Below are positions 1 to 64,000 of a stretch of DNA of 64,000 nucleotides, in pieces. The number at the start of each line of letters is the position of its first letter. The first letter of the stretch is position 1. The position numbers were made by a program, and so were the translations under genes. Origin of the DNA: Fimbriimonas ginsengisoli Gsoil 348 (GTDB taxonomy: Bacteria > Armatimonadota > Fimbriimonadia > Fimbriimonadales > Fimbriimonadaceae); contig CAMCVK010000011.1 in assembly GCA_945881865.1 (NCBI GenBank), positions 1 to 64,000 of the forward strand. The letters run 5' to 3'. Below the pieces are notes generated by a model, which saw nothing but the letters and a program-made list of their open reading frames with translations, was not told where the DNA came from and made no database searches.

Positions 1-590
1 ATATCGGCACCTTGCACGGCCTCGCGGGTGGAGACACAACGAACGAGGTGAATGCCCTCGGCGCCGGCTAGATTCCGCTCCAACTTCGCGGTTGCCATCG
101 GATCGACGTCGAAAATTCGAAACTCCCGGATTCCCAGCAAGCGGGAGAACGCCAGAATTTGGAACTCGGACTGCGCGCCGTTGCCGATGATCGCCATCAC
201 CTTCGAATCTGGTCGTGCCATCACGGAAGCGGCCAGAGCCGATGTCGCAGCGGTCCGGATTGCGGTGGCGATCGTCATTTCCGATAGCAGCACTGGAAAA
301 CCAGTCGCCACTTCGGCAAGCACGCCAAACGCCATGACGGTGCTGAGGCCGTGCTGGGCGTTTTTCGGATGGCCGTTGACGTACTTGAACCCGTAGAGGG
401 TCTCGTCGGAGGCCGGCATCAGCTCGATGACGCCGTCGGCCGAGTGGTTTGCCACCCGCGGACATTTCTCGAACGCATCCCACCGAAGGTAATCGGCGCG
501 GATGTAACCGGCCAGTTCCTCCAGCATCTTCGGCAGTCCCACCACCGAAACCAGCCGTGCCATTTCCGAAACGTCCACGTATCGCGTCAT
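1..590 (-). CDS. Ornithine cyclodeaminase / mu-crystallin family protein (partial, 3' end beyond window)
   Basis: Reading the minus strand from the ATG at 588-590 gives 196 residues that run off the left edge without a stop. The sequence carries the family hallmark FKYVNGHPKN (near residue 70) and the start of a Rossmann fold, AIIGNGAQSEFQ, with the G-x-G-x-x-x-E dinucleotide-binding pattern. The family deaminates ornithine to proline or reduces cyclic imino acids with NAD(P); which substrate is used here cannot be decided from the fragment. The ATG lies only 2 bp after the stop of the upstream response regulator, so the two genes are probably co-transcribed. The C-terminal half of the Rossmann domain lies outside the window. 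Confidence 0.85.
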   Translation of the reverse strand, partial: MTRYVDVSEMARLVSVVGLPKMLEELAGYIRADYLRWDAFEKCPRVANHSADGVIELMPASDETLYGFKYVNGHPKNAQHGLSTVMAFGVLAEVATGFPVLLSEMTIATAIRTAATSALAASVMARPDSKVMAIIGNGAQSEFQILAFSRLLGIREFRIFDVDPMATAKLERNLAGAEGIHLVRCVSTREAVQGAD

Positions 591-592
591 GT

Positions 593-1255
593 TTATGCCT
601 TCTCGACGAGCTTTGCCTTCACCGCTTTCATTGCGGCTTCCGTTCGGCTGTTCACCTGGAGAGCCTTGAGGATGTTCGAGACGTGGTTTTTGACCGTCTT
701 CTCGGCGATGGAGAGCTTTGTGGCAATCTCCTTGTTTCGGAGGCCCTGGGCAACGAGGTCCAGAATTTCTTGCTCCCGATCACTGAGGACAAACAGCTCC
801 GTGTCGTCGATCTCGTCTTCCTCTCGCACGCGCCGGAAGTCCTCAAGCACCTTGCTGGCGATCTTCGGCGTGATCTTGGCCTCGCCGCGCTCGGCGAGCC
901 GGATGGCTTCGATGACGTCTTGCGGCGTCGACGTCTTCAGCAGGTAGCCAAGGGCACCCGCACGGAACGCTTCGTAGACCGTGTCGTCGTCCTCTTTCAC
1001 CGTGAGGATGACGATGGCGACGCCTTTCTCCTGGCGGAGCAATCGGCGCGTGAGCTCGATTCCGCTCAGACGCGGCATGTTGATGTCCGTCAGCAGGACG
1101 TCGGGCGGATCGGCGAGGCAGACGTCGAGGGCTTCTTGACCGTCTTTGCAGACGCTGAGGACTTCGCATTCGGGTGCGAGGGCGAGCGTCCGTTCGAGTG
1201 CTTTTCGGTAGGCGGATTCATCATCAGCGACGACAACTCGAATGGTCTGCGACAT
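593..1255 (-). CDS. Two-component response regulator, NarL/LuxR family
   Basis: The 220-residue protein has an N-terminal receiver domain with the acidic pair D11-D12, phosphoacceptor D57 in LLTDINMP, a conserved T in ILTVKEDD and K in YLLKTSTP, followed by a LuxR-type helix-turn-helix (LSDREQEILDLVAQG to KTVKNHVSNILKAL, about residues 155-200). I chose the ATG at 1253-1255 because it begins the receiver fold; an open frame continues upstream but only into repeat sequence. No histidine kinase is adjacent, so this is an orphan regulator here. It ends 2 bp before the ornithine cyclodeaminase start, which makes that gene a likely operon partner. The targets are unknown. Confidence 0.92.
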   Translation of the reverse strand: MSQTIRVVVADDESAYRKALERTLALAPECEVLSVCKDGQEALDVCLADPPDVLLTDINMPRLSGIELTRRLLRQEKGVAIVILTVKEDDDTVYEAFRAGALGYLLKTSTPQDVIEAIRLAERGEAKITPKIASKVLEDFRRVREEDEIDDTELFVLSDREQEILDLVAQGLRNKEIATKLSIAEKTVKNHVSNILKALQVNSRTEAAMKAVKAKLVEKA

Positions 1256-1290
1256 TTCAAGATTATAGCCTCTCGGCCGATGACACGCCA

Positions 1291-1315
1291 GGAGTTTCCC
1301 TCCGAGATGGTTCCC
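1291..1315 (+). repeat. Degenerate direct copy of the DUF559-flanking repeat
   Basis: The 25 bases here repeat, with few changes, the outer part of the left inverted-repeat arm at about 1348-1373 (shared core CTCCGAGATGGTTCCC). It lies just upstream of the response regulator and suggests that the repeat family has more than one insertion at this locus. Confidence 0.6.
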
Positions 1316-1355
1316 GTTTGAACGCAGCGAAGCGAAGTGCGTGGTAGGAGTTTTG

Positions 1356-1423
1356 CCTCCGAGATGGTTCCCCTTGAAACCAAGCGCAGCGAAGTGGAAG
1401 GGGGAACCGTGGGGGAGGGGGTT
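1356..1423 (+). repeat. Left arm of inverted repeat flanking DUF559 gene
   Basis: This ~68 bp arm pairs with 1918-1986 in opposite orientation. Shared blocks include GATGGTTCCCCTTG, AAGCGCAGCG and a long run ending in GAACCGTGGGGGAGGGGG. The two arms are identical over most of their length by eye. The inner end of this arm overlaps the stop codon of the DUF559 gene, so gene and repeats form one compact unit. Confidence 0.85.
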
Positions 1424-1860
1424 TAAAGTTTTTCTATTGCTGTCTTGCACAAAAACGGATCTAACTGATTGCTCAGAATATCTGATTCACATATGGGCAT
1501 GGCCAGCTCCTCGGCCCTGAGCCGACACACCGTTCCAAGCCCCTCCACAACTGCGTCGGCGTCTCGAAACACGTCAAGCGACGGGACGCGATGCGTCAAA
1601 ATGCCTCGCTGCAAGAGGTATGCATCTCGCCGTCCATCCGTCGCCTCATCGTGCTGCGGCCCGTCAATTTCAACGCACAATCGAATATCGGGCGAATAGA
1701 AGTCGAGGACGTAAGATCCCGCCGGATACTGTCTGCGGAATCTAAAGCCTAGCTGCTCCTTTCGTATTCGATGCCAAAGGGTTCGCTCCATCGTCGTCAT
1801 CTGGCTACGAAGCTTTCTTGCCCGGTTGATGGCGGATTGAGAATCGTTTCGGACGCTCAT
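1423..1860 (-). CDS. DUF559 (Vsr-like) endonuclease-domain protein
   Basis: This 145-residue protein matches the DUF559 family, whose fold resembles the Vsr / PD-(D/E)xK nucleases. The visible signature is MERTLWHRIRKEQLGFRFRR followed by the catalytic-type stretch YVLDFYSP, VEIDGPQH and a later hydrophobic strand-helix RGILTHRVP. The aspartate of LDFY and the E/D of VEIDG are the likely metal ligands by family analogy. I chose the ATG at 1858-1860; the open frame continues upstream through repeat sequence that does not look coding. The gene is precisely enclosed by an inverted repeat (1356-1423 and 1918-1986), which is unusual for a housekeeping gene and points to a repeat-associated or mobile unit. 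Target and function are unknown. Confidence 0.8.
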   Translation of the reverse strand: MSVRNDSQSAINRARKLRSQMTTMERTLWHRIRKEQLGFRFRRQYPAGSYVLDFYSPDIRLCVEIDGPQHDEATDGRRDAYLLQRGILTHRVPSLDVFRDADAVVEGLGTVCRLRAEELAMPICESDILSNQLDPFLCKTAIEKL

Positions 1861-1917
1861 TTGGGAAATTTTATCCGATAGACTTGGAAAAGCCACATCA
1901 AATAATGCGTATTTAAG

Positions 1918-1986
1918 AACCCCCTCCCCCACGGTTCCCCCTTCCGCGGCGCTGCGCTTCGCTCCAAGGGGAACCATCTTCCGGAG
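1918..1986 (-). repeat. Right arm of inverted repeat flanking DUF559 gene
   Basis: This is the reverse complement of the left arm at 1356-1423 with a small number of substitutions and one or two single-base indels. It lies 57 bp upstream of the DUF559 start codon and 25 bp upstream of the first possible start of the ABC ATPase gene, so it also forms part of that gene's leader. Confidence 0.85.
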
Positions 1987-2011
1987 GAGGGATGGAAGTC
2001 TTCTGACGCCT

Positions 2012-3025
2012 GTGGCCATCAGAACCGATCTCGCGCATAATGGCAGGACGGTGGCCGTCCTAGAAGTTCGTGACCTCGAAGTAAGTTTTGGGCCTACGCG
2101 GATCTTGCGCGGGGTCAGCTTTGACCTGAACGCCGGCGAGACCTTGGGCGTCGTCGGCGAATCTGGCTGCGGAAAGTCGATGACCGGCTTCGCCGTGATG
2201 GGCATGCTCCAGCCGCCCGGCCGAATCTCCGGCGGAAGCATCAAGCTCGAAGGTCGCGAGATCGCCAACCTGCCGGAGCGTGAATTCCGCTCAATTCGCG
2301 GCGAGCAGATCGGCCTCGTGATGCAAGACCCGTTCACCAGTTTGAACCCAATGATGCGGATTGGCGACCAAATCGCCGAGGTCTACCGCCTGCATCACGG
2401 CGTTCCCAAGGCGAAAGCCCGACAACAAGCGGTCGAAATGCTGGAAAAGGTGGGCGTCCCGGGGCCGGAAGCCAGCGCTCGCAAGTATCCGCATCAGATG
2501 AGCGGTGGCCAACGCCAGCGAGTCGTGATCGCGATGGCCTTCGCCTGTAAGCCGAAAGTACTCATTGCCGACGAGCCGACCACCGCCCTCGACGTGACCC
2601 TGCAAGCTCAGATTCTGCGATTGTTACGCGAACTACAGGAGCAAGAAGGCACCGCCGTCATGCTGATTTCACACGACATTGGGGCCATCGCGTCCATCTC
2701 CAAGCGGATCGCGGTGTTCTACGCCGGAAAGATCGTTGAAACCGGTCCGGCCAATCTCGTCCTTGGAAAACCGGCGATGCCCTACACCCGGGCTCTTCTG
2801 AACGCGCTGCCGCAGCCGGGGCGAACCCGCTTGGAGGCGATTTTTGGCCAACCGCCCGACTTCGCGAAGCTCTCGCCGGGATGCTCTTTCGCGCCGCGCT
2901 GCCCGTTCAAGGTCGATGCTTGCGGCCAGGAACCGGCGTTGCGCGCGGTAGAAGCCGAGCACGAATCGGCATGCTGGCGGGCCGAGGAAGTCTTTGGCGG
3001 ACTCACCGCGGAGCCGGTGGCCTGA
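2012..3025 (+). CDS. Oligopeptide/dipeptide ABC transporter ATP-binding protein (DppD/OppD type)
   Basis: The 337-residue ATPase has Walker A GESGCGKS (residues 49-56), the ABC signature MSGGQRQR, Walker [15 protein letters not shown] and the H-loop ISHD. The C-terminal extension [12 protein letters not shown] with later cysteines is the oligopeptide/nickel-type ATPase tail. It would energise import of peptides or similar solutes with membrane permeases and a binding protein, none of which is encoded next to it. The start could be GTG at 2012 or GTG at 2051; homologous sequence begins at [10 protein letters not shown], so the later start is equally possible. Its stop overlaps the ATG of the methylisocitrate lyase gene (ATGA), implying translational coupling of two functionally unrelated-looking genes. 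Confidence 0.88.
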
Positions 3026-3912
3026 TGCTGCGGCCGCCAATTCTTAGCCCCGGCGCGGCTCTGCGGGCCCAAATGGCGCAGGGTTCGGTGCTTCTGCCGG
3101 GCGTTTTCAACGGCATCAGCGCGCTCTCCGCGCACCGCGCCGGCGCAACTGCGCTCTATGTTTCCGGCGCAGGCGTGACCAACGCAAGCCTTGGCGTGCC
3201 GGATATCGCCCTCGCGAATGCGACCGAGTTTGCCGTCGCCAGTGCGGCCATTTGCCAGGTCGTCCCGGTACCCGTGATCGCCGACGCCGACACCGGTTTT
3301 GGCGAAGTCTGGAACGTCGCCCGAACCGTCATCGAGATGGAGCGCACCGGTCTGGCAGGAATCCACCTGGAGGACCAAGTCAGCCCGAAACGCTGCGGGC
3401 ACCTCGACGGCAAAGGCGTCATCGAAGTTGGCCACATGGCGCAAAAAGTGCGGGCAGCGGTGGAAGCCAAGCGCGATCCTAGCTTCCTGATCATTGCGCG
3501 GACGGACGCGCGCGGAATCGAAGGAATCGACGCTGCGATTGACCGGGCAAATGCCTACGCGGACGCCGGGGCCGATGCCATTTTCGCCGAAGGACTTACC
3601 AGCGAAGACGAGTTCGCCCAGTTTCGCGACCGCGTCCGGGTTCCGTTGTTGGCGAACATGACCGAGTTCGGCAAAACGCCGCTCATCCCGTTCTCCCGGT
3701 TCCAAGAGCTCGGCTACGAGCTCGTGATCTTCCCAATGACCGGCTTCCGCGTGATGCTGAAGGCCCTGGACGAGGCCTTCAGCGAGCTCATTCAAACGGG
3801 CACCCAGGCCGGCTTCCTCGACCGCATGCGCACCCGAACCGAGCTTTACGCGACGCTGAATTACGACGAGTACCAGGCCCGCGACGCGTCCTACGGCGGC
3901 GCGAAGGTCTAG
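3025..3912 (+). CDS. prpB: Isocitrate lyase / PEP mutase family, probable 2-methylisocitrate lyase
   Basis: The 295-residue protein has the size of PrpB and the active-site loop KRCGHLDGK (about residues 131-139), typical of (methyl)isocitrate lyases rather than PEP mutases. Other family marks are the metal-binding ADADTGFG and IIARTDAR. PrpB splits 2-methylisocitrate into pyruvate and succinate in propionate breakdown. A citrate/methylcitrate synthase lies 3.2 kb downstream (7164-8312), which fits a methylcitrate cycle, although no PrpD is present in the window. The start ATG overlaps the previous stop, and the end overlaps the convergent GH95 gene by 4 bp. Oxaloacetate- or phosphonopyruvate-cleaving relatives cannot be fully excluded. 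Confidence 0.85.
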
Positions 3913-6149
3913 TTCAGCCGGTGTTTCTTGCCCCGAATCCGGTGAGAAACGACCTTCCCGTCCTTCCAGGAGACGTCGACGGTTAGCCCGCCGCGGGCGG
4001 GTAATCCCCTCACAGAACCCTCGCTCGCCCATGCGGTGGGCAGAGCCGGCAGAAGGCGAACCTCGCCGTTCGCACTCTGCACCAGCAGCTCGGCGATGCC
4101 CGCCGCCGCACCAAAGTTGCCGTCGATTTGGAACGGCGGATGCGCATCGAACAGGTTCGGATAGGTTCCACCGCCGTTCGAATAGTTGAATCCGCTACCG
4201 CCAACCGGCTCCAGTAGCCGCATCAGCAGCTTGTGGGCCCGGTCGCCGTCGCGGAGCCGCGCCCAGAAACAGACCTTCCAGGCCAGCGACCAGCCGGTGC
4301 CGTCGTCGCCCCGTCGTTCCAGGGTCTTGCGGGCGGCGGCGGCAAGTTCCGGCGTTGTTTCGGGCGAAATTTCGTTGGCCGGATGCAATGCGTAGAGGTG
4401 CGAAACATGCCGGTGTTTTGGCTCGGCTTCGTCGTAGTCTTGCAGCCATTCCATCAACTGGCCATGTTTGCCAATCTGCAGCGGGGCGATCCGCGCCCGT
4501 TCCTCGGCGAGCTTTCCGGCAAAATCTCCATCGACGCCGAGAATCTTCGCGGCGGAGATCACGTTCGAGAAAATCTCTCGCACCAAGCTGCTATCCATCG
4601 ATGGCCCCATGCAGGTGCTGAGTGGACCGGAAACCGGGTCGATGTATTCGTTCTCGGGCGAGTTGCTTGGCGCGGTGACTCGCCAACCATGCGTGGGTTC
4701 CGTGATCAGGGAATCCAAGAAGAATTGCGCCGCGCCCTTCATGACCGGGTAGTCCTCCCGGAGGGCCTTCAGGTCGCCGGTGAATGTGTAGTGATCCCAA
4801 AGGTGGGCGCAGAGCCAGGCTCCGGCAGTACACGTCGAGCCCCAGTTGGCACCTTCGCCGGGCGAAGTGAATCCCCATGGGTTCGAGATGGTGTGCGCCA
4901 CCCAACCGTCGGCATTGTAGTACGCGCTGGCCGTCTTTTGGCCGTTCGGCACTAATCCGGCGATGAACCGCCGCAAAGGCTGGGCGCAATCCGAAAGGCC
5001 GCCGACCTCGGCCAGCCAGTAGTTCATCTGGAGGTTGATGTTGAGGTGGAAGTCGCCGTTCCAGGGGGTTTGAAGAGTGTCCGCCCAGATTCCCTGCAGG
5101 TTCGCGGGCAGCGGGCTATCCGGACGCGAGCTACTGATGAGCAGGTACCGGCCGAAGTTGAAGTAGAGCGCGGCGAGACTTGGGTCGGGCACACCCGTTC
5201 GCTTCTGCTCGATGAGCCGCTCCAGGGTGGGCAGTTGCGAGTGCGGGCCGTTCGGTAGCTTCAGGGTCACCCGACGGAAGAAACGGCGGTAGTCCCGCAT
5301 GTGCGTGGACTTCAGTTCCGCATACGTCTTTGTGACCGCCTCGTCGAGGCGATCCCGGGTGTCCACTGAAGGGTCCTTGCCCTCGAAGGTTGTTCCGGTG
5401 GCAACCAGCACCGTCGCCTCGTTTGCCCCTTGCACCACGATTTCGCCGCGGTCCTGCGAGACGGTGCCGCCCTTGGCGAGAACGCGTAACCGTCCAAAGA
5501 AGCCGACGCCTGGTGCGTCGCCCACCCCCGATTCCAAAGAACCGAAAATGGTGGTGTCGCCGTTTGCCGTGCCAGCCGTCGCCCGCTCCTCCCGGCTAAG
5601 CCGCGCCCGGAACGACACCCTGCCCTTTCGATTCGCGGTGAAACGATACACCGTCACCCCCGCCGGAGCCGAGACGAACGCCTCGCGCCGGCACTTGACT
5701 CCGTCTTGTACGTAGCTCACGGTGGTCACGGCTTCGTCTAGGTTCAAAACCCGGCGATAGTCGGTGAAATCTCCGCCCGACGACGAGATATGCAGATCAC
5801 CGAAGGTTTGGAACGAGCCAAACGGAACGGACTTCCCGTTCCCAAATCCCGTTCCCGCGCCGGCGCAGATGAAGTTCGACTGGAGCAGGCTTTGCGCCTC
5901 GGCGTTCTTCCCCGCGATTAAAAGGCGTCGGATTTCGGGCAGAACCTTGTAAGCATCCGGTCGATCGGCGTCTTGCGGCGAGCCGGACCACATCGTCGAC
6001 TCGTTGAGTACGACCCGCTCTTCGTTCACCCCGCCAAAGATCATCGCGCCGCTGCGCCCGTTTCCGAGAGGCGACGCCTCGATGAATTTCGTGGCCGGGG
6101 TGGTGGCCCAGATGGCCAGCGGTGGAGGCGGAAGCGGCAAGATCGGCAT
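3909..6149 (-). CDS. Glycoside hydrolase family 95 protein (alpha-L-fucosidase type)
   Basis: The 746-residue protein has the normal length of GH95 enzymes. The N-terminal domain carries [14 protein letters not shown] and LNESTMWSG; the catalytic (alpha/alpha)6 domain contains NLQGIWAD and the H-x-N-x-N-x-QMNYW stretch with the two asparagines that activate water in GH95, then SNSPENEY with the candidate acid Glu and [13 protein letters not shown] with the conserved Asp. The family removes terminal alpha-1,2-L-fucose (or L-galactose) by inversion. I start at the ATG at 6147-6149; a TTG five codons earlier is possible. No clear signal peptide is seen, so the location is uncertain. The 3' end overlaps the convergent prpB gene by 4 bp. 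Confidence 0.9.
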
Positions 6150-6214
6150 GCCCCATTCTATCAAGAACGAATTCTGCGTGGGACAGCCCCAATGGAGTTA
6201 AACTTGGGTCATTC

Positions 6215-7099
6215 ATGCGAAGATTCCCGGCGTTTGCCTTTTGCGTTGCCGCGCTCGTTCTCCCCAGTTTTGCCGTGGCCCAGGAGCGGCTGCGGGACCA
6301 GATTTATCTTAAGGAAGGCGGCGCGGCGTTCACGCTGGATGTTTTCAAGCCGAAGAATCCGAACGGCGGGGCGGTAATTTGGTTTGTCAGCGGCGGCTGG
6401 GTATCACGTCACGACGACATCAATGAAACACTCGCACTCGCGCTGAATCAGACTGGCCTCACCGTTGTGCAGGTCGTTCACGGAAGCCAGCCGAAGTACA
6501 TTATTACCGATATCGTAAAGCAGGTGCGACGCGCGGTGCGTTTCGTTCGGACAAACGCGGCATCGTACGGCATCGATGAGAAGCGAATGGCGGTCTCCGG
6601 CGCGAGTGCGGGCGGGCATCTTTCCCTGATGGTCGCCGGCCTTGGCGACGATGGCAACCCCAACGCGAAGGATCCGGTAGAGAGGGCCAGCAGCCGCTTA
6701 GCGGCGGCAGCGGTTTTCTTCCCTCCAACCGACTTTGTGAACTACGGCGCGAAAGGCAACATGCCGGCCGATGGATCCGACCCGAAGATGGCACCGTTCC
6801 TACCCGCTTTTGGACCCATTAAGGGCTTGCCGCCGGAGCAGCTGAAGGCCAAAGCGGCTGAGCTCTCGCCAATCACCAACGTGAAGAAAGGCTTCCCGGC
6901 GGTGCTGCTGATTCACGGCGACAAGGATAGCCTTGTGCCGCTGCAACAGTCCGAGATCTTTGGCAAAGCCCTCGAAGAGGTGGGTTCCGTACACCAGCTG
7001 ATCGTGATCCCGGGCGGAGGGCACGATCCTTCCACGGTGATTCCCGGACTTCCTCGAATGGTGACGTGGCTCATCCAGCAGATTGGGCGGTCAAAATGA
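6215..7099 (+). CDS. Secreted alpha/beta-hydrolase (esterase/lipase-like)
   Basis: The 294-residue protein begins with a cleavable signal peptide (hydrophobic stretch FAFCVAALVLPSFAVAQ). It has the esterase nucleophile elbow SGASAGGH, the oxyanion-type strand VIWFVSGGWVS, a late catalytic aspartate in LLIHGDKDSLVP and the catalytic histidine in IPGGGHD, so the Ser-Asp-His triad is complete. The fold resembles BD-FAE-type carbohydrate esterases and alpha/beta-hydrolase-3 enzymes. The ATG at 6215 is chosen because it starts the signal peptide. It is divergent from the GH95 gene across a 65 bp gap, so the two may share a control region and act together on polysaccharide; that link is inference. 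Confidence 0.85.
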   Translation: MRRFPAFAFCVAALVLPSFAVAQERLRDQIYLKEGGAAFTLDVFKPKNPNGGAVIWFVSGGWVSRHDDINETLALALNQTGLTVVQVVHGSQPKYIITDIVKQVRRAVRFVRTNAASYGIDEKRMAVSGASAGGHLSLMVAGLGDDGNPNAKDPVERASSRLAAAAVFFPPTDFVNYGAKGNMPADGSDPKMAPFLPAFGPIKGLPPEQLKAKAAELSPITNVKKGFPAVLLIHGDKDSLVPLQQSEIFGKALEEVGSVHQLIVIPGGGHDPSTVIPGLPRMVTWLIQQIGRSK

Positions 7100-7163
7100 A
7101 CCGCCTAGCCGACCCGATTTTTCCGGTGGTAGAATCCACCGACGTGGTCAACGAGGAAAACGC

Positions 7164-8312
7164 ATGAGCTCAAGCCCGGTTTCATATCCATACAGTCCTG
7201 GTCTTGAAGGCGTTCCTGCCGGTATCAGCAAGATCAGCGAAATCGATAGCGATCGTAGCAGCCTTCAGTATCGCGGCTACGACGTCCACGATTTGGCCGA
7301 GCACGGCTCCTTCGAAGAAACGGCTTACCTGCTGATCCACGAAAAGCTGCCGAATGCGACCGAGTTGGCCGACTTTCGTTCTCTGCTTGGTGCCGAGCGA
7401 CAGGTTCCCGACGCGGTCTACTCCGCCATCGCCGCCATGCCGAAGGATGCGCACCCGATGGACAGCATCCGAACCGCTTTCTCGGTTCTGGCCGCATTCG
7501 ACCCCGACTACCGCGCGCCGAGCACCGATCACGAGGCGAACCTCCGCAAAGCCGTTCGCATCGTGGCCAAGGCGGGCACGATGGTGGCAAACGGCCACCG
7601 GATCCGCCAGGGCCTCGACCCGATTGCTCCGGACCCGGCACACTCGACCGCCGAGAACTTGCTGCACCTCATGACCGGTTCCGCACCCGTGGCAAAGACG
7701 GTGCAGGTGATGGACGCAAGCCTTACGCTTTACGCCGAGCACGGATTCAACGCCAGCACGTTCGCAAACCGAGTTTGCGTCGCGACCCTAAGCGACCTGT
7801 ATAGCGGAGTAGTTACCGGCATTTCGACCCTTCGCGGCCCGCTTCATGGCGGCGCGAATGAGGAGGCCATGCGCATGATCCTGGAGATCGGCGAGCCCGA
7901 GAATGCACAAGCATGGATCGATGACGCCCTTCTGCACAAGAAGAAAATCATGGGATTTGGCCATCGCGAATACAAGAAGAGCGACAGCCGCGCCATGTAC
8001 ATGTCGAAGGTCGCCAAGGAGCTTGGCATCGAAAGCGGGCATACGAAGTTTGGCGATATTGCCGAGATCCTGGAAACCACGATGCTGGAGCGGAAGAACA
8101 TCCACCCGAACGTGGACTTCCCGGCCGCCTACGCTTACTACTTGCTGGGCATTCCCATCGACCTCTACACGCCGATCTTCGTGGTCGCGCGGGTTGCAGG
8201 CTATACGGCGCATGCGATCGAGCAGCTGCAGAACAACCGCCTCATTCGGCCGAAGGCCATCTACGACGGCGACGCGAATCTGACCTACGTTCCGCTCACC
8301 GAGCGACCGTAA
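7164..8312 (+). CDS. Citrate synthase / 2-methylcitrate synthase
   Basis: The 382-residue protein is a short bacterial-type citrate synthase. Key regions are SLQYRGYDVHDLAEH, the active-site histidine block LRGPLHGGANEEA, GFGHREYKKSDSRA and the catalytic Asp in NVDFPAAYAYYLLG. It condenses oxaloacetate with acetyl-CoA or propionyl-CoA. The presence of a methylisocitrate lyase 3.2 kb away favours the methylcitrate activity, but sequence alone does not separate the two. The ATG at 7164 is preceded by GAGG about 8 bases upstream. Its stop directly abuts the stop of the convergent CAP-domain gene with no spacer. Confidence 0.92.
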   Translation: MSSSPVSYPYSPGLEGVPAGISKISEIDSDRSSLQYRGYDVHDLAEHGSFEETAYLLIHEKLPNATELADFRSLLGAERQVPDAVYSAIAAMPKDAHPMDSIRTAFSVLAAFDPDYRAPSTDHEANLRKAVRIVAKAGTMVANGHRIRQGLDPIAPDPAHSTAENLLHLMTGSAPVAKTVQVMDASLTLYAEHGFNASTFANRVCVATLSDLYSGVVTGISTLRGPLHGGANEEAMRMILEIGEPENAQAWIDDALLHKKKIMGFGHREYKKSDSRAMYMSKVAKELGIESGHTKFGDIAEILETTMLERKNIHPNVDFPAAYAYYLLGIPIDLYTPIFVVARVAGYTAHAIEQLQNNRLIRPKAIYDGDANLTYVPLTERP

Positions 8313-9446
8313 TTATTCGACGGTAAAGGTCCAGGTTTTCTTCTGGACCGAACCGTCTTCGAACGTGAGGGACGCCTCGGCGGTGTATTTCTTCTTCGAT
8401 TTGAGTGGTTCTTCAGGAATGATGAACACTTCGCGCCGGATGTAGCGGTCGTTGAGCGGCGTGTTGATGAACGCCGGAACATCTTGGCCGTCCAGCTTAA
8501 GCGAGCCGCTGGCGGCGGTCACCTGCATCTCGATTCCCGCCGCGCTCATCACGATGGGATAGCCGACTTCGCGCGGCTCTTCACCGTGGACCGTCAGCGG
8601 GTTGGGTTGCTCTTCTCCGGGCCAACTTCCCGGAACCTTCGTCTCGCCGTCGCCGGGCGACACCACGACTTCGGTGACTTTTCCATAGCCAAACAGCACA
8701 ATGGTTCGGCCCGCCTTGCGCCCGACGCCAACCGGAACCGGCCCGGCGCGAAGGAACGGCACTCGGTGGTACGGCGCGTCATAAAGGTCCTGAAATGCGG
8801 CGTCCAACGTGTCTCCGCCGTCGGAGATTCCTTCGGCGGCCGGGAAAATGTAGCCGTACGTCCGCATTCTCTCGTTCGGGTCCTTCCCGAAATAGCCTGG
8901 CTTGCCGGGGGTCTGTTGGTGCGAGCTCAGGTCGTTCGTCTCCAGATACTCGGCGTGCCGTTGCGCCACGAACGCCAGGGTTTTTTCCATCTCAAAAGGA
9001 GGAAGTCCCAGTCGGGCGCGGTAGCGGTTCGCAACCTGTAGCGCCTTCATCTGCTCAGCGTTTGGCCCTGGCAAGTCCATAACGGCATTTGGGGAGACGT
9101 TGACGTCCCAGTTTTTTCGGAAGACGATTCCCCGCCCGTAGGTCGCCGCAACTTCAATTTTGTAGGGACCCGGGGCAAGTGCGCCCGGCGGCGTGTAGGA
9201 AATGGTTTGGTTCGCCTCGTCGTAGGCACCTTCGAACGCCTCACCGTTGATCTTAAACTCCGCACTTCGGAACTTCAGGCTGGGTCCGGTGACGATGCGG
9301 ATGGCGAAAGTGGTTCGGGCGACCTGGAGCGTCCCGTATGGACCGTAAAAGCCGATGGATGCCCTTGCGACCGTTTGATATCCAGAGTGGGCGACGCCTG
9401 CCGAAAGCAGGACACCCATCGCAACTATCCGACCAAGCACATGCAT
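8313..9446 (-). CDS. Secreted CAP-domain (SCP/PR-1-like) protein
   Basis: The 377-residue protein has a signal peptide after the ATG at 9444-9446 (hydrophobic LGRIVAMGVLLSAGVAHS). An Ig-like/beta-rich N-terminal part follows, then a bacterial CAP domain beginning ANRYRARLGLPPFEMEKTLA with the conserved HAEY and SSHQQTPGKPGYFG region containing the domain's histidines. The last third is beta-rich and ends in another Ig-like segment. CAP proteins are extracellular and often of unknown biochemistry (lipid binding or peptidase-like). Earlier in-frame starts up to 9524 exist but would spoil the signal peptide. The gene is divergent from the Ser/Thr kinase, across a region with an operator-like palindrome. 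Confidence 0.8.
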   Translation of the reverse strand: MHVLGRIVAMGVLLSAGVAHSGYQTVARASIGFYGPYGTLQVARTTFAIRIVTGPSLKFRSAEFKINGEAFEGAYDEANQTISYTPPGALAPGPYKIEVAATYGRGIVFRKNWDVNVSPNAVMDLPGPNAEQMKALQVANRYRARLGLPPFEMEKTLAFVAQRHAEYLETNDLSSHQQTPGKPGYFGKDPNERMRTYGYIFPAAEGISDGGDTLDAAFQDLYDAPYHRVPFLRAGPVPVGVGRKAGRTIVLFGYGKVTEVVVSPGDGETKVPGSWPGEEQPNPLTVHGEEPREVGYPIVMSAAGIEMQVTAASGSLKLDGQDVPAFINTPLNDRYIRREVFIIPEEPLKSKKKYTAEASLTFEDGSVQKKTWTFTVE

Positions 9447-9514
9447 ATCAACTCTGAAGTCAAGGCGACTGGCCCAAAAAGTATACATCAGGGACCCCGG
9501 GGAACTCCCCCACG

Positions 9515-9529
9515 TTGACGGCACGTCAA
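9515..9529. promoter_or_regulatory. Operator-like palindrome between divergent genes
   Basis: TTGACGGCACGTCAA is a perfect 6-3-6 inverted repeat. It lies in the 190 bp spacer between the CAP gene (minus) and the Ser/Thr kinase gene (plus). The size and symmetry suit a dimeric regulator. Part of it also resembles a -35 hexamer, so it might simply be promoter sequence. No cognate regulator is identified. Confidence 0.3.
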
Positions 9530-9636
9530 AGTATCGTAGTTCGCCTACCTCTCGAAGAACCTATACTGTTGATTCGTGTCATCCTGCGCCCGAAAAGCCG
9601 CAGGGCGCAAGAAATTCCATCGAAATCGCAACGTCT

Positions 9637-11424
9637 ATGAGCGCACCTCCCAGCACCCTTGGGCAATATCAGATCATCCGCGAAATCGCGCGGTCGAACG
9701 ATATTGTTTACGAGGCCTACGACCCGACCATGAACCGTCGGGTCGCGGTGAAAGAGCTGGTGATGCCGGGCGGCGCGACCGCGCAGCAGCAAGACGAACG
9801 GATCCAGAGATTCAAACGCGAGGCGCAGGCAGCCGGAACCCTGAACCACCCGAACATCATGACGGTGTACTCGTTTGCCGAGGACGCCGGGCGCTCGTTC
9901 ATGGCGATGGAGTTTCTGGATGGCCACAACCTCCGGAACGAGATCGACACGAAGGGCTTTCTCACCCTGGACCGGGCTTGCGAAATCGCAATCGACATTC
10001 TGGCCGGCCTTGGTCACGCGCACTCCAAAGGCGTCATCCACCGCGACATCAAGCCGGATAACATTCAGTTGCTCAGCAACGGCTCGGTAAAGATCACCGA
10101 CTTCGGGATTGCGCGATTGACGTTTCAGCCGAACTTAACGCTGGACGGCCAGGTCTTTGGTACGCCGAGCTACATGTCGCCCGAGCAGGTCGTGGGCCGC
10201 GACATCGACGCGCGCAGCGACCTTTTCAGCGTCGGCACGCTGCTTTACGAAATGATGACCGGCCAGAAGCCGTTCTCGGGCGACAGCGTAGTGGCGATTA
10301 CCTACGCGATCATGAACAACGAGCCGGTGCAGCCGGCGCAGATTCCCTGGCGCGTATGGGAAGTCATCTACCGGTCGCTGGATAAGTCGCCGGTCGGCCG
10401 ATACGCCAGCGCCGAAGCCATGTCACAGGCGCTGAGCGATGCAGTGAACGCGCAGACTTCGCCGGCGCCCGATCCGGTCGCCTCTCCCTATGGCTACAGC
10501 GTTCCGCCGCCCGCTGCGGGTGCCCCGCCGATCATCAACCCGTACGGTTCGCCTCCGCCGCCTGCCGCCGGAGGCGTGAGCTACGCACCCTATAACCCGT
10601 ACGGCAACCCTAGCCCGAGCCCCTATAGTTTTTCTGGGCAAAACCAATATCAGCAGCCCTACGGTGGGCCTTCGATGCCGCCACCCGGCACTCCGCCGGC
10701 CTATTTTCCGCCGCCTCCGCGCCGCCCGCTGCTGAAGCCGGAAACCGAAGAGTTCCTGAAAAAGCTGCTTCTCTACGTCATCGTCATCGGCTCGTTGTTG
10801 GCTTTGCTGGTGGTCGGGCTTTCGTCGCTGGCCGAGTATGTTCAGCGCGTGAACGCCGAGCGGCAGGACCAGCAACTGCGCCAGGATGAACTCGCCACCG
10901 ACTCGCGCGTACCGGTAAACGAGCGGATTCAGCGGCTAGAAGACTTCCGGGGCAAGCTGCAAAGTCCGGCGAAGATCACGGAGGCGAACCGGCGACTCGC
11001 CGCCCTTTACGAAGAAGAAGGACAGAGTTATCTTGCGGCGGGCAAGTTTGCCATGGCCGAGAATTCGTTTAAGAACGCCACGACGCTGGACCCGTACGAC
11101 CCGGCGCTGTACACCGACTTGGCTTCGCTTTACGAACAGCAAGCGCAGGCGGAGTCGGACAAGATGCAGCGCGCGACCCTGTGGATGCAGGCCGGCGAAA
11201 ACTGGCAGACCGCCGCAAATAAAGAGATAAATTCGGTTCGCCGCAAACAGTTTGAAACACAAACTGCGTTAAACTACTATAACTATGCGAACGACGTTAC
11301 TTCGGTTGGGGATGCATCCTTGCGCTCCGAAGCCCGGCAGGCCCTCTACGAGGCCCGCCGCAATGCGCCTTCGGGGAGCGACCTCGCGGTGAAGATCGAC
11401 GCCCTTCTGGCGAACATCCGCTAG
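9637..11424 (+). CDS. Membrane Ser/Thr protein kinase with proline-rich linker and extracytoplasmic TPRs
   Basis: The 595-residue protein has a PknB-type kinase domain in residues 10-270: VAVKEL (K39), HRDIKPDN (H135-D137) and DFG (155-157) are intact. The ATP-binding glycine-rich loop is degenerate: the segment IREIARSNDIVYEAYD replaces the usual G-x-G-x-x-G. A Pro/Gly/Tyr-rich linker (about 275-365) leads to one transmembrane helix near 377-398, then a charged coiled region and TPR-like repeats (YLAAGKFAMAENSFKNATTLDP). The kinase is thus cytoplasmic with a TPR sensor outside. It ends 4 bp inside the convergent SDR gene. The ATG at 9637 starts the conserved LGQYQIIREI region. Substrates are unknown. 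Confidence 0.9.
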   Translation: MSAPPSTLGQYQIIREIARSNDIVYEAYDPTMNRRVAVKELVMPGGATAQQQDERIQRFKREAQAAGTLNHPNIMTVYSFAEDAGRSFMAMEFLDGHNLRNEIDTKGFLTLDRACEIAIDILAGLGHAHSKGVIHRDIKPDNIQLLSNGSVKITDFGIARLTFQPNLTLDGQVFGTPSYMSPEQVVGRDIDARSDLFSVGTLLYEMMTGQKPFSGDSVVAITYAIMNNEPVQPAQIPWRVWEVIYRSLDKSPVGRYASAEAMSQALSDAVNAQTSPAPDPVASPYGYSVPPPAAGAPPIINPYGSPPPPAAGGVSYAPYNPYGNPSPSPYSFSGQNQYQQPYGGPSMPPPGTPPAYFPPPPRRPLLKPETEEFLKKLLLYVIVIGSLLALLVVGLSSLAEYVQRVNAERQDQQLRQDELATDSRVPVNERIQRLEDFRGKLQSPAKITEANRRLAALYEEEGQSYLAAGKFAMAENSFKNATTLDPYDPALYTDLASLYEQQAQAESDKMQRATLWMQAGENWQTAANKEINSVRRKQFETQTALNYYNYANDVTSVGDASLRSEARQALYEARRNAPSGSDLAVKIDALLANIR

Positions 11425-12197
11425 ATCCCTGCCGCTGCGCCACCATCCACCAACAGGCTTTGGCCCGTGATGTACGACGCCGGCTGTCCGCACAAGAATG
11501 CGACCGCCGCCGCAATTTCCTCCGGCTCGGCAAGCCGCTTGAGCGGAAGCAAATCCGCCTGGTTCTGAAGCGCCTGCTCGACGGAGATCTTCTCCCGCTC
11601 GGCGCGAACCTCGGCCAGGTGCGTTTGACGATCGGTGCGGGTGTGGCCCGGCAGAACGGCGTTGACCGTGATTCCGCCGGCGGCGACTTCCAACGCCTGC
11701 AGCCGCGTCAGCGCAACCAGCCCGGCCCGCAACGTGCTGGAAATCGGCAGAATCGGGTTCGGGTCGCGCGCCACCAGCGACGTGATGTGGACGATTCGGC
11801 CCCATCCCGACGCCAGCATCCCGGGAGTCACCAACCGAGACAGCCGAACCACGTTCATCAGAGTCGAATCCACGCCTTCTTGCCACTGCTCATCGGTCAT
11901 GTCGCCCAGCATTCCGGCGGGTGGGCCACCGGTGTTGGTCACCAAAATGTCGGGCGTGCCCAGGTCGGCCTGAGTCTGCTCCAGCCACCAGGCCAGATCG
12001 TCGGCGTTCTTGACATCGACCACGTACGACCGCGTGTCGCCGCCGATGGCATCGGTCGCCTGCTCCAGGGTTTCCTCGTTCCGGGCGCAGATCGATACGA
12101 GGCAACTTTCTTGCGCAAGAAGGCCCGCAACCGCAAAGCCGATTCCTTTGCTGGCGGCCGCCACCATGGCGATTTTTCCGGTGAGTCCGAGGTCCAT
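11421..12197 (-). CDS. SDR-family oxidoreductase lacking the canonical Tyr/Lys
   Basis: The 258-residue protein is a classical-size short-chain dehydrogenase/reductase. It has the cofactor motif AAASKGIG (variant of TGxxxGIG), a VTNTGG stretch in place of the NNAG motif and the C-terminal YITGQSLLVDGGAAAG. The catalytic Ser is retained (HITSLVA) but the YxxxK dyad is replaced: the aligned segment reads LPISSTLRAG, so Tyr becomes Ser and Lys becomes Arg. Such Tyr/Lys-less SDRs form a known subgroup whose chemistry is unclear; annotation as 3-oxoacyl-ACP reductase would be unsafe. The start is the ATG at 12195-12197, 25 bp downstream of the PhyH gene's stop, so the two are probably an operon. 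Confidence 0.85.
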   Translation of the reverse strand: MDLGLTGKIAMVAAASKGIGFAVAGLLAQESCLVSICARNEETLEQATDAIGGDTRSYVVDVKNADDLAWWLEQTQADLGTPDILVTNTGGPPAGMLGDMTDEQWQEGVDSTLMNVVRLSRLVTPGMLASGWGRIVHITSLVARDPNPILPISSTLRAGLVALTRLQALEVAAGGITVNAVLPGHTRTDRQTHLAEVRAEREKISVEQALQNQADLLPLKRLAEPEEIAAAVAFLCGQPASYITGQSLLVDGGAAAGI

Positions 12198-12222
12198 ACC
12201 TCGGATTGTAGCGTACGCCCGG

Positions 12223-13065
12223 TTACCGGTTCGACGGCGCGGACTCGGGGATCCGTTTCTCACCCGGGTAAATCGCCGGAACCGGCCGCATGACGTGCCG
12301 ACGTTCGGGCGTCAACCGCGCAAAGAGCTCGTCCGAAACCTGGTAGCCGTAGCGCGTCGTTGCCCAGCTTGGCCCGTAGCGGAAAATCGTGATGCGGCGT
12401 TCGCCGTCGGTTCGGGTTCGGCTCGAACCGCCGTGCATGATGGCATCGACGAAAAGCAGCACGTCCCCGGCTTGCATAAGCACCGGAATCGCGCCCGGCA
12501 AGGCGTCCATGCGGTCGCCCTTGCCGTAATCGCCGGCCAGCGGGTGATGGAAGTTGCTCTTGTGGCTGCCCGGAACGACCATCGTCGGGCCGTCTTCGGG
12601 GCCGATGTCCGTGTAGGCGACGATGATGTTCACTTGGCCGCAGCGGAACTGCCCATGCTCGTACTTGTATTGGCATCGAACCGGCACGCCGAACCCGCCG
12701 GAGTGCACCGGATGGTGCCCGCCGCTCCGCCGGATGCTGGCGATGTTTTCGTCGATGAACACGCCCTCGACGTAGCTGCGCTCCTCGCCGCAGTAGTGCC
12801 GAACGTGGTCGATCCAACCAGGGTGGTCGATCAGCTCCTCGAAGCTCGGGTCGAACTCGATGCAGTTGTGCAGCTCGTAGCCGGTGTCGCGCGTGTAGTC
12901 GCGCCGCTGGGAATTGCCGACCCACTCGCCGGTCTCGATGTCCGGCAGGCGGTCAAAGGCCGCGTTGATGCGGGCTAGCAGGTCCGGCTGAACCACCCCG
13001 CGCAGGATGAGGTAGCCGTTGAGGTCGAAGAAGAAATCGTCCAGCGCAGTGGGCCCCGTTGCCAT
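12223..13065 (-). CDS. Phytanoyl-CoA dioxygenase (PhyH) family protein
   Basis: The 280-residue protein resembles Fe(II)/2-oxoglutarate oxygenases of the PhyH family. It shows the N-terminal FFFDLNGYLILRGVV, the jelly-roll core VNIIVAYTDIGPEDGPTMVV followed by PGSHKSNF, and a distal HGG plus SSRTR with the arginine expected to bind 2-oxoglutarate (DAIMHGGSSRTR). The exact metal ligands I cannot assign with confidence. The substrate is unknown; PhnY, which hydroxylates 2-aminoethylphosphonate, is a PhyH member, and this window carries other phosphonate-type genes, but that link is speculative. I choose the ATG at 13063-13065. It precedes the SDR gene by 25 bp on the same strand. Confidence 0.85.
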   Translation of the reverse strand: MATGPTALDDFFFDLNGYLILRGVVQPDLLARINAAFDRLPDIETGEWVGNSQRRDYTRDTGYELHNCIEFDPSFEELIDHPGWIDHVRHYCGEERSYVEGVFIDENIASIRRSGGHHPVHSGGFGVPVRCQYKYEHGQFRCGQVNIIVAYTDIGPEDGPTMVVPGSHKSNFHHPLAGDYGKGDRMDALPGAIPVLMQAGDVLLFVDAIMHGGSSRTRTDGERRITIFRYGPSWATTRYGYQVSDELFARLTPERRHVMRPVPAIYPGEKRIPESAPSNR

Positions 13066-13103
13066 GACCCATTTTGCCCTATCGGTAAAATGAATGGGTA
13101 TTG

Positions 13104-13191
13104 GGAGACGTGGTAGAGCGGTTGATTGCACCTGTCTTGAAAACAGGAGGCCCGCAAGGGCTCAGGGGTTCGAATCCCCTCGTCTCCTCCA
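13104..13191 (+). tRNA. tRNA-Ser (anticodon UGA)
   Basis: The 7 bp acceptor stem pairs GGAGACG (13104-13110) with CGTCTCC (13181-13187). The anticodon stem CCTGT/ACAGG encloses the loop CTTGAAA with anticodon TGA at 13138-13140. A long variable arm (GGCCCGCAAGGGCTC region) and the T loop GGTTCGAATCCCC complete a class II serine tRNA. CCA is encoded at 13189-13191. An AT-richer accessory patch starts right after it. Confidence 0.95.
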
Positions 13192-13385
13192 GGGTTTCTA
13201 GAAATCTAGTGGCCGATCTGCAAAGTCGGACCATAATTTGAGTGCGCCGTCACGATAAATTTTCACTAGGCAGACATGACACTTTCATTGATTTCATCTG
13301 CGGTCGCGGCTGTGGTGGGAAACACAATTACGCTCGGACACGACAGCGGCGCGGTGCACCTGAAAGACCCTTCCGTTCCACGGAC

Positions 13386-13853
13386 ATGCTGATCAAAAAC
13401 TTTAGACTGGTAGTTCCTGTGGTAACGCTGGCATTGACGCTGGCCGGTTGTGACCCGGACTGGGTTCGGCCGCCTCAGACAATGACCATTATCGTACCAA
13501 CGGGCTTCACCGGAGTCATTAGGATAGAAGAGGATCAGAAGGGAGGTTTACAACTAGCCAACGAGCGCACATTGGAATTACACGTTCCAAGTTCAGGCCT
13601 CTTAAAGCTGAAGGACTCTAGTCTGCTTTTTGATCAATCTGTGAAGCCTCCTGTTGCTTACAGAAGAATGAAGTTTCTTTGGGCAGATGGTTCCGAAATT
13701 CCATCCTATTCTACTGGCCGCGATCTCGAAATCACGGAACACTCGTTCGCCCAAACCGAAACGTCGTTCGAGGTTTACGTTGGAACCAAGAAAGGGGAGG
13801 AAAAGGCGACAAGTGACCGCTTGCGGAAGCAAAGCAGGGTAGTTTCACCGTGA
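13386..13853 (+). CDS. Small lipoprotein of unknown function
   Basis: The 155-residue protein starts with a lipoprotein signal (VVTLALTLAGC, lipobox LAGC with the lipidated Cys near residue 22). The rest is hydrophilic and beta-rich with no family I recognise. The ATG at 13386 is chosen because it places the lipobox at a normal distance. Its stop overlaps a GTG that opens a 49-codon frame (GTGA overlap), and the RHS tip gene follows, so it may belong to the same transcription unit. Base composition in this patch is more AT-rich than in the neighbouring metabolic genes. It could be an accessory or protective factor for the RHS product, but this is a guess. Confidence 0.6.
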   Translation: MLIKNFRLVVPVVTLALTLAGCDPDWVRPPQTMTIIVPTGFTGVIRIEEDQKGGLQLANERTLELHVPSSGLLKLKDSSLLFDQSVKPPVAYRRMKFLWADGSEIPSYSTGRDLEITEHSFAQTETSFEVYVGTKKGEEKATSDRLRKQSRVVSP

Positions 13854-13999
13854 ACAGGCATGATTCGGAGGTTGCTTTAATCCATGAGCCGAACTCGCGA
13901 CGGCATAGAGCTCAGTTCTGGCAGCTGACGTTACGGGGAGGTCCGGTGATCACGACCCTGGGTTGGAACGAATCGGAACACCTTCAGGAGCGATCTTAA
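13850..13999 (+). CDS. Possible 49-residue protein between lipoprotein and RHS module
   Basis: A GTG at 13850-13852 overlaps the preceding stop codon and opens a frame to TAA at 13997-13999. The product (starts MNRHDSEVALIH, ends NESEHLQERS) is unrecognised and has a single short hydrophobic stretch (PVITTLGW). Coupled start and exact fit between two genes argue for translation; the small size and lack of homologues known to me argue for caution. It ends one base before the RHS start codon. Confidence 0.4.
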   Translation: MNRHDSEVALIHEPNSRRHRAQFWQLTLRGGPVITTLGWNESEHLQERS

Positions 14000-14000
14000 G

Positions 14001-14960
14001 ATGCCAACCAAGACTTACTTTTCGCTGGCGGGGGAGATCATTGCCGAGGAGGCCGGTGGAGTTCGAACGGACTACATCACGGATGCCCTGGGCTCAATCG
14101 TGGGAACGGTGGATTCTAGCCAGGCGGTTATGAACACCTACCGGTACAAGCCGTACGGTGCCTTACTCGCCAAGACCGGAACAGCACCCGATCCACGCTT
14201 TCTCTGGACCGGAAACACGGGTTCACGAACCACTAACCTCAACCGGGCCGAGCAATACAATCAGGCTCGGCACTTGGGAGTCAAGGAAGGCACCTGGACT
14301 AGCGTTGATCCACTCTGGCCGAATGAGTGGGCGTACGGGTATGTGAAGGGGAACCCAACGAATCGGATAGACCCCGACGGATTAATTGCGGCAGTTGGAG
14401 TCAAACATCCACGCTGGGCAGCATGGGGTTGCACGAGCTCTGGCAAATATGGTTCTGCGATCAGGTGGTCCGAGGTCGAAAATAGGTCCGGGTACATCGT
14501 TCAGTCCATAAAAAATTCAATCAGCATGTTGAGATGTCGGTCATCCGATCCTCCTATTGCAGACTCTAAATCGTTTTTTGAGGCTTGGGAAGTGAAGAGA
14601 GGCCTGAACGGTTACCCAGAAATTTATTTGGACAAACAAAGACTGCCGGCATTTGGACCTCATGATACTTGGGAGGGAGGCCGCTTGCAGGATTATCGAG
14701 CGTCGGCCAAAATAAGCGGAACAGTTGTACAAATCGCTGGGACGCCAGATGGCTTCAACGTCTTTAGGCCCGAAGGAGTTTCTATCGCTGCAGATATTCT
14801 CTCCACATATACTTGGAAGGAATGGACAAAGTATTCAGGTAAAGCAAAATTTTTACAAAAATCAACAATGGTTTCCGATTGCTGCAAACGTGGGACGCGG
14901 GGTGTTTTAACGCGAACCCCTACTTTTAAGACCGACAATACGACGATGGATTGCAGGTAA
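14001..14960 (+). CDS. Orphan RHS-repeat tip protein with variable C-terminal domain
   Basis: The 319-residue product begins inside what is normally the end of a giant RHS protein: DYITDALGSIVGTVDSS, YRYKPYGALLAKTG and the conserved core end YGYVKGNPTNRIDPDG (near residues 113-128). About 190 residues of unique, cysteine-containing sequence follow, in the position where polymorphic toxin domains sit. I do not recognise that domain. There is a good ribosome site, AGGAG at 13986-13990, ten bases before the ATG, so the module is probably expressed on its own rather than being debris. The stop is directly followed by the ATG of a lipoprotein gene. In other RHS systems such downstream genes encode immunity proteins. 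Confidence 0.75.
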   Translation: MPTKTYFSLAGEIIAEEAGGVRTDYITDALGSIVGTVDSSQAVMNTYRYKPYGALLAKTGTAPDPRFLWTGNTGSRTTNLNRAEQYNQARHLGVKEGTWTSVDPLWPNEWAYGYVKGNPTNRIDPDGLIAAVGVKHPRWAAWGCTSSGKYGSAIRWSEVENRSGYIVQSIKNSISMLRCRSSDPPIADSKSFFEAWEVKRGLNGYPEIYLDKQRLPAFGPHDTWEGGRLQDYRASAKISGTVVQIAGTPDGFNVFRPEGVSIAADILSTYTWKEWTKYSGKAKFLQKSTMVSDCCKRGTRGVLTRTPTFKTDNTTMDCR

Positions 14961-15503
14961 ATGATTACAACAAAAGCGGTTCGGATAGTATGTGCTGGTG
15001 TTTTTAGCTTGGCCGTAGCTTCGGTAACCGTTTCTTGCGGAACATCACAAAGAAAAGCAAATGGTCAAAGTGACGGACGGGAAAACCGAAAAGTAGAATT
15101 GACTGGAGAACTAACGCGAGGATTGTCGCAGTTCCGCGACGCACTCGCCTTCAGAGATGCCGAAGGAGATCGCGGATTAAGCTCACTCCTAAGGGTCGCC
15201 ATGGAGCCCGACGTTAACCTCATTCGCTCTGCATTGGTCAACCGCCCTAAGAACGATTCGCTTCAGGTTCTCGCGTACTATTCACTTCTTGCTGAGCTTG
15301 TTTTCGAGACTCCCAAGGAGTTGCAGCGTCCAAATAATGGAGGCTTTTCAGCCCTTGATTGCGTGAACGGTCGGCTCTCCATCCGGTACGGATGGGGCAC
15401 CATGGGCCTGATTAACGACCCGGTTGAAAAGTTTGATCATGCGAGGAAAACGCAAAAGAGGCGAAATCTTGACCGATTCAAAGAACAGATTTCTAAACTG
15501 TGA
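14961..15503 (+). CDS. Lipoprotein downstream of RHS tip, candidate immunity protein
   Basis: The 180-residue protein starts with a lipoprotein-type signal (VFSLAVASVTVSC, lipidated Cys near residue 26) followed by a charged, mostly alpha-helical region. No known family is evident. The ATG immediately follows the stop of the RHS tip gene (TAAATG), so translation is probably coupled. Position directly 3' of an RHS variable domain is the usual place of the cognate immunity gene; a membrane-anchored immunity protein would imply a toxin acting in the envelope. This is positional inference only. Confidence 0.6.
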   Translation: MITTKAVRIVCAGVFSLAVASVTVSCGTSQRKANGQSDGRENRKVELTGELTRGLSQFRDALAFRDAEGDRGLSSLLRVAMEPDVNLIRSALVNRPKNDSLQVLAYYSLLAELVFETPKELQRPNNGGFSALDCVNGRLSIRYGWGTMGLINDPVEKFDHARKTQKRRNLDRFKEQISKL

Positions 15504-15528
15504 TTTCCGGATCAATTTCCCTTATTGA

Positions 15529-15578
15529 TGGCGGGAGAGATCATTACCGAGGCGGCGCGTAGTGCTCCAACGGACGGA
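15529..15578 (+). pseudogene. Remnant of a second RHS module start
   Basis: About 50 bases here (ATGGCGGGAGAGATCATTAC onward) match the beginning of the intact RHS tip gene at about 14026-14074 with scattered differences, then diverge. The match lies 25 bp after the lipoprotein stop. It looks like the leftover end of another RHS tip that was displaced or deleted. Confidence 0.6.
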
Positions 15579-15605
15579 CGTGCCCCTCGCAAAAAGACCT
15601 GCGGC

Positions 15606-16055
15606 TCATTGAACTTCGGTTTCTTGATCGATCTCCTTACTCACCCAGAACTGTAGTCGTTCAAATCTATACGTGTCAGTCCTTGGGGGGCCGATCAACT
15701 CGCCGCGCAAAAACGCCAAGATTTGCTGCTGGAAAAGATCCCCATCCGCATCGGGATCCCGCACTTCAAACTCCACACTCTCCCAAGGCGGCCCCCAATC
15801 CTGGCCTTCCCGCTTCACAAAAAAGAGCCGTGACTCTGGGCAGTTCGATATGAGCATGTGCACCAACTCGAACGGCCCAATCAGGATCAGGCGCGAGCGG
15901 TCTACCACCAACTCGGCGTTGTAAAATTCTTTTCTTGATTTAATGAAGTGGCTCTCGACGTTCGCAAGGCGCAGATTCCTTTTCACGAACTTCCCAAGGT
16001 AACTTCTAGGATTTCCCAGAACAATCACCGAATGAGTTGGGGATACGTTTTTCAT
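15606..16055 (-). CDS. Hypothetical protein
   Basis: The 149-residue product (starts MKNVSPTHSVIVLGNP) has no signal peptide or membrane segment. The N-terminal half is beta/alpha-like (SVIVLGNPRS, RLILIGPFELVHML) and the C-terminal half is acidic then aromatic-rich. I recognise no family. The ATG at 16053-16055 is the first in the frame. It belongs to the AT-richer accessory patch downstream of tRNA-Ser and points towards the RHS genes, so it could be another accessory gene. Confidence 0.5.
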   Translation of the reverse strand: MKNVSPTHSVIVLGNPRSYLGKFVKRNLRLANVESHFIKSRKEFYNAELVVDRSRLILIGPFELVHMLISNCPESRLFFVKREGQDWGPPWESVEFEVRDPDADGDLFQQQILAFLRGELIGPPRTDTYRFERLQFWVSKEIDQETEVQ

Positions 16056-16295
16056 TTCCCTATACTTATTTATCCCCGTGAGCTAGCTCTTAGTTCGCAT
16101 TCAGGATGAAACCTTGAAGAGTCAAGTTCGCGGAAGCCGAGGTCGTCAGGAGGCAGGGAAACTCTCGTCTGTAAAGTTGGTGGTTCGTGCCTTTTCCCAG
16201 GATCGGTCCTCGATAGGGATTTTCCGCCAACAAATAATTCAGTCCTTCGCCAGGCACCTCTCTAGCCAAGTAGAAACCCGGCAGACAAATCATGC

Positions 16296-16736
16296 TTACC
16301 GAAAGAACCCAGGCCCGTTGTCGCTCTGGCTCTTTGATCCACGCAAAGATTCCTCGTACCGGCGCAGGGCGAGGGTGAAACCGATAAAGGCGGGCAGCCA
16401 GATCACATCGTTGAACACGTTGATCCATCCGAAAGACCACGGCAACGTGCCTCGGATCGCGGCGTCGACGAATCCAATCGGGCCCAACAGCTTGCCGAGG
16501 AGACCGATGTAGACGAACGGGCCGAACCGGACCGGATCGCGAGCGATCAACCAGTAGCCCAGCGCGTACACGCCGACCATCATGCCCACACTTTGAAAGA
16601 TCGGCGGCACGGTGGGAGGCGTCATTCCGATCCACTGAAAAAGGGCGCCGGGCCAAAGAACCACCAGCACTCCCCAAGCCAAGTTGTATACCGCCGCCGC
16701 ATAGAACCAACCTCGATACCGATTCAGCTGGTCCAC
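16296..16736 (-). CDS. Small integral membrane protein
   Basis: The 146-residue product has four likely membrane segments: YAAAVYNLAWGVLVVLWPG, IFQSVGMMVGVYALGYWLIA, FVYIGLLGKLLGPIGFVDAA and VFNDVIWLPAFIGFTLAL. The cytoplasmic-looking tail is charged (RRYEESLRGSKSQ). Similar small four-helix proteins occur in many planctomycete-like and proteobacterial genomes without known function. The ATG at 16734-16736 begins the first helix. About 240 bp without a recognisable feature separate it from the hypothetical gene downstream. Confidence 0.65.
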   Translation of the reverse strand: MDQLNRYRGWFYAAAVYNLAWGVLVVLWPGALFQWIGMTPPTVPPIFQSVGMMVGVYALGYWLIARDPVRFGPFVYIGLLGKLLGPIGFVDAAIRGTLPWSFGWINVFNDVIWLPAFIGFTLALRRYEESLRGSKSQSDNGPGFFR

Positions 16737-16984
16737 GATCGGATTATTCCATACCGTTCATCCGCGACCAGAAGTTGATGGGAGATAGTTGTTGCCTCCT
16801 GTCGAGATCGCTCGCAGTTTTCGGTTGAAGGCTCGGGGTGCCGCCATTATACGAAACTTGAGAGGGATGTCCGAGCGTTCAACGCGCATCAAGGCATAAC
16901 ACCAAAGCTTCCACAAAACACAACAACAGCAAAACCGTCGAGACGGCGAATCCCTCGAATTCGAGAGGAGAGATTCTTAGGAGG

Positions 16985-18589
16985 TTAGCGGGAGGCCGCT
17001 TGCGCGGTGACGATGGGGACGTAACCCACCTCGAACCCCTTCGGCGGAGTCACAAGCAACGCAGGATCGAGCGAAACGAGTTTCCCGCGCGTCGGCGGCG
17101 CCATATATTCCTGCTTCGGCTTCCACTTCGCATGGAGCTTCTCAACCAGACGCTGAAGCGCATTTTTCTTTTCCTTACTCCAACGATACTGCTGAAAAGA
17201 AGGCTGATCGACGAACCGATACCAGGAGTACGTCACGATAGAGCCGTCCGCTAATTTCACCTTGAACGGCCCAAGCGACGGGCCAGGTTTCGCCCACGCC
17301 CCAACGGTTGGCGAGGTGTAGGGCGCGCCGACCGGGGCAAGCGAGAACTCCGCAGAGAGCAATTTTGTCTCGGGAGGAACCTCGGAAGCCGGAATGGCTT
17401 GCCGCTTGTCGCCGTCCTGCTTGTAGTACTGAGGGAATTTTCCAGCCTCGGCGGTGCGGTCGCCGAACCACTGAAGACCCCAGACATTCCCTTCAAAAAT
17501 CTTTGTGTCAAAGGCTTTTTCAACGCCCACGATTTGCTTCCCCGCCTGGTCGTAGCGGGTCGTGTTCGTGTTCAATTTGGGCTTGAAGGCACCGGTTGTC
17601 TGGAAGACACCTGAGATATCCCGGCCGCCCGACCGCCAAGATTTGAAATCGTTATAGAGTGCCGTTTTCGAGTAGTAGGTCACGTCCTGAACCAGAATTG
17701 CGCGGCCGTTTTTGTCCACCGGAAACTGAAGATTTGGCAGCTTCGAATAGGTGTTTCCGCGGGCATCTTTGCTGTCGAGTCGCGGAACGGTGTTGATCTC
17801 CATCGCGCCACCGCCCATGATCCCCGGGCGGGCGTCGAGGCCACGGCCATGCAGAAACGGCTCGTTGAACAGCTTGCCAATCTTGCTCCAAGTCTCGGGA
17901 ATGTAGTAGGCAATTGGCCCTTTGAAATTGGCCGAGGAAAGGAAGCACGTCCAACTTTGGTCACCGGTTGGTGGGTCGCCAGCTGTTGCATCGGTGAACG
18001 GGAGCGCCATCCAGGAGTAGCCCAAAAACTCACCGTTCGGCTTGCCTTTGAAAGGAAGGCCATCGGGGGGAATCAGCAGCCGGTTGCTGAGTTGCGCGAT
18101 GCCGAGCTGATTGTCCGGCAAAGCCGTGTTGCTGTAGAAGAACGACCACCCGGGCGAGCCGACTTCGTAGTCGTAGCACTGCGGCGTGGCGTTCATGCTG
18201 AACTTCGGCGGTCCGTACCGAAAGTGGTTCCCGGCCCAATAGCCAAGGCCACCTTCCACCGTCTGGAAAACGGTGTCCCAGGTTGGGCCGCGTTCCTTCC
18301 ACTGGCGCGCCAATGTTCCGACAGGTGCAAGCGGCTTGTCCTTGTTGTCCGAGTTATCGGGCTGAATCCAGGAACTCGGCAGTCCGATCTGGAAACCAGC
18401 AAGCGGCTTGTCGGTGAGAGGCCAAACCGCCGCATAGAATCCCATTCCGGCGGTGAAGTTGCCTTTTGCCGGGAGCGGTTCGTGCCCGAAGCCGATGTAG
18501 CCGTGCAGTCCCTGCCCGTGCGAGGTCACGTCGCCGGGACCTAGGAACGCCAATGACGGCAGCAGAGCGAGGGAAGCGATCAGGTGCAT
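16985..18589 (-). CDS. Secreted protein of unknown function
   Basis: The 534-residue protein has an N-terminal signal peptide (LIASLALLPSLAFLG) and no internal membrane helix. It is rich in aromatic residues, Gly and Pro (for example GLGYWAGNHFRYGPPKF, GYSWMALPFTDA), which suggests an extracytoplasmic beta-rich fold. I recognise no domain and no catalytic motif. The start ATG at 18587-18589 gives the signal peptide. The gene lies 64 bp downstream of the redoxin/cytochrome fusion on the same strand and may be co-transcribed. The following ~250 bp (16737-16984) contain only a short palindrome. Confidence 0.65.
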   Translation of the reverse strand: MHLIASLALLPSLAFLGPGDVTSHGQGLHGYIGFGHEPLPAKGNFTAGMGFYAAVWPLTDKPLAGFQIGLPSSWIQPDNSDNKDKPLAPVGTLARQWKERGPTWDTVFQTVEGGLGYWAGNHFRYGPPKFSMNATPQCYDYEVGSPGWSFFYSNTALPDNQLGIAQLSNRLLIPPDGLPFKGKPNGEFLGYSWMALPFTDATAGDPPTGDQSWTCFLSSANFKGPIAYYIPETWSKIGKLFNEPFLHGRGLDARPGIMGGGAMEINTVPRLDSKDARGNTYSKLPNLQFPVDKNGRAILVQDVTYYSKTALYNDFKSWRSGGRDISGVFQTTGAFKPKLNTNTTRYDQAGKQIVGVEKAFDTKIFEGNVWGLQWFGDRTAEAGKFPQYYKQDGDKRQAIPASEVPPETKLLSAEFSLAPVGAPYTSPTVGAWAKPGPSLGPFKVKLADGSIVTYSWYRFVDQPSFQQYRWSKEKKNALQRLVEKLHAKWKPKQEYMAPPTRGKLVSLDPALLVTPPKGFEVGYVPIVTAQAASR

Positions 18590-18653
18590 GGGGGTCTCCG
18601 GCCGACTTCACGTTACCCAACGGTGCCCTAATTGGCCGCCGTTCGGATTTCTT

Positions 18654-20867
18654 TTATCTTGGAGCGCGACCAGAAAGCGTTCTTGCTTCCTCAATGGTTA
18701 GCTTTCCATCACCATCGGCATCTGCCCGCTTAATCCGCGCCCAAATTTCGCCGGCCTCCTCTTTCGTGACGTATCCATCTGAATTCCGGTCGAGTCGGCG
18801 GAAGGTCGAACCAATTTGGTCGCTTGGACTTTCTTGCGGACTACGATCTTGTCCAGGTTCCCCTCCGACGCCAAAGAGCTTGCGAACTTCTTCAAGGGAG
18901 ACTTTGCCGTCCCCATTTGAGTCTCCGACCTGAATACGGTTCCAAAGAACACCGGCTTCTTCCTGAGTGAGGAGCCCGTCGCTGTTTCGATCCAGACGCT
19001 TGAAAGTTGCTTCAATCTGAGACCCGGCCCCACGACCGCGTGGCCCAGCTCCGCGCCCGATCCCGCCCGTGCCCTCACCCGGCTTTTCATCCGGAATGAT
19101 GTATTCGACGTATCCGAGGTGCATCTCATCAAACGTCTGCGATCCCCAGCGAACCGTCTTGGAAGGATCAGGATTGGCGGGGTTCTTTTCGCTGTTGTCG
19201 TACCAGGCGGTGAACTTTATCGTGTCGCCGGTTTTGACAGAAAGCGGGGACTGTAGCACGTAGTTTAGTTGCCAATTAAAGTCGTAACGCGGAACATCAA
19301 GGAGGGTCGTCGTCTTTCCGCCCGCGGTTAGTTCGTACTTAGCCGCCTTCGCACGAAGGTGCATATGTGGAAGATACGACAGGATCTGCACATCCACCGG
19401 AACTCGTATTTGTGCCTCAACCGGGTGGTTGTCTGCCCGGGGAGGAATCGCAAAGCGCAAATTAGCGAGGCTTGCCGTGTGAACCTCATGCTTTGGTGGT
19501 TCCTTGGCAAATACGAAACCAATTTTTGTTTGGTCCGTTGTCGCCGTGCCGTATGGCGTGTAGTGAATCTGGAATCGAAGGACGGAGCCTTTTGGAATCC
19601 GCTTCGCCAGCCCCTTCGGATAGTTTAGGGCGCTGTTGCCAGGAACGTAGATTCCGAAGAAGCCACTCAGTTCCTCGCGGGCGTCCGCGTCTGCAATGCG
19701 CTCCAGCCGGGACTCATTGGCACTGCGGGGCGGGCGGGCAAAAACAAGGACATGGTGCACTGCGCGCCGATTCCCTGGAACGACCTCAATCTTCTCCACC
19801 CATTTGTCGGTCGTAAAGTTGGTGGGAACGTTGATGTTTGCGTAGGGCATCACGCCCGATCCCTTGACGGCTACAGGCTCGGGTAGCTGGAAGACGGCGT
19901 CCGGCTTGCCAATTGTCCAACCGCTGACATACTTCACGGCCGGCGGAGCAGCTTTAGCGTCACCCTTTGGCATCCCTCCGGCAATCCATTTATCCAGAGC
20001 CGCCTTGTCAGCATCCGGCAGTGCTCCATCGTTTCGCCAAGGGCCACTGCCTTTTGCGGCAAACCAAGGCGGCATGATGCCGTCGTGGATGACGAATTGG
20101 AGCATCTTGGCTCGGGATTTCACCGCCTCGTATCCATCAAGCGAAAACGGAGCGACGCCGTCCGGACGGTGGCAAGGCATGCAGCTCTTCTGGACGATGT
20201 GTTGAATGTTGCCGTGGTAAGTCGGGACGGCCATCGCTGTCTCCGTCGGCGCTCCGTTAAGGAGGCATCCGGTTGCCGAGGTCACGCGCACTTTCACCGG
20301 CTTTCCGGCCAGCACGGCATCGAGTGCGTTCGCCAGGTAGCGATTTTTTGGCCTTTCGAGGGCGGCACCAATTGCGTACTGATCATCAACTGCGCCTCGG
20401 TAAACCAGTTTTCCGTTTTGATCCAAGACGAAGGTCTCGGTAGTCGTCTTTGCACCAAGCACGTTTACCCAAGCACTTTTCGGATCGTGCAAATAGGGAC
20501 CGTTGAGCTTGAGCCGATTGACGAGCTGATTCATTTCACCGGCAGACTCCGCTGTGGACGGGTTAACAAAAACAAACTTGACACCTTTTTTCGCGTAAGT
20601 ATCCTCAAGCGCGGCGAGCGTCGGACCATATTTCTGGCAGAGAGGGCACGTTGTGCTGGACAGCGCGATCACGGTTGCCGCTGCGCCGGGAATCGGAGCA
20701 GAAACGCTTTTTCCGCTAAGGGCAATCCCGCTCAAGCGTGGAATTGAACGGCCAATCTGCGAGTTTGTTAGGCTCTTGGGGGCTGCGGTCTTATCGGCTA
20801 TTACGATCTGGAAGCATGATGCCACGACCATAGAGAGCGAACCGGCGACGAGCCACAGGGACTTCAT
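18654..20867 (-). CDS. Secreted redoxin / cytochrome c / copper monooxygenase-like / EF-hand fusion
   Basis: The 737-residue protein has a signal peptide (WLVAGSLSMVVASCFQIVIA) and four parts. Residues about 35-190 form an AhpC/TSA-Redoxin-like fold with CPLC (C74, C77). Residues about 215-310 carry a heme-c site CMPCH (229-233). Residues about 330-590 resemble the C-terminal copper domain of type II copper monooxygenases, with AVHHVLVF and LPHMHLRAK as likely copper ligands. Residues about 615-735 hold four EF-hand loops (DRNSDGLLTQEE, DSNGDGKVSLEE, DRNSDGYVTKEE, DADGDGKLTIEE). The first three parts are a known combination in environmental bacteria; the EF-hand tail suggests calcium dependence outside the cell. 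The reaction is unknown. Confidence 0.85.
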   Translation of the reverse strand: MKSLWLVAGSLSMVVASCFQIVIADKTAAPKSLTNSQIGRSIPRLSGIALSGKSVSAPIPGAAATVIALSSTTCPLCQKYGPTLAALEDTYAKKGVKFVFVNPSTAESAGEMNQLVNRLKLNGPYLHDPKSAWVNVLGAKTTTETFVLDQNGKLVYRGAVDDQYAIGAALERPKNRYLANALDAVLAGKPVKVRVTSATGCLLNGAPTETAMAVPTYHGNIQHIVQKSCMPCHRPDGVAPFSLDGYEAVKSRAKMLQFVIHDGIMPPWFAAKGSGPWRNDGALPDADKAALDKWIAGGMPKGDAKAAPPAVKYVSGWTIGKPDAVFQLPEPVAVKGSGVMPYANINVPTNFTTDKWVEKIEVVPGNRRAVHHVLVFARPPRSANESRLERIADADAREELSGFFGIYVPGNSALNYPKGLAKRIPKGSVLRFQIHYTPYGTATTDQTKIGFVFAKEPPKHEVHTASLANLRFAIPPRADNHPVEAQIRVPVDVQILSYLPHMHLRAKAAKYELTAGGKTTTLLDVPRYDFNWQLNYVLQSPLSVKTGDTIKFTAWYDNSEKNPANPDPSKTVRWGSQTFDEMHLGYVEYIIPDEKPGEGTGGIGRGAGPRGRGAGSQIEATFKRLDRNSDGLLTQEEAGVLWNRIQVGDSNGDGKVSLEEVRKLFGVGGEPGQDRSPQESPSDQIGSTFRRLDRNSDGYVTKEEAGEIWARIKRADADGDGKLTIEEARTLSGRAPR

Positions 20868-21192
20868 CGCCTCACGACCGAGGCTGACTTCGATGTCTTC
20901 ATGTTGTTTCCACGGACTGATCTTCCGAGGTTCTAGGCGACGAATCTCTCCGCCCTTTTGGAAGAACGTTCTTCGCTACCGCTTTGTTCAGCTTATTCAG
21001 ATTGAACTCTCGCAGGTGACGTTTCGTTGGATGGCGGTGCGGTCCGATTCGTGCTAGAATTTCACGCGGGCTGGCCGCAACCCGTCCGCGGGAAGAACTG
21101 AGTTCACCAGTTTGCCAGCGATATCAGAAAGTTCCGAACGAACTTCCTTCGCCCGAGAATGCGGACCCCGGGCACATGCAAGGAGGTCCGTT
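20868..21192. other. Intergenic region between divergent genes; leader of ankyrin gene
   Basis: No coding frame here looks convincing. It must contain the promoters of the redoxin fusion (minus) and the ankyrin gene (plus). TGCTAGAAT near 21051-21059 resembles an extended -10 element for the plus strand, without a clear -35. The only firm signal is the AGGAGG ribosome site at 21181-21186. Confidence 0.5.
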
Positions 21193-22425
21193 ATGACAAA
21201 CAACCCAACCCGACACGTTCCCGTCCGGCCGAATCTTGAGCAACTCAGGAATCAGGCCAAAGACTTGCTAAAAGCTCATCAAAGTGGTGATCCGGCCGCT
21301 CTCGAAGAGCTCCAAACACCCGAGCCCAAGCTCGCCGATGCCCAATTGGCCCTTGCTCGCAGCTATGGCCTCGCCAGTTGGCCCCGCCTCGTTACCGCGT
21401 GCCAACTCATCGACGCGATTTGGGAGAACGACATCGAGACGGTGCGAAAGCTCGTCGTTCAGAACCCCAAGTTACTCACCGAAGATGCGCGCGGCGTACC
21501 GGGGAACTGGGGCCCGCCAATGTCCTACGCCGCGAATGTTGGACGAAACGAGATCGTCGAGATGCTTCGCGAGATGGGGTCGCAGGACGTCCAATACGCG
21601 TTCGACCGCGCATGCTTGCAAGGGAAGCTCGAAACCGCGCGGCTGCTTTTCGGGATGGGAGCCCGACCCCAACGTGGCTGCGTCATGGGGCCGTGTGAAA
21701 CGCTCAGCGGCACCGGGCTGGCGTTTCTGCTTGAGCTCGGGGCCGAGCTTTGCGATGACCAGGGTGACCGGCTCGCACCGGTCGCCTTGATCTTGCAGAC
21801 CTACACTCGCAACCCGGTGGGCAAGCACGCGTGCCTCGAGATTGCGGCGGCCCACGTCGAATTGCCGGATACGGCACCCATGGCGGTGCACCGGGGACGA
21901 ATCGACCTTCTGGAAGCACACCTCCGGCGCGACCCAGACCTGCTGACAAGGACGTTCAGCCACCAAGAGATCTTCCCGCCGGAGCTGGGTTGCCACGCCG
22001 ACGAGACCCTCGCCCTTCACGGCACTCCTTTGGCCGGAGCCACCCTATTGCACATGGCGGTGGACTATGACGAGTTCGAAATTGTCGAATGGATCCTGGC
22101 AAACGGCGGGCCGGTTGACGCCAAGGCAGCGATCGATGCGGACGGATTCGGTGGCCATACCGCCTTGTTCGGGTGCATTGTCTGGCAACCCCATCACTCG
22201 AAAGCAAGGCCCAGTTCGGAGCGATACGTGCGCATGTTTCTGGACCACGGTGCGAACATCAATGCGCGTGCCTCGTTGCGAAAAGCGCTGCGCTTCGTTG
22301 AAGACGAGTCCCTCCACGAATACACCGACGTCACTCCCAGGAGCTGGGGCGAACGATTCCACAACCAGGCATGGGTCGAGAAGAACGCCTTGGCCGTTGT
22401 GATTCGGGAAGGGGGTCAACTTTAA
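21193..22425 (+). CDS. Ankyrin-repeat protein
   Basis: The 410-residue protein has an N-terminal helical segment (RPNLEQLRNQAKDLLKAHQSG) typical of a bacterial ankyrin-protein subgroup, followed by ankyrin-like repeats such as GPPMSYAANVGRNEIVEMLR, RACLQGKLETARLLFGMGA and TLLHMAVDYDEFEIVEWILA, and a last one MFLDHGANINARASLRKAL. No signal peptide or enzyme domain is visible, so it is probably a cytoplasmic protein-binding scaffold. The start is fixed by a perfect AGGAGG at 21181-21186, six bases before the ATG; an in-frame start 27 codons earlier has no such site. Partners are unknown. Confidence 0.85.
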   Translation: MTNNPTRHVPVRPNLEQLRNQAKDLLKAHQSGDPAALEELQTPEPKLADAQLALARSYGLASWPRLVTACQLIDAIWENDIETVRKLVVQNPKLLTEDARGVPGNWGPPMSYAANVGRNEIVEMLREMGSQDVQYAFDRACLQGKLETARLLFGMGARPQRGCVMGPCETLSGTGLAFLLELGAELCDDQGDRLAPVALILQTYTRNPVGKHACLEIAAAHVELPDTAPMAVHRGRIDLLEAHLRRDPDLLTRTFSHQEIFPPELGCHADETLALHGTPLAGATLLHMAVDYDEFEIVEWILANGGPVDAKAAIDADGFGGHTALFGCIVWQPHHSKARPSSERYVRMFLDHGANINARASLRKALRFVEDESLHEYTDVTPRSWGERFHNQAWVEKNALAVVIREGGQL

Positions 22426-22538
22426 CTGAACTACCCTTCTTGCAGTGCCCTTTCCGTTCGGGTATCGCCGGAGCGGGGAGGGAAACCAGAAGAGGTTATC
22501 GGGCGTCTGACCCCACCGTGATGCCCGGCAACGCTTCG

Positions 22539-23588
22539 CTAGCCGTTTGGCCGAACCATGACTCGCTTGCCCGCGCTTTGGCCCGCCGCCGAAAATGCGG
22601 CGTCCACCTGGGTAAGCGGGAAAATGGGCCCGATCAAATCCTGAAACGGGTAAGCCCTGTGGTGGCCGCGCAAGAACTCAAGCCCGTCGGCAAGGTCCGC
22701 CGGCGCATAGTTGTGCACGCCGACGATCTTCAGCAGGCGGCGGACGATCTGCTCCGGCGCGACGGCAACTTCCCCGACCGGCGTGGTGGTTCCGGCCAAT
22801 ACCACCGACCCACCGGTGCGAGCCAACTTTAGAGCCATCCCCACGCCTTCGAGCTGCCCCGATAACTCCAGGCAAACATCCGCTCCGCGATCACTGGTAG
22901 CTTCCGCTGCTATTGACCGCAATGATTCCTCATTGTCGGCGATTGCGGCCGCCCCAAAAGCGCTTGCTCGCGGCAACGAGGCTGAAACTCGATCGAAGAT
23001 GAACACTTGGCATCCTCGGGAATGTAGCATTGCACAGGCGGTCACGCCCAGAATTCCCGCGCCCATCACGACCGCCACGTCGCCCGGGGCCGCGCCCGAG
23101 GCCCGGATAACGGCGCTTGCCGTCGCCATCGCGCAGTTCGCAAGCGAGCCCACCTCATCGCTCAAGGCATCTGGCACCGCCAGAATCGTCGTGCCTTTTC
23201 TCAGCAAAATGTGGGTGGCTAATCCACCAGAGAGTGGCTCTTCATCGGAGACCCGCATGTGTCCATATTTGAACAACTCGCCGCACTTCTGCGGGATGCC
23301 TTTAAGGCAAAAATAACACTCCCCACACGAGGCCGCAATTCCCCAGGTCACTCGGGTTCCGACCGCCATCCCGGCGCGACTTTCAATCACCCGACCGAGA
23401 ATCTCGTGCCCGAGAATCGTCGGCGACGGCTCATTCCGAAGGCCCTGTTGGGTATGCAAGTCGCTCCGGCAGAGCGAACAGCAGATCACTTCGACCAGCG
23501 TCTCCCCTTCCTGGAGCTCCCTGACCGGCACCGTCTCGAAGGTGAATGGTGAACCCGCCTGGTGAAAAATCGCGGCCAAAGCCGTCAA
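22539..23588 (-). CDS. Zinc-dependent alcohol dehydrogenase, HpnZ-like (phosphonate-associated)
   Basis: The 349-residue medium-chain dehydrogenase has catalytic-zinc ligands in CSLCRSDLH and LGHE, the structural-zinc cluster CGECYFCLKGIPQKC and a Rossmann motif VVMGAGILGVTACAM. The pattern CSLCRSDLHT with NEPSPTILGHEILG resembles the proposed phosphonate-catabolism dehydrogenase family HpnZ. It would oxidise an alcohol with NAD(P). The likely start is TTG at 23586-23588, which overlaps the stop of the transporter gene (TTGA), giving tight translational coupling; longer in-frame versions overlap the transporter more. Coupling to a DUF5690 transporter supports uptake and use of one organic compound. 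The substrate is not known. Confidence 0.75.
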   Translation of the reverse strand: MTALAAIFHQAGSPFTFETVPVRELQEGETLVEVICCSLCRSDLHTQQGLRNEPSPTILGHEILGRVIESRAGMAVGTRVTWGIAASCGECYFCLKGIPQKCGELFKYGHMRVSDEEPLSGGLATHILLRKGTTILAVPDALSDEVGSLANCAMATASAVIRASGAAPGDVAVVMGAGILGVTACAMLHSRGCQVFIFDRVSASLPRASAFGAAAIADNEESLRSIAAEATSDRGADVCLELSGQLEGVGMALKLARTGGSVVLAGTTTPVGEVAVAPEQIVRRLLKIVGVHNYAPADLADGLEFLRGHHRAYPFQDLIGPIFPLTQVDAAFSAAGQSAGKRVMVRPNG

Positions 23589-24862
23589 GCTTGCGCCCTC
23601 CGCCGGTCGAAGTAGACCCACGTTGCGATGAGCATCACAAGGCAGCTGACGGCTGTGAACCAAGCAAAGCTCGTGAAAAACGGCAGGATTTGCTGCGCGC
23701 TCGCACTGCCAAAATTCTTGAACAATAGCAGGCCAACCAGCCCGGCGTAACTGGTCGCATCCGCAAGGTACATCAGGTAGCCGATGGTGCCACGCTCCTT
23801 GGTAAAGGCAATGAGCCGCTCAAAAATCGTGGCGTGAAAGGCAATGTAAGGGATGTAGAGGCCGACGCCGGTCAGGACAACAAACGCGTACGGCGGAAGG
23901 GCTTTAATCTGCAGCCCAACGAGGCTCAGCATGATCAGCAACAGTCCCGCGCCCGACAGCAGAAGGCCGCTCCGAAATGCCTTGCCATTGTCTTTGATAA
24001 AAACCAAACTTGCCATCACGATGAGCACCGAGATCGCTACGATGAGCTCGGTTTGGGAAAACACGGCCGGGTCAACCTTCGTGCCAAGCCCCTTCCAAAT
24101 CTCCGGCCCGAAGTCTCCGCGAATTCCTCGCAGAACGCCAACCAAGGAGTAGACGGCGACCAGCAGCCCAATTCCAACGGCGAACTTCCGGAAGAACGCC
24201 TGCCGCATCGCCCGATCCATCGGCTCCCGCTTGCCCCGCTGTGTCTCATCATCTGCCGACGGCAACGGAATTTGGGAGAGCATCCACCCAAAGAGAAAGA
24301 TGCCGGGCAGAAATAGCATGCCCGAAGCGGCGGGCATCATCGTCTCCGGGACGCCTTGACCGATCAGCCAAACCCCAAGCGATTTCGCCACTCCGTCCGC
24401 GACCACAAAGCTCACGCAGAGCCCCGCGGTTAAGAACTCGGTCCGCGTTCGACCCTCAAGAAACGCTAGAACAAGGCCAAACACCATGCCCAGCGGCAAT
24501 CCATTTACGAACAACCAGAACAAGCTCCACGGCGCGGGCGAAATGCCGAATAGCACCAGGGCGATCTCCGCGATGCCGATCAGCCCGAGATACAACGCAA
24601 CTCGCTGCGCGCGGGTCGCTTCCGCAACGACGCGGATGCCGACAAACTTCGAGATCGTATAACCCAGCACCTGGCTGACGATGGCCACGGGCTTGAACGC
24701 ATAGCCAAATGCCTCAAGCGACTCATAGCTCGCCGCCGTGTACGGCTTGCGAAACATGTACATGCAAAAGTAGGCGCCGAAGGCCGCGAGTATCGCCCAG
24801 ATATCCGCACGCAACGTCCCCGCCGCCAAAAAACGATGGGGGCTCGCCCCGGTTTGAGCCAT
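23585..24862 (-). CDS. DUF5690-family MFS-like transporter
   Basis: The 425-residue protein has about 12 hydrophobic segments, starting with IWAILAAFGAYFCMYMFRKPYTA, a conserved feature of the DUF5690 family, and continuing with YTISKFVGIRVVAEATRAQR. It is a cytoplasmic-membrane transporter of the major facilitator type. The ATG at 24860-24862 is the natural start. Its stop overlaps the start of the HpnZ-like dehydrogenase gene. DUF5690 genes commonly sit beside phosphonate-type dehydrogenases and hydrolases, so phosphonate or amino-phosphonate import is a plausible role; this is inference from neighbourhood knowledge. Confidence 0.8.
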   Translation of the reverse strand: MAQTGASPHRFLAAGTLRADIWAILAAFGAYFCMYMFRKPYTAASYESLEAFGYAFKPVAIVSQVLGYTISKFVGIRVVAEATRAQRVALYLGLIGIAEIALVLFGISPAPWSLFWLFVNGLPLGMVFGLVLAFLEGRTRTEFLTAGLCVSFVVADGVAKSLGVWLIGQGVPETMMPAASGMLFLPGIFLFGWMLSQIPLPSADDETQRGKREPMDRAMRQAFFRKFAVGIGLLVAVYSLVGVLRGIRGDFGPEIWKGLGTKVDPAVFSQTELIVAISVLIVMASLVFIKDNGKAFRSGLLLSGAGLLLIMLSLVGLQIKALPPYAFVVLTGVGLYIPYIAFHATIFERLIAFTKERGTIGYLMYLADATSYAGLVGLLLFKNFGSASAQQILPFFTSFAWFTAVSCLVMLIATWVYFDRRRAQA

Positions 24863-24973
24863 CGGCCGAGATTACACTCCACTTTTGTTAAGAAACGAAG
24901 TGCAAACGAGCCGTTTCGTGCTTTTCCTAAGGGTTCGTCTTGCGGAGATTCGCTACCCGAGCTTCTGGATGAG

Positions 24974-25444
24974 CTACTCGAACTGCGCGGCTAGCTTCGG
25001 ATACTTCGCGTAGACCTCGTCTTCGTCCCATTCTTCGCCCTTTGGCTCGTCATCTGCAAAGCCATCCGGCGATTCGCGCGGGTCCTCGACCCCGCGTTCT
25101 TCTAGGATCTCGACGGCGACGTATTCCAGCAGCTCGTTGTCAAAGTCGTCATCTTCGCCGGCAAACTGTCCGAGATCATCCGGAGACTTGAGCGCGGTTT
25201 CGTAGGCTTCCTCGCCTTTGCCGATGATCCACGAACGGAAATAGTGGAAGCTGTCGTCGCTCATGCCGCCGGCCATGACGTACCCGGCTCCCCAAATCTC
25301 CCAACGATTGAGATTGATCAGCAACTGATAGAAAGTGCTTCCGAAAGCGCTCACATCCTCGTTTGATTTATCTTTCAGTAGCGCCGTTAGCTTTGCCGGG
25401 TCGCCGCTCGATGCCTTGATCGTGGGCCAGAAGTTTGCGTCCAT
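24974..25444 (-). CDS. DUF4240 domain protein
   Basis: The 156-residue cytoplasmic protein carries the DUF4240 signature: FWPTIKASSGDPAKLTALL, then INLNRWEIWGAGYVMAGGMS and DDSFHYFRSWIIGKGEEAY. The C-terminal half is strongly acidic. The family is found singly in many genomes, often near polymorphic-toxin or stress genes, and has no known activity. I chose the ATG at 25442-25444 because it starts right at the conserved region; an upstream in-frame start adds 16 residues of low quality. Confidence 0.8.
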   Translation of the reverse strand: MDANFWPTIKASSGDPAKLTALLKDKSNEDVSAFGSTFYQLLINLNRWEIWGAGYVMAGGMSDDSFHYFRSWIIGKGEEAYETALKSPDDLGQFAGEDDDFDNELLEYVAVEILEERGVEDPRESPDGFADDEPKGEEWDEDEVYAKYPKLAAQFE

Positions 25445-25553
25445 AGACGTAAATATACAACAGAGACGTTGCCCACCGCCTTTAGATGCCAAGCTTCACC
25501 CGGCGAAAACGGTTAAACTGCGGCCGAAATTTGGCGATCCTGCCTGAAATCTC

Positions 25554-25973
25554 ATGACAAAAAAGAAGACCACAAAGACTTGGCGAGAGAAATACAACGG
25601 CCGCACCGCGCCGGAGACGAAGAGGTTGGAAGTTGCGTTTGCCGGAATGAAACCGGGCCAAATGATGCTGATTTCGACTCCGGCCGAGATCGAAGAATGG
25701 CTGCGAAGCATCCCGTCGGGTTCGACCCGCACGGTTGAAGAGCTTCGTTCCGCACTGGCTCAGCGCCACGCGGCCGACGTTACGTGCCCCGCGACGACGG
25801 GGATCTTCCTGCGGATCGTGAGTGAGATTGCGCTGGAAGAACTTGCGGACGGAAAGGCGATCAATCAGATAACGCCCTTTTGGCGGGTCGTCGATCCCAG
25901 CAGTCCGCTGGCTTCTCGCCTGTCGTGCGGTTCCGAATGGATCCGAGCGACCCGAGACACCGAGCAGCATTAA
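25554..25973 (+). CDS. Small MGMT-like family protein
   Basis: The 139-residue basic protein has a winged-helix-like core: SIPSGSTRTVEELRSALAQR, DVTCPATTGIFLRIVSEIA and NQITPFWRVVDPSSPLASRL. Proteins of this type are often filed with the MGMT/alkyltransferase-like family, but the reactive PCHR motif of true O6-alkylguanine transferases is not seen; TCPATTG occupies a comparable place. A DNA-binding role is possible. The ATG at 25554 is the only suitable start. It is convergent with the lipoprotein gene, with a 10 bp gap between their stops. Confidence 0.6.
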   Translation: MTKKKTTKTWREKYNGRTAPETKRLEVAFAGMKPGQMMLISTPAEIEEWLRSIPSGSTRTVEELRSALAQRHAADVTCPATTGIFLRIVSEIALEELADGKAINQITPFWRVVDPSSPLASRLSCGSEWIRATRDTEQH

Positions 25974-25983
25974 CTGCGGAAGG

Positions 25984-26856
25984 CTATTTTGCGGCGGCGG
26001 CACCGAGGAACTTGAGCAGTTCCGCATCGCTAGCGCGACTCACGTTTAGACCGGCCGGAACCGCCGGTCGCCGAAACCGAACGTAGTCGAACTTTGCGAT
26101 GAGGTCTGGGTTTCCGCCGCGAATCACGTTTGCGTTATGGTCAAACGCCGAGACTCGACTCGCGCTGGGATAGTCCGTGTACACGGTCAAACCGACTTGC
26201 AGCGTGGGCGGCATATCTTGCCGGTCGTACTGCTTCTGAACCACCCAACCGTTCCCATCGTTTCGCAGCAGAATGATCGAACGCCCAATTTTCGCGATTT
26301 GCAGCAGGGCATCGCTTGATGGAGCAAGGATTTTCTCCAAGTCGGATTGGCTGTTCTGAGTGGTTTTGACTTCGAACTGAAATCGACCTGGCTGGTCGGC
26401 GGTGCCGAGCGAGAGGAAAACGTAGTTCTCCCGGCCGGGCTGAAAGGTCGCCCGGGTGTCGGGCCGTGGCGTGCGCACCATGAGCCCGCCGAGGGAGTAC
26501 ATCGATCTCGGCGCCGATTGACCGTCTCGCCCGGTCGCCCGGATGCGGGTGGTTACGACGAAGTCACCGGCGACTTCCTTGTACACGAGCACACCGCGGT
26601 AGTCCTGGTACCAAGTGCTGGTGTGCGGGACCATCGTCAGCCAACCGTTTTCGGCGGAATACTTGGCCAACTGGTCGGCGTTCCAGCCTTCCGTTTTGTG
26701 CACCTGCTTCCAGTTCGCCAGCGAATCCGGCATATCGAACTCGTCCGATAGCGGCGCGATGTCTTCTTTTGGCGCGGCGGGCGTTTGGTTGGCCAGCCCG
26801 GTCTGGCATCCGGAAGCCGCGAGTAACGCAGCGCAAAGAACAAGGTGGGTCGTCAT
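25984..26856 (-). CDS. Lipoprotein with concanavalin-like fold (DUF1349-like)
   Basis: The 290-residue protein begins with a lipoprotein signal (LVLCAALLAASGC, lipidated Cys near residue 17). The body has the look of a DUF1349/laminin-G-like jelly roll: FDMPDSLANWKQVHKTEGW, GDFVVTTRIRATGRDG, YSLGGLMVR and LQVGLTVYTDYPSA. Such domains bind glycans or are linked to secreted glycosidases. The ATG at 26854-26856 is supported by AAGAGG about eight bases upstream; a TTG five codons earlier is less likely. Function is unproven. Confidence 0.7.
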   Translation of the reverse strand: MTTHLVLCAALLAASGCQTGLANQTPAAPKEDIAPLSDEFDMPDSLANWKQVHKTEGWNADQLAKYSAENGWLTMVPHTSTWYQDYRGVLVYKEVAGDFVVTTRIRATGRDGQSAPRSMYSLGGLMVRTPRPDTRATFQPGRENYVFLSLGTADQPGRFQFEVKTTQNSQSDLEKILAPSSDALLQIAKIGRSIILLRNDGNGWVVQKQYDRQDMPPTLQVGLTVYTDYPSASRVSAFDHNANVIRGGNPDLIAKFDYVRFRRPAVPAGLNVSRASDAELLKFLGAAAAK

Positions 26857-26971
26857 TGATTGCCTCTTCAATGTGACGTTTCCCGCCCGCCCGTGCGTTC
26901 ACTCTCCCTTCCTTTCGCCGTAGACCTTTGACGCCGATAAATGCCGATCAGCCGCTACAATTGCATCCGTA

Positions 26972-27022
26972 TGCCCCCTTCCTTTCGCTTGCGAGAGGAT
27001 GGGACGGGGTTGGAGAGTCCGG
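26972..27022 (+). repeat. Hairpin repeat copy 1 (REP-like)
   Basis: One of four related copies. It contains an imperfect palindrome CCTTCCTTTCGCTTGCGAGAGGATGG followed by a conserved tail ending GAGAGTCCGG. It lies in the 236 bp spacer before the VanW gene. A fragment of the left half also occurs at about 26903-26919. Confidence 0.85.
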
Positions 27023-27092
27023 CAGAGCGTACGAGCTAGCTAACAGCAGTCCAAAGCCTTAGGCCGAACAACATGTCCTGGTAGAGTAGCTC

Positions 27093-28748
27093 GTGGTCGA
27101 ACGCCACAGCCTATATCCACGAACTGTCTTCCGTATCAAGCGGATGATCCTGCAGGCGCGTCGAAGCGCGGTAAACGCCATTTACCGGGTCCCAAAACTC
27201 AAAAAGGGCGATCCACTGCCCCACCTGATCCACCAGGTTTCGACTAAGTTGAGGCCGACTGAAGATCCTGCGGAGTACCGCCTGACCTTAGGCAAGATTC
27301 AAAATTTACGGTTGGCCGCCAAGAAGCTCAACGGTATCGTGCTTCCCGCCGGTGAGACGTTCAGTTTCTGGAGCGTGCTCGGGCGGTTAACCACTTGGCG
27401 CGGTTATGTCGTGGGCCGAGAAATACGGGAGGGTTGTTTAATCCCAAACGTAGGGGGTGGCATTTGCCAGTTGTCAAACGCACTTTATCAGGCGGCACTT
27501 CAAATTGGCTGCGAGATTATCGAGCGACACCCGCATACGATCGCCGTTCCAGGGTCCGATGCCGGACGGGACCAGGACGCCACCGTGGCTTGGAACGACA
27601 TTGATCTACGGTTTCGTGCGACTGAGACGATGCAGATCGAATGCCGCTTGACCAGCGACCACCTCATCGTTGGCTTCCGGACCGCCGCGCCGGCACCTCC
27701 GATTCCGACTCCGCGCAAGCAAACACCGCTGCATGTCATCGGCATGAAGTCGTGCGCCACTTGCGGCGAAAATCGTTGCTCGCGCCATTCGCCAGAGCTC
27801 CGGCTGTCTGGCGACCAACAACCGACATGGCTGATGAATGCGGCTTGGCCGGAATGGATTGGCCTGCATCAGTCAACCGGGGGGCGGCTGATTGTGCCTC
27901 GCCAGGATGCGTGGCCGAACGCCGAAACTGTGCCGATCGCGGCTGCGATCCGTTCTCTGCGGGCTCGCCTCGCTCGCGGAAAGCCGCCCGCACACGTGCG
28001 TCGGACCCTTCTCCAGGGCGATGTACTGGTCGCTGAAGCAATCGGCCGACGCCTTACCTATCTCGACGATGAACTGATTGTTGCGCTTTCGCTCTTGGCA
28101 CCCTTGTGGTCCAGCAGCTACCTCGCAGGCCGCCGGTTTCGCGTGGTTCTGGATCGCGCACCCTTGGCGGTTTTGCACGAGCTGCTGGATGACGCCGCTC
28201 TGCGGGAGCCCGAATCACCAACCTTGGCTGACTTTCGCGCGGACGAATGGCTTGTCGCCGCCGAAGAGGAGGCTTTGGCCGCCGCGGCAGGTGTGACCAC
28301 GACGCATCACGGACTTGCAGCACGGTTCCCGGGGGCGAGAGTCCTCGACTGGGACCAACCTTTGGTGCAGGCCATCGACAGAAGACCTGAGCGGATGATC
28401 GTCTTCCCGGGTCCGGCGGTGGCAAGACACGGGTCGAAAGCCGTTCGCGAAGTCGCCCGCAGGTTGGACCTATCGGTAATGATTCTAGGTACGAGACTCG
28501 AGGATGTACGCAAGTGGGACGGGATTAATCTTCTACCCACCGGAGACTGGAAGTCTCGGGCGCTTGCCGTGGTCCAACCCTCCGTTTTCGAGACTCGTCC
28601 GCAGAAGTTGCTGCATGGCCTAGCGGCTGGTGTTCCAATCATCGCAAGTTCCCAGTGCGGACTTCCTTACGATGCATGCACGACGATTGAGTTTGGGGAT
28701 ATTGACGAGCTGGAAGGAGTCCTCCGGAAGCTCGTCGCCACGATTTAG
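27093..28748 (+). CDS. VanW-family protein fused to a C-terminal glycosyltransferase-like region
   Basis: The 551-residue protein carries a VanW domain in residues about 60-205, with NGIVLPAGETFSFWSVLGR, GYVVGREIREGCLIPNVGGG and ICQLSNALYQAAL, followed by ERHPHT. A small cysteine cluster (SCATCGENRCSRH) links it to a C-terminal ~300 residues whose end (LLHGLAAGVPIIASSQCGL) looks like the sugar-nucleotide-binding half of a GT-B glycosyltransferase. VanW proteins are envelope-associated and of unknown biochemistry. The first start is GTG at 27093; no strong ribosome site is visible, and ATG at 27144 is an alternative. Hairpin repeats flank the gene at both ends. Confidence 0.75.
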   Translation: MVERHSLYPRTVFRIKRMILQARRSAVNAIYRVPKLKKGDPLPHLIHQVSTKLRPTEDPAEYRLTLGKIQNLRLAAKKLNGIVLPAGETFSFWSVLGRLTTWRGYVVGREIREGCLIPNVGGGICQLSNALYQAALQIGCEIIERHPHTIAVPGSDAGRDQDATVAWNDIDLRFRATETMQIECRLTSDHLIVGFRTAAPAPPIPTPRKQTPLHVIGMKSCATCGENRCSRHSPELRLSGDQQPTWLMNAAWPEWIGLHQSTGGRLIVPRQDAWPNAETVPIAAAIRSLRARLARGKPPAHVRRTLLQGDVLVAEAIGRRLTYLDDELIVALSLLAPLWSSSYLAGRRFRVVLDRAPLAVLHELLDDAALREPESPTLADFRADEWLVAAEEEALAAAAGVTTTHHGLAARFPGARVLDWDQPLVQAIDRRPERMIVFPGPAVARHGSKAVREVARRLDLSVMILGTRLEDVRKWDGINLLPTGDWKSRALAVVQPSVFETRPQKLLHGLAAGVPIIASSQCGLPYDACTTIEFGDIDELEGVLRKLVATI

Positions 28749-28795
28749 GGAGCCGCGCCGGTAGCAGCCAACCGGCGACTACAAGTGCCTCTATC

Positions 28796-28846
28796 TGCCC
28801 CCTTCCTTTCGCTTGCGAGAGGAAGGGCCGGGGATCGAGAGTCCGG
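28796..28846 (+). repeat. Hairpin repeat copy 2 (REP-like)
   Basis: This copy matches 26972-27022 with a few differences and has the more perfect palindrome CCTTCCTTTCGCTTGCGAGAGGAAGG (within 20-base arms and core TTGC) plus the tail ending GAGAGTCCGG. It sits between the VanW gene and the convergent VWA gene, 12 bp past the VWA stop, and could act as a transcription-ending hairpin for either. Confidence 0.88.
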
Positions 28847-28858
28847 CACCAAAAATAA

Positions 28859-29971
28859 CTACAACCCTTGTGAGAGCGGCTGGCCTTTGATCGCTTTCGC
28901 CATCAGATCCGGGAAGGCATCGGGCGTGCAGGCGAAAGTCGGGACATCGATCGACATGAGGAAGGCAGCGTTGCCGTGGTCGTACTGCGGCGCGCCTTCG
29001 TCGCTGAGGGCCAGCAAGCAGATCAGGTTGACGCCCATCTGCTTGATCGCCGCCGCTCGCTGCAAGAATTTTTGATTATCGCCCCCCTCAAGAAGGTCGC
29101 TAATCAGAATCATGATGGTATCGCCGGGCGCACGAACGAGGCCCTGCGCGTACCTTAGGGCCTGCTCGATGTCGGTGCCCCCACCAAGTTGTACGCTGAA
29201 AAGCAGCTCCACCGGATCGACCAGCACCGGCGTCAGGTCAACCACCGAAGTGTCGAACGCGATCACTTGCGTCCTGAGGGCGCGAATCGAGGCCAAGGTT
29301 GCCCCGAGGACTCCGGCATAGACAACCGACGATGCCATGGAGCCGCTTTGATCGAGACACAGAATGACGTCTTTGAGCGCATGCCCTTTGCGTCCGTAGC
29401 CGATGAGCGTCTCCGGAATCACCGTGTGGTATTCCTTTTGATAATGCCTAAGGTTCGCTCGAATGGTGCGGTTCCAGTCGATTTCGCGGTGGCGGGGTCG
29501 GTGATTTCGTACGCTACGCGCCAAGCTCCCCGAAACCGCCTGACGTAACGGACTAGCGAGCCGCTTCTCAAGGTCTTCCACAACGCTGCGCACCACCTGC
29601 CGTGCGGTATCGCGCGTCTTTGCTGGTAGCACGTGCTGCAAGGAAAGTAAAGTGGCTACGAGGTGGACGTCGGGCGTCACCGCCGCCAACGACTCCGGTT
29701 CGAGGAGCATCTTCTGCAAATTGAGTCGCTCCATCGCGTCCTTCTGCATGATCTGGACAACAGACTGCGGGAAGTAAGATCGAATGTCTCCCAGCCAACG
29801 CGCCACATTGGGCGCCGAGGGTCCGAGCCCGCCCTTTCGCTCGCTGTCGTAAAGGGCCTCCATCGCCCGGTCCCGGTCGAGGTCTTGTCCCGTCAACCCA
29901 TACGAGGTCCCGTCGGCGTCGTGCCCTCCCAGGACAAGCCGCCACCTTCTCAAGACTTCAGATTCATTCAT
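28859..29971 (-). CDS. VWA-domain protein, last gene of SWIM/DUF5691/MoxR/DUF5682/VWA cassette
   Basis: The 370-residue cytoplasmic protein has an alpha-helical N-terminal half (about 1-200) and a C-terminal von Willebrand factor A domain. The metal site (MIDAS) is complete: DQSGSM at 207-212, the Thr of LGGGTDIEQAL, and the Asp of ISDLLEGGD. VWA proteins of this kind act as metal-dependent adaptors that MoxR ATPases load or remodel. The start ATG overlaps the end of the DUF5682 gene by 8 bp, so all five genes of the cassette are translationally linked. The target is unknown. Confidence 0.88.
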   Translation of the reverse strand: MNESEVLRRWRLVLGGHDADGTSYGLTGQDLDRDRAMEALYDSERKGGLGPSAPNVARWLGDIRSYFPQSVVQIMQKDAMERLNLQKMLLEPESLAAVTPDVHLVATLLSLQHVLPAKTRDTARQVVRSVVEDLEKRLASPLRQAVSGSLARSVRNHRPRHREIDWNRTIRANLRHYQKEYHTVIPETLIGYGRKGHALKDVILCLDQSGSMASSVVYAGVLGATLASIRALRTQVIAFDTSVVDLTPVLVDPVELLFSVQLGGGTDIEQALRYAQGLVRAPGDTIMILISDLLEGGDNQKFLQRAAAIKQMGVNLICLLALSDEGAPQYDHGNAAFLMSIDVPTFACTPDAFPDLMAKAIKGQPLSQGL

Positions 29972-32201
29972 TTGGCAACCCCAGAATTTGGCGGACGAAC
30001 GGAAGCACGCGGCGGGCGCGCTCCTCGTTGATTTCCATTACTCGCTCGCTATGTTCACCCTTTCCGGCCACCAATTCTCCAATTTGGCGGCGTTCCGGCT
30101 TGGTGAACAGCGCAAACGTACGACGAACTAGGGGCAAAACCTCATCGAAGTGCTCCGCCGTAAGCCCAACCAACCAGTCGTTGATCGCCCGGAACAGAGG
30201 CTCCTGGTGCAACAACACGACGCCAGGACCTTCGAGCAAGCCCTCGATGAACGCAGCGGTTTCCTGTGCCGTCGCGCCCGCCGAAGACTCTTGGCCAAGC
30301 CGCAGGGCCAGGTGCTCACCATCAACCGCTCCAAAATCGAACCGAAGCCGCTCCGCCCTTCCCTTGACAAGTCGGTGGCACCCCTCGAGAGAGGCAATTG
30401 CCGCTAACGTATCCTGCCACTGGGCCGATTGCTCCTCATTGTCGAAGAGCGTGACGATGCCGGAGACGGCGGTCAGTCGGTCCGACATGTCCTGGGCGGC
30501 ATCATCATCCAGCGAGACACACGCCGGAGGCAAGCCAACGCAAAGTCGGGTGAAGATCGCGTCGAGCACCGGAGCGACCCGCTCCGCTTCGGTTCGGCGA
30601 ACCGTTCCGTACCGGACGACGGCGGCCAATGGTGGCAGCGACTCCGCCAAGTCAGCGATGTCGGCACTCGTCGCAGAAAGCGCCTGAAGCTTTGCAACGG
30701 TCGGATCGATTGCGTCGGCGAGATCGGCGATGAGGACCTGCTGAACTAACGTCGCAATCTCGGCCAATTGAACTGCTTTTCCGGCCCGCTCGGCGGCGCA
30801 GTTCGTCGCGGCAGAAACGACCGTGTTGCCGTAGATTCCCGCCTCAATGAGCGAAATGCTCAGCTCGGGCCGCCACTGAATGTGCCAGTGCTCGTGGAAC
30901 GTTCCCTTCTTCCCGGTGACCTCCTCCGGCACACCCCAGGCAACGTTCAACAGGTTCAAACGGTGCAACAATTGGCTCCGCTCCAGGTCCATCTCGCCGC
31001 GCAGGTCGAGCTGAAGCAGCCGGTCCGTGTCGTCCTGCTTCATCCTCAGCCGCTTCTGCTGAGCCGCCAGATCGGAGAGCAACGGGACCATCGGGACGGT
31101 TTCCGGAACTTCGCCCATCCGCTCGCCAACGATCAGACGTCGGGCGATCAGGCTCCAGACAGCCTCGTCCCAAATGAGAATCGACCGCGCGGATTCGCAC
31201 AATTCGCGCAATCCGGGCCGTGGTCGCTCGCGCATCGCCGCGAGCGCATCCGCGAGTCGAACTGCCTCGATGACGCTTGCCGGCGAGGCATCCAGGTCGG
31301 CCTCGCGTAGCAGGTGCGCAACGGAGAGCAGCCACTGCGTCGGGACATCGGCGGGTTTTGACTTCCAGAGGAGTTCGTAAAACGCCGGGGACCGCGCCCC
31401 CGCGCCGTAACCAGAGTCAAACGTGAGGCGATCAAACGACCAAGGCACGACGGTCGCCCCGACTTTGATCTTGGGCAGACCCTTCAGAATCGCGTCATCT
31501 TGCCGGGCGGTCGGAAGCGCCTTCAGCGCGGGAACATGCCAGGCCCCGCACACGACAGCAATTCGCTGGTGGCCTTCGGCCAAAACCTCACGAATCGCCC
31601 GCCGCATGTGGGCTTCTCGCATCGCTTCGAAGTCTGCTGCAGAGATCTTTTTGCGCTCATCCTCTGGGGAATCGTCGACATCCTCCTCAGAATCGGTGCC
31701 GAGCTCGCGAATCCCGCACATCAGCGAGTCGATGGCCTCGAACAGTTCGTGCGGGTCTTGGCGTTGCTCAACGAGGTGCTCCCACCACTCTTCTATATCG
31801 TAAAATCCGGCGGCTTCGGCGAGCTGCGCCATCACTTCCGACCGCTGACTTCCCACCACCGACAGCCCCAGGAGGGCACTTCCGGGAAGGTCCATCATGC
31901 GAACGCCACAACCATTCTTTGCCGCCCAACGAAACGCCTGGAGTTCCGGCGAGAATTCGACCAGCGGATAGTAGAAGGCCCATCGCGGCTTATCCACCGC
32001 GTAAAGCAACGCGGCGACCGGCGGGCGCAACGCTTCATCCAAAAGGAGCGGAACCAATCCGCCCAACTCGACCGGCCCTTCCACCAGTAGTAGTTCGGGC
32101 TGCCAATCCTGCAATGCCGCTATGAGCGACCGCGCAGAACCCGGCCCGTGGTGGCGGATTCCGAACAGGCGGACCCGATCGCCTACAGGAGTTGTCGACA
32201 T
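29964..32201 (-). CDS. DUF5682-family protein
   Basis: The 745-residue protein is the largest member of the cassette. Its N-terminus has the family hallmark GIRHHGPGSARSL (residues 14-26), followed by LLVEGPVELG (38-47) and, near 216-226, VVCGAWHVPAL. The rest is mainly alpha-helical with no signal peptide. This order of His-rich motif, Glu and late G-x-x-H resembles the ChaN/TraB/EreA-like superfamily, so a metal-dependent hydrolase-like core is possible; that is my inference. The ATG at 32199-32201 lies 19 bp inside the MoxR gene. It always seems to travel with MoxR and VWA genes in genomes known to me. Confidence 0.85.
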   Translation of the reverse strand: MSTTPVGDRVRLFGIRHHGPGSARSLIAALQDWQPELLLVEGPVELGGLVPLLLDEALRPPVAALLYAVDKPRWAFYYPLVEFSPELQAFRWAAKNGCGVRMMDLPGSALLGLSVVGSQRSEVMAQLAEAAGFYDIEEWWEHLVEQRQDPHELFEAIDSLMCGIRELGTDSEEDVDDSPEDERKKISAADFEAMREAHMRRAIREVLAEGHQRIAVVCGAWHVPALKALPTARQDDAILKGLPKIKVGATVVPWSFDRLTFDSGYGAGARSPAFYELLWKSKPADVPTQWLLSVAHLLREADLDASPASVIEAVRLADALAAMRERPRPGLRELCESARSILIWDEAVWSLIARRLIVGERMGEVPETVPMVPLLSDLAAQQKRLRMKQDDTDRLLQLDLRGEMDLERSQLLHRLNLLNVAWGVPEEVTGKKGTFHEHWHIQWRPELSISLIEAGIYGNTVVSAATNCAAERAGKAVQLAEIATLVQQVLIADLADAIDPTVAKLQALSATSADIADLAESLPPLAAVVRYGTVRRTEAERVAPVLDAIFTRLCVGLPPACVSLDDDAAQDMSDRLTAVSGIVTLFDNEEQSAQWQDTLAAIASLEGCHRLVKGRAERLRFDFGAVDGEHLALRLGQESSAGATAQETAAFIEGLLEGPGVVLLHQEPLFRAINDWLVGLTAEHFDEVLPLVRRTFALFTKPERRQIGELVAGKGEHSERVMEINEERARRVLPFVRQILGLPNE

Positions 32202-33265
32202 GCCCGGTACAGGTCTTTCCAGTCGTCGCGCTCCTTGACGACGGTCTCCAGGTATTCCTTCCAAGCAATGCCGTCTTGCGTCGCATCCTTCAAAACGGCA
32301 CTCGCAAGGCCGCTCGCCATGTCCGAAACACGCAGCCGACCGTCGCCGAAGTGGGCGGCCATCGCGAGGCCGTTGTTCAGCACCGAGATCGCCTCGGCCG
32401 TGCTCAGGGTTCCGCTCGGCACCTTCAGCTTCGTCTTTCGGTCGAGCGTCATGCCGTCGCGAAGTTCGCGGAACACGGTGACCAACCGCTGAATGTCCTT
32501 CAGGCTGGGTGCTTCGGCCGGGAGTTCGAGCGCTCGTCCGATCTGCTCGGACCGCTGTTGCACGATCGCCACTTCCTCATCCAGCGTTTCTGGCAGCGGC
32601 AAGTGCACGGTGTTAAACCGTCGTCGCAATGCCGAAGACAACTCGTTAACGCCCCGGTCGCGGTCGTTCGCGGTCGCGATAACGTTGAAGCCCTTCTCCG
32701 CTTGGACCTCGTCGTTCAGCTCGGGGATCGGCAACGTCTTTTCGCTGAGCACCGTAATCAGGGCGTCTTGCACATCCGACGGAATACGCGTCAGCTCTTC
32801 GACCCGGGCGATTTTTCCGCCTTCCATCGCGCGCATGATGGGCGAGGGCACAAGCGCCGCGCGAGACGGCCCTTCGGATAGCAGCTTGGCGTAGTTCCAG
32901 CCGTACCGCAGCGTTTCCTCGCTGGTGCCGGACGTGCCCTGAATGAGCAGCGTCGAATCGGCCGAGGTAGCCGCCGCAAGGTGCTCGGCGAGCCACGTTT
33001 TGGCCGTACCGGGAACCCCCAAGAGCAGCAAAGCCCGGTCGGTGGCCAGGGTCGCAACCGCGACTTCAACCAAAGACCGCTTTCCGATGTACTTCGGCGT
33101 TACGTGGAAACCGTTCGGAAGGTCGCCGCCCAGAATGTAGGTCGCGACCGCCCACGGGGAGAGTTTCCAGTTCGGCGGCCGGGGCCGGTCGTCGTTTTTT
33201 GAAAGCTCTTCCAGCTCGTGGCGGAAGGCATTCTCGGCGTGCTCGCGAAGGATGTTAGGTTTCAT
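32183..33265 (-). CDS. MoxR-type AAA+ ATPase
   Basis: The 360-residue ATPase has Walker A GVPGTAKT (83-90), a Walker B-like segment IARVEELTRIP with E-E in place of the usual D-E, sensor 1 FNVIATANDRD and the arginine-rich LSSALRRRFN. MoxR proteins are chaperone-like hexamers that work with VWA partners. The ATG at 33263-33265 overlaps the stop of the DUF5691 gene (ATGA), and the 3' end overlaps the DUF5682 gene by 19 bp. The altered Walker B is worth noting but keeps a glutamate for catalysis. Its partner VWA protein is the last gene of the same operon. Confidence 0.92.
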   Translation of the reverse strand: MKPNILREHAENAFRHELEELSKNDDRPRPPNWKLSPWAVATYILGGDLPNGFHVTPKYIGKRSLVEVAVATLATDRALLLLGVPGTAKTWLAEHLAAATSADSTLLIQGTSGTSEETLRYGWNYAKLLSEGPSRAALVPSPIMRAMEGGKIARVEELTRIPSDVQDALITVLSEKTLPIPELNDEVQAEKGFNVIATANDRDRGVNELSSALRRRFNTVHLPLPETLDEEVAIVQQRSEQIGRALELPAEAPSLKDIQRLVTVFRELRDGMTLDRKTKLKVPSGTLSTAEAISVLNNGLAMAAHFGDGRLRVSDMASGLASAVLKDATQDGIAWKEYLETVVKERDDWKDLYRACRQLL

Positions 33266-34557
33266 AGGCTTCGGTGTAGGCGCAAGCGCAATTCTATCAC
33301 TCTAAACAAGTGCTGACGGGTCGATTCGGATTCATCAGGCCAAGGCTCGGAAACAAAGCGAATCGCGGAAAGATCGAGATGGTAAGCCGGCCACGCCTTA
33401 CTGATGGAATGCCGTTGCTTGATGAAGTCGACGAGCAGCTCCGAAACAGCCGGTGAAAGACGCTTGCCGCGAGCCATGGCGTACGCAAAGACGGCATCTG
33501 GGTGAAAGCGACGTCCCAATACCGCTTCCTCGAAGGCCGCTTCGGAGGCATGCTGGCAAAGCGTTTCGCGAAACTGCGGGCGATTCACATCCACCCTGGC
33601 TAGGAGCAACGCGTCGGACCAACGCGGTTCCACGAAGTTATGCGGGATGGCCCGCAGCCAGCCGGAGATCAATGCCTCGGCGTAGTCGGACTTTTCTGCC
33701 AACGCAATTAAATCACCAGGTTGCAGCCCGGTCTCCTGTTCCCAGAAAGACGGCGGCGTGTGGCGGACCAGGTCGTACAACGCCAGCGCGTTGGGCCCGA
33801 GAGTTCCGAACGCCGCCGTTCGCGGCATCTGCGGCGGCAACTCCTCCGGCGTTGGCGGCGACACTTTCAGTTCTTTCGACAAAAGCTTTCGCACCACGGT
33901 CAGCCGCCCCATTGCCAGTTCCAAAATCGTCGTTGCCACCGACGACCCGGGAATCTGGGCCAGCGTGCGGAACGCCTCGTCGCGAACTTCCTTTCGCTTT
34001 TCGGTTGCGGCTGCCTCGAACAGCGGGAGGTTTTCCGGGCTTTTCTCGGCTGCCTGAATGCGCTCCGCCCGCTCCCGCCAGCCTAAATCTTCCCAGGTTG
34101 CCGGTTCGGCAGGTTCGGGTGGACGAAGACGAATCCCCATCAAGTCGGCCAGCCAGTGGGCGCGCTCGCCAAACACCGGCAAAAGAGCCGTTCGCGTTTT
34201 GGGTGGCAATTCCAGGAACCGAACCAGCACCGCCGGCGCAGCCAGAAGCTCCTTGCCCGCGGCCTCCTCGGCCCATTCCAAAATCGCCTGCACCGCCTCA
34301 AGGTCTAACGCCTCCAAAAGCGGCTCCACGGAGGCAAGCGCGTAGCGGCGAGTTTCGGGCGGGGCGCCATCAACCGGCGCAAGGTCGTCTCGCGGAGTCA
34401 TGCCGGCCCGACGCATCAAGTCGAGTACGCCCAGGTCGATGAGGCACGCCTTCTCTGGGCTGCCGCACGTCCACTCCTTCAAGAGGGGTAGTCGGTCGGG
34501 ATTCGCGCGCCGCACCCCAACCTGAAGCGCGGTCGCGAGGTTGTCAAATTCCTTCAC
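33262..34557 (-). CDS. DUF5691-family protein
   Basis: The 431-residue protein is soluble and almost wholly alpha-helical, with Pro-rich loops. Features typical of the family are the early PLLKEWTCGS region, APAVLVRFLELPPKTRTALLP, and the repeated helices EKRKEVRDEAFRTLAQIPGS, reminiscent of HEAT-like repeats. The likely start is GTG at 34555-34557, which overlaps the stop of the SWIM gene (GTGA), while its own stop overlaps the MoxR start. This places it firmly in the five-gene cassette, probably as a scaffold. No enzymatic motif is visible. Confidence 0.82.
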   Translation of the reverse strand: MKEFDNLATALQVGVRRANPDRLPLLKEWTCGSPEKACLIDLGVLDLMRRAGMTPRDDLAPVDGAPPETRRYALASVEPLLEALDLEAVQAILEWAEEAAGKELLAAPAVLVRFLELPPKTRTALLPVFGERAHWLADLMGIRLRPPEPAEPATWEDLGWRERAERIQAAEKSPENLPLFEAAATEKRKEVRDEAFRTLAQIPGSSVATTILELAMGRLTVVRKLLSKELKVSPPTPEELPPQMPRTAAFGTLGPNALALYDLVRHTPPSFWEQETGLQPGDLIALAEKSDYAEALISGWLRAIPHNFVEPRWSDALLLARVDVNRPQFRETLCQHASEAAFEEAVLGRRFHPDAVFAYAMARGKRLSPAVSELLVDFIKQRHSISKAWPAYHLDLSAIRFVSEPWPDESESTRQHLFRVIELRLRLHRSL

Positions 34558-35840
34558 AGGGACACAAACCCCCAAGGGCCCCAGGCCGCCATCAGTCGCA
34601 GACTCGATCCATCCCATTCCCCAATCACTTCCGCCGGGGCGTTTCCAGAAAGCGCGAGCACCGGCCACGGAAGCGGGCCGCGCAGTTTGCCCGACTGTCC
34701 GTTTTGATCCACCACCCACCAAGCTTGACCATCCGTGCCGAACCGTGCGCCCGTTAGATGAACGGGAAACTGCTCGATCCAAGGTTGTGCCGCCATCGCG
34801 TGCGAAAGGCGATCAAGCGAGGCGTCCCACGTGGCGCCGATGCGCGGAGAAAACGGCTCGGAAATTGCGTCGTCCAGATGCGCCCGGAGCGGCCAAGCGG
34901 ATGGAAAGAACGCAAGCTCGGCAACGAAGGCGGTGCCCGGGAGAAGCCGGATATCGAAAGGCCGACCCGCTACGGAAAACGCCAGGTGCATCGCCCAGCG
35001 CCCGGTTCCGCGGCCGAGTAGCCAGGACCGACAGGCGGTGATGCGGTCCTCCTGCTCGATGACTTGCCCCAAAACGTCCCAGACATCCGCCACGGGCGCA
35101 AGCTCCACGTCGTCTTTCTTCTGCGGGATGCCCAGGGCGGCGCGCAGGTCGGCGCGGGCGTCCTCGTTCAGGCTCTCCACCCTTCGCGAAGCTTCCATTA
35201 GAAGAGAGAGGTTCCCCATTTGGTCGGCGACCGTACGCCCCCAGTCTGGCCCGACGCCAATGGTTAGGCCAATTTGTCGTAAGCGCCGCGCAATGCCCGG
35301 TGATTGGGCGTCGATCATACGGGCCGCCATGTGGTCCCAGCTTCTGGCCGATTGCGATGCCAGCAACCCCTGACCGGCGGCATCGGCTAGGAATGCCTCG
35401 CACTCTTCGAGGCCGGCAAGGATGTTCTCCCAACGTTTGTTGGATCGCTTGGCGGCTGCCTCCACGTCGATTTCGGTCTTCGGAGCGTCGGATTTTGTTT
35501 CTTGTTTGGTCGACTTTTCGTCGCGCTTTTCGAGCCATTCGGTCACCCAGCCGGGCGGGGCAGCCGCCATAATCTCACCTTTGGCGTACCGAATCATCAA
35601 GCCAAGCGCGTGTTTACACGGGAACTTTCGGCTGGGACAGGAACACTTGAAGGCGGGTTCGCGCAGGTCAACGGCGGTTTGGTATGGCTTTGCGCCGCTG
35701 CCCTTGGCTTCGCCCCACAACGCGTGGTTTTGCGTGCCGGAAGACGGCCACTTCGCCTCGCTGGAGAGCTCCCGCGCGGACGAGAGCGAGCTGGCATCGG
35801 GCGCAAGCGCAAGTACTCTCTCCGTCGTCCATTGGGACAT
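34554..35840 (-). CDS. SWIM zinc-finger protein, first gene of the MoxR/VWA cassette
   Basis: The 428-residue protein has a complete SWIM finger, CSC-x6-CKH (C66, C68, C75, H77), in FKCSCPSRKFPCKHALGLMI, then a Lys/Asp-rich linker and a long C-terminal region with no known enzyme motif (contains GTGRWAMHLAFSVAGRPFD). SWIM fingers bind DNA or protein. As the first gene, it could give the cassette its nucleic-acid or target recognition. The ATG at 35838-35840 is the natural start. Its stop overlaps the start of the DUF5691 gene. The leader carries a hairpin repeat at 35919-35969. Confidence 0.88.
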   Translation of the reverse strand: MSQWTTERVLALAPDASSLSSARELSSEAKWPSSGTQNHALWGEAKGSGAKPYQTAVDLREPAFKCSCPSRKFPCKHALGLMIRYAKGEIMAAAPPGWVTEWLEKRDEKSTKQETKSDAPKTEIDVEAAAKRSNKRWENILAGLEECEAFLADAAGQGLLASQSARSWDHMAARMIDAQSPGIARRLRQIGLTIGVGPDWGRTVADQMGNLSLLMEASRRVESLNEDARADLRAALGIPQKKDDVELAPVADVWDVLGQVIEQEDRITACRSWLLGRGTGRWAMHLAFSVAGRPFDIRLLPGTAFVAELAFFPSAWPLRAHLDDAISEPFSPRIGATWDASLDRLSHAMAAQPWIEQFPVHLTGARFGTDGQAWWVVDQNGQSGKLRGPLPWPVLALSGNAPAEVIGEWDGSSLRLMAAWGPWGFVSL

Positions 35841-35918
35841 ACGTCATTCTAGACGATCTCCGACCGGGCCAAAACAGGCAGCCGAAAAAACCCGGTCTCT
35901 GCGTGCTTGACGGTCACA

Positions 35919-35969
35919 TGCCCCCTTCCTTTCGCTTGCGAGAGGAAGGGTCGGGGATGGAGAGTCCGA
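35919..35969 (+). repeat. Hairpin repeat copy 3 (REP-like)
   Basis: This copy is nearly identical to 28796-28846 over the palindrome and most of the tail (GGGGATGGAGAGTCCG). It lies 79 bp upstream of the SWIM start codon. With copy 2 it frames the whole five-gene cassette in the same orientation. Confidence 0.88.
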
Positions 35970-36059
35970 GGGTACACAGAGTATTCACAAATGCAAAAGC
36001 CAACCGGGGCTACCGTATTTTACAAATTCATCAATGCGCCCGTTCAGCGTTCCCGACCG

Positions 36060-36800
36060 CTACGGCGGTGCCGGGGCGGTTCGTCCATGGAAAGTGACTC
36101 CTTTCTTCTCAACGATCACACTCCCGGAATCTAGCCCGGCGTCGATCGCATAGAAGATTCTTCTTTCAACGCCAACCGGTTGGCGCACTTCCACAAGGTA
36201 TCGCTCCTTTATCGGATAAATATAATAGCTGCCCGCCTCAAACTGAACTTCTCTTCCATCCACCCACACACGCGCATTTGGATCCTCTCTATGCACACTA
36301 GTGAAATTTGTAGTTACTCTTAGTCCCCCGCAGCAACTGCAGAACGCGAAGAAGAAGCAAGTGAGGAACAGTGCCGTCTTCCGCGAGATCAAAAGCCATC
36401 TCGGATCGGATCGCGGCACGTCATCCTGATGCGCACGGAACGATTCATACGCGCACATCAGCCCCATCAGCGCGGCCGATGGAGCAAGAACGGCTACATA
36501 GGGAGCGAAATTGGCCGTGGAACTAAAATTGTTGCCGGTAGCCAGCAGGACGTGCGTTGCCGTGCCGAGGGCCCATGCCCACCACGCGTGGCGGACTTGA
36601 GGGAGGTTCACCAGCAGATATCCGACGTACACTGTCGTCGCCAGCGAAGTTATTGCCAACAGTATGAAAAACTCTTCGGTTATCCAAGGGCGGTAAATGT
36701 TGGCAGCGACGAACGGTGCCCATAGCGAATGAACCAAGACCGCCACCGCGACCTGACGCCGCCCATTGAATTGTTTCAGCATCCCAGAGACTCTCGCCAA
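36060..36800 (-). CDS. Membrane protein of unknown function
   Basis: The 246-residue product has about five hydrophobic segments in its first two thirds (for example FFILLAITSLATTVYVGYLL, FAPYVAVLAPSAALMGLMCA and ALFLTCFFFAFCSCCGGL) and a C-terminal soluble domain of about 80 residues with a beta-rich, PEGA-like look (ARVWVDGREVQFEAGSYYIY). I recognise no family. The frame opens at 36800; the later ATG at 36782 (MLKQFNGRRQ) is also possible. It is flanked by hairpin repeats on both sides and faces away from the SWIM gene. Confidence 0.55.
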   Translation of the reverse strand: MARVSGMLKQFNGRRQVAVAVLVHSLWAPFVAANIYRPWITEEFFILLAITSLATTVYVGYLLVNLPQVRHAWWAWALGTATHVLLATGNNFSSTANFAPYVAVLAPSAALMGLMCAYESFRAHQDDVPRSDPRWLLISRKTALFLTCFFFAFCSCCGGLRVTTNFTSVHREDPNARVWVDGREVQFEAGSYYIYPIKERYLVEVRQPVGVERRIFYAIDAGLDSGSVIVEKKGVTFHGRTAPAPP

Positions 36801-36916
36801 ACGACCATCGCCGACGTCATTTTCTCACCTTACTCATCGGCAAAAGGTCTTCCCCTGACGAAACGACTTTTGGCGTAAACGTTAGGATCATACGTCGGCG
36901 AATCGGACCTTCTGGC

Positions 36917-36950
36917 GTGCGAGAGGCAGGGCTGGGGATGGAGAGTCCGG
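36917..36950 (+). repeat. Hairpin repeat copy 4 (partial)
   Basis: Only the right half is preserved: GTGCGAGAGGCAGGGCTGGG and the tail ending GAGAGTCCGG. It sits between the membrane protein and the GDPD gene in the same orientation as the other copies, and shows that the repeat decays in place. Confidence 0.75.
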
Positions 36951-36990
36951 AATCCGACGGCGAACAGCGCGAGCAACCCAAGTTTTGTTT

Positions 36991-37815
36991 TCAACGAATG
37001 CCCTTTGTCTTTAGATAATCCACCAACTTCCCGGGGTGATCGGTTTGGAAGCCATCGACGCCCGCATCGATCAGCGGCTGCCATTGTTCGGGGCCCTCCG
37101 CCGGATTCTGGATGTCCGGCACGACCACGACGCCGAGCTTGTGCCACGTCTCAATGAAAACAGGCGTGTATTTGAACGCGTTGCCGTCGGTGATGGCGAA
37201 CGGGCTGAGTTTGAAATCCGCCTCAATCTGCTCCGGAGACGTCATTTGTCTCAGGTCCGAGATGAGCGGGATCTTCGGTGCGCCTTTACGCCAGACGTCG
37301 CGGTGATCCGCGCCGTAGGTGTAGGCAATGACATTGCGTTCCATCCGGTGCTTCTTCAATAGCGGAAGCACCTGCTCCGGCAAGACCGCCTTGATGTCCA
37401 TGTAGATGCGGACCTTGCCGCGCGTCATGGCCAGGGCCTCCTCGAACGTTGGAACGAGCTCGGTTTCCCGCCGGGCGCCCTTAATCTTCAGGGCGCGAAG
37501 CTCCGCGAAGGTAAGGTCGCTCACTTTGCCGGCCCCGGTTGTGGTTCGGTTCACAGTGCCGTCGTGCATCAGCACAACGACGCCGTCTTTCGAAGTCCGC
37601 AGGTCCAGCTCGACGAAGTCGACGCCGACTTTAATCGCCTCTTCGATCGCGTCCAGCGTGTTCTCGGGAGCCGACGTGTGGTCTCCACGGTGGGCGCAGA
37701 CAATAAACTTGTGCCGCCGCATGAGAAACGGCTTGGCGATAGCAAGGGGCCTCTCCAGCCCAAACCCAGCGGTCGGCGTGAGGAGGGAGAGGGCGAGCGT
37801 AAAGGTGGCGAGCAT
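36991..37815 (-). CDS. Secreted glycerophosphodiester phosphodiesterase
   Basis: The 274-residue protein has a signal peptide (LATFTLALSLLTPTAGFG) and a GDPD TIM-barrel. Motifs are AHRGDHTSAPENTLDA (catalytic His-Arg), VELDLRTSKDG (metal-binding Glu and Asp), LMHDGTVNRTT (second catalytic His) and the C-terminal VDGFQTDHPGKL. The enzyme splits glycerophosphodiesters into glycerol-3-phosphate and an alcohol, supplying phosphate and carbon from phospholipid debris. The ATG at 37813-37815 gives the signal peptide. Neighbouring genes are not functionally related. Confidence 0.9.
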   Translation of the reverse strand: MLATFTLALSLLTPTAGFGLERPLAIAKPFLMRRHKFIVCAHRGDHTSAPENTLDAIEEAIKVGVDFVELDLRTSKDGVVVLMHDGTVNRTTTGAGKVSDLTFAELRALKIKGARRETELVPTFEEALAMTRGKVRIYMDIKAVLPEQVLPLLKKHRMERNVIAYTYGADHRDVWRKGAPKIPLISDLRQMTSPEQIEADFKLSPFAITDGNAFKYTPVFIETWHKLGVVVVPDIQNPAEGPEQWQPLIDAGVDGFQTDHPGKLVDYLKTKGIR

Positions 37816-38108
37816 GAGTTAGGCGATTGAGTGTAGACCGAGTATCGCAGGTCAGTGTAGGCTCGGCAAGTCAGGCAGATGGTCTAAGCGACCGCGTTCG
37901 CGTGGCCGTCTGAGGGCGCGCTCTTGAGCTTGCCATATGCTCCATCTGGTTGAAGTACTTCCGGATCTTAACTCGACACTGCGGGTCGTCACCGAGCTCA
38001 CCCTGTTCCGATCCAGCGTATTTCGAGAAGCGCCGGGAGTGTTCACCACCCTCGGATTGGGACGGAGGCAACACGGGTAACCGCCAAGCCGGCGACGCGA
38101 ACAAGCAC
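37816..38108. other. Intergenic region with no convincing gene
   Basis: I see no family-like coding sequence, RNA gene or clear promoter in this stretch apart from the terminator that follows. A 79-codon minus-strand frame (37871-38110) opens with TTG and lacks a good ribosome site; its translation has no recognisable motif. It must hold the promoter of the GDPD gene. Confidence 0.5.
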
Positions 38109-38144
38109 AAAAAAGGCCGGCCGGTGAAAGCTCACCGGCCGGCC
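38109..38144 (-). terminator. Rho-independent terminator of the ammonium transporter gene
   Basis: A perfect 13 bp stem GGCCGGCCGGTGA / TCACCGGCCGGCC with the four-base loop AAGC is followed, on the minus strand, by six T residues. It begins 12 bp after the amt stop codon. This is the clearest intrinsic terminator in the window. Confidence 0.95.
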
Positions 38145-38156
38145 CGAAACTAGCGC

Positions 38157-39485
38157 CTAGGCGCTGTTCGGGGCGATGGAGCCGTAGGCATCCTCGCCGT
38201 GGTACGAATGGTCGAGGCCCGCTTCTTCCTGGGCATCGTCCGCTCGCAGACCAACCGTCTTGCTTACCAAGAACGCCAGGGCAAGCGTGACGACCAGCGA
38301 GAACACGCCGACGGCACCGGCCGCAATCAGCTGCTTGGTGATGAGCCCGCCGCGACCGCCTTCGAGGGCGACCTTGGTGACGGCAGAGTTGATTTCTGGC
38401 GAAGCCAACACGCCGGTCAGGATCGCGCCAAGAAGGCCACCGATTCCGTGGACGCCGACCACGTCCAACGCGTCGTCGTAGCCGAGTTTGTGCTTGAGCT
38501 GGATGCCAAAGAAGCACACCACTCCCGCCAGAACGCCGATGATGAGCGACCCGCTGATGTCAACAAAGCCCGCCGCCGGGGTGATGCAGACCAGGCCGGC
38601 AACCAAGCCAGACGCGCCGCCGATGGCCGTCATCTTTCCGGTGACGGCCTTCTCGGCAACAAGCCATGAAACCATGGCGATCGCCGCGGCGAGGTGGGTC
38701 GTAAGGAAGCTAACGATCGCGACATCGTTCATCGCCAGGGCACTTCCGGCGTTAAAGCCAAACCAGCCGAACCACAGCAGGCCGCCTCCGAGGAGGGTGA
38801 GCGTGATGTTGTTCGGGACGGTCGCGGCTCCCTTTCGCTTGCCAAGCACAATACATAGGGCAAGCGCGGCGACACCGCTGGAAAGGTGCACAACGGTGCC
38901 ACCCGCAAAGTCGAGCGCACCCAATTTGTAGAGCCAGCCGTCCGCGTTCCACACCCAACATGCCGTCGGCGCGTAAACGATGAGCGACCACAGGACGATG
39001 AACAGCAGATAGCCGCCGAACTTCACACGCTCTGCGATCGCACCCGAAATGAGCGCGGGCGTGATGATCGCGAACTTCATCTGAAACAGCATGAAGAGGG
39101 CAGCCGGAATGGTCTGCGTTCCATATGGCGTGGTGAAGCTAATGTCTTTGCCCCACAGATATTCCAACCCGCCCACGAAACCGTTCGGTGACTTACCGAA
39201 GGCAAGCGAGTAGCCGACGAGAACCCACAAAACGCTCACGACGCCCATGGTGATGAAGCTCATCATCATGGTGTTAAGAACGTTCTTTCGGTGGACCATG
39301 CCACCGTAGAACAGGGCCAGCGCCGGCGTCATAAGTAGGACGAGGGCCGTCGCGACGATCATCCAAACGCTGTCGGCCTTATCGATGACCGGGGGTGCCG
39401 GTGCTGCCGCCGCTGCCTCTTGGGCATATACGCCGGCCGAAACTCCGGCCGCAATCAGTGACGCGAGTAGTTTTTTGAATCTCAA
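38157..39485 (-). CDS. amt: Ammonium transporter
   Basis: The 442-residue protein has a cleavable N-terminal hydrophobic signal and eleven expected membrane helices. Family motifs include DSVWMIVATALVLLMTP, FYGGMVHRKNVLN, the pore region GGTVVHLSSGVAAL and VGVHGIGGLLGAILTG. Amt conducts ammonium/ammonia across the cytoplasmic membrane. The start is TTG at 39483-39485, supported by GGAGG eight bases upstream; no ATG fits as well. A PII gene usually accompanies amt but is absent on the downstream side. A strong terminator ends the transcript 12 bp after the stop, so it is monocistronic here. Confidence 0.93.
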   Translation of the reverse strand: MRFKKLLASLIAAGVSAGVYAQEAAAAAPAPPVIDKADSVWMIVATALVLLMTPALALFYGGMVHRKNVLNTMMMSFITMGVVSVLWVLVGYSLAFGKSPNGFVGGLEYLWGKDISFTTPYGTQTIPAALFMLFQMKFAIITPALISGAIAERVKFGGYLLFIVLWSLIVYAPTACWVWNADGWLYKLGALDFAGGTVVHLSSGVAALALCIVLGKRKGAATVPNNITLTLLGGGLLWFGWFGFNAGSALAMNDVAIVSFLTTHLAAAIAMVSWLVAEKAVTGKMTAIGGASGLVAGLVCITPAAGFVDISGSLIIGVLAGVVCFFGIQLKHKLGYDDALDVVGVHGIGGLLGAILTGVLASPEINSAVTKVALEGGRGGLITKQLIAAGAVGVFSLVVTLALAFLVSKTVGLRADDAQEEAGLDHSYHGEDAYGSIAPNSA

Positions 39486-39569
39486 TGTAAGAACCTCCGA
39501 GTCTCAAGCTTTCTTGGGATTCCACATCATTGGGGAGACGGGATTATACGACGGTTCTGCGAGATTTCC

Positions 39570-39800
39570 TCATAAAGTCTTCACGACGACAATTTTGCCG
39601 AACACTTGACCGATCTTTGGCGTATGCGGCCCAGTTTTGGGAGCTGGTTTCTGACACTTTCTTGATGCCTTCTCGCTTAATCGGAGATTAGGCTTCGGTT
39701 CCAGTTGGGGTTCCTCGCGCGCTTTCGCCACTGGCTTTGGGGACGCCCGCTCGCATCGCACGGGGATGAACAGCAGAAGGTTCGCGTGGGCGCCCACCAT
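39570..39800 (-). CDS. Possible small basic protein
   Basis: Within the 382 bp between amt and the M60 peptidase, a minus-strand frame from ATG (39798-39800) encodes 76 residues: a short hydrophobic start (HANLLLFIPVRCERA) and a Lys/Pro-rich remainder. No family is recognisable and the ribosome site is weak. The rest of the spacer (39486-39569 and 39801-39867) holds only the amt ribosome site and presumably the promoters of both flanking genes. Confidence 0.3.
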   Translation of the reverse strand: MVGAHANLLLFIPVRCERASPKPVAKAREEPQLEPKPNLRLSEKASRKCQKPAPKTGPHTPKIGQVFGKIVVVKTL

Positions 39801-39867
39801 GATCTCAGAATCATCGAGAACGTGCCTTGGCACGCCAAATAGCTTCGGTGAGTAATACTTGGGGCCT

Positions 39868-42033
39868 ATGTTGGCTCTGCTTGCGGCACTTGCATTGGCG
39901 TCGAATACCGACCGCGCGACGCTCACCGAGGGCGTGACTTCCTTGCAGGCTCCGGGAGCATTGCCGGGCCCGATGGTTGCGACCGGCGGATCCTCATTCG
40001 TCATCCTGACCGCCGGCGGCGCGCCCCTTTTTGTTGGCGCTTCGGCCGGTTCGGGGCGAGTGATTGCCGGTGGGCACGAGTCGTTTTTGGGTGCCGACAA
40101 CCTTCGATCCGCCGGAAATGCCCGGTTCTTCGGCAACTCGCTTGCCTGGCTGGCGCGACGACCGCTTAAGGGTCTGACCGTCGGCGAATTGGGGCTGGGC
40201 GGCATTCGGCGGTTTGTGGAGAACGCGGGCGGGACGGCACTCCAGCTGAACCCGGCAACCTTCGCCGCGCAGCTGAAGCAGTGCCAGGTGGTCTGCCTGA
40301 ACCAAGGCGCGCTGGACGGCAACATTCCGGCGCAGCAGGCGGTCCTCCGGTTCGTCAAGGCCGGCAACGGGCTCATCGTCGTCGGTCCGGCCTGGGGTTG
40401 GCAGCAAACGCAGCCCGGCAAAGACCTGCGAAAGGATCACTCCGGCAACCGCATCATCACTTCCTTCGGCATTGCTTTCGCCGACGGAACCGTCGATGGC
40501 CCGTACTCGCCCGCCGGCGCCCAAAGCCCGTTGCTGACCACCGAATCGGCGATGGCCGCGCTTCGAACCGGGCAACTCACGCCCAACGACGTGACGACCG
40601 CCACCGCGACCGTTCAGCGCGCGCTCAGCGTGATGCCAACCTCGTCGCACGGCCTGCGGAATGAGATCACGAAGTTGACCAAAGGTGAAGGCACCGCCGC
40701 CGGACCGTCCCGCAAGTCGCCCATCACGACGAAAATGCCGTTCTCGCGTCTGCTGGCGACGCTTCAGAGCCGAGATTTTGCCGCTTTGAGCCCCGAAAAG
40801 GTGCGCGCTTATCCGTCCTCCGCTGACTTCCCGGGCGCCGTGCCAAAAGGGGCCGGCCGGGTTACCCGGTCGATCAGGCTCGACACTGCCGTGCCGGAAT
40901 GGAACGCCACCGGCCTCTATGCCGCGCCGGGCGAGGTCATCACGATCAAGATTCCGGATTCTGCCCGCATCGCCGGGCTTGCGGTTCGCATCGGAAGCCA
41001 CACCGACGAGCTTTGGCACCTTGGCAAATGGGAGCGATTCCCCGCCGTCAGCAGCCGCACGCTCTTGCGCGGACCGGTGACAAAGGTCGCGAGTCCGTTC
41101 GGCGGGACGATCTTCCTGGACGTCCCCTCGGGCTGCAAACTCGGGGTGATCAGCGTCGAAATCGCGAACGCCGTTCCCGCGCTGCGGTTTGTTCTTGGCG
41201 AAACGACAAACGCCGAGTGGCAAGCCGACCTGAAGAAGCCGACCGCGCCGTGGGTCGAACTGGAAGGCAAAACCGTTGCGCTAAGCGTCCCGCGCTGGGC
41301 GGTGGAAAACCTTTCCGACCCGACCGCGCTGATGACCTACTGGGACGAGGTTTTTGCCGCGAGCCGGCGGTTGTATGCGGCTCCGGCCCGGCCGCGAAAG
41401 GAGCGATATTGCGTCGATCGCCAGATTTCGGCTGGATACATGCACAGCGGCTACCCCATCATGACGGGCGACGACGTCGCGGTGACGTTCTGCGACCTGG
41501 CAAAGTTACGGGGCCAGGGCCACACCTGGGGGTTCTACCACGAGCTTGGCCACAACTTCCAGCAGAGCGCCTGGACCTTTGACGGCACCGGCGAGGTGAC
41601 GTGCAACTTGCTCTCCCTCTATGGCAGCGAAGTCCTAAACGGGATCACGCTCGCCGAATATGGCAAGGCGCACCCGGCGGTCAAGTACCAAACGCGCCAA
41701 AAGCGGCTTCAGGAGTACCTTGCCCAGGGCGCGCCGTTCTCGCGCTGGAAGTCGGACCCGTTCCTCGCCCTTACAATGTACATTCAGCTGCGCGAGGCGT
41801 TCGGGTGGGAGCCGTATAAGCAGGTTTTTGCTGAGTATGAAGCACTGCCGCAGGCTCAGCAACCGCGCACCGAGCAAGAACAGCACGACCAATGGATGAC
41901 GCGCATGTCGCGGGCGACGAAGTCGAATCTGGGTCCGTTCTTCCGCGCCTGGGGCGTGCCGGTTTCGGCTCCGGCGGTCGATGGTTTGAAGGACCTCCCG
42001 GCCTGGATGCCCCGCGATTGGCCGGTTAAGTAG
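39868..42033 (+). CDS. Secreted M60-like (enhancin-type) metallopeptidase
   Basis: The 721-residue protein begins with a short signal-like stretch (LALLAALALAS). The C-terminal half carries the M60 zinc motif HELGHNFQ near residue 557, followed 10-15 residues later by GTGEVTCNLLSLY with the extra Glu, and upstream the family stretch AGYMHSGYPIM. The N-terminal ~250 residues resemble the glutamine-amidotransferase-like/ThuA-type domain often seen in M60 proteins (GNGLIVVGPAWGWQ). M60 enzymes cut heavily glycosylated proteins such as mucins. I use ATG at 39868; a TTG three codons upstream is unlikely. Nearby GH95 and esterase genes fit a glycan-degrading lifestyle. Confidence 0.85.
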   Translation: MLALLAALALASNTDRATLTEGVTSLQAPGALPGPMVATGGSSFVILTAGGAPLFVGASAGSGRVIAGGHESFLGADNLRSAGNARFFGNSLAWLARRPLKGLTVGELGLGGIRRFVENAGGTALQLNPATFAAQLKQCQVVCLNQGALDGNIPAQQAVLRFVKAGNGLIVVGPAWGWQQTQPGKDLRKDHSGNRIITSFGIAFADGTVDGPYSPAGAQSPLLTTESAMAALRTGQLTPNDVTTATATVQRALSVMPTSSHGLRNEITKLTKGEGTAAGPSRKSPITTKMPFSRLLATLQSRDFAALSPEKVRAYPSSADFPGAVPKGAGRVTRSIRLDTAVPEWNATGLYAAPGEVITIKIPDSARIAGLAVRIGSHTDELWHLGKWERFPAVSSRTLLRGPVTKVASPFGGTIFLDVPSGCKLGVISVEIANAVPALRFVLGETTNAEWQADLKKPTAPWVELEGKTVALSVPRWAVENLSDPTALMTYWDEVFAASRRLYAAPARPRKERYCVDRQISAGYMHSGYPIMTGDDVAVTFCDLAKLRGQGHTWGFYHELGHNFQQSAWTFDGTGEVTCNLLSLYGSEVLNGITLAEYGKAHPAVKYQTRQKRLQEYLAQGAPFSRWKSDPFLALTMYIQLREAFGWEPYKQVFAEYEALPQAQQPRTEQEQHDQWMTRMSRATKSNLGPFFRAWGVPVSAPAVDGLKDLPAWMPRDWPVK

Positions 42034-42084
42034 CGTTCGGTACCGGACACGGGGGAAAACCGACCGCGCCGACGGACCGGTTCC

Positions 42085-45000
42085 TTAAGATGCCGGAGGG
42101 GTTCGGATGAAGTCGATGTCGTCCCGGGAAAGTACACCGTCCTGGCGCATTCGTTCAATCATGTTTACAACCTCGACTGGCGGCGGGTTCGCCGTGTTCC
42201 AGGCCGTACGCATCTCATCGAGGAAACGGGGGCGATCGTCCGCTCCGAGAAACTTGAGAGCAGCGATCGTTTGGGCCCTGGCCCAAACAAGCCGAACCTC
42301 CGGTTCCTGCCCATATTCGGCATGCAGCCGTCCGCTCTCGTCCGCGTACCCTCTCGCCTCCACTCCGGTGGTTGCCTTACCCGCCGCGTTCATCAGAGCC
42401 ATGGCCCACTCCAGCCGAACCTCGGGTTCCTGGCCATATTCGGCGTGCATCTGTCCGATCTCGTCCGCGTACCCTTTCGCCTCCACTCCGGTGGATGCTT
42501 TGTGCGCCGCGTTCGTCAGGGCCCTCGCCCACTCCAGCCGAACCTCCGGTTCCTGGCCATAATCGGTATGCAGCTGTCCGATCTCGTCCGCGTACCCCTT
42601 CGCCTCCACTCCGGTGGTTGCATCCACGGTCGCGTTGTAGAGGGCCTTGGCCCACTCCAGCCGAACCTCCGGTTCCGCACCATGTTCGGAATGCAGCTGT
42701 CCGATCTCGTCCGCGTAACCCTTGGCCTCTACTCCGGTGGTTGCTTTCACGGTCGCGTTGTAGAGGGCCTTGGCCCACTCCAGCCAAACTTCCGGTTCCT
42801 GGCCGTACTCGGCATGCAGCTGCCCGATCTCGTCCGCGTAACCCTTGGCCTCTACTCCGGTGGTTGCCTTGACGGTCGCGTTCATCAGGGCCTTGGCCCA
42901 CTCCAGCCGAACCTCCGGTTCCGCACCATTTGCGGCGTGCAGCTGTCCGATCTCGTCCGCGTACCCTTTCGCTTCCACTCCGGCGGTTGCCTTGACGGTC
43001 GCGTTGTTGAGGGCCTTGGCCCATGTAAGCCGAACCTCCGGTTCCTGGCCATATTCGGCATGCAGCCGTCCGATCTCGTCCGCGTAACCTTTCGCCTCCA
43101 CTCCGGCGGTTGCCTTGACGGTCGCGTTCATCAGGGCCTTGGCCCACCGCAGCCGAACCTCCGGTTCCGCACCATGTTCGGAATGCAGTCGTCCGATCTC
43201 GTCCGCGTACCCTTTCGCCTCCACTCCGGTGGTTGCCTTGCCCGCCGCGTTCGTCAGGGCCTCGGCCCACTCCAGCCGAACCTCCGGTTCCGCACCATGT
43301 TCGGCATGCAACTGTCCGATCTCGTCCGCGTACCCTTTCGCTTCCACTCCGGTGGTTGACTTGTACGCCGCGTTCACCAGGGCATGGCCAAGTAACTCGC
43401 GAACCTCCGCTAAGGTTGGATTCTCCGCGGCCAGTTTCCGCAGCTCGCCGAGAGCCGCTGCGCCGGCACCGGCACCGGCACCGGCATTCTCCGTGTAGAA
43501 GGTTAAGGCGTAGAGGGCTTGCGCCTGCAGGATGAGAAGCGATGCATTCGGCACGTCATCGCTTCCCGCCCTGGCCAATGCCTCGAACGCCATGGTCAAA
43601 TCCTGAGTTGTCGTTGCCGCCGCCGTTTGAGCCGCAAAGACCTGGCCGAGGGCTTGTGCACGGACTTCCTCGGGTACGTCGGAGGGCAGAGCTTTGAGGC
43701 CATCTAATCCTTCGTGGGCCGGAAAATTTCGTGCCGCGCGCTGAAGCAGGTCGACCATTCCCGCTTGGCTCTCTTGCCTAAGCCAGAGGCAATCAAGGAT
43801 CTCCTTTGTTTCGTCCGCCTGCCCTTCCGCGCCATCGCAGTCTGCCTTACCGACCAATCTCTCCAAAACGTAAAGCTCGGCAATCGTGTCGGGTTCATGG
43901 GCCGGAAGGATGCCCTCGCGGGAATCAAACCCACCCCCAAGCGAGCCAATCACGTGGCACAGCTTCGGGTTCCTTTTGCTGGGCACGAATTCCTTCAAGC
44001 AAGCGACTCCATCCACCACGCTCGTACGAACTCCACGCAACGCACAGGCAACGGTTGCAAGATTTGCGTGTGGCGTATCCACGTTAGCCGGCATCCAGCG
44101 CTGACTGATCTCATGGTCGAGCACGTATTGGGCCAAGTCCTGAGCCTTCCAGTTCTTTGTATCTTTGCCGGCTTGGACGGCCGAGAGCAAGAATCGCGCA
44201 AAAAGCGGCCGCCCCTTGGGGTCGGCCTCGAGAAGTCGGTCGGCGAGGCCCTCAGCGGACCAACCGGACGGCATTCCGCCCTTCTCGGTAAGTGCGGAAA
44301 AGAGCTCGACCACTCCCGGGCGGGCCATCGTGCCAAGGTCGACATAGGGAAAATCCCCTTCCGCCTGGCCAGTCTCCGGCCTTGGTCTCGGGTCGAACTT
44401 ACCCGGCACCGCCTGGAGACCGGAGTACCAAAGGCCGACGGGGGCGCGCTCTAGCACCAAGAAGCGCAGGCGTCGATTGTTCCGTTTGGCGGCAAGCGCG
44501 CTGAAGGCCATCTGCAAATTTCCCTGCCGCCGCAGCGCGTAATCCACGACCACCAACGTGTCATCGTGAATGATGAATTTGTCCCAGTTTTCGAACTGGG
44601 TTCCGGGGTTGAGGAACCCGGCGTCGAACCCCAAGTCCTGGGCTTGCTGAACCGCCCAAAGGCCGAGACGGCTTTTGCCACTTCCAGCGCCACCAATCAT
44701 CAGCATCCAGGCAACGCCATCATCGCTCTCCAAAAACCGATCGAGGTAACCCTGCTCGGTGGCGCGCCCGACCAGCTCGTTTTCATCACCGGCATAGTAG
44801 TAATCGTTGTTCGCAATGGGCTCGGGAACGTAAAGCGGCACCCGGTCGATTGCTCGGACGGCCGACTCTAAGGACGTCATTCGCGGCTTGATGTAGTCGG
44901 CGAACCAGTTCCAAAACTGCTGATTCGACTTGTCGGTGTGTTCTCTTGTCTTCGCACCTTCTTCTTGGACCAGGTGGTCTACAAGTAGCATCCAATTGTC

Positions 45001-45357
45001 TGGCTCCTGCACGAACGCCGGTAGCTCTGCCCAGCCTCTAGCTTTCGCAAGTCGCCGCGCCGTGTTATATGGCTGCTCAACCTGCTGGACAAGCCTCCGC
45101 ATGATCGCTTCTTTTTCTTTCTCATCCCTCGCCTGCTTCACTTGTTGAACGACACCAAGGGCGACCATTGCGGTAGCGATGAGGACGGGAACGGCCGGAC
45201 AGCCCATCATTCCGGCGACGCCGCAGGCGGCAAATCCAGGCGCGACACTGTTGATTCTAACGATGATCTTATTGGCCGTCTCTGCCGTGTCGGCCATCGA
45301 CGAGAAATTGCCCAAGACCTCTTGGAACAGGGCAAAGAGGTTGACATGGTTCCTCAC
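42085..45357 (-). CDS. STAND-like P-loop NTPase with C-terminal array of near-identical repeats
   Basis: The 1090-residue protein has three parts. Residues 1-215 include a hydrophobic segment (VPVLIATAMVALGVV) and a helical region. Residues about 215-420 form a P-loop NTPase with Walker A GGAGSGKS (222-229) and a Walker B-like TLVVVDYA (Asp272), of the AAA/STAND type. Residues 666-1034 are nine 41-residue TPR-like repeats that differ by only a few residues each, followed by one degenerate unit. GTG at 45355-45357 is supported by GGGAGG five bases upstream. STAND proteins with highly identical repeats act as sensors in bacterial immunity and signalling. No effector domain or partner gene is obvious here, so function is inferred only from architecture. 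Confidence 0.8.
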   Translation of the reverse strand: MRNHVNLFALFQEVLGNFSSMADTAETANKIIVRINSVAPGFAACGVAGMMGCPAVPVLIATAMVALGVVQQVKQARDEKEKEAIMRRLVQQVEQPYNTARRLAKARGWAELPAFVQEPDNWMLLVDHLVQEEGAKTREHTDKSNQQFWNWFADYIKPRMTSLESAVRAIDRVPLYVPEPIANNDYYYAGDENELVGRATEQGYLDRFLESDDGVAWMLMIGGAGSGKSRLGLWAVQQAQDLGFDAGFLNPGTQFENWDKFIIHDDTLVVVDYALRRQGNLQMAFSALAAKRNNRRLRFLVLERAPVGLWYSGLQAVPGKFDPRPRPETGQAEGDFPYVDLGTMARPGVVELFSALTEKGGMPSGWSAEGLADRLLEADPKGRPLFARFLLSAVQAGKDTKNWKAQDLAQYVLDHEISQRWMPANVDTPHANLATVACALRGVRTSVVDGVACLKEFVPSKRNPKLCHVIGSLGGGFDSREGILPAHEPDTIAELYVLERLVGKADCDGAEGQADETKEILDCLWLRQESQAGMVDLLQRAARNFPAHEGLDGLKALPSDVPEEVRAQALGQVFAAQTAAATTTQDLTMAFEALARAGSDDVPNASLLILQAQALYALTFYTENAGAGAGAGAAALGELRKLAAENPTLAEVRELLGHALVNAAYKSTTGVEAKGYADEIGQLHAEHGAEPEVRLEWAEALTNAAGKATTGVEAKGYADEIGRLHSEHGAEPEVRLRWAKALMNATVKATAGVEAKGYADEIGRLHAEYGQEPEVRLTWAKALNNATVKATAGVEAKGYADEIGQLHAANGAEPEVRLEWAKALMNATVKATTGVEAKGYADEIGQLHAEYGQEPEVWLEWAKALYNATVKATTGVEAKGYADEIGQLHSEHGAEPEVRLEWAKALYNATVDATTGVEAKGYADEIGQLHTDYGQEPEVRLEWARALTNAAHKASTGVEAKGYADEIGQMHAEYGQEPEVRLEWAMALMNAAGKATTGVEARGYADESGRLHAEYGQEPEVRLVWARAQTIAALKFLGADDRPRFLDEMRTAWNTANPPPVEVVNMIERMRQDGVLSRDDIDFIRTPPAS
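42256..43362 (-). repeat. Nine tandem 123 bp repeats inside the STAND-like gene
   Basis: The period is exactly 123 bp (41 codons), seen for example as CCGCGTA recurring at 42711 and 42834. Each unit encodes a version of GVEAKGYADEIGQLH and EPEVRLEWAKAL. DNA identity between units is high, with differences concentrated in two short spots. The frame is kept throughout, so copy number can change by recombination without breaking the gene. Confidence 0.95.
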
Positions 45358-45486
45358 TCTGCCCTCCCTGTTTTCCCCATTTGATTCATCCCGTTCGTCG
45401 TCATTGGCCGCCGCTGCATTCTACATTGCTTCGACGCATTGGGTTGCATTTTTCGCGGTTGGCCGCAGTTGCCATGATCAACCAGC

Positions 45487-45515
45487 TAGCGCGGGTGAAA
45501 ACCAACCCGCGGCTA
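45487..45515. repeat. Short hairpin upstream of the STAND-like gene
   Basis: GCGGGT and ACCCGC form a stem around GAAAACCA, extended by TAG/CTA with one bulge on each side. It has no T-run. It lies in the 285 bp spacer between the divergent STAND and aldo/keto reductase genes, which otherwise holds no visible feature. Small hairpins of this type are often dispersed repeats. Confidence 0.4.
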
Positions 45516-45642
45516 CGGAATTTGACTGCGTCCCCGAACCCCGGCGGGGTGCCAGAATCCCTCGGCCGCATAAGCCCTTGTGGCCACGGAGCAAAGAGAA
45601 CCTCGGACAACATCCCGTGCGCGCAGCGTGTAACCTAGCGCC

Positions 45643-46560
45643 GTGAAGCGTTTTGAGATTGGTACGTCGGGCATTGAGGCATCGGAGGTCGCGCTGGGCT
45701 GCATGCGAATCGGCGGAATGGAGCCGGCGGCGATCGACAACCTGATTCAGACGTCATACGACCTCGGGATCGACTTCTACGACCACGCCGACATCTACGG
45801 CGGGGGCAACTGCGAGGTTGTATTTGCCGACTCCATCGCCCGCCTCGGGCTGGATCGAAGCAAGCTGATTTTGCAGAGTAAGTGCGGCATCCGGCAGGGA
45901 TTCTTCGACTTCAGCAAGGAGTACATCCTCGATTCAACGGACCGAATCTTGGATCGCCTCAAGACGGACTACCTCGATATTCTCCTCCTCCATCGGCCGG
46001 ATGCATTGATCGAGCCGGAGGAAGTAGCCGAGGCCTTTGGCCAACTTAAGGCGAGCGGCAAGGTGCGGCATTTCGGCGTCAGCAACTTCAATCCGGGCCA
46101 AATCGAGTTGCTGCAGGCGTTCCTGCCCGATGCGCTCTGCGCGAACCAGCTTCAGTTCAGCATCATGAACACGGGAATGATCGACCGCGGCATCGCGTCG
46201 AACATGAAGATCGACAACTCGGTGGACCGCGACGGCGGCGTGCTCGACTATTGCCGATTGAAAAAGATCACGATTCAGGCCTGGTCGCCGTTCCAGTATG
46301 GGTTCTTCGAGGGCGTCTTCATCGACAACCCCAAGTTCCCCGAGCTGAACAAGGTGATGGACGAGCTTTGCGGAAAGTACGGGATCACCAAGACGGGCCT
46401 CGCCATCGCCTGGATCCAGCGGCATCCGGCGAAGATCCAGTCGGTGCTGGGAACGACGAGCGCGGAGCGCGTGACCCAGGTGGCGGACGCCGTCAAAATC
46501 GAGCTATCGCGCCCCGACTGGTACGCCATTTACCGCGCGGCCGGCAACATCCTGCCGTAA
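45643..46560 (+). CDS. Aldo/keto reductase
   Basis: The 305-residue TIM-barrel oxidoreductase has the catalytic tetrad region: Asp and Tyr in GIDFYDHADIYGGG, Lys in LILQSKCGI and His in ILLLHRPDAL. NADPH-binding features are VRHFGVSNF and SVLGTTSAERV. It resembles the YdhF branch of the family. The physiological substrate is unknown. The start is GTG at 45643 with no strong ribosome site. It is divergent from the STAND-like gene across a 285 bp spacer. Confidence 0.9.
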   Translation: MKRFEIGTSGIEASEVALGCMRIGGMEPAAIDNLIQTSYDLGIDFYDHADIYGGGNCEVVFADSIARLGLDRSKLILQSKCGIRQGFFDFSKEYILDSTDRILDRLKTDYLDILLLHRPDALIEPEEVAEAFGQLKASGKVRHFGVSNFNPGQIELLQAFLPDALCANQLQFSIMNTGMIDRGIASNMKIDNSVDRDGGVLDYCRLKKITIQAWSPFQYGFFEGVFIDNPKFPELNKVMDELCGKYGITKTGLAIAWIQRHPAKIQSVLGTTSAERVTQVADAVKIELSRPDWYAIYRAAGNILP

Positions 46561-46674
46561 TAGGCGGGATGGGATTCCGGGTCTTTGGTTCGGGGGCCTT
46601 TATGCCTACACGGCCATCTTCCGATGAATCCATATCGGACATTCAGGGCTCATCAAGGCTAGGAGAAACCCAAA

Positions 46675-47361
46675 ATGGAAAGAAACCTCAAGACTCGATT
46701 TTCCCTCGTCGTTTGCGCCTTGGCTGCGATTGGCAGCGCCTATGGCCAGAACAGCGCGACAACTGCTCTCATGGTGAGTGGCAACGCTCTGGTGTTGCGC
46801 CAAGCGGTCTCGGCCCCGGCCACCTCGTTGACGAAAGAGGAGCGGGAGGGCCTGCTCTTCATGCGCGAAGAAGAGAAGCTAGCACTAGACGTTTACGTCG
46901 TGTTGGCAAAACGATGGGGCTCTCGTCCGTTTGGCAACATCGCTCAAGCCGAGCAAACGCACATGAGCGCCGTCAAGGGGTTGCTTGACCAGTACGGTCT
47001 TCCTGACCCAAGCGCGAACCTGAAACCAGGCAAGTTTAACAACAAGGAATTGCAAAAGATGCACGATGACCTAGTCAGGACCGGAAGTTTGTCAAGAACG
47101 GAAGCCCTGAAAGTGGGAGCCACGATCGAAGACATGGATCTTTTTGACCTGGCACGCTGGGCAAAGCTGACCGACAAGCCTGACATTCTCGCGTTCTACG
47201 AGCGCCTCGCGGCCGGGTCGAGAAACCACCTTCGGGCCTTTACGAGGAATCTTCGCAATGCGGGCATCACTTACAAGCCGCGCTTCATTAACCAGGACTC
47301 CTACGATAAGATCGTTGGTTCTGGTCCGGAACGCGGCGGAACCGGAGGGCGAACGGACTAG
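46675..47361 (+). CDS. Secreted DUF2202 (ferritin-like) protein
   Basis: The 228-residue protein has a signal peptide (FSLVVCALAAIGSAYG) and a DUF2202 domain: LTKEEREGLLFMREEEKLALDVY, FGNIAQAEQTHMSAVKGLL and the C-terminal ERLAAGSRNHLRAFTRNL. The spaced E-x-x-E and E-x-x-H residues on four helices suggest a ferritin-like di-metal site. The biochemical role is unknown. The ATG at 46675 has AGGAG about ten bases upstream. The flanking ~185 bp downstream region shows no feature. Confidence 0.88.
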   Translation: MERNLKTRFSLVVCALAAIGSAYGQNSATTALMVSGNALVLRQAVSAPATSLTKEEREGLLFMREEEKLALDVYVVLAKRWGSRPFGNIAQAEQTHMSAVKGLLDQYGLPDPSANLKPGKFNNKELQKMHDDLVRTGSLSRTEALKVGATIEDMDLFDLARWAKLTDKPDILAFYERLAAGSRNHLRAFTRNLRNAGITYKPRFINQDSYDKIVGSGPERGGTGGRTD

Positions 47362-47547
47362 TCATCGGTCCTCTCGCTCCTGCCCAACCAGAATCTCCGG
47401 TTCTCCCCGTTTGCTGAAAAAACGATTTTCGCCCGATCCGAGGCCTCTGGACTCGCGCCACCGAGAACCAACTGCAAACACTTCACTTAGCCCAGAAGCC
47501 TAGCGGCCGGTCATGGGTTTCCATTTGGCCGGATCGACATCGCAAGA

Positions 47548-48090
47548 CTAGCCTATCGCGACCTGACCCAACAGGTCGCGGTAGGCGTCGAGGTCGGCGG
47601 GGTGGAGTTCTGGGTCTTTCGCGCGGTCGTCCCAACCGCGCAGCCGGACCGCCGCCGCGTAGTGCGGATTCGATTCAAACTGAGTCACCTCGTCCGCGTT
47701 CATCACGCCACCCTGAAGTTCCAGCGACTTGCGCGAGGCGTCCGAGAGGCCATCTAGGTAGCCGGAGACGGTGGCGCAAAGGTAGCGCTTGGCCTCAACA
47801 TGCAGGCGAACCGGCTCGGTAATGGTCTCCGGGAAATGCTGCCGAAGGTAGCGAACGCCCATCTCCTCGTGCCGATCATCGATTCCGTGGTCGGCGGCGT
47901 CTTCCGGCAGGTCGGTGACCAAGTGGCCGATGTCGTGCAGCAGCGCGGCAACGACGAGCTCATCCGGCGCGCTCTCGTTCCGGGCGTGCTGCGCGCATTG
48001 CAGCGCGTGCTCCAGCTGGGTCACGTCCTCGCCGTATTGCGAGTTTCCTTTGGCGGCGAACAGACCGATAATCTCGTCGGCGATGAGCAT
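47548..48090 (-). CDS. HD-domain oxygenase, PhnZ-like
   Basis: The 180-residue protein matches the phosphonate-degradation HD oxygenase family (PhnZ). Key residues are in QYGEDVTQLEHALQ (Tyr, Glu and first His ligand), the HD pair in ALLHDIGH, IDDRHEEMGVRYL, and HVEAKRYLCAT; the tail has SLELQGGVM and VRLRGWDD. PhnZ cleaves 2-amino-1-hydroxyethylphosphonate to glycine and phosphate with a mixed-valence di-iron site. One residue seems to be missing between Tyr and Glu compared with the usual spacing YGGE. The partner hydroxylase PhnY (PhyH family) is not adjacent. The ATG at 48088-48090 begins the conserved region. Confidence 0.75.
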   Translation of the reverse strand: MLIADEIIGLFAAKGNSQYGEDVTQLEHALQCAQHARNESAPDELVVAALLHDIGHLVTDLPEDAADHGIDDRHEEMGVRYLRQHFPETITEPVRLHVEAKRYLCATVSGYLDGLSDASRKSLELQGGVMNADEVTQFESNPHYAAAVRLRGWDDRAKDPELHPADLDAYRDLLGQVAIG

Positions 48091-48174
48091 GGTTCAGTTT
48101 GGGCCGGCGGTAGGTTAAGAATCAAGCCGAGTTCGCTCTTAAGCGGCGATCGGCCCGCCACAAAAACCCAGTCG

Positions 48175-48993
48175 CTAATGACCCTGCCAGCAGAATCCGA
48201 CTTTGCTGAAATCACCGCGTCGGGAATCTTCTTCACGCACGAAAAAGTAGAGGATGCCGCCGTCTCCCCACTCAAAATGGGCCGCCTCGTCGGAATCGAA
48301 CTGCGCCAGCAGCCGCCACTCGCGCTGCGCCATCTCGATGAACTCTTCGCGCATTTCTTCCTTGCTAGTGACGAGCAAACCTTCACTTCGTCTTCGCCTG
48401 CCCTCGCACAACGCTTCCATTTCATCCCCCTGGATCGAATCCGGAAATCCTCCGACCTGGTGGCGGGGAAGATCCCGGTACGCCTTCACAGAAAGCTCGA
48501 TGAATTCCTCCGAGGTCACATCATCCATCTTAAGGGATTTGATTTCTTCTCGCTCCCACGGCGTAACGGATACGATCCGGGTCATCTTGACCGGAAGCTT
48601 TCCCGCCGCATGCGCAAAGAGAGCCTCGACCTCCCCAACCGGAAAATCTGAGCCCGATTTTGGAGAGGGGACGTGAATGACCGACGATGACTCTAGGGCA
48701 TCTTCGTCTAGATCCTCGTCGACGAAGAACAGCAGCCTGCCGTCCTTCGGCAACCAATCCATCGGAACACATGCCTGCACCTCGGCCAAGTCAATCGAGG
48801 CGAGAAGGAACAGCGGATTCCCGTCTCGCGTGGGCCAGGCGATCCCAGGCGGAAGCTCTGGCCGACCAGCAAGGTACGAACGCACGGCTTCCTTGGTCGC
48901 AACGAGGTGGACAGCCGGTTGCGCAAAAGTAAGGGCTTTCTCAAGGAGCTCTTGATCAGGCTTGGGCTTGGGCTTCTTCTTCCACCAGGACAT
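48175..48993 (-). CDS. DUF1963 (YwqG-like) protein
   Basis: The 272-residue soluble protein shows DUF1963 features: GRPELPPGIAWPTRDGNPL followed by FLASIDLAEVQ, the segment GRLLFFVDED and, near the end, FDSDEAAHFEWGDGGILYFF. The function of the family is unknown; it is frequent near polymorphic toxin and contact-dependent systems. The start ATG at 48991-48993 begins a Lys/Pro-rich leader directly before the domain; longer in-frame versions run into the direct repeat at 49076-49107 and are not convincing. Confidence 0.8.
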   Translation of the reverse strand: MSWWKKKPKPKPDQELLEKALTFAQPAVHLVATKEAVRSYLAGRPELPPGIAWPTRDGNPLFLLASIDLAEVQACVPMDWLPKDGRLLFFVDEDLDEDALESSSVIHVPSPKSGSDFPVGEVEALFAHAAGKLPVKMTRIVSVTPWEREEIKSLKMDDVTSEEFIELSVKAYRDLPRHQVGGFPDSIQGDEMEALCEGRRRRSEGLLVTSKEEMREEFIEMAQREWRLLAQFDSDEAAHFEWGDGGILYFFVREEDSRRGDFSKVGFCWQGH

Positions 48994-49075
48994 GACGAAT
49001 TCGTTTTTACCTTCGCCGGAGCGTGGATAAAGCCCCAGGCGGACGGGAATCGTCCGACCGTTTTCAGGCCTTCCG

Positions 49076-49107
49076 TCAGACCCCGACTTGCGTGACGCGG
49101 CCGCCAC
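49076..49107. repeat. Left 32 bp direct repeat flanking kinase/PP2C/VWA triad
   Basis: These 32 bases are identical to 52804-52835 (they begin TCAGACCCCGACTTGCGTGA). The identity stops sharply at both ends. The other copy is the 3' end of an intact SDR gene; this copy is detached from any gene. It looks like one side of an attachment-site-like duplication. Confidence 0.93.
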
Positions 49108-49194
49108 GCCACAGCGAACTTCGAGTCTCTATTGGCGTCACGACCCGGTCAGAAAACTCCTGCCCGATCACGAATCTTAGTAACACAAAGTAAA

Positions 49195-51153
49195 TTAAAG
49201 GCAGCGCATGTCCGCGTCAGCTTGTGCGAGCCGCCTCACTGCGTCGTGAGCAGCTGGCAGCAGTGCGCTTGCCGAGCTCTCGATACTGCTGGAAATTTGC
49301 CTAAGACGATCAGCACCAGAAAGGAGATCACGGACAAGACCGCCACGAAGAGCCTCAATGTCGGCATCGAGCTTTTGGAGGTCCCGTGGGTCAGTTCCGG
49401 CAGATGGATCAAATGCAAACTTGCTCAAGACGGAGCGTTTCCAATCGAGAAGTTTATCCGTGAGGAAGACGCCAAAACCCGGTACGTTTAGAACGGACTG
49501 GCTAGTGATATCCGCTGCAGTTTCGATGCCGTAATAGCCAAGTGTGCCACAACGTTCATAACCGATCCCCGTAATAACCCCTGGAAGGATCCGAAATGTC
49601 TCGAGGAACCGCGTTAGCTGCCGTTCATGCAGAGCCGCTTCTAGCGCGTCAAATTCTCGCTGGCGCCGAGCGTCGATATCTTCGTAGTCCCTCTTCTTCT
49701 TGTTGAGATCAGCTAGGGTCGCTTCGAAGACATCGAGGGACGCAGTCGACTGCCACCGGCTTCTGAGGGAATCAAACTCGGCCTTGGCCGACCTGAAGGA
49801 CGCTTCTGCATCAGCCTTAGCTACAACCAATCCCGCCGCTCCCTGCTGAGATATTAGAAGCCACGCTAGCCATGCGAAGAAAAGCCCGGGACAAATGAAT
49901 GACGGGTCGATAAAAACAGAGCTCGCGACCAACAGCCCCACGATCACACCACTCGCTGCAAACCCTCTTCTGCGGTTCCCAATTGTTCTGTACGTGGAAG
50001 CTGGCATGGCAACTGGAAGAGGGGAGTATGTTGGAAATGGTGGTGGTGAGGGCGGTGCCACCCGGACGATGGTTGCCCAGACTTTGGTGAGGTCAAATGC
50101 ACTTCGGCTCGCACGAATCCCCAGCCCTACCCCGAACAGCGAAATTCCAACGCTTTGTTCGATCGCACACCACGGGCACGATGCGCTGTTATCATGATAG
50201 TAGTGACTCTCAATATAGGAGCACTGGCGGAGATTCAGCAGCAAGTCCGAAAGCGCCGACGCCCACTCTAGTGCCGTCGGCCTGATTGTCCTACCTGCTT
50301 CCAAGAATGCTCCTTCAAACATAGAAGCAATTTTCGGCGACATTGCGTCCAACGATATTGTGTGGGGGGGTTGCTTCATCTGTCGTGCCGTCGCACCGGG
50401 GCCGTAGGCGAACATGTGACTGGCAATTTTTCGCTCAATCGCAACCTCTCCTGGCACCAACGCAGCTCCGGCAAATGGGTGGCGCCCCATCGCCATTAAT
50501 TCGAATATCAGAACAGCAAGTCCAAAGTTATCGTGATTTGGGGTTCGTAATTTGCCCTCCAAACCCTTTCCCTGAAGTTCGGGCGGCGTGTGGAGGGGTT
50601 CCGCAACTACACATTCGAATGTCTGACCTTGAAGACTTATCTGAAAGCTATCGCAGTCGATTAGTCTTACCGTGGTGTCGCCCGCCACCATCACACTAGA
50701 GTGATTCACGTCCCCAATTACGTGGCCATTTTTGTGGACAACAGCAAAGGCGCGGGCGATATTTGCTCCAGTATTTATCAGAAAACGCCAGTCAGCGTTA
50801 TCGAACTCGGCTAATCGCGACTTCGGGTTATACAGTTTGTGCAGCTCTTTGTGTTTATCCGCGTTCCGCATCACAAAGCCCTTTACTCCACCACTTGAGT
50901 GCTCAGATAAGAGTTGAAGCGGCCAGCAAGTCAGTTGTTCGAGGTCGGCGGAGGAACAAGCCACCATCAGCCGCAGCTTCTTGCTACGATCAGAATTAGG
51001 CTCTTGGTGATATATTTTTGCAACGATATCATCGCTGCCCTTTATTTTGAAAACCGTCCCTTCTCCTCCTTGGGCAATCCGTTCACCTAGAACGACTTTT
51101 CTTCCCTGAGAATCAAGAAACACTGGCACCGCGTCAATAGGCCCCGTTAACAC
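49195..51153 (-). CDS. YegI-like protein kinase with zinc finger, TM helices and helix-hairpin-helix
   Basis: The 652-residue protein combines an atypical kinase domain (residues about 20-300) with the pair C-P-W-C (326-329), two hydrophobic segments near 400-440, a coiled coil (about 445-540) and a helix-hairpin-helix motif (VPGFGVFLTDKLLDW, near 575). In the kinase, the loop AQGGEGTVF and Lys46 are present, but HRD is replaced by HVIGDVNHS (Asp148, Asn150) and DFG by DCDSF (Asp166). This is the COG4248/YegI arrangement, known from TerY-phosphorylation triads. GTG at 51151-51153 lies 20 bp inside the PP2C gene. It is the last gene of the triad. Confidence 0.88.
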   Translation of the reverse strand: MLTGPIDAVPVFLDSQGRKVVLGERIAQGGEGTVFKIKGSDDIVAKIYHQEPNSDRSKKLRLMVACSSADLEQLTCWPLQLLSEHSSGGVKGFVMRNADKHKELHKLYNPKSRLAEFDNADWRFLINTGANIARAFAVVHKNGHVIGDVNHSSVMVAGDTTVRLIDCDSFQISLQGQTFECVVAEPLHTPPELQGKGLEGKLRTPNHDNFGLAVLIFELMAMGRHPFAGAALVPGEVAIERKIASHMFAYGPGATARQMKQPPHTISLDAMSPKIASMFEGAFLEAGRTIRPTALEWASALSDLLLNLRQCSYIESHYYHDNSASCPWCAIEQSVGISLFGVGLGIRASRSAFDLTKVWATIVRVAPPSPPPFPTYSPLPVAMPASTYRTIGNRRRGFAASGVIVGLLVASSVFIDPSFICPGLFFAWLAWLLISQQGAAGLVVAKADAEASFRSAKAEFDSLRSRWQSTASLDVFEATLADLNKKKRDYEDIDARRQREFDALEAALHERQLTRFLETFRILPGVITGIGYERCGTLGYYGIETAADITSQSVLNVPGFGVFLTDKLLDWKRSVLSKFAFDPSAGTDPRDLQKLDADIEALRGGLVRDLLSGADRLRQISSSIESSASALLPAAHDAVRRLAQADADMRCL

Positions 51154-51943
51154 GCGTCGCCATCACGAGCGTTTTATCGTCGTCCGTTCGTTCCTGTACT
51201 TGATCTGAATTGAGGAATGAAATCAGTTCTTCGCATAGTCTCTCCGAAACACCAACTTCTTCATTTCGCAATGGATTAAAGAAGGTTCGGAAAAATGGGG
51301 AATGCGCGGACTTTGAGGCGATATGAAGCGCAATCCGCTGAAGTCCATCAGTTAAAATGGCCACCTCGTTGACACTGCTGGCTGATTTACTCGTTTGCAG
51401 ATGATCTTCTGCGTCGTCGTCAGAAACGAAATACGTCATGTTTGCATACTCCGCTTCCTCTGGCCACATGACAGGATCATACTCATCTGGTTGCTCAGGA
51501 CACGAAACAACTATTGCACCATCGCCAATTTGCATGAACATCGACGCAGACTCTCCGAGGATTGCCCCCAGGAAAGTACACGCATATTCCCTCGCAGTTC
51601 CGCCGGCGGCTGCAGCTCTATTTCGGATTGCTTCTCTTGCTTGTATTATCCATTTTCGGCACTCTGCCTTTTCGATATCACCCGCATTAGCACCCTGCAA
51701 TACTAGTGATTTAAAGTGATTCTCAAAACTCTCGCACACCAGTTGCGCAGCTTCATGGGATCGATTCGCTGTTCCAGCACCGTCTGCTGCAAAGAGCAGG
51801 ACCACGGTGTCGTTAGGCCCTAAGACAAGGTTGTGCCCACAAAAATCTTGACACCGAGTTCCGCTATGGACGTGCGCCGAACCAATCACACTTGCCTGGC
51901 AAACTCGCCACGCGGATGCTTCAGCCAACGGTTCCCCAACCAT
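51134..51943 (-). CDS. PP2C-type protein phosphatase (YegK-like)
   Basis: The 269-residue protein has PP2C motifs: SVIGSAHVHSGTRCQD, LFAADGAGTANRSHEAAQL (metal-binding Asp-Gly), QIGDGAIVV, VAILTDGLQRIAL and DDKTLVMA at the end. It would remove phosphates placed by the neighbouring kinase. The ATG at 51941-51943 lies 23 bp inside the upstream VWA gene, and the 3' end overlaps the kinase gene by 20 bp, so all three proteins are made from one message. A longer in-frame start at 52075 would overlap the VWA gene much more and lacks conserved residues. Confidence 0.88.
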   Translation of the reverse strand: MVGEPLAEASAWRVCQASVIGSAHVHSGTRCQDFCGHNLVLGPNDTVVLLFAADGAGTANRSHEAAQLVCESFENHFKSLVLQGANAGDIEKAECRKWIIQAREAIRNRAAAAGGTAREYACTFLGAILGESASMFMQIGDGAIVVSCPEQPDEYDPVMWPEEAEYANMTYFVSDDDAEDHLQTSKSASSVNEVAILTDGLQRIALHIASKSAHSPFFRTFFNPLRNEEVGVSERLCEELISFLNSDQVQERTDDDKTLVMATRVNGAY

Positions 51944-52619
51944 TCGGTTCGGTCGGGTTTGCCAATTTGATCTGGTCTCCAACTTGGCTGTGGGACACCG
52001 TTCTAAGCGAACTGGAAAGCCAGCTAAAAAGATCTTTAAAGCGCAACCCCGACAAGCGTATCGGCTCTCGGACACTCAATTTTCTGAGGACGTCGAAGTT
52101 TGCGCCATCCACCCCGACGGCAAAAAACTGAAACTGCTTCGTCGATTCGCCCTGCTTTATTTCGTCGGCGGCGAGTTGCCATTTGTCGGTTGGCCCACCA
52201 TCAGTCAACAGGAAGACCCAGGGGCGGTAATATTCCACCCCATTTTCTCTGTACGAACTTTTTCGCGCTCGAAGCAATTCGAGCGCTCGCTCGATAGCCG
52301 AACCCAGCGGGGTTTCACCGGAAGCTGATAAGACGGGCGGACTAAACAGATCAGGAGTCTCAAATTCTGCGACAACTTCAACGGGGCCGAATGTTACTAT
52401 GGCAACTTCAACTCGTTTTGCAGCGAGAGGGTCAGCCATGAGTTCCATAAAGAATAACTTCAATCCAGCGTTCAACTCAGCGATTGGGCGCCCCTGCATA
52501 GACCAGCTGGTGTCAAGGAGCAATAGGCACGGACAGCGTGGCTCCGGGTTTTCTGCGAAGATCGCCGCGTCATAGCGCATAATTTTCGTGAACGGCACCT
52601 GCTGATACGGATCTGTCAT
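51921..52619 (-). CDS. VWA-domain protein, TerY/YegL-like
   Basis: The 232-residue protein is essentially one VWA domain. The MIDAS is complete: DTSWSMQG (Asp36, Ser38, Ser40), Thr in SGETPLGSAIERAL and Asp in LLTDGGPTDKW. The N-terminus (QQVPFTKIMRYD) is short and there is no signal peptide. TerY/YegL proteins are the substrates or adaptors of the linked kinase and phosphatase. The ATG at 52617-52619 is the first gene start of the triad, and its 3' end overlaps the PP2C gene by 23 bp. The 184 bp upstream, up to the right direct repeat, probably hold the promoter. Confidence 0.9.
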   Translation of the reverse strand: MTDPYQQVPFTKIMRYDAAIFAENPEPRCPCLLLLDTSWSMQGRPIAELNAGLKLFFMELMADPLAAKRVEVAIVTFGPVEVVAEFETPDLFSPPVLSASGETPLGSAIERALELLRARKSSYRENGVEYYRPWVFLLTDGGPTDKWQLAADEIKQGESTKQFQFFAVGVDGANFDVLRKLSVREPIRLSGLRFKDLFSWLSSSLRTVSHSQVGDQIKLANPTEPNGWGTVG

Positions 52620-52803
52620 CGTTACCCTCGAAACCTGATCTGCGACACCGTCCCAGTTTACGCGAACTCACCTTTTTGGCAACCGATCCCCAAAAGTCCT
52701 CCGGCTTTTCCGATAAAAGAATCCGGTGGTTGAGAGACACGGCAACGTAACACCGCCAAGCTTGCCGTCGCGCACTTCAGTCTCGCGAAAGAACGCGGTG
52801 GTC

Positions 52804-52835
52804 TCAGACCCCGACTTGCGTGACGCGGCCGCCAC
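52804..52835. repeat. Right 32 bp direct repeat (3' end of SDR gene)
   Basis: This is identical to 49076-49107 and comprises the last ten codons and the stop of the SDR gene plus no spacer. The gene therefore stays intact next to the island, the usual outcome when insertion occurs at a gene's 3' end. Confidence 0.93.
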
Positions 52836-53559
52836 AGACCGGAAGGTACGTCCCCGTGCAGTAGGTGGCCAAGTCGCTCAGGTAGAACGCGCAGACGTTC
52901 CCGATTTCCTCCGCCGAGCCGTGCCGGCGGAGCGGCAGCGATGCCGCGAAGCCCTTCGAGCCATCCCCTTCGGTGTCCACCGTTTCGGTCGCCATCCAGC
53001 CCGGCGCAACCATGTTGATGCGGATGTTCTCCGGACCAAGCTCGGCGGCAAGCGACCGCGAAATCCCCACCATCGCGCCCTTCCCCGCCAAATACATCGA
53101 CCAGTCGCCCGAACCGAGGTTCCAAAGTTCCGTCACGATGTTCACGACCGAACCACCCCCGGCGGCCGCCATCATCGGGCGCGCCGCCCGAATCGTGTTC
53201 ACGACCGCCTTCGCCCCAAAGTCGAGCATGTTCTGGTAGCCGTCCCAGTCGGAACCGGCCAGCGACCCATGCTGAGCCCCGCCGATGGCGTTGTTCACCA
53301 GGCCATCCAACCGACCAAATCGAGCGACGACGGCCGCAACCATTTCCTCAACCTGTGCCGCATCGCGAACGTCGCCGCCAACCGCGATGGCTTCCCCACC
53401 GGCGGCTACCAGCTCGGCAACCACCGCCTCGGCGCGCTCGCGTCCGCTTGCATAATTCACCGCAACCGATGCACCGTGCCGCGAGAGCACCCGCGCGATC
53501 GAGCTGCCGATTCCTTTCGAAGCCCCGGTAACCAACGCTACTTTGCCGGCAAGCAACAT
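52804..53559 (-). CDS. SDR-family oxidoreductase (FabG-like)
   Basis: The 251-residue protein has all classical SDR motifs: TGASKGIG for cofactor, NNAIGG, the catalytic Ser-type region NIVTELWNL and YLAGK (YxxxK dyad), and VAPGWMATET. Ser is replaced by Thr in the VTE position, which may be tolerated. It could act on sugars or sugar acids, given its coupling with a Gfo/Idh/MocA gene. The ATG at 53557-53559 shares one base with the stop of that upstream gene. Its last 32 bases are duplicated at 49076-49107. Confidence 0.9.
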   Translation of the reverse strand: MLLAGKVALVTGASKGIGSSIARVLSRHGASVAVNYASGRERAEAVVAELVAAGGEAIAVGGDVRDAAQVEEMVAAVVARFGRLDGLVNNAIGGAQHGSLAGSDWDGYQNMLDFGAKAVVNTIRAARPMMAAAGGGSVVNIVTELWNLGSGDWSMYLAGKGAMVGISRSLAAELGPENIRINMVAPGWMATETVDTEGDGSKGFAASLPLRRHGSAEEIGNVCAFYLSDLATYCTGTYLPVCGGRVTQVGV

Positions 53560-54674
53560 CAATCCACCGCCTCAAACGTGGTGGTGAGCGTCTGCGCTTG
53601 GCCGGTCTCAGCGGCGCGGTAGCCGCTCTCGAAGATCTCGATAACGTGGCGGGCGTGCTCCGCGGTGCCATAGAGCGGCGTGCCGGTTTGCACGAGGTCG
53701 ATGAGCTGCATGATGTCCTCGTAGACGTGCGTTTCCTCCATGGCAAGGTGCGCGCCGTGGATGTGCCGCCCACGCGAATAAGCGGCGAGGCCGTCATCGT
53801 GACCAGGAAACTGCAACGGCTCGCCGTTCAGTTTCGTACCTTCCAAGGTTCCGCGGCTTCCGTAAAAGTTCGGCTGGCCCCAGCCTGGCTCAACGCGACC
53901 GTGAGCCGCGCCGTAGACGAACGCAAAGACGGAATCGCCAAAATCCAAAAGCAAGAACGAGTTGTCGTCGGCTTCGGTTTGGAACGGCTCGCCCCGAAAC
54001 TCGCGGGTCGGAATCGAAATGCCCGACATCGCCGTGACGCGCTTCGCGGGACCGAGGATTCCGGTGAGGGTGTGCAACCCGTAAACCGTCATGTCATACA
54101 GCGGTCCGCCGCCCGGCTTTTTCCAATACCAAGACGGGTTGACGTTGCTCAGCAGGTCGTTGCCCCCGCGCACGCCCTCGTTCTCGTGATAGTTGCCGAA
54201 TCCAGCGCCCACGACCGCCCACGCGAGTTTGCCGAGGTCGCCATTTTGGATTAGCTTGCGGATGGCCTGGTTCTGTGGCTGGACCATCTGGCCGGGACTT
54301 GCATTGATCTTCACCCCGTGGGCCTTAGCTTCATCGATGAGTTGCGTGGCCTCGGCCGCCGTCACCGACATCGTTTTGTTAAAGTGAACGTGCTTTCCGG
54401 CGCGAATCGCCGCGATTCCCTGCTCGAAGTGCAGGCCAATTGGGGTGCCGAGGGTCACGAGATCCACTTTCGGGTCTGCCAGCAACTCGTCTAAAGAGTC
54501 GTAGCCGCTGTCGACGCTAAACCGGTCGGCTGCTGCCGCCGCACGCCCCGGAACCGCGTCGCAAACTGCGGCCAGATGCACCCGATCTTGAACGTCATCT
54601 AACGACAGGTGGGCCAACGCCGCCCGAATTCCGATACTGCCTGCCCCAACCACACCAACGCCGATTCTTTCCAC
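53559..54674 (-). CDS. Gfo/Idh/MocA-family oxidoreductase
   Basis: The 371-residue protein has the N-terminal NAD(P)-binding Rossmann motif GVVGAGSIGIRAAL and a C-terminal alpha/beta domain with YDMTVYGLHTLTGILG. The usual EKP motif is replaced here by NKTMS (VHFNKTMS), so the Lys is kept while Glu and Pro are lost. Enzymes of this family oxidise or reduce sugars and inositols. I choose GTG at 54672-54674, directly before the Rossmann strand; other in-frame starts lie upstream. It overlaps the SDR gene start by one base, so the two form an operon. Confidence 0.87.
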   Translation of the reverse strand: MERIGVGVVGAGSIGIRAALAHLSLDDVQDRVHLAAVCDAVPGRAAAAADRFSVDSGYDSLDELLADPKVDLVTLGTPIGLHFEQGIAAIRAGKHVHFNKTMSVTAAEATQLIDEAKAHGVKINASPGQMVQPQNQAIRKLIQNGDLGKLAWAVVGAGFGNYHENEGVRGGNDLLSNVNPSWYWKKPGGGPLYDMTVYGLHTLTGILGPAKRVTAMSGISIPTREFRGEPFQTEADDNSFLLLDFGDSVFAFVYGAAHGRVEPGWGQPNFYGSRGTLEGTKLNGEPLQFPGHDDGLAAYSRGRHIHGAHLAMEETHVYEDIMQLIDLVQTGTPLYGTAEHARHVIEIFESGYRAAETGQAQTLTTTFEAVD

Positions 54675-54729
54675 CGCGACAGTGTGCCGGTTGGGCCGGA
54701 ATTTGTCAATTCCGGCACCCGAGAGAGGT

Positions 54730-54978
54730 TTAGTCCACCTTGCGCGCGGCTTGCTCGGCCTGATGTTCGGCTCGCTTTTTCGCCTCGGCGGCATCGTTCC
54801 CCGCCTTCTGCTTCAGCTCTTCCGCACGGTGCTTGGTTTCTTGACCAAACTCCTCGGCCTTGTGCTTGCCTTCCTGAATCTTTTCGTCGGCTTTGCCCAT
54901 GAGGTCAGCGGCAAAATCTTTTGCCTTGTCAGCGAGATCGGCGGCGGCGTGTTTGGCTTTGTCCAGGTTGTTTTCCAT
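54730..54978 (-). CDS. Small LEA-like / coiled-coil protein
   Basis: The 82-residue protein is highly charged and alpha-helical, with repeated Ala-Lys-Asp-rich 11-residue-like patterns (DKAKHAAADLADKAKDFAAD, then EEFGQETKHRAEELKQ). This is typical of LEA- or apolipophorin-like stress proteins that protect membranes or proteins during drying or freezing. The ATG at 54976-54978 is chosen because it begins the repetitive region. No signal peptide is seen. It lies 80 bp downstream of another tiny gene on the same strand. Confidence 0.7.
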   Translation of the reverse strand: MENNLDKAKHAAADLADKAKDFAADLMGKADEKIQEGKHKAEEFGQETKHRAEELKQKAGNDAAEAKKRAEHQAEQAARKVD

Positions 54979-55058
54979 GTCAATGCTCCCGACTCCCGGA
55001 ATTCCGCGATGGGTCCATTTCAACTCGACCGGTGGGACCAACGAAGGTGGGAAAGACC

Positions 55059-55283
55059 CTATCTTCTCGGTTTGGGCTTGAACCCGGCGTCTTTCTTGAT
55101 TTCGCGCATCGTGTGTTTCATGCCGGCAATCTTCTTCTTTAATCCGCCGCCCACATTGCCGCCGGAGTTCTTGACGATGCTGAACATGTCCTCGAACCAG
55201 TCCGCGATGATCCCGAAGAATCCTCGCCGGTCCTGTTGGAATCGGACGGGTCCGTCGCGGTGTTGGTTAGAGTTATTTGCCAT
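55059..55283 (-). CDS. Small basic protein
   Basis: The 74-residue product has a Gln/Arg-rich start, one amphipathic or membrane-active stretch (GFFGIIADWFEDMFSIV) and a strongly basic tail (KKDAGFKPKPRR). I know no family for it. The ATG at 55281-55283 is the only start. It precedes the LEA-like gene on the same strand and is divergent from the isomerase-like gene across 103 bp. The two small genes may form one stress-related transcript. Confidence 0.5.
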   Translation of the reverse strand: MANNSNQHRDGPVRFQQDRRGFFGIIADWFEDMFSIVKNSGGNVGGGLKKKIAGMKHTMREIKKDAGFKPKPRR

Positions 55284-55386
55284 ATCTTCCTTTGCTACTC
55301 CCTACTTCCGACGAATCCCCAAAGCAACCGAAAAGCTGGTAATTGCCTTTCTATTGGGGGAAGAGATGATGTAATCTGCGGCCCTC

Positions 55387-56517
55387 ATGAACCTCTCAAC
55401 CGAGTTTCTGGCGACGTTGCAGCAAAACCACGGCGGTTATTTGGAAGGAGATCGCGTCGATGCGTTCCTGCACGAGGCGGGCATCAAGTTTGCCGCCGGC
55501 CACTGGTGCGCGGGACAATTTGCCGACCGATTCGCGCCGGCCGGATACAACGCCGATGATCCAACCTTCGATGATTCGGTAGAAGCGCAGATCGCGCGCG
55601 TTCGTCAGGCCGGAATCGATGGCGCCGAGTTCCATGAGATCGTGTTCCTGGACGCCCACGGCGCGAAAGACGCCGCCAAGATCGCCTCGATCCAGGCGGC
55701 ATTGGCCACCCACCGCGTCATCCCGACGAACATGAACTTCAACACGTGGACGCATCCGAAGTTCAAGTTCGGCGCCGTCACCCACCCCGATGCAGGCATG
55801 CGACGGGTCGCGCTCGATCAGATCCTGACCGGCGTCGAAATTGCCCACGAGCTTGGGTTTGCTAGCTGCGGCTATTGGCCGGGTTCGGACGGCTGGGACT
55901 ACCACTTTGAGGTCGATTACGGCCAGCGGCTGCGATGGTTCATCGACGGCTGCACCGAAATCGCCGCCCGGTGCGATGCGCTTGGCCTTCCCTTTGGCAC
56001 TGAGCCAAAGCAGAAAGAGCCGCGAGAGATGAACATGATCACCAACACGGTGGCCAAGGCCGCGCTGGTCTGCAAAGAAGTCAACGCAACGCTGGGAAAG
56101 ACGGTCATGGGCGTCGCCATCGACTACGGCCACGAGCAGATGGTCGGCAACACCCCGGCGGATTCGCTGTACATGCTGAAGACCCTCGGCATTCCCATCG
56201 CGAACTTCCACATCAACGGTGCGAAGTACAACAGCAACGACGAGGACCGGATCGCCGGAACCGACGATATCTGGCGATTGGTGGAGTTCTGCTACGCGGC
56301 GATTGATACCGGCTACGACGGGTGGTTCGGCGAGGACCAATTCACTTACCGCACCGAGCAGGTCGAATCGATGGCCCTCTCCCGCGAGTTCTTCGCGAAC
56401 TGCATGAAGAAGGCGCTCCTCATCTACGCCAACAAGGCAGCCCTGCAAGCCGCTCAGGCAACGGGCGATGCGGCTCGAACGATCCAAGTCGTGAAGAAAG
56501 TCATTTACAACGGCTGA
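55387..56517 (+). CDS. Xylose isomerase-like TIM-barrel protein (sugar isomerase/epimerase)
   Basis: The 376-residue protein has the features of the xylose-isomerase-like TIM-barrel superfamily: metal-binding-type segments GIDGAEFHEIVF, VMGVAIDYGHEQM and FHINGAKY, ending with GYDGWFGEDQFTYR, where Glu, Asp and His residues would bind the divalent metal. Related enzymes interconvert ketoses and aldoses such as rhamnose, tagatose or inosose. No closer assignment is possible by eye. The ATG at 55387 is the first start of the conserved region. The 3' end overlaps the convergent DUF1275 gene by 13 bp. Confidence 0.8.
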   Translation: MNLSTEFLATLQQNHGGYLEGDRVDAFLHEAGIKFAAGHWCAGQFADRFAPAGYNADDPTFDDSVEAQIARVRQAGIDGAEFHEIVFLDAHGAKDAAKIASIQAALATHRVIPTNMNFNTWTHPKFKFGAVTHPDAGMRRVALDQILTGVEIAHELGFASCGYWPGSDGWDYHFEVDYGQRLRWFIDGCTEIAARCDALGLPFGTEPKQKEPREMNMITNTVAKAALVCKEVNATLGKTVMGVAIDYGHEQMVGNTPADSLYMLKTLGIPIANFHINGAKYNSNDEDRIAGTDDIWRLVEFCYAAIDTGYDGWFGEDQFTYRTEQVESMALSREFFANCMKKALLIYANKAALQAAQATGDAARTIQVVKKVIYNG

Positions 56518-57167
56518 GCCGTAACGAGCCGAGCGTAAACCACTAAGCCGCCCGCAAATAGGGCGGCAAAGTACAGGGCAATCATGCCCCACGATTCATG
56601 GCACTTGGCTCCGAGCGCCGCGCCGACGATGAGGCCGGACCACAGGATCGCGTAGGGAACCCAGTGCCGGTTTCGTTGGCCGCTCAGCTGTCCCGCCATT
56701 CCCTGCCCAATCTTCACTAGGGCCCCGGTCATGTACGTGAGGCCGATTCCAGCCTCGTCGCCCCCTTGGAACACGGCGTTTTCGCTGCCCATCGCCACCG
56801 CGCAAAGCAGCAGGCTCAGTTCCCCGGAACCGATTGAGTGCGAGAGTGCGGCAAGGAGCAAAAGCACGGCGACGAGTCCGATGGCCGAAGCGCGCTGGTG
56901 CTTTTTCAGATGGTGCCGAACCAACGACCCCAGCGTTACGCCCACGACGAACGCCAGAATGAGTCCCATCAGCATCGCGCTCGAAGTGAAGTCACCCGCG
57001 GCCAAACTCGTACCGAGCCGAGTCGAGTTTCCGCTCATAAACGAAACGAAATAGCTTTTCGCGCCCATGAATGCCAGCGCATCCACGTAACCCGCCAGCC
57101 CGGCAAGCAGCACGGCAAGCGTTACCGTTCGTTTGTTGTAGCGAGTCACGGTATCACTTTCCCCCAT
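56505..57167 (-). CDS. DUF1275 (YoaK-like) membrane protein
   Basis: The 220-residue protein has six hydrophobic segments and the family signature LAGLAGYVDALAFMG with FVSFMSGNSTRLG, followed later by ENAVFQGGDEAGIGLTYMTG. The function of the family is unknown. The frame starts at ATG 57165-57167. It converges on, and slightly overlaps, the isomerase-like gene. The 89 bp spacer towards the next gene shows no clear element. Confidence 0.88.
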   Translation of the reverse strand: MGESDTVTRYNKRTVTLAVLLAGLAGYVDALAFMGAKSYFVSFMSGNSTRLGTSLAAGDFTSSAMLMGLILAFVVGVTLGSLVRHHLKKHQRASAIGLVAVLLLLAALSHSIGSGELSLLLCAVAMGSENAVFQGGDEAGIGLTYMTGALVKIGQGMAGQLSGQRNRHWVPYAILWSGLIVGAALGAKCHESWGMIALYFAALFAGGLVVYARLVTAQPL

Positions 57168-57256
57168 TTCGGGGACGGCCGGCCAACGGTTAAATGTAAT
57201 AAACTATTGGTAAGCCCGCCCACGGGGTAAGCTTTTGGGTGATGGGAGAAGCCTGA

Positions 57257-59272
57257 ATGATGCTCCAACTTCTAATGCTTCTCTCGACGGTGGGGGTTGG
57301 CGCCGAGCTCTTAGCCGAATCCGCTCCGGCCGGGGATGACCGGGTCGTCCGGGACCCGCTTAGGCCGGTCAGCCAGATCGGCCGGGATCGATTCGAGTTA
57401 CAGTACTTCACCGCCGAGCCATGCGTGACTCGGGTTCGATACCGAAGGGGCATTTTCCCGGCGGCCGCTTTTCAAAAACTCGCCGACGGAAACGTTGAGG
57501 TTTTTGAGGACAGCGTGCCGAAACGGTGGCACCGAGTTTCGGTCACCGGCCTCAGACCAGGCTCTCGCTACTTTTATCAGGTCTATGAGCCGCAGCGCCA
57601 AGCGTCGGAGACGGACAAAGCCTGGGGCGCACGGGACGGATTCCGTCGGGAATACGCCGTTTCGACTTTGGCCGAAGCTGGCAAAAAGACGGTCATCCAC
57701 CTGCCGGTGAAGGTCATTTTGATGACGAACGTCTTCAATCCGGAAGGCGCGCCCGGGTTACCCACCCGCATGAGCGAACCCGCCCTGGCGATTCTTCGCC
57801 GCGAGTACGCGCTCGCCACGCGCTACTTCTGGATTTCCAGCGGCATGCGCCTCTGGGTCGATTACCAAATCACGGTGGATTCTCGCTGGCAACTATGGGG
57901 CCCCTCCCGCACGGTCTCGGGCACCCTCGGCTACGGCTTACCGGTCTGCCGCTCCTATCCAAACCAGGACTTTCTGGCTCCGGGCGGAGGGACCTTCACC
58001 GTTTTCGATCCCCGCCGACCAGATGATGTCATCAAAGAGGGAATCACCGAACCCTTCCCCTTCGCCGCCCAAATCGAACAGGCTTTCCCCCAGCGATACA
58101 ACACCCAGCTTAAACGATGGGCATATTACAACTCCGGCGGCGGCACCTACGGAGTAGACGAGTTTCCGCGCGGAATCCCTGCCCGCAGCCAGTTTCTGGG
58201 CGGAGGCGACACGGCGTGGCTCGCCGCGCACGAATTCCATCACGGGCTGGAGAGCATGGGCAAGTTCTCATTGTCAGACCGCGAAGATGAGCGGATCGTC
58301 TTCAATCACCCGTCGCCGCGCCGACTTGGGACGAACGCCCAGGCTTGGTCAACCGCCGGACGGCACGGCGAGCATTGGGACGTAATGGCGTTTTGGGACC
58401 GGCAACTCACCGACGCTCAGTGGCTGCGGATGTACTTCGGCCGGACCGAGACCGTTGTCGACGCCGATCAGGACGGATTCCCGGATAACGACCCACGACT
58501 GCCGTACGACGAAAAGCGGTTCGGCTCGTTGTCAACGAAAGCCCGCACCGACGGGCGGATGAACGACCTGGCAAAGGTGATGCAGAGCAATTGGGCGCCC
58601 GGCCCGCTCTCCACCACGTGGGTTCGAACCGAGCCGCAAAACGTCGTGCCTTCGCCCACGAACCCAGACTCCGACGGCGACGGATTGGCCGATGCCGACG
58701 ATCCGATTCCATTGTTTGCGGTTCCGCCGTTGGTGCCTTTCCTGACGGCGAAAGTGGACGGCCTGGCAGACGAGTGGAGCGGTATTCCCTTCGCCGGCCA
58801 GCTCGCGACCTCTGGAAATGGGTCGCGCCGGCGGGAAGCGGTCGATGATGACCGCGCTTTGGGTCCGCGAGATCGCCGCCTGACGTATTGGCAAGCAAGC
58901 GACGAGAAGGCCTACTATGGCTGCTTTCGGGCCGAAGGGGATTGGGACCGCATCGATTTGACCCTCGACGGAGAAGGCAAGGGTGTGTATTCGGGAGAGG
59001 GCATCCAAAGCATCACGTTCACCCGGGCAAAAGGGGTTGTGACGGCAACCCCGGGATTGGGCGGCGCCGAGGGGCTCGAGTTTGTCTGGTTAAAGGTCGG
59101 CAATGCCCACATATTGGAGTTCCGGCTGCCACAAGGCGGAAAGTCGCCCTGGCTGTGGGAGCGCGGCGGCAGAGAGATCGGCGTCACGGCAAACTTTTGG
59201 TTCGAGAACCGAGGGTTCTCTCTGTATGAGCCGTACCGTCCGGTGTACTTCCGGATGGAAGGACCCGGCTAG
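57257..59272 (+). CDS. Large secreted protein with HExxH motif and calcium-type repeat
   Basis: The 671-residue protein has a signal peptide (LQLLMLLSTVGVGAELLA). Residues about 40-130 look like a fibronectin/purple-phosphatase-type beta domain (FELQYFTAEPCVTRVRYR, and later GLRPGSRYFYQVYEP). The middle carries AAHEFHHGLES near 323-333, a HExxHxxE arrangement that suggests a zinc peptidase. A thrombospondin-3-type loop (DSDGDGLADADDP) follows near 475. The last ~180 residues are beta-rich, resembling a carbohydrate-binding domain. Each assignment is by motif only; I do not recognise a named family. It precedes nadA by about 40 bp but has no metabolic link to it. Confidence 0.65.
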   Translation: MMLQLLMLLSTVGVGAELLAESAPAGDDRVVRDPLRPVSQIGRDRFELQYFTAEPCVTRVRYRRGIFPAAAFQKLADGNVEVFEDSVPKRWHRVSVTGLRPGSRYFYQVYEPQRQASETDKAWGARDGFRREYAVSTLAEAGKKTVIHLPVKVILMTNVFNPEGAPGLPTRMSEPALAILRREYALATRYFWISSGMRLWVDYQITVDSRWQLWGPSRTVSGTLGYGLPVCRSYPNQDFLAPGGGTFTVFDPRRPDDVIKEGITEPFPFAAQIEQAFPQRYNTQLKRWAYYNSGGGTYGVDEFPRGIPARSQFLGGGDTAWLAAHEFHHGLESMGKFSLSDREDERIVFNHPSPRRLGTNAQAWSTAGRHGEHWDVMAFWDRQLTDAQWLRMYFGRTETVVDADQDGFPDNDPRLPYDEKRFGSLSTKARTDGRMNDLAKVMQSNWAPGPLSTTWVRTEPQNVVPSPTNPDSDGDGLADADDPIPLFAVPPLVPFLTAKVDGLADEWSGIPFAGQLATSGNGSRRREAVDDDRALGPRDRRLTYWQASDEKAYYGCFRAEGDWDRIDLTLDGEGKGVYSGEGIQSITFTRAKGVVTATPGLGGAEGLEFVWLKVGNAHILEFRLPQGGKSPWLWERGGREIGVTANFWFENRGFSLYEPYRPVYFRMEGPG

Positions 59273-59311
59273 CCTAACCGCCCGCCCCGTATACTCGTAG
59301 AACTAATCACG

Positions 59312-60406
59312 ATGCACCAGGTTCCCTTGCCGCCGGAATACATCGACCTTTCGCCACTCGCCACGGACGAGCGCATCCGTACTGCGAAAAAGAACCTCGG
59401 GGAATCCACCGTGGTGATGGGGCATCACTACCAGCGGGACGAAATTATCGCCCACGCCGACTTCCGGGGCGATAGCTACAAACTCGCGAAGGACGCGAAC
59501 ATCAACCCAGACGCTGAGTTCATCGTGTTCTGCGGCGTGCACTTTATGGCCGAAAGCACGGACATCCTAACGCCGGAGCGCGTGAAAGTCCTGCTGCCGA
59601 ATCTCGCTGCCGGGTGCAGCATGGCCGACATGGCGAACATCTTTCAGGTCCGCCGATGCTGGCAGGACCTGGCTACGGTCCTTGGTTCCGCCACCACCGT
59701 CGTTCCGGTCACCTATATTAACAGTGCCGCAAACTTGAAGGCGTTCGTCGGCGAGCATGGCGGGACGGTCTGCACCAGCACCAACGCGCCCACTGCCGTC
59801 GCCTGGGCGTTGGAGCAAGGCGAGAAAGTGCTGTTCTTCCCCGACCAGCATCTAGGCCGGAACACCGGCGTTCGGCTTGGCTACGATCCCTCCGAGATGG
59901 TGGTTTGGGATCCCTTCAAGCCGTTAGGCGGCAACTCTCCGGAGGCTTTGCGCGCCGCGAAGTTCATCCTTTGGAAGGGCCATTGCAGCGTCCACAAGCG
60001 GTTTTCCGTCGAGCAGATCGAGAAAGCGAGGCAGGAATTCCCGGGTATTCGCGTCATCGTCCATCCGGAGTGCGAACTCGAGGTTGTGAACGCCGCCGAC
60101 GAGAACGGCTCGACCGAGGCGATCATTCGGGCGGTCGTGAACTCTCCCGCCGGGTCGAAATGGGCGGTCGGAACCGAGATCAACCTCGTCAGCCGCCTCG
60201 CGAAAGAGAATCCGGACAAGACGATCTTCTGCCTGGACCCGCAGATTTGCCCATGCGCGACGATGTACCGAATCCATCCAAGCTTTCTGCTGTGGGTGCT
60301 GGAAGGTTTGGTCGAAGGCGAGGTGCGCAACCAGGTGTCCGTGCCGGAGAAGGTCCAGATGTTCGCGCGCGTCGCGCTGGACCGCATGCTCACCGTCTGC
60401 GCGTAG
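59312..60406 (+). CDS. nadA: Quinolinate synthase A
   Basis: The 364-residue protein is a full-length NadA. Conserved regions are VMGHHYQRDEI, FCGVHFMAES, AAGCSMADM (Fe-S ligand Cys102), YINSAANLKAF, FFPDQHLGRNT and the C-terminal DPQICPCATM with another cluster ligand. It condenses iminoaspartate with dihydroxyacetone phosphate to quinolinate using a [4Fe-4S] cluster, the first committed step of NAD synthesis. NadB and NadC are not in the window. The ATG at 59312 is the natural start. Confidence 0.97.
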   Translation: MHQVPLPPEYIDLSPLATDERIRTAKKNLGESTVVMGHHYQRDEIIAHADFRGDSYKLAKDANINPDAEFIVFCGVHFMAESTDILTPERVKVLLPNLAAGCSMADMANIFQVRRCWQDLATVLGSATTVVPVTYINSAANLKAFVGEHGGTVCTSTNAPTAVAWALEQGEKVLFFPDQHLGRNTGVRLGYDPSEMVVWDPFKPLGGNSPEALRAAKFILWKGHCSVHKRFSVEQIEKARQEFPGIRVIVHPECELEVVNAADENGSTEAIIRAVVNSPAGSKWAVGTEINLVSRLAKENPDKTIFCLDPQICPCATMYRIHPSFLLWVLEGLVEGEVRNQVSVPEKVQMFARVALDRMLTVCA

Positions 60407-60452
60407 CCCGTACGAAATTCGCTAAACTCCGAAGGGCGTTTTGGGACACACA

Positions 60453-61298
60453 ATGAAGTGGACAAATATTTCTCGGGCAATGCTGGCGGTCGCCGTCGCG
60501 TCGGCCCCCGCAATCGCAACGGCGCAGGAGCGCGTCTCCAGCCTCACCGGTGAAATCAGGCAGCACGATTCCTTTGCAAGCCGCATTCTGGGCAACAAGC
60601 GAACGTTGCGCGTTTACTTGCCGCCCGACTACGACAAGAACCGCGGCGCTCGCTACCCGGTGCTTTACATGCACGACGGGCAAAACTGCTTCGACGGCAT
60701 GACCAGCTACATTCCGAACCAGGAATGGCGTGCCGACGAAGCCGCCCAGGCCCTCATCGAGAACCGGATGCTGCGGCCGCTCATTATCGTCGCCATCGAC
60801 AACGCGGGTGCCGACCGAGCCAATGAATTTTTGCCGACGAAGGTGAAAACGACCGTGAAGAAGTACGGCGAGTTCGTCGTGGGGGAGGTCATGCCGTTCA
60901 TCAACCGAACCTACCGAACCAAGACCGGGGCCAAAAACACGGCCCTCTGCGGCTCGTCGTTTGGCGGGGTCGCGACGCTTTGCATTGGCCTCAACTACCC
61001 AACCGTTTTTGGCAGCCTCGGTGTGATCTCGCCGTCGGTTTGGTGGGACGATCGCGTCCTGCTGAAGATGGTGGATGCCCTACCGAAGAAAACCGACCAG
61101 AAGATTTGGGTTGACATCGGCACTACGGAGGGCGGCGACAGCGAAGGCGACGCCGCCGCTCTGTTCGATCGGCTTGCGGCGAAGGGCTGGACCCCCGGCA
61201 AGAACCTGATTCTCTACCGCGACCGGTTCGCAAAGCACAACGAGGCCGCCTGGGCTGGGCGAATGGACCTCATTTTACAGTTCCTGATTGGGAGATAA
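60453..61298 (+). CDS. Secreted esterase (esterase D / Fes-like)
   Basis: The 281-residue protein has a signal peptide (RAMLAVAVASAPAIATAQ) and an alpha/beta-hydrolase core of the PF00756 type: TLRVYLPPDYDKN, YPVLYMHDGQNCFDG, nucleophile elbow CGSSFGGVA, acid in WVDIGTTEGGDSEGD and His in RFAKHNEAAW. Members hydrolyse feruloyl, acetyl or siderophore esters. The ATG at 60453 starts the signal peptide. It follows nadA by 46 bp and precedes the Gfo gene by 7 bp, so the three may be co-transcribed, although their functions differ. Confidence 0.85.
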   Translation: MKWTNISRAMLAVAVASAPAIATAQERVSSLTGEIRQHDSFASRILGNKRTLRVYLPPDYDKNRGARYPVLYMHDGQNCFDGMTSYIPNQEWRADEAAQALIENRMLRPLIIVAIDNAGADRANEFLPTKVKTTVKKYGEFVVGEVMPFINRTYRTKTGAKNTALCGSSFGGVATLCIGLNYPTVFGSLGVISPSVWWDDRVLLKMVDALPKKTDQKIWVDIGTTEGGDSEGDAAALFDRLAAKGWTPGKNLILYRDRFAKHNEAAWAGRMDLILQFLIGR

Positions 61299-61305
61299 AC
61301 AACAA

Positions 61306-62400
61306 ATGATCAAAGTTGGAATTATTGGCTGCGGACAAATTGCGCAGCATCACATGCGCACCTACCGAAAGATCGAAGGGGTCGAGATGGTCGTTTGCGC
61401 CGACTTAAACCCAGAAGCGGCCGAGCGCTCTTCGAAAGAGTTTGAGATTCCGGAGTTCACTACGAACTTCCGCGACATCCTCTCGCGAGATGACATCGAT
61501 GCGGTGGACGTTTGCCTGCACAACAACATGCATATGCCGGCGACGCTGGCCGCATTGGAAGCCGGTAAGCACGTTTACTGTGAAAAGCCGATGGCCGGCG
61601 CGTATGCCGACGCCGAAACCATGCTCGCGAAGGCCCGCGAGGTCGGCAAGCACCTCCACATTCAGCTGGCGACGTTGTACACGAACGAAACCCGTGCCGC
61701 CCGCGAACTGATTCAGCTTGGCGAGCTTGGCGACGTTTTCCACGCACGATCTGCCGGATTCCGACGCCGCGGCCGACCGTTCGTCGACGGCTACGGCACG
61801 CCGACGTTCGTTCAGAAGCGGTTCTCGTCTGGCGGCGCCATGTATGACATGGGCGTCTACCACATCTCGCAGATCCTGTTCCTTCTTGGCAACCCAGCCG
61901 TGAGCCGGATCTCTGGCCAGACGTACCAGCGCATGGCAATGGATGCCGGACGCCGCGACTCCAGCGGTTACGACGTCGAAGAGCTCGGCCTCGGCCTCGT
62001 TCGGTTCGACGGCGGCAAGACGATGGACCTCATCGAGAGCTGGGCACTCAACCTCAACTCACTCGAAGGCTCCTGGATCGTCGGCGATCGCGGCGGCGTG
62101 AAGCTCGATCCGTTCGGCTTCTTCAAGAGCTACGGTCACCTCGACATGAACGCGACGGCCGAGCTTGGTTCGGCAAACTTCCGGTGGCGAAAAGTGCAGG
62201 GCGACGGCGACTACTACGGCGACTCGCAGGCGCACTGGATCGCGGCGCTTTCGGGCAAGGTCGAACTTTGGCCGACCGCCGAGGTTGCTTTGAACACGAT
62301 GCTGGTTTCGGAAGGCGTGTACCTTTCGTCGGAACTGGGACGCGAAGTCACCGCCGACGAAGTTCGGTCATCTTCTAAGAGCACGGCTGTTCAGATCTGA
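61306..62400 (+). CDS. Gfo/Idh/MocA-family oxidoreductase
   Basis: The 364-residue protein has the Rossmann motif GIIGCGQIAQHHMR, the family EKP motif in HVYCEKPMAG and a C-terminal domain with GGAMYDMGVYHISQILFLLG. Unlike the paralogue at 53559-54674, the catalytic lysine motif is intact. The enzyme probably oxidises or reduces a sugar with NAD(P). The ATG at 61306 has GGGAG about 12 bases upstream. The stop is followed after one base by the stop of the convergent glycosylphosphotransferase gene. Confidence 0.9.
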   Translation: MIKVGIIGCGQIAQHHMRTYRKIEGVEMVVCADLNPEAAERSSKEFEIPEFTTNFRDILSRDDIDAVDVCLHNNMHMPATLAALEAGKHVYCEKPMAGAYADAETMLAKAREVGKHLHIQLATLYTNETRAARELIQLGELGDVFHARSAGFRRRGRPFVDGYGTPTFVQKRFSSGGAMYDMGVYHISQILFLLGNPAVSRISGQTYQRMAMDAGRRDSSGYDVEELGLGLVRFDGGKTMDLIESWALNLNSLEGSWIVGDRGGVKLDPFGFFKSYGHLDMNATAELGSANFRWRKVQGDGDYYGDSQAHWIAALSGKVELWPTAEVALNTMLVSEGVYLSSELGREVTADEVRSSSKSTAVQI

Positions 62401-62401
62401 A

Positions 62402-63850
62402 CTACTGACCGGCGGCCGTCAGAACGACCCGGATCGTCTTTGAGATGATCCTTACATCAAGCACCGGTGAACGGTGCTTGATGTAATATAAATCGTATTG
62501 CAGCTTGATCAGGCTGTCTTCCTCGCTTGAGCCGTACCGGTACTTCACCTGCGCCCAGCCGGTGAGACCCGGCTTCACCGCGTGTCGCGCCCGGTAAAAC
62601 GGGATGGATTCGGCCAGCTTCGCGACGAACTCGGGCCGCTCGGGACGCGGCCCGATGAGACTCATTTCACCCTTTAGAATGTTCCAGAACTGGGGCAACT
62701 CATCGAGTCTTGTGCGCCGGAGAAATCGACCAACCGGCGTGATCCGGGGGTCGCCGTGCGTGCTCCACTGAGCCCCGTTCGACTCCGCGTTCACCGTCAT
62801 CGACCGAAACTTCACGATGGAAAAGTTGCGACCGCTCTTGCCGACTCGCAGCTGGTGGTAAAAGATGGGGCCGGGGCTTCCACCGCAGGCGTTCGCGAGC
62901 GCAATAAACGGCATCAACAACGCGGTGAGCGCAAGGCCGAGGATGCCCGCGGCAACGTCGAGGATGCGCACAAAAACGTCGTGCAACAGCAGATGACGTG
63001 GCTGCTCCACCGGGAACATAACGCCCCAGTTGTTCCCGACATGCTCGACCGCGACCTTTTGCATGAGGTCTTCGTACATCTGCGGCATGCTGGTGATGCG
63101 CACCCCTTGCTCGCGGGCGGCGACCAAACCGGTGAACACCCCGGCACTGAGTACCGGCGTGCGATTGATGGAGAGACAGATTGTGTCGACACCAAGTTGC
63201 TTCACCCAATCCATCAAGGTTTCGGTTTTGCCGAGCACCGGCAATCCGGCATGTAATTGCCCAACCTTCGTCTCCTCGTCGTCCACAAAGCCTACGAGTT
63301 GGAACCCGCGGTCTCCCCGCAATTGATTCTCGGCCACGGCCGCGGCGAGAATGCCGCCGCTTCGTCCGGCCCCCACCACCAGAACTCTTCGGGCAAAGGG
63401 AAATTTTCTTGCCGCAGCGCAAAAGAGCGTCCGCCAGATAGCAAACAGCACGACCGCCGTGATTGCTAACGAAGCCTTTAGCCACAGCGGACCCGTCAAT
63501 GAAGGCAATTCATAGAGTGAACGTGCCGTGAGCACCACGAACGCGGCCGCGACCGTTGCAAGGTGAGTGCGCGGGTAAGAAGCCGCCCGGCTGAGGCTAT
63601 AGAGGTTCGAACTTAGGGCAAGCAGGAACCAAAGCGCGGTTGAGCCGAAGAGAGAAAGCAACTCCACGCTTGAGATGAATTGCAGCGACGCGCCGCGACG
63701 GTCCCAGGTTGCCAGCAGCATCGGGACCAACAGCGCGACCATGTCTCCGGTCGCGAGGAGAATCTTTCCGTCGCGCAAAGACAGCCGCGCGGCAACCGCT
63801 TGGTCAGCCGAGGGCACCTTAACCGTATAAGCATCTTCCGCGTGAATCAT
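62402..63850 (-). CDS. Exopolysaccharide polyprenyl glycosylphosphotransferase
   Basis: The 482-residue protein follows the WcaJ/WbaP plan: four N-terminal membrane helices, a CoA-binding-like Rossmann domain (VLVVGAGRSGGILAAAV, then LVGFVDDEETKVG), a further helix (AAGILGLALTALLMPFIAL) and the bacterial sugar-transferase domain with KFRSMTVNAES, RRTRLDELPQFWNILKG and SLIGPRPERPEF, ending KPGLTGWAQV. It transfers a sugar-1-phosphate from UDP-sugar to undecaprenyl phosphate, starting exopolysaccharide synthesis. I choose ATG at 63848-63850; the frame continues upstream by 11 codons. It is probably the last gene of an operon that continues beyond the window or begins its own unit. Confidence 0.93.
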   Translation of the reverse strand: MIHAEDAYTVKVPSADQAVAARLSLRDGKILLATGDMVALLVPMLLATWDRRGASLQFISSVELLSLFGSTALWFLLALSSNLYSLSRAASYPRTHLATVAAAFVVLTARSLYELPSLTGPLWLKASLAITAVVLFAIWRTLFCAAARKFPFARRVLVVGAGRSGGILAAAVAENQLRGDRGFQLVGFVDDEETKVGQLHAGLPVLGKTETLMDWVKQLGVDTICLSINRTPVLSAGVFTGLVAAREQGVRITSMPQMYEDLMQKVAVEHVGNNWGVMFPVEQPRHLLLHDVFVRILDVAAGILGLALTALLMPFIALANACGGSPGPIFYHQLRVGKSGRNFSIVKFRSMTVNAESNGAQWSTHGDPRITPVGRFLRRTRLDELPQFWNILKGEMSLIGPRPERPEFVAKLAESIPFYRARHAVKPGLTGWAQVKYRYGSSEEDSLIKLQYDLYYIKHRSPVLDVRIISKTIRVVLTAAGQ

Positions 63851-63894
63851 ACGTATTGAGCAATAAACAAGAAATACAATCAAACAAAATAAAG

Positions 63895-63915
63895 TTTGCC
63901 GCCCCTGGCGGCCGC
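63895..63915 (-). terminator. Possible terminator after the partial gene
   Basis: GCCGCC and GGCGGC form a perfect 6 bp stem around CCT, flanked on the minus strand by T-rich sequence (AAACTTTATTTTGTTT). It lies 10 bp after the stop of the gene entering from the right. The T-run is interrupted, so efficiency is uncertain. Confidence 0.45.
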
Positions 63916-63924
63916 AAAACTCGC

Positions 63925-64000
63925 CTACTTCGAGAGTGCCCGGATGAGCGCGAGGGTGAGGCCCGCGCTGGCCAAGCCCGAAGCCGCATTCTGAAGGTCA
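63925..64000 (-). CDS. C-terminal end of an unidentified gene (partial)
   Basis: The last 24 codons and stop (TAG at 63925-63927) of a minus-strand gene are present. The residues end LASAGLTLALIRALSK, a hydrophobic-then-basic tail that could be a membrane anchor. Too little is visible for identification. Confidence 0.5.
   Translation of the reverse strand, partial: DLQNAASGLASAGLTLALIRALSK

Follow-up and report, generated by a model that had tools for sequence, protein, structure and literature searches.

A repeat-bounded YegL-PphC-YegI triad, apparently inserted at the 3' terminus of an SDR gene, and two further recombinase-less inserts in an Armatimonadota genome

Introduction

Three overlapping genes, encoding a von Willebrand A (VWA) protein, a PP2C phosphatase and a serine/threonine kinase, lie alone between two identical copies of a 32-bp sequence, one of which is the 3' end of a short-chain dehydrogenase (SDR) gene. 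How such a small set of genes came to occupy this position, and whether the triad is itself the unit that moves, as the original prediction proposed, are the questions raised by this locus. The stretch of DNA analysed (here termed the window) comprises 64,000 nucleotides, bases 1-64000 of contig 11 (132,806 bases) in a metagenome-assembled genome (MAG) of 3.23 Mb and 98% completeness, whose host is probably Fimbriimonadaceae-like (Armatimonadota).

Neither component of this arrangement is new. The triad module is already known: according to Anantharaman 2012, as cited in PMC11090510, TerY-P triads act as phosphorylation switches, and related stand-alone modules are anti-phage systems (Gao 2020, as cited in the same article), while PphC is described, in a citation within PMC13232886, as the phosphatase of the membrane-bound kinase YegI. 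Also known are cargo-only islands between att-type or gene-end repeats, exemplified by CIMEs, in which cargo lies between attL and attR without integrase or transfer genes (PMC5704250), and by the ssrA islands of Dehalococcoides, 15 of which are without an integration module (PMC3146451). A limited literature search found no report combining this triad with gene-end repeats, and we claim no priority for it. Here we describe the boundaries, content and phylogenetic setting of the segment, together with similar inserts elsewhere in the genome, and conclude that the insertion process, rather than the triad cassette, is the thing to explain.

Results

A perfect direct repeat bounds a segment of distinct composition

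The repeat unit, TCAGACCCCGACTTGCGTGACGCGGCCGCCAC, occurs at positions 49076-49107 and 52804-52835 (minus strand), the copies being identical at 32/32 positions with a spacing of 3728 bp. Immediately outside them identity drops to background (6/24 on one side, 3/24 on the other), in agreement with the abrupt divergence first noted for this pair. In 60 simulated 64-kb sequences of the same composition, chance direct repeats over the same distance range did not exceed 18 bp; the perfect, unique 32-bp repeat is thus far above chance. A genome-wide pattern search with both the 32-mer and its 22-mer core, allowing up to three mismatches, recovered these two copies only, this being the outcome of the originally proposed search for others in this genome, and a search of viral contigs with a 24-bp core gave no match.

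As established by pattern search and the SDR reading frame, the right copy, read on the minus strand, consists of two nucleotides (GT), nine codons (GGC-GGC-CGC-GTC-ACG-CAA-GTC-GGG-GTC) and the stop codon TGA of the SDR gene (52804-53562, minus strand; identified by Pfam and homologues). It is therefore a gene end complete with its stop, as had been proposed, with nine codons rather than ten. Because this copy supplies the 3' end, the SDR gene is intact. Upstream of it lies an oxidoreductase (OXR) gene (53559-54794, minus strand), which comparison of relatives shows to be its partner in those genomes of the same genus that were examined. The left copy, identified by pattern search and flank comparison, is an orphan situated about 80 bp upstream of the start (ATG at 48993) of a DUF1963 gene (48175-48993, minus strand; Pfam), which is presumed to have followed the SDR gene originally.

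Between the repeats (49108-52803) are 3696 bp with a GC content of 0.525, compared with 0.593 in the left flank and 0.631 in the right. Inspection of ORFs revealed the three triad genes only, all on the minus strand and overlapping: the VWA protein (51921-52619), the PP2C phosphatase (51134-52075) and the kinase (49195-51153). ORF and Pfam analysis detected no recombinase gene within this interval, which sets it apart from integrase-bearing islands; nor does it contain integrase or transfer genes, a feature shared with CIMEs, or any ter or CoCoNuT genes. The initial description of an AT-richer segment confined to three overlapping genes and devoid of its own recombinase was accordingly accurate.

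The genes correspond to the YegL, PphC and YegI proteins of Escherichia coli

The three products are 57, 37 and 36% identical to E. coli YegL, PphC (YegK) and YegI, respectively, over nearly their full lengths and in the same gene order, and 62% (VWA), 41% (PP2C) and 41% (kinase) identical to a triad carried on a Methylocystis plasmid. The VWA protein (232 aa; Pfam and alignment) has a complete MIDAS (DTSWS, T103, D140). In the phosphatase (Pfam and alignment), whose true start is probably downstream of the first GTG, residues D77, D98-G99, G184-D185-G186 and D298-D300 are kept in alignment with E. coli PphC. The kinase (652 aa) keeps VAK46, GD148 and ID166-D168 when aligned to YegI; its kinase domain is followed by an invariant, zinc-ribbon-like cluster (C311/H317/C326/C329), beyond which come a membrane hairpin, recognised by reading the sequence, and, at the C-terminus, a helix-hairpin-helix (HhH). 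While Pfam supports the SDR, VWA and PP2C_2 assignments, the kinase match is weak and under the Pfam cut-off; its identity is nevertheless settled because homology to E. coli YegI is full-length. Each of the three proteins matches a PHROG family, and PADLOC returned generic kinase matches only, with no system model fitting the triad.

Judged by gene order, full-length homology and the intact catalytic and metal-binding residues, these genes constitute a bona fide YegL/PphC/YegI triad of TerY-P-like type, so that the identification originally offered is borne out. Gene order, overlaps and the MIDAS, PP2C and kinase residues are the same as in the E. coli yegL-pphC(yegK)-yegI operon, although in the E. 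coli record that operon is flanked by mdtAB and yegD, and the present triad by gene-end repeats beside an SDR gene. The combination of VWA, PP2C and a Ser/Thr kinase whose kinase domain is followed by a zinc-ribbon-like cluster recalls the TerY-P triad; here, however, the kinase has a membrane hairpin and a C-terminus that aligns as HhH, like YegI, apparently in place of the OB-fold characteristic of the Gao 2020-type kinase, and the segment departs from TerY-P systems in its lack of ter/CoCoNuT genes between the repeats and in the generic nature of its PADLOC matches.

Related genomes retain the SDR locus without the triad

In eight genomes of the same genus the OXR-SDR pair is kept and the triad is absent beside the SDR gene. 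The two genomes nearest by SDR gene (G013 and G014) have other genes after it, and yielded weak, generic kinase matches only, located elsewhere. Across the phylum the triad kinase is patchy, occurring in 41 of 291 Armatimonadota genomes, and its nearest relatives are 40-45% identical, one being an alphaproteobacterial plasmid copy. The triad-less relatives, patchy spread, distant nearest kinases and plasmid copy together fit horizontal gain, and from these sequence comparisons the triad looks like a lineage-specific insertion.

A strict empty site was not found among the relatives examined, in each of which a different gene is the downstream neighbour of the SDR gene; we attribute this to the scrambled gene order of these genomes. 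Similarly, the genes to the left of the triad (DUF1963 and HD) are mostly missing or elsewhere in the relatives and do not adjoin the SDR gene. The relatives examined thus show an SDR gene without the triad, and no clean form of the empty site that the original prediction called for.

Further repeat-bounded inserts occur in the same genome

A sample of 1.26 Mb of this genome (39%, including the window) was surveyed for isolated perfect repeats diverging on both sides; paralogous genes, repeats within proteins, RHS-type repeats and dispersed hairpins were set aside by inspection. The survey disclosed two more cargo-only inserts without a recombinase, bounded by perfect repeats of 34 and 26 bp. 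In the first (contig C4, locus L207, copies at 18092 and 18451), 325 bp containing a HicB-like ORF, with a Pfam score just below cut-off, separate two 34-bp copies. The right copy comprises the last nine codons of a YCII gene, its stop and 4 nt, and a beta-lactamase-family gene has its stop codon completed by the left copy. Prior to insertion the two genes would have been convergent, with stop codons about 2 bp apart, and both are whole after the duplication, as insertion with duplication predicts. On one side, similarity continues past the perfect repeat (16/24; random P(>=15/24) ~4e-4). In the second (contig C6, locus L188, copies at 14526 and 16194), the 26-bp repeat starts about 5 nt past the stop of a MarR-family gene, and the cargo (1.6 kb, GC 0.524) holds a decayed gene, broken by an in-frame TAG, with weak likeness to ClpP-like SDH proteases. 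Divergence is sharp on both sides of the repeat at the triad and MarR sites, where synteny is also broken.

Comparison of the three inserts by eye revealed no shared motif or terminal inverted repeats. The ends of the triad cargo show a weak CCAC.GCG..CTT resemblance, in which we place no trust. Samples of two related genomes (G013, 0.36 Mb; G008, 0.44 Mb) contained no comparable insert, samples of this size being too small to prove lineage specificity. The genome encodes four tyrosine recombinases, of which the two examined in detail are not at the triad site. One tyrosine-integrase island (locus L184), with a 28-bp att-like repeat directly adjoining its integrase, provides an example of an intact element in the same genome. 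No serine recombinase and no Ku were found in the genome. The proposed search for integrases was therefore productive for the genome as a whole, and yielded no cognate enzyme for the triad.

Origin of the triad insert

At a probability we would place near one half, the triad arose by a one-off, site-specific integration at a gene 3' end whose recombinase is now absent, leaving a CIME-like islet. By this account a foreign 3.7-kb segment carrying a stand-alone YegL-PphC-YegI module would have integrated once, and recently, at the SDR 3' end, leaving the perfect 32-bp duplication as attL and attR and keeping the SDR gene intact; the recombinase would have been lost from the element or would act in trans, and an intermediate in circular form, as well as the direction in which the event ran, are likewise presumed. 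The unique repeat, the lower GC content of the cargo, the triad-less relatives, the patchy and partly plasmid-borne distribution of the triad with its PHROG matches, and the two additional recombinase-less inserts count in favour of integration, and the similarity that runs on past the YCII repeat, with the tRNA-like island, favours attL/attR integration in particular. Weighing against it are the missing clean empty site, with a different downstream neighbour in every relative; the three unrelated repeats of 26, 32 and 34 bp, which a single trans-acting recombinase would not predict; the occupation of 0/38 other SDR loci examined; the lack of a serine recombinase among the genes found; and the capacity of any MAG to hold assembly errors.

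Several of these observations would be accommodated, at clearly lower probability, by an illegitimate insertion with target duplication, in which foreign DNA would have been captured at a staggered break, or at paired nicks, and the gaps then filled without any site-specific recombinase. Such events would generate 26-34 bp duplications of local sequence, and 3' ends would dominate since insertions elsewhere break genes. Three inserts in 1.26 Mb, with unrelated repeats of different lengths and no recombinase, are what this explanation leads one to expect, and the abrupt loss of similarity outside both repeat copies at the triad and MarR sites and the highly shuffled gene order of these genomes agree with it. 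Against it, non-homologous end joining by Ku was rejected as a route, no Ku gene having been found in the genome, and the similarity beyond the repeat at the YCII site (16/24) is more like that expected of an att site than of a simple target duplication.

It is doubtful, though conceivable, that this lineage possesses an undescribed and sequence-tolerant means of depositing small foreign cargos, here the TerY-P-like triad, the HicB-like ORF and the ClpP/SDH-like gene, at gene 3' ends, one that makes target duplications of 26-34 bp and involves no recombinase borne by the element. We regard as unlikely a rearrangement scar or MAG misjoin, by which the repeat would mark the junction of a duplication with rearrangement and not an insertion: the separation of DUF1963 and HD from the SDR gene in relatives, and the broken synteny at the triad and MarR sites, would follow from it, but the window contains no Ns (zero ambiguous bases), the composition between the repeats is distinct, and there are three independent cases with different lengths.

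The possibility that the triad itself moves was evaluated at 18 further loci in the phylum that hold a triad or a kinase, none of which had convincing bracketing repeats: within 2 kb flanks the longest was one 13-mer, and within 9 kb flanks there were two 16-mers and, at a single locus, one 27-bp hairpin-like repeat. At 38 SDR loci, for which 10 kb of downstream DNA at most, and at several much less, was scanned, no second 3' end appeared downstream save one isolated 13-mer (locus L060), and none had a triad or an integrase homologue. The lack of repeats at other triads and of duplicated SDR ends indicates that such a repeat does not regularly accompany either the triad or the SDR end. The view that gene 3' ends serve as targets holds here to the extent that one copy is the SDR 3' end, and does not extend to a triad recurrently bracketed by repeats. 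A dedicated minimal cassette making repeated use of gene 3' ends, as first envisaged, is consequently very improbable, since the exact three-gene cargo, the patchy and plasmid-borne distribution of the module and its PHROG matches are outweighed by the 18 loci without convincing repeats and by the same scar around other cargos in this genome.

Discussion

If the integration reading is correct, the triad belongs among elements for which precedents exist. The putative islet is like a CIME in that its cargo lies between attL/attR-like repeats with no integrase or transfer genes; unlike one, it has no apparent parent ICE or IME, nor a nearby element that shares its att site. The Dehalococcoides ssrA islands without an integration module resemble it in carrying cargo alone, bounded by a repeated gene 3' end, but all use a single tmRNA target and a single integrase family, whereas here three inserts occupy three unrelated targets.

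By homology, the cargo would most probably act as its E. coli counterpart does. A membrane-bound kinase would be held off by the PP2C phosphatase, with the MIDAS-containing VWA protein as an adaptor or sensor; activation of the kinase, possibly with nucleic-acid contact through its C-terminal HhH, may then lead to a stress or anti-phage response. A role for this copy as a defence module is suggested by homology to such systems.

The locus represents a precisely bounded, apparently recent gain of a lone YegIKL/TerY-P-like module, which fits a triad working without partner genes. The genome-level pattern of such inserts is modestly surprising, and the occurrence in one small genome of recombinase-less inserts with unrelated repeats is the more interesting lead, raising the question of how small defence-like cargos load when the integrase is absent.

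Repeat-bounded inserts in the source genome

Two further inserts in the source genome (G000), both lacking a recombinase, are likewise bounded by repeats; sampled stretches (L numbers) carry their own coordinates. At the first (L207:18092-18484, corresponding to G000:C4:38092-38484), the 3' end of a YCII gene occurs as a perfect 34-bp repeat on both sides of a 325-bp insert containing a HicB-like ORF, with similarity extending about 24 bp further on the gene side; the convergent genes flanking this insert are both uninterrupted. The second (L188:14526-16219; G000:C6:44526-46219) comprises 1.6 kb bracketed by a perfect 26-bp repeat directly 3' of a MarR-family gene, and its decayed gene, bearing an in-frame TAG, weakly resembles ClpP-like SDH proteases. 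A tyrosine-integrase island (L184:6074-15180, on C4; integrase, 6074-7324) includes an RND-type efflux system among its cargo and a 28-bp repeat resembling a tRNA 3' end (copies at 7361 and 15137); ARAGORN detected no intact tRNA at either end.

Other repeats

Long perfect repeats at window positions 42311-43352, separated by multiples of 123 bp (41 codons), represent a repeat protein or tandem array. The short, hairpin-like sequence TGCCCCCTTCCTTTCGCTTGCGAGAGGA is dispersed, with three copies in the window (26971, 28796 and 35918). Elsewhere, a perfect 93-bp repeat with copies about 2 kb apart (L209:7220-9292, on C5) lies amid many other dispersed repeats.

Gene order among relatives

Despite belonging to the same genus, with orthologues about 80% identical, G000 and the two genomes nearest by SDR gene (G013 and G014) show strong shuffling of gene order: in both relatives, genes flanking the MarR-site insert of G000 are split over different contigs, and other genes adjoin the SDR gene.
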